Source of the DNA: Anaerolineae bacterium
GTDB lineage: Bacteria; Chloroflexota; Anaerolineae; JAFGEY01
DNA: 11,072 bases
Reading direction: 5' to 3'
Assembly (NCBI GenBank): GCA_016931365.1
Contig: JAFGEY010000093.1
Span: forward strand, 1-11,072
Shown one piece after another: positions 1-11,072 of the stretch. Within the stretch, counting starts at the first letter, position 1; each line of letters opens with the position of its first letter. The notes under the pieces are model-generated. The model searched no databases and was not told the DNA's origin. It saw only the letters and a program-made list of their open reading frames with translations. The position numbers and the translations under genes were made by a program.

Positions 1-899
1 CCGCGCACCTCGTCATAGATGCGGCCAATGTACTCGCCGATGATGCCGAGGGTGATCAACTGGATGCCGCCCATGAACAAGACCATCACCAGCGTTGTGG
101 CTTGGCCGTAAAAGGCCTGCGATTCCAAAAACAGCCGCCCATAGACCACCACCAGCGCGGCGATGGCGCTCAACCCGGCGATGATGAACCCCAGATAAGT
201 GGCGGCCTGGAGCGGTACAAAGCTGAACCCGGTGATCGCATTCATCGCCAGTTTGAACATCTTTTTAAAGGGATAGTGTGTCTCGCCGGCAAAGCGCTCC
301 TCGCGCACGTACTCGACGCCGGTTTGGCGAAAGCCGATCCAACTGGTCAAGCCGCGAATAAAGCGCGCCCGCTCGCGCATCGTCTTGAGCGTGTCGACGA
401 CTTTGCGATCGACCAGGCGAAAATCGCCGGTGTCGAGCGGTATGTTGACGTCGGTGATGCGATAGATGATGCGATAAAAGAGCTTGGCCGTGAACAGCTT
501 GAACCAGCTCTCACCCTTGCGCTCCGTGCGCACGCCATAGACGACTTCGTAACCCTCTTTCCACTTGTCGATCATGCGCAGGATGACTTCGGGCGGGTCT
601 TGCAGATCGGCGTCGATCACGATCACCGCGTCGCCATGCGCGTGATCCAGTCCAGCGGTGACGGCGATCTGGTGGCCAAAGTTGCGGGCAAAGGAAAGCA
701 ACTTGATGCGCGGGTCTTGGTCGTGAAACTCGTGCATGATCTCAATAGAACGGTCGCGGCTGCCATCGTTGATGAGGATCAGTTCCCACCCTTCGCCGGT
801 TTGATCCATCGTGCGGGTGATTTCGTCGTACAGTTTGTGCAGGTTGCCCTCTTCGTTGTAAACCGGGGCAATGATCGTGTAGCGAGGCTTTTTCTTCAT
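1..899 (-). CDS. GtrB/ArnC/DPM1-type polyprenyl-phosphate glycosyltransferase (C-terminus cut by window edge)
   Basis: A membrane-anchored family 2 glycosyltransferase that should move a sugar from a nucleotide donor onto undecaprenyl phosphate at the cytoplasmic face, for glycan or surface modification. I translated 299 codons from the ATG at 897-899, preceded by a GGAAA-type ribosome site; the frame stays open to the left edge. Visible motifs: APVYNEEGN at residues 11-19 (nucleotide-sugar site), NDGS at 44-47, the metal-binding DADLQDPP at 96-103, GDFRLVDR at 158-165 and [14 protein letters not shown] at about 201-214. Two membrane spans follow, near 224-258 and 266-292, ending in [10 protein letters not shown] as in GtrB. 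Family members are about 310-340 residues, so only a short tail is missing. The family is clear; the sugar and acceptor cannot be read from sequence. Confidence 0.93.
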
Positions 900-974
900 G
901 ATCTATTTCCTTTCGCTGCCGGAATTGATGATAGTGTAAAGATGCCTGGCAGGCAAAATGTATTACAACAGTGT

Positions 975-1017
975 CGGTCGAGTAGCCGCCATGTTCTTTG
1001 GCGGCGTATCGAGACCG
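975..1017. repeat. Intergenic inverted repeat between the glycosyltransferase and DUF218 genes
   Basis: GCCGCCA at 985-991 pairs perfectly with TGGCGGC at 999-1005 around a 7-nt loop. The stem extends imperfectly outward through TCGA (978-981 with 1009-1012) or CGGTC (975-979) with GACCG (1013-1017). No T-run follows on either strand, so it is not a classical intrinsic terminator. It could be an mRNA-processing or stabilising hairpin in a shared minus-strand transcript, or a dispersed palindrome. Confidence 0.5.
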
Positions 1018-1034
1018 CGCATACGCCTGATCTT

Positions 1035-1538
1035 TTATAGACCCTCGGCCTGAAGGCGTTCCAATACGGCCTTTTCGTGCGCTTTTTGCGAGGCCAGATC
1101 GATGTCGCAATTTGCTTCGTCGGTGGCGCAGATCGAGAATTCGAGCTCGATATCGCGGTAGACCTGATCGAACAGGTAACGCGCGCGGGGTTCGTGAAAG
1201 TCCGAAGTGACGACGATGACGTGCCGCGCGCCGTGTGCCTGGGCGATGGGGTAGGACCGTGTTACGTCTTCGACCGTGCTGCGGCTTAGGGCAAAGGGCA
1301 GAAAAGCGTCCTCCGGCACGCCGAGCGACATTAGATGCTGCTTGAGGTAGAACGCATGCGGCAGATCGGTAATGTTAAAGTGATCGCCAAACCCGCCGGT
1401 GAGCAGCAGCCTGGCGTCGGGGTGCGCCTGGTAAACCTGCACGGCCTGCGCACAGCGCTCCAGGGCCACGCTCATCAGTTCGCCCCGCTCGGTGTTGGGT
1501 GAGCCGAGCACGATAATGATCTCGTTGTTTTGCATCAT
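1035..1538 (-). CDS. DUF218 family protein (YdcF/SanA/ElyC-like)
   Basis: A 167-residue single-domain protein of the DUF218 superfamily. Members are linked to envelope and lipid-carrier metabolism, but the reaction is generally unknown. Family landmarks: the first strand ending in VLGSPN (10-15), LLLTGGFGD (44-52), SRSTVEDV (85-92, the usual E-x-S/N-T region) and VIVVTSDFHEPRAR (107-120, the S-D-x-H-x-x-R-A signature). There is no signal peptide or membrane span, unlike SanA/ElyC, so it is probably cytoplasmic like YdcF. The start is the first of two adjacent ATG codons, 5 nt downstream of a GAGG ribosome site. A good promoter lies upstream (1593-1621). The glycosyltransferase follows 135 bp downstream on the same strand and could be co-transcribed. 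Its physiological role is not determinable here. Confidence 0.85.
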   Translation of the reverse strand: MMQNNEIIIVLGSPNTERGELMSVALERCAQAVQVYQAHPDARLLLTGGFGDHFNITDLPHAFYLKQHLMSLGVPEDAFLPFALSRSTVEDVTRSYPIAQAHGARHVIVVTSDFHEPRARYLFDQVYRDIELEFSICATDEANCDIDLASQKAHEKAVLERLQAEGL

Positions 1539-1555
1539 ACTGGCCTCAAAAGTGT

Positions 1556-1577
1556 CTGACCGGTCAAGTTGGGTCAG
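1556..1577 (-). promoter_or_regulatory. Possible operator in the DUF218 leader
   Basis: The 8-bp palindrome GACCGGTC occupies 1558-1565, just downstream of the predicted transcription start. CTGACC at 1556-1561 is also complementary to GGTCAG at 1572-1577. Overlapping palindromes between promoter and start codon suit a repressor site or a small 5'-UTR hairpin. No regulator can be named and chance is possible. Confidence 0.3.
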
Positions 1578-1592
1578 GACAAAATCCGCCCA

Positions 1593-1621
1593 AGTATAGC
1601 GCAGAATCGACGGGATGCCAA
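1593..1621 (-). promoter_or_regulatory. Sigma70-type promoter of the DUF218 gene
   Basis: Read on the minus strand, TTGGCA (1616-1621) and TATACT (1593-1598) are separated by exactly 17 bp. Each hexamer has one mismatch to the TTGACA/TATAAT consensus. The predicted start is near 1586, giving a leader of about 48 nt before the ATG at 1538. It implies that the DUF218 gene can be transcribed independently of the glycosidase gene upstream. Confidence 0.6.
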
Positions 1622-1632
1622 GCGCAAACGAC

Positions 1633-1661
1633 GGCGGGGCATAGCAGTGCTACGCCCCGCC
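1633..1661 (-). terminator. Terminator-like hairpin after the glycosidase gene
   Basis: GGCGGGGC (1633-1640) pairs with GCCCCGCC (1654-1661). After one A/C mismatch, a further TAGC/GCTA pairing closes on a tiny loop. The hairpin sits 18-46 nt past the stop codon of the minus-strand glycosidase. On that strand the following bases are only weakly T-rich, so termination may be inefficient or factor-dependent. Confidence 0.5.
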
Positions 1662-1678
1662 CGGAAACCATTTTCAGA

Positions 1679-3733
1679 TCAATTGAATGCCAGCTCGATT
1701 ATCTGGTGTCCTTTGACTTTAGGTACAGTGAACCGGGCATAGCCATTTTCGACCGTGAAGGGCAGCGCTTCGCCTTCCGGCACGCAGCGAACACCCTTGA
1801 TTGGCTTTTCGATTTTGACCGCTACCTCGACATCGTGCAGCGGCACCACGTCCTCGATCATGTCAAACTCATCGCAGCGTCGTTCAGGGATATAGTAGAG
1901 CAGGTGCAGCACCTGGCGATTCTGTGCGGACTGATCGTTCAGTGCTGCGATCAGTCCGCTGGGCGCTTGCACCTTGACCAGCGGCTCGGGCAAGAGTCGA
2001 TCAAGCGCGTTAAAGAGCAACTGCTTGCACCAGCGCGGCGCTTTGGTCTGGTATTGGCTGAAAATGGGGTGGCAGAAATAGACCGTGCGTCCCTGCTGCA
2101 CGACGCCCGGTTGCGTCACCTGGCCCGATGACGGCGTCTGCCGATGGGAGCAGAAATGCCGGTAAGTGCGGTCAAAATAGGGGGCGACGACGTCGGCGAG
2201 CACCTCCGTGCCCTTGTTCGCCGCGATCTGCATCCCACGCATGTACATCGTGTGCTCGGTACGAGGAATGCCCCGATCAAAGCCCTCTTGCGGCACGAGG
2301 TAATCGACGTAGGCGTTGCCGGGATACTCCTTGCCGCGCACCAGATTGCCCTGCTCATCGTGCGCGCCCTCGCCGGTGAGCGTCACGCCCAGGTCGAACG
2401 AAAAGCGGGTCTGCGCGGTATCCATGCCGGAGGCAAAGGAGGCAATCAGTGCGCCACCGTCGGCGAGGTAAGCGTCGAGTTTGGCCTTGAGCGCCCCTTC
2501 GACCGGGATTTTGTCGGGCAAAACCAGCGCCTTGTAGCGGCTGAAATCGCTCTGCGAGTCCAGAATATCGAATTGATACCGCGTTCCCTGTGGAGACGCA
2601 CCTTCCTGAAGCATCCGCGTCGCGCCCATAATCGGTTTGAAATCGATCTCGCCCCGGTGGATCGAGGGATCTAATTCCTCTGGGGTCAGCACGCCGATCT
2701 CGGTCACTGGACTGGCTTTGGCACACCACCCTTCTTTGGCTTCGACCTGGGCATAGACGTCGCCGATCAGTTTGTACGTGTCGGGGCAGATTTTGCCGTG
2801 GGGCAGCAGTTGGTCGCCCACGCAGCACTTGGCGTTGAGGGCGAGCATGTGCAGGCACTCGAATTCGAGCGCAGCGGGGTTCTTGAAGGAGTGGAAATCG
2901 CCCCATGAGGTCTGGAATTTTCCGGTCATGCCCAGGTAATCGATGCCCAACGTGCGCGCGTAGCGGGCAGCGATGGGAAAGTGCAGGTAACCCCAGCCAC
3001 CGCTGGGCAGCGATTCGAGTTCGAGGTGGGTGTAATTGTCAATGATGGCCCGGTGGCGCGGCCCGACGTGCCCCGCGTTGTAAAAGATCAACGCCTCGGG
3101 GACGCGTGCGTGGACAAAGGCGGTCATTTCTTGTTGGAATTTCTGCAAAACCTGCTCGGCATAGGTGATCCGGTCGCGCACGTTCGACGGTTCCAGCCCT
3201 TGCGCCAGCATCCCGCTTTTGCAGTGCCAGCACGAGCAATCGCGCGCGTCGACAATGTCGAACCAAAAACCGTCGACGGGCAAGGTGTCGATCACGTCCT
3301 GCACGAACGACTTGAGCCAATCGACATAGGGCGTGTTGAGGCACAACAGGCGGTAAAACCCGGCTTCGTAGGGCGGCGTGCCGGTCAGCCCACCGTCCGG
3401 CCCGACCACACACCACTCCGGGTGGCGGCTGGAAGTGTAGTGATCCCACTGTACCGTCACGTAGAGCGGTGTCTTGATCCCGCGCGCGTGGCAGGCTTTG
3501 ATTTGTTCGCGCAGCAGATCGCGGGTCAGGTGCGGGTGGCGGCGCTCCGGGAAACCGGGCGTGTCGTAGTAAATCCAGCCGTGGTGGCCGCGCGCGAAGA
3601 TGTTGATCGAATTGACGTGGGCCTTTTGCAACGTGTCGGCAAATTCGTCGGGATCGAATTGCGCGCCGATCCCGGGAATCGCTTCGCTAGTGTGAAAATC
3701 GAGGTGAATCTGGCGAAAGGCGAGTTCTTGCAT
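1679..3733 (-). CDS. Putative glycoside hydrolase (GHL6 domain plus beta-galactosidase-trimerisation-like region)
   Basis: A 684-residue cytoplasmic-looking protein with no signal peptide, of the type annotated as hypothetical glycosyl hydrolase 6 or alpha-L-fucosidase-like. It starts with a typical family opening, HLDFHTSEAIPGIG (10-23). Then come INIFARGHHGW (43-53), HPHLTRDLL (66-74), YVTVQWDHY (91-99) and GFYRLLCLNTPYVDWL (125-140). VDGFWFDIVD (153-162) ends a beta strand, and D159 is a plausible catalytic nucleophile by analogy with GH29/GH42 barrels. DCSCWHC (165-171) holds three clustered Cys. Residues of about 385-450 look like the GATase-like fold of GH42 trimerisation domains, and the C-terminus is beta-rich. 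An AAAGGAG ribosome site lies 7 nt before the ATG. The substrate cannot be read from sequence, and activity is inferred from the fold only. Confidence 0.8.
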   Translation of the reverse strand: MQELAFRQIHLDFHTSEAIPGIGAQFDPDEFADTLQKAHVNSINIFARGHHGWIYYDTPGFPERRHPHLTRDLLREQIKACHARGIKTPLYVTVQWDHYTSSRHPEWCVVGPDGGLTGTPPYEAGFYRLLCLNTPYVDWLKSFVQDVIDTLPVDGFWFDIVDARDCSCWHCKSGMLAQGLEPSNVRDRITYAEQVLQKFQQEMTAFVHARVPEALIFYNAGHVGPRHRAIIDNYTHLELESLPSGGWGYLHFPIAARYARTLGIDYLGMTGKFQTSWGDFHSFKNPAALEFECLHMLALNAKCCVGDQLLPHGKICPDTYKLIGDVYAQVEAKEGWCAKASPVTEIGVLTPEELDPSIHRGEIDFKPIMGATRMLQEGASPQGTRYQFDILDSQSDFSRYKALVLPDKIPVEGALKAKLDAYLADGGALIASFASGMDTAQTRFSFDLGVTLTGEGAHDEQGNLVRGKEYPGNAYVDYLVPQEGFDRGIPRTEHTMYMRGMQIAANKGTEVLADVVAPYFDRTYRHFCSHRQTPSSGQVTQPGVVQQGRTVYFCHPIFSQYQTKAPRWCKQLLFNALDRLLPEPLVKVQAPSGLIAALNDQSAQNRQVLHLLYYIPERRCDEFDMIEDVVPLHDVEVAVKIEKPIKGVRCVPEGEALPFTVENGYARFTVPKVKGHQIIELAFN

Positions 3734-3760
3734 GATCGTTCTCCTTTGAATTAAAGAGGC

Positions 3761-3797
3761 AGAGAAACCTGATTTTTGTCAAAGACCCGGTTTCTCT
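3761..3797 (-). promoter_or_regulatory. 9-bp inverted repeat in the glycosidase leader
   Basis: AGAGAAACC (3761-3769) and GGTTTCTCT (3789-3797) are perfect reverse complements separated by 19 bp. They lie between the predicted start site near 3812 and the glycosidase ribosome site. The spacing suits either two half-sites for a dimeric carbohydrate-responsive regulator or a leader hairpin. It is not T-tailed on the minus strand. A dispersed genomic palindrome is an alternative. Confidence 0.4.
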
Positions 3798-3818
3798 AGT
3801 CCGGTGTTTGTGCGTCTA

Positions 3819-3846
3819 ATTATACCTCGTTGTCCGTCCAAAGAAA
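3819..3846 (-). promoter_or_regulatory. Promoter of the glycosidase gene
   Basis: On the minus strand a perfect TATAAT lies at 3819-3824. A poor -35 (TTTCTT, 3841-3846) sits 16 bp upstream. The predicted start near 3812 gives a leader of about 78 nt. A consensus -10 with a weak -35 suggests activator dependence. The promoter lies back to back with the plus-strand promoter at 3849-3877. Confidence 0.5.
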
Positions 3847-3848
3847 AT

Positions 3849-3877
3849 TTGCCCTTCCCGGCGAGTTGGGGTACAAT
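3849..3877 (+). promoter_or_regulatory. Promoter of the Mo/W island
   Basis: TTGCCC (3849-3854) and TACAAT (3872-3877) are separated by 17 bp. Each is a four- or five-of-six match to consensus. Predicted transcription begins near 3884 and would yield a 5' leader of about 250 nt before the ATG at 4137, long enough for the structured element and terminator described separately. Confidence 0.5.
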
Positions 3878-3944
3878 CTGGGCCATAATTGAATGATGCT
3901 TCTCCGACCCAACTTTTCTAACAGTGCTGACAGCTTATGGATGT

Positions 3945-4060
3945 TGGGCGATAGGGTGGCGCTGGAAACGGCGTCGCCTCCCGCGTGGGTTTCTGCAAGC
4001 CCCTGGAAAGGAGAACGCACTGCGATACAGGCACGATGCATGATCGTGCTTGATTTTGCG
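3945..4060 (+). ncRNA. Candidate riboswitch leader (Moco/Tuco-like, class tentative)
   Basis: The leader between promoter and terminator folds into several local stems. A long arm has GCGT (3971-3974) pairing with ACGC (4015-4018), CTCC (3978-3981) with GGAG (4010-4013), and an inner GGG/CCC around a TTTCTGCAAG loop. A second hairpin has GCACGAT (4031-4037) pairing with ATCGTGC (4043-4049) around a 5-nt loop. CTGGAAA occurs twice (near 3962 and 4003), as conserved unpaired stretches often do. It sits upstream of a Mo/W uptake operon and is followed by an intrinsic terminator. In E. coli the Moco RNA precedes moaA, and shorter variants are proposed to sense the tungsten cofactor. Assignment to that class rests on context and my partial memory of the consensus. 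A different metabolite or a plain attenuator is possible. Confidence 0.45.
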
Positions 4061-4065
4061 TTGTG

Positions 4066-4113
4066 CGGCGGCTCCTTGAGAGGCAAGATTTTCTCAGAGC
4101 CGCCGTTTTTATT
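4066..4113 (+). terminator. Intrinsic terminator/attenuator ahead of the Mo/W island
   Basis: CGGCGGCTC (4066-4074) pairs perfectly with GAGCCGCCG (4097-4105). After a 2-nt bulge, TGAGA (4077-4081) pairs with TCTCA (4092-4096). TTTTTATTT follows at 4106-4113. This is a textbook intrinsic terminator ending about 24 nt before the first start codon of the island, with no gene between it and the promoter at 3849. It therefore most likely acts as a conditional attenuator controlled by the preceding leader fold. Confidence 0.85.
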
Positions 4114-4136
4114 TCTATACTGACCAGGAGGGGATC

Positions 4137-5603
4137 ATGAACAAACACCGCATTTTGAATGGCATCTGGGTATTGGCGTTGGTCGTCGCGCTGGCGGCCT
4201 GCGTCCAACAATCGCCGACGGCAACGGCTGTTCCGCCGACGGCGACGTCCGTGCCGCCAACGGCAACGACTGTCCCGCCAACGGCGACGCCCGCAGCGCC
4301 CGCGCTGGAAATCGTCGGGGATGAGGGTTCCAAGTCGTTTACACTGGAAGAGTTGATGGCGCTGCCTGTCACCGAAGGCCAGGGTGGGATCAAGTCGAGC
4401 ACCGGCAAGATCACCGTGCCCGAACTGTTTACCGGCGTCTCGCTCAAAGACCTGGTCGCTGCACTGGGCGCGTTTGACGAGAACATGGGCGTTAACGTGG
4501 TGGCCGAGGACGGCTACGGGATTACCTTTTCTTACGATCAAGTGATGAACGGCGCGTTTATTGCCTATGACCCCGGCACCGGCGACGAGATCAAGTCGCC
4601 CGATCCGCTGACCGCGATTTTGGCCTACGCGCGCAACGGCGAGCCGCTTGACCCCAAGCAGGACGGCACACTGCGGCTGGTCGTCGTCAGCGCCAAGAAC
4701 AATCAGGTGACCGACGGTCACTGGTCGGTCAAGTGGGTGAACAAGCTGGAAGTCAAGGCGCTGGGACAAGAGTGGACGCTGCACCTGGAAGGGACCATCG
4801 TCGAAGAGATGGATCGCGCTACCTTTGAATCGGGCGCTTCGCCCAACTGCCACGGGGCGACCTGGACCGACGACCACGCGCAGCGTTGGGTGGGCATCCC
4901 GCTGTGGCTGCTGGTCGGCCGCGTCGATGATGAGATCTCGCACAACGGCCCGGCCTTCAACGAGGTCCTGGCCGATGCCGGCTATACAGTCGATGTGATC
5001 GCCGCCGATGGGTACACCGTCTCGTTCGACAGCGCGCGGATCAAGCGCAATGACAAGATCATCGTCGCCTACAAGGTCAACGACAACCCGCTGCCCGAAC
5101 AGTATTTCCCGCTGCGGCTGGTCGGTGAGGACCTGGAAAAGAAAGAAATGGCCGGTATGATCGCTCAGATCGTCGTCCACGTCGAGGGTATCGCCATATC
5201 GACGCCGACGCCAGAACCGACTCCTCCGCCCGCGCCCGTGACCGTCGAGGGCGATCTGGTCATCGTCGGCCTGGTCGATCAGCCGCTTGGTCTGATCGAG
5301 GAGACCCTGCGTGCGATGGAGGTGGTCAAAATCACTGCCGAGCATCCCAAGAAGGGACAGGAAGAATACGAAGGCGTGCGCCTGAATGCCCTGCTCGATC
5401 AGGCCGGCGTGCAGGAGAGCGCGACCAAGCTGGTCGTCACCGCCGCCGATGGGTTCGTAGTCGAGGTTTTTGTGGCCGAAGTGCGCGACTGCGCCGACTG
5501 CCTGCTTGCCTTTACCGAGACACCGGGCAAGTTCAAGCTGGTGATGCCCGGCCTGCCCAGCAGTGTGTGGGCCAAGGACGTGGTGCAGATCAAAGTCCAG
5601 TGA
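4137..5603 (+). CDS. Lipoprotein with three tandem molybdopterin-oxidoreductase (SUOX)-like domains
   Basis: A predicted lipid-anchored extracytoplasmic protein of 488 residues that opens the Mo/W island. The signal peptide ends in lipobox LAAC with Cys22, then a 4 x 7-residue Pro-Thr-Ala linker (27-54). Three domains resemble the oxidoreductase molybdopterin-binding (PF00174/SUOX) fold. Domain 1 (about 57-208) has FTGVSLKDLV, EDGYGITFS and WSVKWVNKLEV. Domain 2 (about 213-350) has PNCHGATW, WVGIPLWLL, ADGYTVSF and FPLRLVG. A second TP-rich linker (355-368) precedes domain 3 (about 368-488), with YEGVRLNALL, ADGF and a CADC motif (C452, C455). Only domain 2 keeps a Cys (C238) near where SUOX enzymes bind molybdenum. 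The ribosome site AGGAGG is well placed. The role is inferred from context: Mo/W-cofactor or oxyanion handling, or a redox role. Domain 3 closely resembles the TupA tail. Confidence 0.8.
   Translation: MNKHRILNGIWVLALVVALAACVQQSPTATAVPPTATSVPPTATTVPPTATPAAPALEIVGDEGSKSFTLEELMALPVTEGQGGIKSSTGKITVPELFTGVSLKDLVAALGAFDENMGVNVVAEDGYGITFSYDQVMNGAFIAYDPGTGDEIKSPDPLTAILAYARNGEPLDPKQDGTLRLVVVSAKNNQVTDGHWSVKWVNKLEVKALGQEWTLHLEGTIVEEMDRATFESGASPNCHGATWTDDHAQRWVGIPLWLLVGRVDDEISHNGPAFNEVLADAGYTVDVIAADGYTVSFDSARIKRNDKIIVAYKVNDNPLPEQYFPLRLVGEDLEKKEMAGMIAQIVVHVEGIAISTPTPEPTPPPAPVTVEGDLVIVGLVDQPLGLIEETLRAMEVVKITAEHPKKGQEEYEGVRLNALLDQAGVQESATKLVVTAADGFVVEVFVAEVRDCADCLLAFTETPGKFKLVMPGLPSSVWAKDVVQIKVQ
4215..4298 (+). 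repeat. Four 21-bp tandem repeats encoding a Pro-Thr-Ala linker
   Basis: Four in-frame 21-bp units encode PTATAVP, PTATSVP, PTATTVP and PTATPAA, immediately after the lipidated Cys of the SUOX-like lipoprotein. Such linkers are common in Chloroflexota lipoproteins and hold the folded domain off the membrane. The units differ mainly at third positions and at one variable residue. Copy number may vary between strains. Confidence 0.85.
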
Positions 5604-5607
5604 TGGG

Positions 5608-5658
5608 GGAGCCGTATGGCGTACTACGTAAACCCGGACGCAGTACGCCATACGCTCC
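5608..5658 (+). repeat. Long intercistronic hairpin between the SUOX-like lipoprotein gene and wtpA
   Basis: CGTATGGCGTACT (5613-5625) is the exact reverse complement of AGTACGCCATACG (5642-5654). GGAG/CTCC extends the stem outward past a bulged C (5612). CGT/ACG extends it inward past one mismatch, giving about 20 bp around an 8-nt loop. It starts 5 nt after the stop codon and ends 15 nt before the wtpA start. No U-tract follows, so it looks like a transcript-stabilising or processing hairpin, or a REP-type element, rather than a terminator. It may also mask wtpA translation, since wtpA has no clear Shine-Dalgarno. Confidence 0.75.
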
Positions 5659-5673
5659 ATTTCAAAATAATCC

Positions 5674-6789
5674 ATGAAATTTAAACGCCTTTTGTGCTTA
5701 TACTTGATTTTCTTGCTGTCCGGCTGTGCCCGCTCGGTGGCACTCACACCCGCGTCGACGGCAGCCGATACGCCCATTCCACCGGCGCAGCGCGTGCCGC
5801 TGGTGGTCTTTGCCGCCGGCAGCCTGATCGTTCCCTTTGACGCGCTGGAAGCTGTCTTTGAAGCGCGCTATCCACACATCGATGTGCGTGCCGAGTATCA
5901 CGGCAGCATCCAGGTGATCCGCCACGCCACCGAACTGCACGAAGCGATTGACGTGGTCGCCACCGCCGACGCGTCGCTGATCCCGATGTTAATGTATGTG
6001 ACAAATAACCCCGATACCGACCAGCCCTATGCCGATTGGTACGTTCGTTTTGCCTCCAACCGCCTGGCTATAGCTTTTACTCCGCAGAGCCAGCGTGCGG
6101 GCGAGATCAGCGCCGATAACTGGTACGATATCTTGGCCGACCCCAACGTGCGCGTGGGGTTGTCCGACCCGCGCTTCGACGCCCTGGGCTACCGCGCCCT
6201 GATGCTCTTTGCCCTGGCGCAAGAGGAGGACGAGCGCCCAACCCTGTTTGCAGACATGTTTGCCGGTCGCTTTGCCACACCGGTGACGCTCTTTTGGGAC
6301 GACGACCTGGGGATCGTCACCGTGCCCGAGATCGTCGAGACCCGCCCGGAAACCGGCCTGATCATGCGCGGGGCGAGCATCCAGTTGATCGCCCTGCTCC
6401 AGTCCGGCGACATCGATTATGCGTTCGAGTACGAGTCGGTGATCCGCCAGCACGGGCTGGAGATGCTGCCTCTGCCCGACGCGCTCAACCTGGGTGCGGA
6501 GGGGAGGGAAGAAGCGTACAGTCGCGTACAGGTGAACCTGGATTTCCGTCGTTTTGCGACGATCAAGCCCCAGTTTCGCGGCGAGCGGATCGGCTATGGG
6601 ATCACCATCCCGTCCAGCGCCCCGCACCCGGAAGAGGCGGCGCTGTTCATCGCCTTTTTGTTGGGGCCGGAGGGCCGCGCGGTGATGGAGGCCAACCATC
6701 ACCTCCTGTTCGATCCGCCGATCGGCGACGGCTATGCGCGCATCCCGGCCCAAGTGCAGGCGCTTTGCGCACCCGGAGAGACGCCGTGA
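5674..6789 (+). CDS. wtpA: WtpA-type tungstate/molybdate ABC transporter binding lipoprotein
   Basis: The extracytoplasmic receptor of a WtpABC importer, capturing tungstate or molybdate and delivering it to the adjacent permease. The 371-residue protein has a lipobox LLSGC (Cys18) and a short linker. WtpA hallmarks follow: FAAGSL (46-51), HGS (76-78), DVVATADASLIPMLM (93-107), PYADWYVRFASNRL (118-131), GLSDPRFDALGYR (162-174) and DIDYAFEYESV (246-256). The end of its reading frame overlaps wtpB as GTGA, indicating translational coupling. No convincing Shine-Dalgarno precedes the ATG, and the AT-rich stretch after the hairpin at 5608-5658 may serve instead. By my alignment to archaeal WtpA/ModA, one octahedral-ligand Glu appears replaced by Ser235. 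Family assignment is firm; tungstate versus molybdate preference is not readable. Confidence 0.92.
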   Translation: MKFKRLLCLYLIFLLSGCARSVALTPASTAADTPIPPAQRVPLVVFAAGSLIVPFDALEAVFEARYPHIDVRAEYHGSIQVIRHATELHEAIDVVATADASLIPMLMYVTNNPDTDQPYADWYVRFASNRLAIAFTPQSQRAGEISADNWYDILADPNVRVGLSDPRFDALGYRALMLFALAQEEDERPTLFADMFAGRFATPVTLFWDDDLGIVTVPEIVETRPETGLIMRGASIQLIALLQSGDIDYAFEYESVIRQHGLEMLPLPDALNLGAEGREEAYSRVQVNLDFRRFATIKPQFRGERIGYGITIPSSAPHPEEAALFIAFLLGPEGRAVMEANHHLLFDPPIGDGYARIPAQVQALCAPGETP

Positions 6790-7568
6790 ATCGTCGCGGG
6801 TTCGACCTGGTTTTGAGCGTCCTCGGCGGGCTGCTGGTGCTGTTTGTGCTCGTACCGCTGGCCGGCATCCTGCTCACGCTCAGCCCGCACCAGTTCTGGC
6901 TGGCCCTGGTCGACCCGGATGTGCTGCGCTCGGTTGGACTGACCGTCCTGGCGGCGGCGATTGCTACCCTTTTAGCTCTGCTCACCGGCATTCCTCTGGC
7001 TTATTTGCTGGCGCGGCGACATTTTGCGGGGAAAAGACTGGTTGAGGCCTTGATCGACCTGCCGATCGTGCTGCCGCACACTGCTGCCGGGATCGCGCTG
7101 CTGATGGTGTGGGGGCGGCGCGGCCTGGTGGGGCGCTGGCTGGCTCCATTGGGCATAGTTTTCACCGACAATCTGGGCGGGATCGTGGTCGGGATGCTTT
7201 TTGTCAGTCTGCCCTTCCTGGTTGATATGAGCCGCACGGCGTTTGCGCTGATCGACCCCGAGTTGGAGCGGGTGGCCTTGATCGATGGAGCGACGCCCTG
7301 GCAGGCGTTCTGGCTGGTGTCGCTGCCACTGGCCTGGCGCGGCGTTTTCGGCGGCGCGCTGACCATGTGGGCGCGCGGGATGAGCGAGTTCGGCGCGGTG
7401 GTGATTCTGGCCTATCACCCCAAGATCGCGCCGGTTCTGGTTTACGAGCGGTTTCAGGGTTTTGGTCTGGACGCGGCGCAGCCGGTGGCGGTGCTGATCA
7501 TCCTGGCCGCGCTGATCGCCTTTGGCCTGTTGCGGCTGGTGCTGCAAAAGCAGGCCCGGGCAGATTGA
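6786..7568 (+). CDS. wtpB: WtpB/ModB-type tungstate/molybdate ABC transporter permease
   Basis: The inner-membrane channel subunit for WtpA, 260 residues from GTG at 6786. I chose this start because GGAGAG lies 5 nt upstream and the codon overlaps the wtpA stop as GTGA. The same frame is open further upstream only because it is a shadow of wtpA. Hydrophobic spans fall near 8-30, 48-76, 85-112, 130-152, 186-208 and 232-254. The cytoplasmic EAA loop, which docks the ATPase, is ELERVALIDGA with W172 and SLPL (159-182). DLPIVLPHTAAGIALL (91-106) is characteristic of ModB/WtpB. No wtpC or modC gene with a C-terminal TOBE domain follows; the next genes are tupB and tupC, so this permease probably uses TupC or a distant ATPase. 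Confidence 0.93.
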   Translation: MNRRGFDLVLSVLGGLLVLFVLVPLAGILLTLSPHQFWLALVDPDVLRSVGLTVLAAAIATLLALLTGIPLAYLLARRHFAGKRLVEALIDLPIVLPHTAAGIALLMVWGRRGLVGRWLAPLGIVFTDNLGGIVVGMLFVSLPFLVDMSRTAFALIDPELERVALIDGATPWQAFWLVSLPLAWRGVFGGALTMWARGMSEFGAVVILAYHPKIAPVLVYERFQGFGLDAAQPVAVLIILAALIAFGLLRLVLQKQARAD

Positions 7569-7592
7569 GGGAGGAATATCATCGACGAGATG
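7569..7592 (+). promoter_or_regulatory. Oddly spaced ribosome site of tupB
   Basis: A strong GGGAGG Shine-Dalgarno (7569-7574) lies 15 nt before the only nearby ATG (7590), too far for efficient initiation. At normal spacing the in-frame codons are ATC (7578) and ATC (7581). Either initiation uses a rare ATC, which would add up to four residues, or ATG is used with long spacing and coupling to wtpB termination at 7566-7568. Confidence 0.4.
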
Positions 7593-8294
7593 CTGCGCGG
7601 CCTGATCAAGGCCATCCAACTGATCCTTCAAAGAGACCCGGTGCTGTTCGAGATAGTGGTTCTGTCGTTGCATGTGTCGGGCGTCGCGCTGTTGTTCAGC
7701 ACCTTGATCGGTATCCCGATCGGCGCACTGTTGGGGTTGAACCGTTTTCTGGGCCGCAAGCTGGTGGTGGCCTTGCTCTACACGGGTATGGGATTTCCGC
7801 CGGTGGTGGTGGGATTGTTCGTCTATCTGTTTCTGTCGCGCAGCGGGCCGCTGGGCCAACTCAACTTGCCTCTGATCCCCGAGCTGTTTACACCGGGAGC
7901 GATGATCGTCGCCCAGAGCATTATTTCGTTTCCGTTGGTGGCTGGCTTTACAATGGCCGCGGTGATGGGCGTCGATCCTCAGCTCCGCCAGCAGGTGCTC
8001 GCTCTGGGTGCGACGGGGTGGCAGGCGGCGTGGACGGTGCTGGTCGAGGCGCGGGTGGGGGTGGTCGTCTCGATCATTGCCGGGTTTGGCAGCATCATCT
8101 CCGAGGTGGGTGCGGTGATGCTGGTCGGCGGCAACATCGAAGGGCGCACGCGGGTGCTGACCACGGCCATCGTGCTGGAGACGCGCAAGGGGGCGTTTGA
8201 TCTGGCGATGGCGCTCGGCTTGATTTTGCTCGGCCTGTCTTTTTTGACCAACCTGGCCATGCTGTATTTGCAGGGGGTAGGGGGTAAGGAATAA
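7590..8294 (+). CDS. tupB: TupB tungstate ABC transporter permease
   Basis: A six-span inner-membrane permease of the tungstate-specific TupABC importer, 234 residues from ATG 7590 (up to 238 if an upstream ATC is used). TupB landmarks: the N-terminal helix ending in QRDPVLFEIVVLSL (14-27), GIPIGALLGLNRF (41-53), MGFPPVVVGLFVYLFLSRSGPLG (67-89), an EAA-type loop LRQQVLALGATGWQAAW (132-148), and the conserved tail GNIEGRTRVLTTAI with ETRKG (181-201). Family length is about 220-240, so it is intact. It starts 21 nt after wtpB and ends 2 nt before tupC, so all three are one transcription unit. Its partner receptor, tupA, is downstream of tupC rather than in the more usual first position. Confidence 0.93.
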   Translation: MLRGLIKAIQLILQRDPVLFEIVVLSLHVSGVALLFSTLIGIPIGALLGLNRFLGRKLVVALLYTGMGFPPVVVGLFVYLFLSRSGPLGQLNLPLIPELFTPGAMIVAQSIISFPLVAGFTMAAVMGVDPQLRQQVLALGATGWQAAWTVLVEARVGVVVSIIAGFGSIISEVGAVMLVGGNIEGRTRVLTTAIVLETRKGAFDLAMALGLILLGLSFLTNLAMLYLQGVGGKE

Positions 8295-8296
8295 GG

Positions 8297-9028
8297 GTGG
8301 AGAGTCGGGTCATTTATCAATTATCTGGAATAACAAAAATATATCAGGATCGGCGGGTACTGGACATTGAGTCGCTCGACATCTACCGGGGCGAAATCCT
8401 GGCCCTGGTCGGGCCGAGCGGCGCGGGCAAGAGCACCTTGCTGCGCCTGCTCAACTTTGTCGAGTCACCCACGGCGGGCTGCATTCGCTTCCTGGATGCC
8501 GATCTGGATGGCGGCGCGGTTCCGCTGGCGCTTCGCCGTCGGGTGACCACCGTTTTTCAGCGGCCAATCCTGCTCGACCGCAGCGTGGAGGCCAATGTGC
8601 GCTATGGGCTGCGTCTGCGCGGGCAATCTAACGGGGGACGGCAGGTGTCGGATGCGCTCAATCAGGTGGGGATGATCGGCCTGGCCCGCCAGCGGGCGCG
8701 CACGCTTTCCGGCGGCGAGATGCAGCGCGTGTCGCTGGCGCGGGCGATGGTCTTGCAGCCCGACGTGCTGCTGCTCGACGAGCCGACGGCCAACCTCGAC
8801 CCGTACAACGTGGGGTTGATCGAGGAAATCATCGGCACACTGAACCGGGAACGCGGGACGACGCTGGTGCTGGTCACGCATAATGTCTTTCAGGCGCGGC
8901 GGCTGGCGCATCGCGCGGGCTTGCTCCTCGACGGACGGCTGATCGAAGTGGACGAGCGGGAGCACTTTTTCGAGCAGCCGCAAGATACGCGCACGGCAGC
9001 TTTTGTGCGCGGTGAAATGGTGTACTGA
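8297..9028 (+). CDS. tupC: TupC tungstate ABC transporter ATP-binding protein
   Basis: The cytoplasmic ATPase driving import, 243 residues, starting with GTG 2 nt after the tupB stop and preceded by AAGGA. All nucleotide-binding motifs are intact: Walker A GPSGAGKST (39-47), Q-loop Gln88 in VFQRP, signature LSGGE (137-141), Walker B VLLLDE (157-162), D-loop NLD (166-168) and H-loop His195. The region RSVEANVRYGLRLRG (95-109), which contacts the permease, fits TupC. The protein ends soon after the core, with no TOBE domain, so it is not ModC and lacks its C-terminal oxyanion sensor. As the only ATPase in the island, it may serve both TupB and WtpB; that sharing is inference. Confidence 0.93.
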   Translation: MESRVIYQLSGITKIYQDRRVLDIESLDIYRGEILALVGPSGAGKSTLLRLLNFVESPTAGCIRFLDADLDGGAVPLALRRRVTTVFQRPILLDRSVEANVRYGLRLRGQSNGGRQVSDALNQVGMIGLARQRARTLSGGEMQRVSLARAMVLQPDVLLLDEPTANLDPYNVGLIEEIIGTLNRERGTTLVLVTHNVFQARRLAHRAGLLLDGRLIEVDEREHFFEQPQDTRTAAFVRGEMVY

Positions 9029-9088
9029 CGGCTGTCGCAGATCGGGTATTGCGGGGGCCGATTTTCACATTCTTTTAAGGAGAAGAAC

Positions 9089-10366
9089 ATGAAACAGTGG
9101 ATCTATCGAATGATGTTTGTGTTGATGATTGCTGGTCTCATCGCCGGATGCACGACGCCCGCGCCAACAGCAACGATGGCGGTCGTCGAATCGCCGACGG
9201 CAACGCCTGTTCAAGCCGCAGGCGAAGAAAAGCGGCTGATCCTGGCTACTACCACCAGCACGCAGGACTCGGGGCTGCTCGACTACCTGCTGCCCGATTT
9301 CAAGGCCCAGTACGGGGTCGAGGTGGATGTGGTGGCGGTGGGCAGCGGGCAGGCTATCGCCCTGGGGCAGGATGGCAACGCCGACGTGCTGCTGGTACAC
9401 TCGCGGGCCAGTGAAGACCAGTTTATGGCCGACGGGCACGGCACGCGCCGCGAAGACGTGATGTACAACGATTTCATTGTCGTCGGCCCAGAGTCCGACC
9501 CGGCGGGGATCAAAGGGCTGACCGCTGCCGGAGCCTTCAAAAAGATGGCCGAAGCCCAATCGCCGTTTATCTCGCGCGGCGACGAATCGGGCACGCACAG
9601 CAAGGAAAAAGCAGTCTGGAAGGCCGCCGGCATTGAGCCGGCCGGTGACTGGTATATCTCTGCCGGGCAAGGCATGGGCGCTGTGTTGACCATGGCCGAC
9701 GAACAGCAGGCTTATACGCTCAGTGACCGCGCCACCTACTTGGCGCGCACGCTGGAGGGAACCTCGCTCAAAGTTCTGGTCGAAGGCGACCCGATCCTGT
9801 TCAACCCCTATGGCGTGATCGCCGTCAACCCGGCCAAGAGCGCCAAAATCAACGCCGATCTGGCGGCCCAGTTCATCGACTGGCTGGTTTCGCTGCCAAC
9901 ACAGGAAAAGATTGTCCAGTTTGGCGTGGACAAGTTTGGCGCGCCGCTCTTTACGCCCGATTCAACCGCCTGGCGCGAGGCGCATCCGGCAGCCGAACAG
10001 CCCGCCGGCGGCGACGTGGCGCTCAAGATCACCGGACTGGTCGAGCAGGAGATGGGCTGGAGCGAGGATCAGGTCAAGGCGATGGAGACGATGGAAGCCC
10101 AATCGACCAACAAGGCGGGCGAGGTGAGCACCTACACCGGCGTGTCGATCAAGGCGCTGCTCGACTTGGCCAAACCCAAGTCCGACGCGCAAACGGTCGT
10201 TTTCGTCGCCGATGACGGCTTTACCGGCGAAGTGCCTCTGGCCGATGTGCTCGTCTGCGCCGACTGCATCGTCTCTTTCCGCGATAAGGGCGGGTTTAGC
10301 ACCGTTCTGCCCGGCTTCCCCGGCAACGTGCAGGTCAAGGGCGTGATCGAAATTCAGGTCAAGTAG
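9089..10366 (+). CDS. tupA: TupA tungstate-binding lipoprotein with C-terminal SUOX-like CADC domain
   Basis: A tungstate receptor fused to an extra domain, 425 residues. The lipobox is LIAGC (Cys21) with a short Pro-Thr-Ala linker. Residues about 48-292 form a complete TupA: LATTTSTQDSGLLDYLLP (52-69, with the oxyanion-binding TTTS), VGSGQAIALGQDGNADVLLVHS (84-105), MYNDFIVVGP (125-134), FISRGDESGTHSKE (160-173) and TLSDRATYL (210-218). Normal TupA ends about there. After an Ala/Pro-rich hinge (298-308) comes a SUOX-like domain (309-425) with STYTGVSIKALLDLA, ADDGF, CADC (C390, C393) and a final IEIQVK. It resembles domain 3 of the lipoprotein at 4137-5603. AAGGAG lies 6 nt before the ATG. 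The tail may sense or hand over oxyanion, or use its Cys pair for redox; this is inferred. Confidence 0.93.
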   Translation: MKQWIYRMMFVLMIAGLIAGCTTPAPTATMAVVESPTATPVQAAGEEKRLILATTTSTQDSGLLDYLLPDFKAQYGVEVDVVAVGSGQAIALGQDGNADVLLVHSRASEDQFMADGHGTRREDVMYNDFIVVGPESDPAGIKGLTAAGAFKKMAEAQSPFISRGDESGTHSKEKAVWKAAGIEPAGDWYISAGQGMGAVLTMADEQQAYTLSDRATYLARTLEGTSLKVLVEGDPILFNPYGVIAVNPAKSAKINADLAAQFIDWLVSLPTQEKIVQFGVDKFGAPLFTPDSTAWREAHPAAEQPAGGDVALKITGLVEQEMGWSEDQVKAMETMEAQSTNKAGEVSTYTGVSIKALLDLAKPKSDAQTVVFVADDGFTGEVPLADVLVCADCIVSFRDKGGFSTVLPGFPGNVQVKGVIEIQVK

Positions 10367-10371
10367 CATAG

Positions 10372-10412
10372 GCGCGTTTGTCGGTCGAGCCTGTCGAGAC
10401 CATCAAACGCGC
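10372..10412. repeat. Inverted repeat just downstream of tupA
   Basis: GCGCGTTTG (10372-10380) is the exact reverse complement of CAAACGCGC (10404-10412). Inner GGTC/GACC and TCGA/TCGA pairings are also possible. The hairpin begins 6 nt after the tupA stop. No U-run follows, so it is more likely a 3'-end stabilising stem or dispersed palindrome than a terminator. A related GGTCGA...TCGAGACC arrangement occurs at 977-1016, suggesting a genome-wide repeat. Confidence 0.6.
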
Positions 10413-10443
10413 AAGTACGAATGCTCTCAAATAGCAGTTGCGT

Positions 10444-10472
10444 TTGACCTGACTGCTTGATTCTTGTATACT
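10444..10472 (+). promoter_or_regulatory. Sigma70-type promoter ahead of the molybdenum-storage gene
   Basis: TTGACC (10444-10449) and TATACT (10467-10472) are exactly 17 bp apart, with one mismatch each to consensus. It is the best promoter in the window. Transcription would begin near 10479, inside the 5' arm of the hairpin at 10475-10516, so the storage gene can be expressed separately from the uptake operon. Confidence 0.65.
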
Positions 10473-10474
10473 CG

Positions 10475-10523
10475 GTAGCGACACTGGCAGCCACAGCCTG
10501 ACTGCTGGGTCGCTACTTTTTTT
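10475..10523 (+). terminator. Intrinsic terminator or leader hairpin before the molybdenum-storage gene
   Basis: GTAGCGAC (10475-10482) pairs perfectly with GTCGCTAC (10509-10516). Inner GGCAG (10486-10490) pairs with CTGCT (10502-10506) with one wobble. Seven T residues follow (10517-10523). It should end transcripts reading through from tupA. It also overlaps the start site of the local promoter, whose transcript would keep only part of the stem, so termination could differ between the two transcripts. Confidence 0.75.
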
Positions 10524-10540
10524 CAATCGGGGAGGTGACG

Positions 10541-11072
10541 ATGACGCTCAAACGTGACCATAGTGGCCGTCTGCACATCGACACGCCGTTGATGGCCGAG
10601 TCGTTGATGGATAAATCGCTGCTGGCCGGCACGGAGATCGAGTCCGTGTTTCGCCTGCTGCCCGAATTGTCAGTGGTCAAATTGGGCGGGCAGAGCATCA
10701 TCGATCGCGGGGCCAAGGTTGTCTTGCCGTTGATCAACGAGATCGTCGCCGCGCGGGCCGACCATCCGCTGCTGATTATGACCGGCGGCGGCACGCGCAG
10801 CCGTCACGCCTACAGCATCGCCCTCGACCTGGGTATGCCCACCGGCGTGCTGGCCAAGCTGGGGGCCAGCATCAGCGAGCAAAACGCGCTGATGATCTCG
10901 CTGCTCCTGGCCCCGCATGGCGGGATCAAGATCGGGCAAGACGACATGGTCAAGCTGCCCGCCTATCTGGCGCTGGGATCGATCCCGGTGATGCACGCCA
11001 TGCCGCCGTACAGCCTGTGGGAAGAACCGCCGGAGCAGGGGCGCATCCCGCCGCACCGCACCGACAGCGGCG
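10541..11072 (+). CDS. mosB: Molybdenum storage protein (MoSto) subunit, beta-like, truncated by window edge
   Basis: A cytoplasmic amino-acid-kinase-fold protein that, in Azotobacter MoSto, forms a cage storing polyoxomolybdate (or tungstate) clusters in an ATP-dependent way. The frame is open from ATG 10541 (GGAGGTG ribosome site 4 nt upstream) to the right edge, 177 codons of an expected 270 or so. Family marks: VVKLGGQSIIDRG (45-57), the glycine-rich nucleotide site LLIMTGGGTRSRHAYSIALDLGMPTG (75-100), SISEQNA, then MPPYSLW (about 155-161) and GRIPPHRTDSG near the end. MPPYSLW and GGQSIIDRG resemble the MosB subunit; the N-terminus is more alpha-like. Compared with UMP or aspartate kinases, the PPY and PPHRTDSG segments are diagnostic. 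Adjacency to Tup/Wtp genes supports Mo/W storage. Whether a second subunit follows is unknown. Confidence 0.88.
   Translation, partial: MTLKRDHSGRLHIDTPLMAESLMDKSLLAGTEIESVFRLLPELSVVKLGGQSIIDRGAKVVLPLINEIVAARADHPLLIMTGGGTRSRHAYSIALDLGMPTGVLAKLGASISEQNALMISLLLAPHGGIKIGQDDMVKLPAYLALGSIPVMHAMPPYSLWEEPPEQGRIPPHRTDSG

Follow-up and report, generated by a model that had tools for sequence, protein, structure and literature searches.

A SUOX-fold domain with a CADC motif on tungstate-linked lipoproteins of Anaerolineae: a probable non-catalytic module of tungsten and molybdenum acquisition

Two lipoproteins encoded in one stretch of DNA from an Anaerolineae bacterium (the window, 11,072 nucleotides analysed as a whole) end in the same domain, marked by a CADC motif, and lie among genes for tungstate importers. 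This raises the question of what such a domain does beside an importer, and whether its function lies in the cysteine pair or elsewhere. The features of the window are collected in Table 1. Genes 4137 to 10366 are all on the plus strand with intergenic gaps of -4 to 70 nt, which makes a single operon plausible. WtpAB are followed by TupB and TupC with no separate WtpC (6786-9028), and the single ATPase may serve both the WtpAB and the Tup importers. The WtpA and the TupA body belong to the families of tungstate receptors of those names, and 3lr1 and 5my5 are solved relatives of the latter. The window TupA differs from most TupA proteins of the class by its added SUOX-fold tail. The truncated kinase-fold product at the window end is the protein called MoSto in the original prediction.

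Table 1. Features of the window and the evidence for each
Feature	Position	Strand	Evidence
Sigma-70-like promoter match	3849..3877	+	Consensus scan only; 1 found, 0.4 expected
Moco/tungsten-cofactor riboswitch aptamer RF01055, P3 stem missing	3890..4029	+	56.1 bits, gathering 36, E 1.6e-11; P3 columns deleted in alignment
Likely intrinsic terminator: hairpin, then GTTTTTATTT	4067..4104, then 4105-4114	+	Fold of 4030-4125, -43.7 kcal/mol, z -7.2
SUOX-fold lipoprotein gene	4137..5603	+	488 aa; PF00174 E 5.5e-23, three stretches; AlphaFold fold matches
Three SUOX-fold domains of the lipoprotein	residues about 57-207, 209-352, 371-488		
CADC domain of the lipoprotein	5238..5600	+	C-terminal 121 residues of 488 aa
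CADC motif of the lipoprotein	5490..5501	+	Residues 452-455
WtpA, tungstate-binding protein	5674..6789	+	TIGR03730 262.7 bits, cut-off 242.75
WtpB-like permease	6786..7568	+	NF040839 271.1 bits, under cut-off 340
TupB-like permease	7590..8294	+	NF038017 252.8 bits, cut-off 100; NF041773 (TupB) 153, under cut-off 320
ABC ATPase in TupC position	8297..9028	+	PF00005 E 6.1e-33
TupA-like tungstate-binding lipoprotein, SUOX-fold tail at C-terminus	9089..10366	+	NF041772 (TupA) 232.6 bits, residues 45-293, under cut-off 400
CADC domain of TupA	10010..10363	+	C-terminal 118 residues; PF00174 30.7 bits on 311-419
CADC motif of TupA	10256-10267	+	Residues 390-393
Amino-acid-kinase-fold protein, truncated by window end	10541..11072	+	PF00696 E 7.3e-7

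Homology, fold and conservation of the tails

The original prediction held that the two tails are homologous, with CADC at matched positions, and that they arose by duplication. The alignment was confirmed, shared ancestry was supported, and the coordinates were correct. In a single BLASTP comparison 45 of 115 residues were identical (39%) with one gap (E 1e-25), and CADC paired with CADC. The local score between the tails was 201, while 2000 shuffles gave 28.8 +/- 5.3 with a maximum of 54. Domains 1 and 2 of the lipoprotein showed no detectable similarity to their own tail (pairwise scores 36 and 38; shuffle maxima 51 and 48), and the lipoprotein tail is therefore nearer to the TupA tail than to its neighbouring domains. 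The duplication was found to be old, since the window TupA tail shares 91% identity with its best orthologous tail and 39% with its operon partner, which rules out a recent duplication within the window operon. Copying was recent at another locus (L046), where the TupA and lipoprotein tails share 84% identity, whereas at two more (L100, L101) the TupA copy is 29-33% identical to its own lipoprotein copy and 86% to TupA tails elsewhere. From this, it follows that the CADC domain was transferred more than once.

The tails had also been proposed to define an undescribed domain family. Both proteins exceed the PF00174 cut-off of 24 bits (81.8 bits for the lipoprotein; TupA in Table 1). The AlphaFold model of the lipoprotein (pLDDT 83, pTM 0.49) was matched by Foldseek to sulfite dehydrogenase SorA (2blf), SoxC (2xts), YedY (1xdq) and PruR (7kos/7rkb); the VIA-align rows re-examine these Foldseek hits, and further fold families are possible beyond those listed. 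The TupA model (pLDDT 68.8) is of low confidence in its body, and a PDB sequence search with the single lipoprotein gave no SUOX match. The PF00174 score and the fold comparison place the CADC tails in the SUOX fold, and a wholly new family was ruled out. What holds of the proposal is a distinct, non-catalytic subfamily; its fold is already described, and a Moco-free relative, PruR, has been solved.

Two protein searches returned 438 and 182 proteins, and the best 120 of each (240 in all) were analysed. An iterated profile found 439 near-complete domains in them, of which 318 carry Cys at one or both of the motif columns and 121 at neither; domains that lost both would fall among the latter. 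Within these best 120 plus 120 proteins, both cysteines are kept in 303 of the 318 domains, and 15 keep one, which is the second Cys in 11 cases. The second Cys is thus more constrained than the first. The motif is spelled CADC in 168 domains, other spellings being CTDC, CENC, CDNC and the like, and all 240 proteins end in a Cys-bearing domain (225 with both, 15 with one). The pair is therefore strongly conserved, as had been predicted, but not invariant, and the wider riboswitch-linked relatives described below are without it. Conserved besides the pair are DG[YF], a Pro and a Lys, with Tyr or Phe at the DGY column in 297 of 303 domains of the same set. A later column near the C-terminus, considered as a possible counterpart of the PruR contact Trp160, holds Gln in 176 of these 303 domains and Trp in 125; most TupA-type tails have Gln at this place, and the other tails have Trp. 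The domain is found at the C-terminus of TupA, singly or in two copies, at the N-terminus of TupA, as the third domain of the wtpA-linked lipoprotein, and beside an ordinary SUOX-fold partner.

The SorA, SoxC and YedY enzymes share the fold and are the best sequence matches to the CADC domain, which differs from them in lacking a Mo-ligand Cys and a Tat motif and in having a shorter segment ahead of the last strand. The Mo-ligand Cys of SUOX enzymes is to be expected in the N-terminal half of the domain. A Cys outside the motif is found in only 8 of the 303 domains (best 120 of 438 plus best 120 of 182 proteins), always at alignment columns 51-77. Judged by this alignment, the CADC tails are without the Mo ligand, unlike the catalytic SUOX molybdoenzymes. 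A lipobox was found in 206 of the same 240 homologues and is missing from 34. The Tat scan covered the 206 and found the Tat consensus in none, with RR within the first 35 residues in 15. Exported Moco proteins fold first and then use Tat. The CADC domain is probably exported on lipoproteins through Sec.

Among 249 genomes of the class of Levilinea (Anaerolineae), the profile matched in 36 at E 1e-10 and in 26 at E 1e-20. Outside the class the domain is rare at E 1e-20, being found in 4 of 301 genomes drawn from the phylum and in one of 246 Actinomycetota, the starting genome. TupA is present in 131 of the 249 genomes, and in 14 of these a SUOX-fold match lies in the same frame (coordinates compared by eye).

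Linkage to tungstate import and to the RF01055 riboswitch

Enrichment beside wtp, tup and MoSto genes had been predicted. For wtp and tup this was found: such genes lie within the fetched stretch at 18 of the 25 best CADC loci vs 0 of 30 ordinary PF00174 loci (Fisher p 3e-9), in a 25-locus set that omits L053-L056 (hand-picked genomes or second matches) and L080-L084 (below 95 bits) and against controls (30 loci here, 81 rows below) that are top-scoring matches, not a random sample. The remaining seven loci, away from tup and wtp, encode stand-alone CADC proteins, most adjoining an ordinary SUOX-fold partner or domain. A scan of genome contigs with the full-length lipoprotein gave 48 loci, a result tied by its query to genes of the 4137-5603 type. 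With L048 (its contig stops within domain 1) and the CADC-less L040-L045 omitted, wtpA follows the three-domain gene in 40 of 41 loci (Chloroflexota by titles), the exception stopping at a contig edge. One carrier of such a gene, at L019, is the cultured Levilinea saccharolytica KIBI-1. MoSto-like kinase genes were fewer, lying near 5 of the 41. A Mo/W linkage as a general property of PF00174 proteins was ruled out by the controls, which gave 0 of 30 for tup/wtp and 0 of 81 for RF01055.

Variants of the lipoprotein gene were also seen. In six loci from five Actinomycetota/Atribacteria assemblies (L040-L045), a two-domain form with domains 1 and 2 and no CADC domain adjoins wtpA. At L098:7638-10199 (L072) a single open frame of 889 aa, counted from stop to stop, covers both WtpA and the three-domain lipoprotein and may encode a fusion of the two.

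A second ECF set was found at 5 of 7 CADC-tailed TupA loci (among L085-L104) vs none of 20 tail-less TupA loci, several of which are short contigs; the latter rule out the set as a general trait of TupA loci. CADC tup operons with this set (PF09819, CbiQ and a dual ATPase) were observed at L101:13041-17034 and at L005, L007, L012, L100, L103 and L104. The same operons are accompanied by a 167-aa protein, SUOX-like by eye, and mostly by a TiaS-like TCKD protein too. Elsewhere (L095:13089-14018, L092:11625-12554) a 310-aa protein with two CxxCH motifs and stretches that look SUOX-like by eye adjoins SUOX pairs and a Type I phosphodiesterase lipoprotein, which could cleave molybdopterin dinucleotide.

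The riboswitch and terminator that lead the operon (3890-4114) were absent from the original prediction. The aptamer ends 107 nt ahead of the lipoprotein start codon, and the strong hairpin with its U-run behind it makes a transcriptional OFF switch likely. A consensus terminator scanner placed its hairpin elsewhere (4028-4052) and did not report the hairpin of Table 1. In the accessible part of Regulski et al. (2008; PMC2408646), RNAs lacking P3 are associated with tungsten-cofactor genes, and two such RNAs ahead of 'sulphite oxidase' genes in S. wolfei are called possible exceptions. The products of these genes may be apo-SUOX receptors. Such receptors and ECF fusions, present here as judged from sequence, are not mentioned in that part of the paper.

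RF01055 is present in 110 of the 249 genomes. On the same strand and within 2 kb upstream, it was found for at least 29 of 78 profile matches (at least 17 of 54 contigs) and for none of the 81 ordinary PF00174 rows; these counts are lower bounds, as 78 and 81 rows were compared with 150 listed RF01055 rows, and the Fisher test on this linkage compares contigs with rows. Loci L216-L230, fetched with the RF01055 list known, were kept out of the linkage tests. Most of the at least 29 riboswitch-led matches are wider relatives. For matches of at least 90 bits (the CADC type), RF01055 lies within 2 kb in at least 3 of 33 and within 4 kb in at least 6 of 33. It leads stand-alone CADC genes (L088, L091) and tup operons (L103, L104), and was found at one of nine tail-less TupA loci (L167). 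Among genes of the 4137-5603 type, one further case was found (G200:C46), while the element was absent from 22 of 22 other loci, at least five of which have less than about 300 nt of upstream DNA, and also from L098, L100 and L101. Riboswitch control is thus no general trait of the wtpA-linked gene.

Wider relatives on other importers

SUOX-fold domains were also found on importers of two further types. Nine loci (L097:4999-8232, L096, L216-L219, L223, L227 and L228) carry one to four such domains fused to PF01497-class receptors (BtuF/FhuD-like; assigned by our own probe, with Pfam on one). RF01055 lies upstream in at least seven of the nine contigs. A radical SAM gene was noted near the L097 fusion. 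The other type is a PF09819 ECF S component bearing two SUOX-fold domains, found in 13 of the 249 genomes. RF01055 lies 58-616 nt upstream of the ECF-fusion match in all 13, and P3 was absent in 10 of 10 alignments among those listed (nine from ECF loci; 15 RF01055 matches in all). Homologues of the ECF fusion number 837 at E 1e-10, and every one of the 120 listed aligns to 89% or more of the query; database names among the matches listed are thiamin/hydroxymethylpyrimidine permease and DMSO/TMAO reductase. ECF importers led by cofactor riboswitches are known for thiamine, folate and others. These comprise S, T and A components behind the switch, as here; the ECF-SUOX system differs in that its switch is RF01055 and its S component bears the two SUOX-fold domains.

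At the motif position the receptor fusions have one Cys, a Ser or other residues, and the ECF fusions have no Cys. Of 48 rows of the wider relatives, 41 retain DG[YF]. What the fusions have in common with the CADC tails is therefore the pocket of the SUOX fold and not the pair of cysteines, and CxxC as a common active site was ruled out.

Cofactor synthesis genes were compared in the ECF-fusion carriers. All 13 genomes have the AOR family (PF01314; 1 to 13 matches). MoaA exceeds its cut-off of 284 bits in four of the 13, and four others have only radical-SAM matches of 76-83 bits; in the 236 other genomes, MoaA was matched at E 1e-50 in 204 (p 1.7e-5). MoaC, compared within the 13, is found in the same four genomes and missing from the same nine. 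The absences may be assembly gaps, as genome completeness is not given; however, moaA and moaC lie on separate contigs in two of the four positive genomes, so that one assembly gap cannot account for the joint absence. Of the genomes with strong CADC matches, 18 of 25 have MoaA. Loss of MoaA therefore does not track the CADC domain, and the argument is confined to the ECF fusion.

Function of the domain

PruR, the periplasmic pterin-binding protein of the PruR-DcpA pathway, resembles the CADC domain in being an exported SUOX-fold protein with no Mo-ligand Cys. It differs in that it is a free-standing protein of Proteobacteria that partners DcpA in signalling, whereas the CADC domain is fused to or encoded beside importers, sits in W/Mo-linked clusters and has the CxxC. 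No DcpA/DTB partner gene was found among the named genes of the window (Pfam/NCBI profile assignments). The Tyr/Phe of DGY aligns with NDY of PruR, which has this aromatic motif in place of DGY, and from the alignment and the chain numbering it would correspond to Tyr104 of PruR. In the accessible part of the PruR paper (PMC13259868), Tyr104 is a pterin contact, and Moco is said to be probably too large for the site, which makes free pterin as possible a ligand as the full cofactor.

We hold with high confidence that the CADC domain serves W/Mo acquisition as a non-catalytic module. With confidence only a little above even, it is read as a cofactor-free, PruR-like ligand-capture module that most likely binds pyranopterin. 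A pterin of some kind as ligand is about an even call. This assignment is drawn from the fold kinship with PruR and the Moco enzymes, from the regulation, and from the lack of moaA and moaC in most ECF-fusion carriers. Several observations count against the overall reading: RF01055 leads few of the strong CADC matches, seven of 25 CADC loci are away from tup and wtp, MoaA is present in 18 of 25 strong-CADC genomes and both moaA and moaC in four of the 13 ECF carriers, and TupA-type tails mostly bear Gln in place of Trp.

Three other functions were weighed. Of the 318 domains from the best 120 plus 120 proteins, 303 keep the Cys pair and only 8 of these have a third Cys, and the domain is present on tungstate-binding proteins and linked to wtpA. 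These facts would suit a working CxxC, which would bind tungstate or molybdate, or reduce thio- or poly-oxometalates at the surface before TupA or WtpA takes them. Such chemistry was judged unlikely, as PF01497-class fusions have one Cys, Ser or another residue and ECF fusions none, while DG[YF] persists in 41 of 48 rows, and as 15 of the 318 domains of the best-120-plus-120 set keep a single Cys. A spacer or docking role without a small ligand, the tail serving only to anchor TupA and the lipoprotein to one another, to the permease or to the cell wall, agrees with the repeated shuffling of the domain to either end of TupA in one or two copies. It leaves the conserved DG[YF], Pro and Lys without a part, and a shared ligand is called for by fusions to importers of three unrelated kinds, of which two mostly lie under one cofactor riboswitch; a docking role appears distinctly unlikely.

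The last alternative, considered very improbable, is that the three-domain lipoprotein is a catalytic SUOX-family oxidoreductase made together with its own metal importer. It draws on the PF00174 match and on a Cys-His of domain 2 (C238-H239) that is invariant in 16 aligned homologues and lies near the place of the SUOX Mo ligand. Against it stand the tails without a Mo-ligand Cys and the lipoprotein signals, with the Tat consensus in 0 of 206.

The capture of a pyranopterin-type ligand, as the favoured reading, would proceed as follows. At low tungsten cofactor, the RF01055 element without P3 would allow read-through of the terminator and hence expression of the three-SUOX lipoprotein, WtpAB, TupBC and TupA-CADC. 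The apo-SUOX domain on its lipoprotein would then serve in extracytoplasmic ligand capture for tungsten (and molybdenum) uptake. Its pocket, marked by Asp-Gly-Tyr/Phe, would most likely bind the pyranopterin part of molybdopterin or of a W/Mo complex, and the CADC domain would keep this ligand at the cell surface next to the importer. The oxyanion may be taken by TupA or WtpA for their ABC importers, and in the relatives the ECF or BtuF-like importer may take the pterin or the whole cofactor. A pyranopterin cofactor or its pterin could be the one ligand common to three importer types and the riboswitch. The CxxC would be an addition of the subfamily and would supply an extra thiolate or form a disulfide that stabilises the domain.

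Because the Mo and W cofactors are large and labile, the usual view is that they are synthesised at their place of use. As a tentative proposal, rated somewhat below even, Anaerolineae may salvage external W/Mo pyranopterin cofactor or molybdopterin through apo-SUOX receptors and an ECF-SUOX importer that are switched on at low tungsten cofactor, nine of the 13 carriers having lost moaA and moaC while keeping AOR. To our knowledge no prokaryotic Moco or Tuco importer was known before, and ECF-SUOX would be the first. A literature search, with most subscription papers outside its reach, gave no paper on such fusions or on a bacterial Moco importer among the titles and abstract openings listed. 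That Moco can be obtained from outside the organism is reported for dietary Moco in C. elegans, an animal case with no bacterial importer in the accessible part of the source (PMC9793310).

New here would be a PruR-like domain on W/Mo importers, and an importer proven to carry the cofactor would represent a system of a new kind. With a receptor that has the fold of cofactor enzymes placed on three unrelated importers, many of them riboswitch-led, bacterial import of Moco or Tuco becomes testable through named genes. The database names thiamin permease and DMSO/TMAO reductase would need correction for these proteins, and the 'sulphite oxidase' genes that the 2008 riboswitch paper lists as exceptions may find an explanation. 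The same genes would offer a route by which cofactor cross-feeding may be sought in anaerobic communities.
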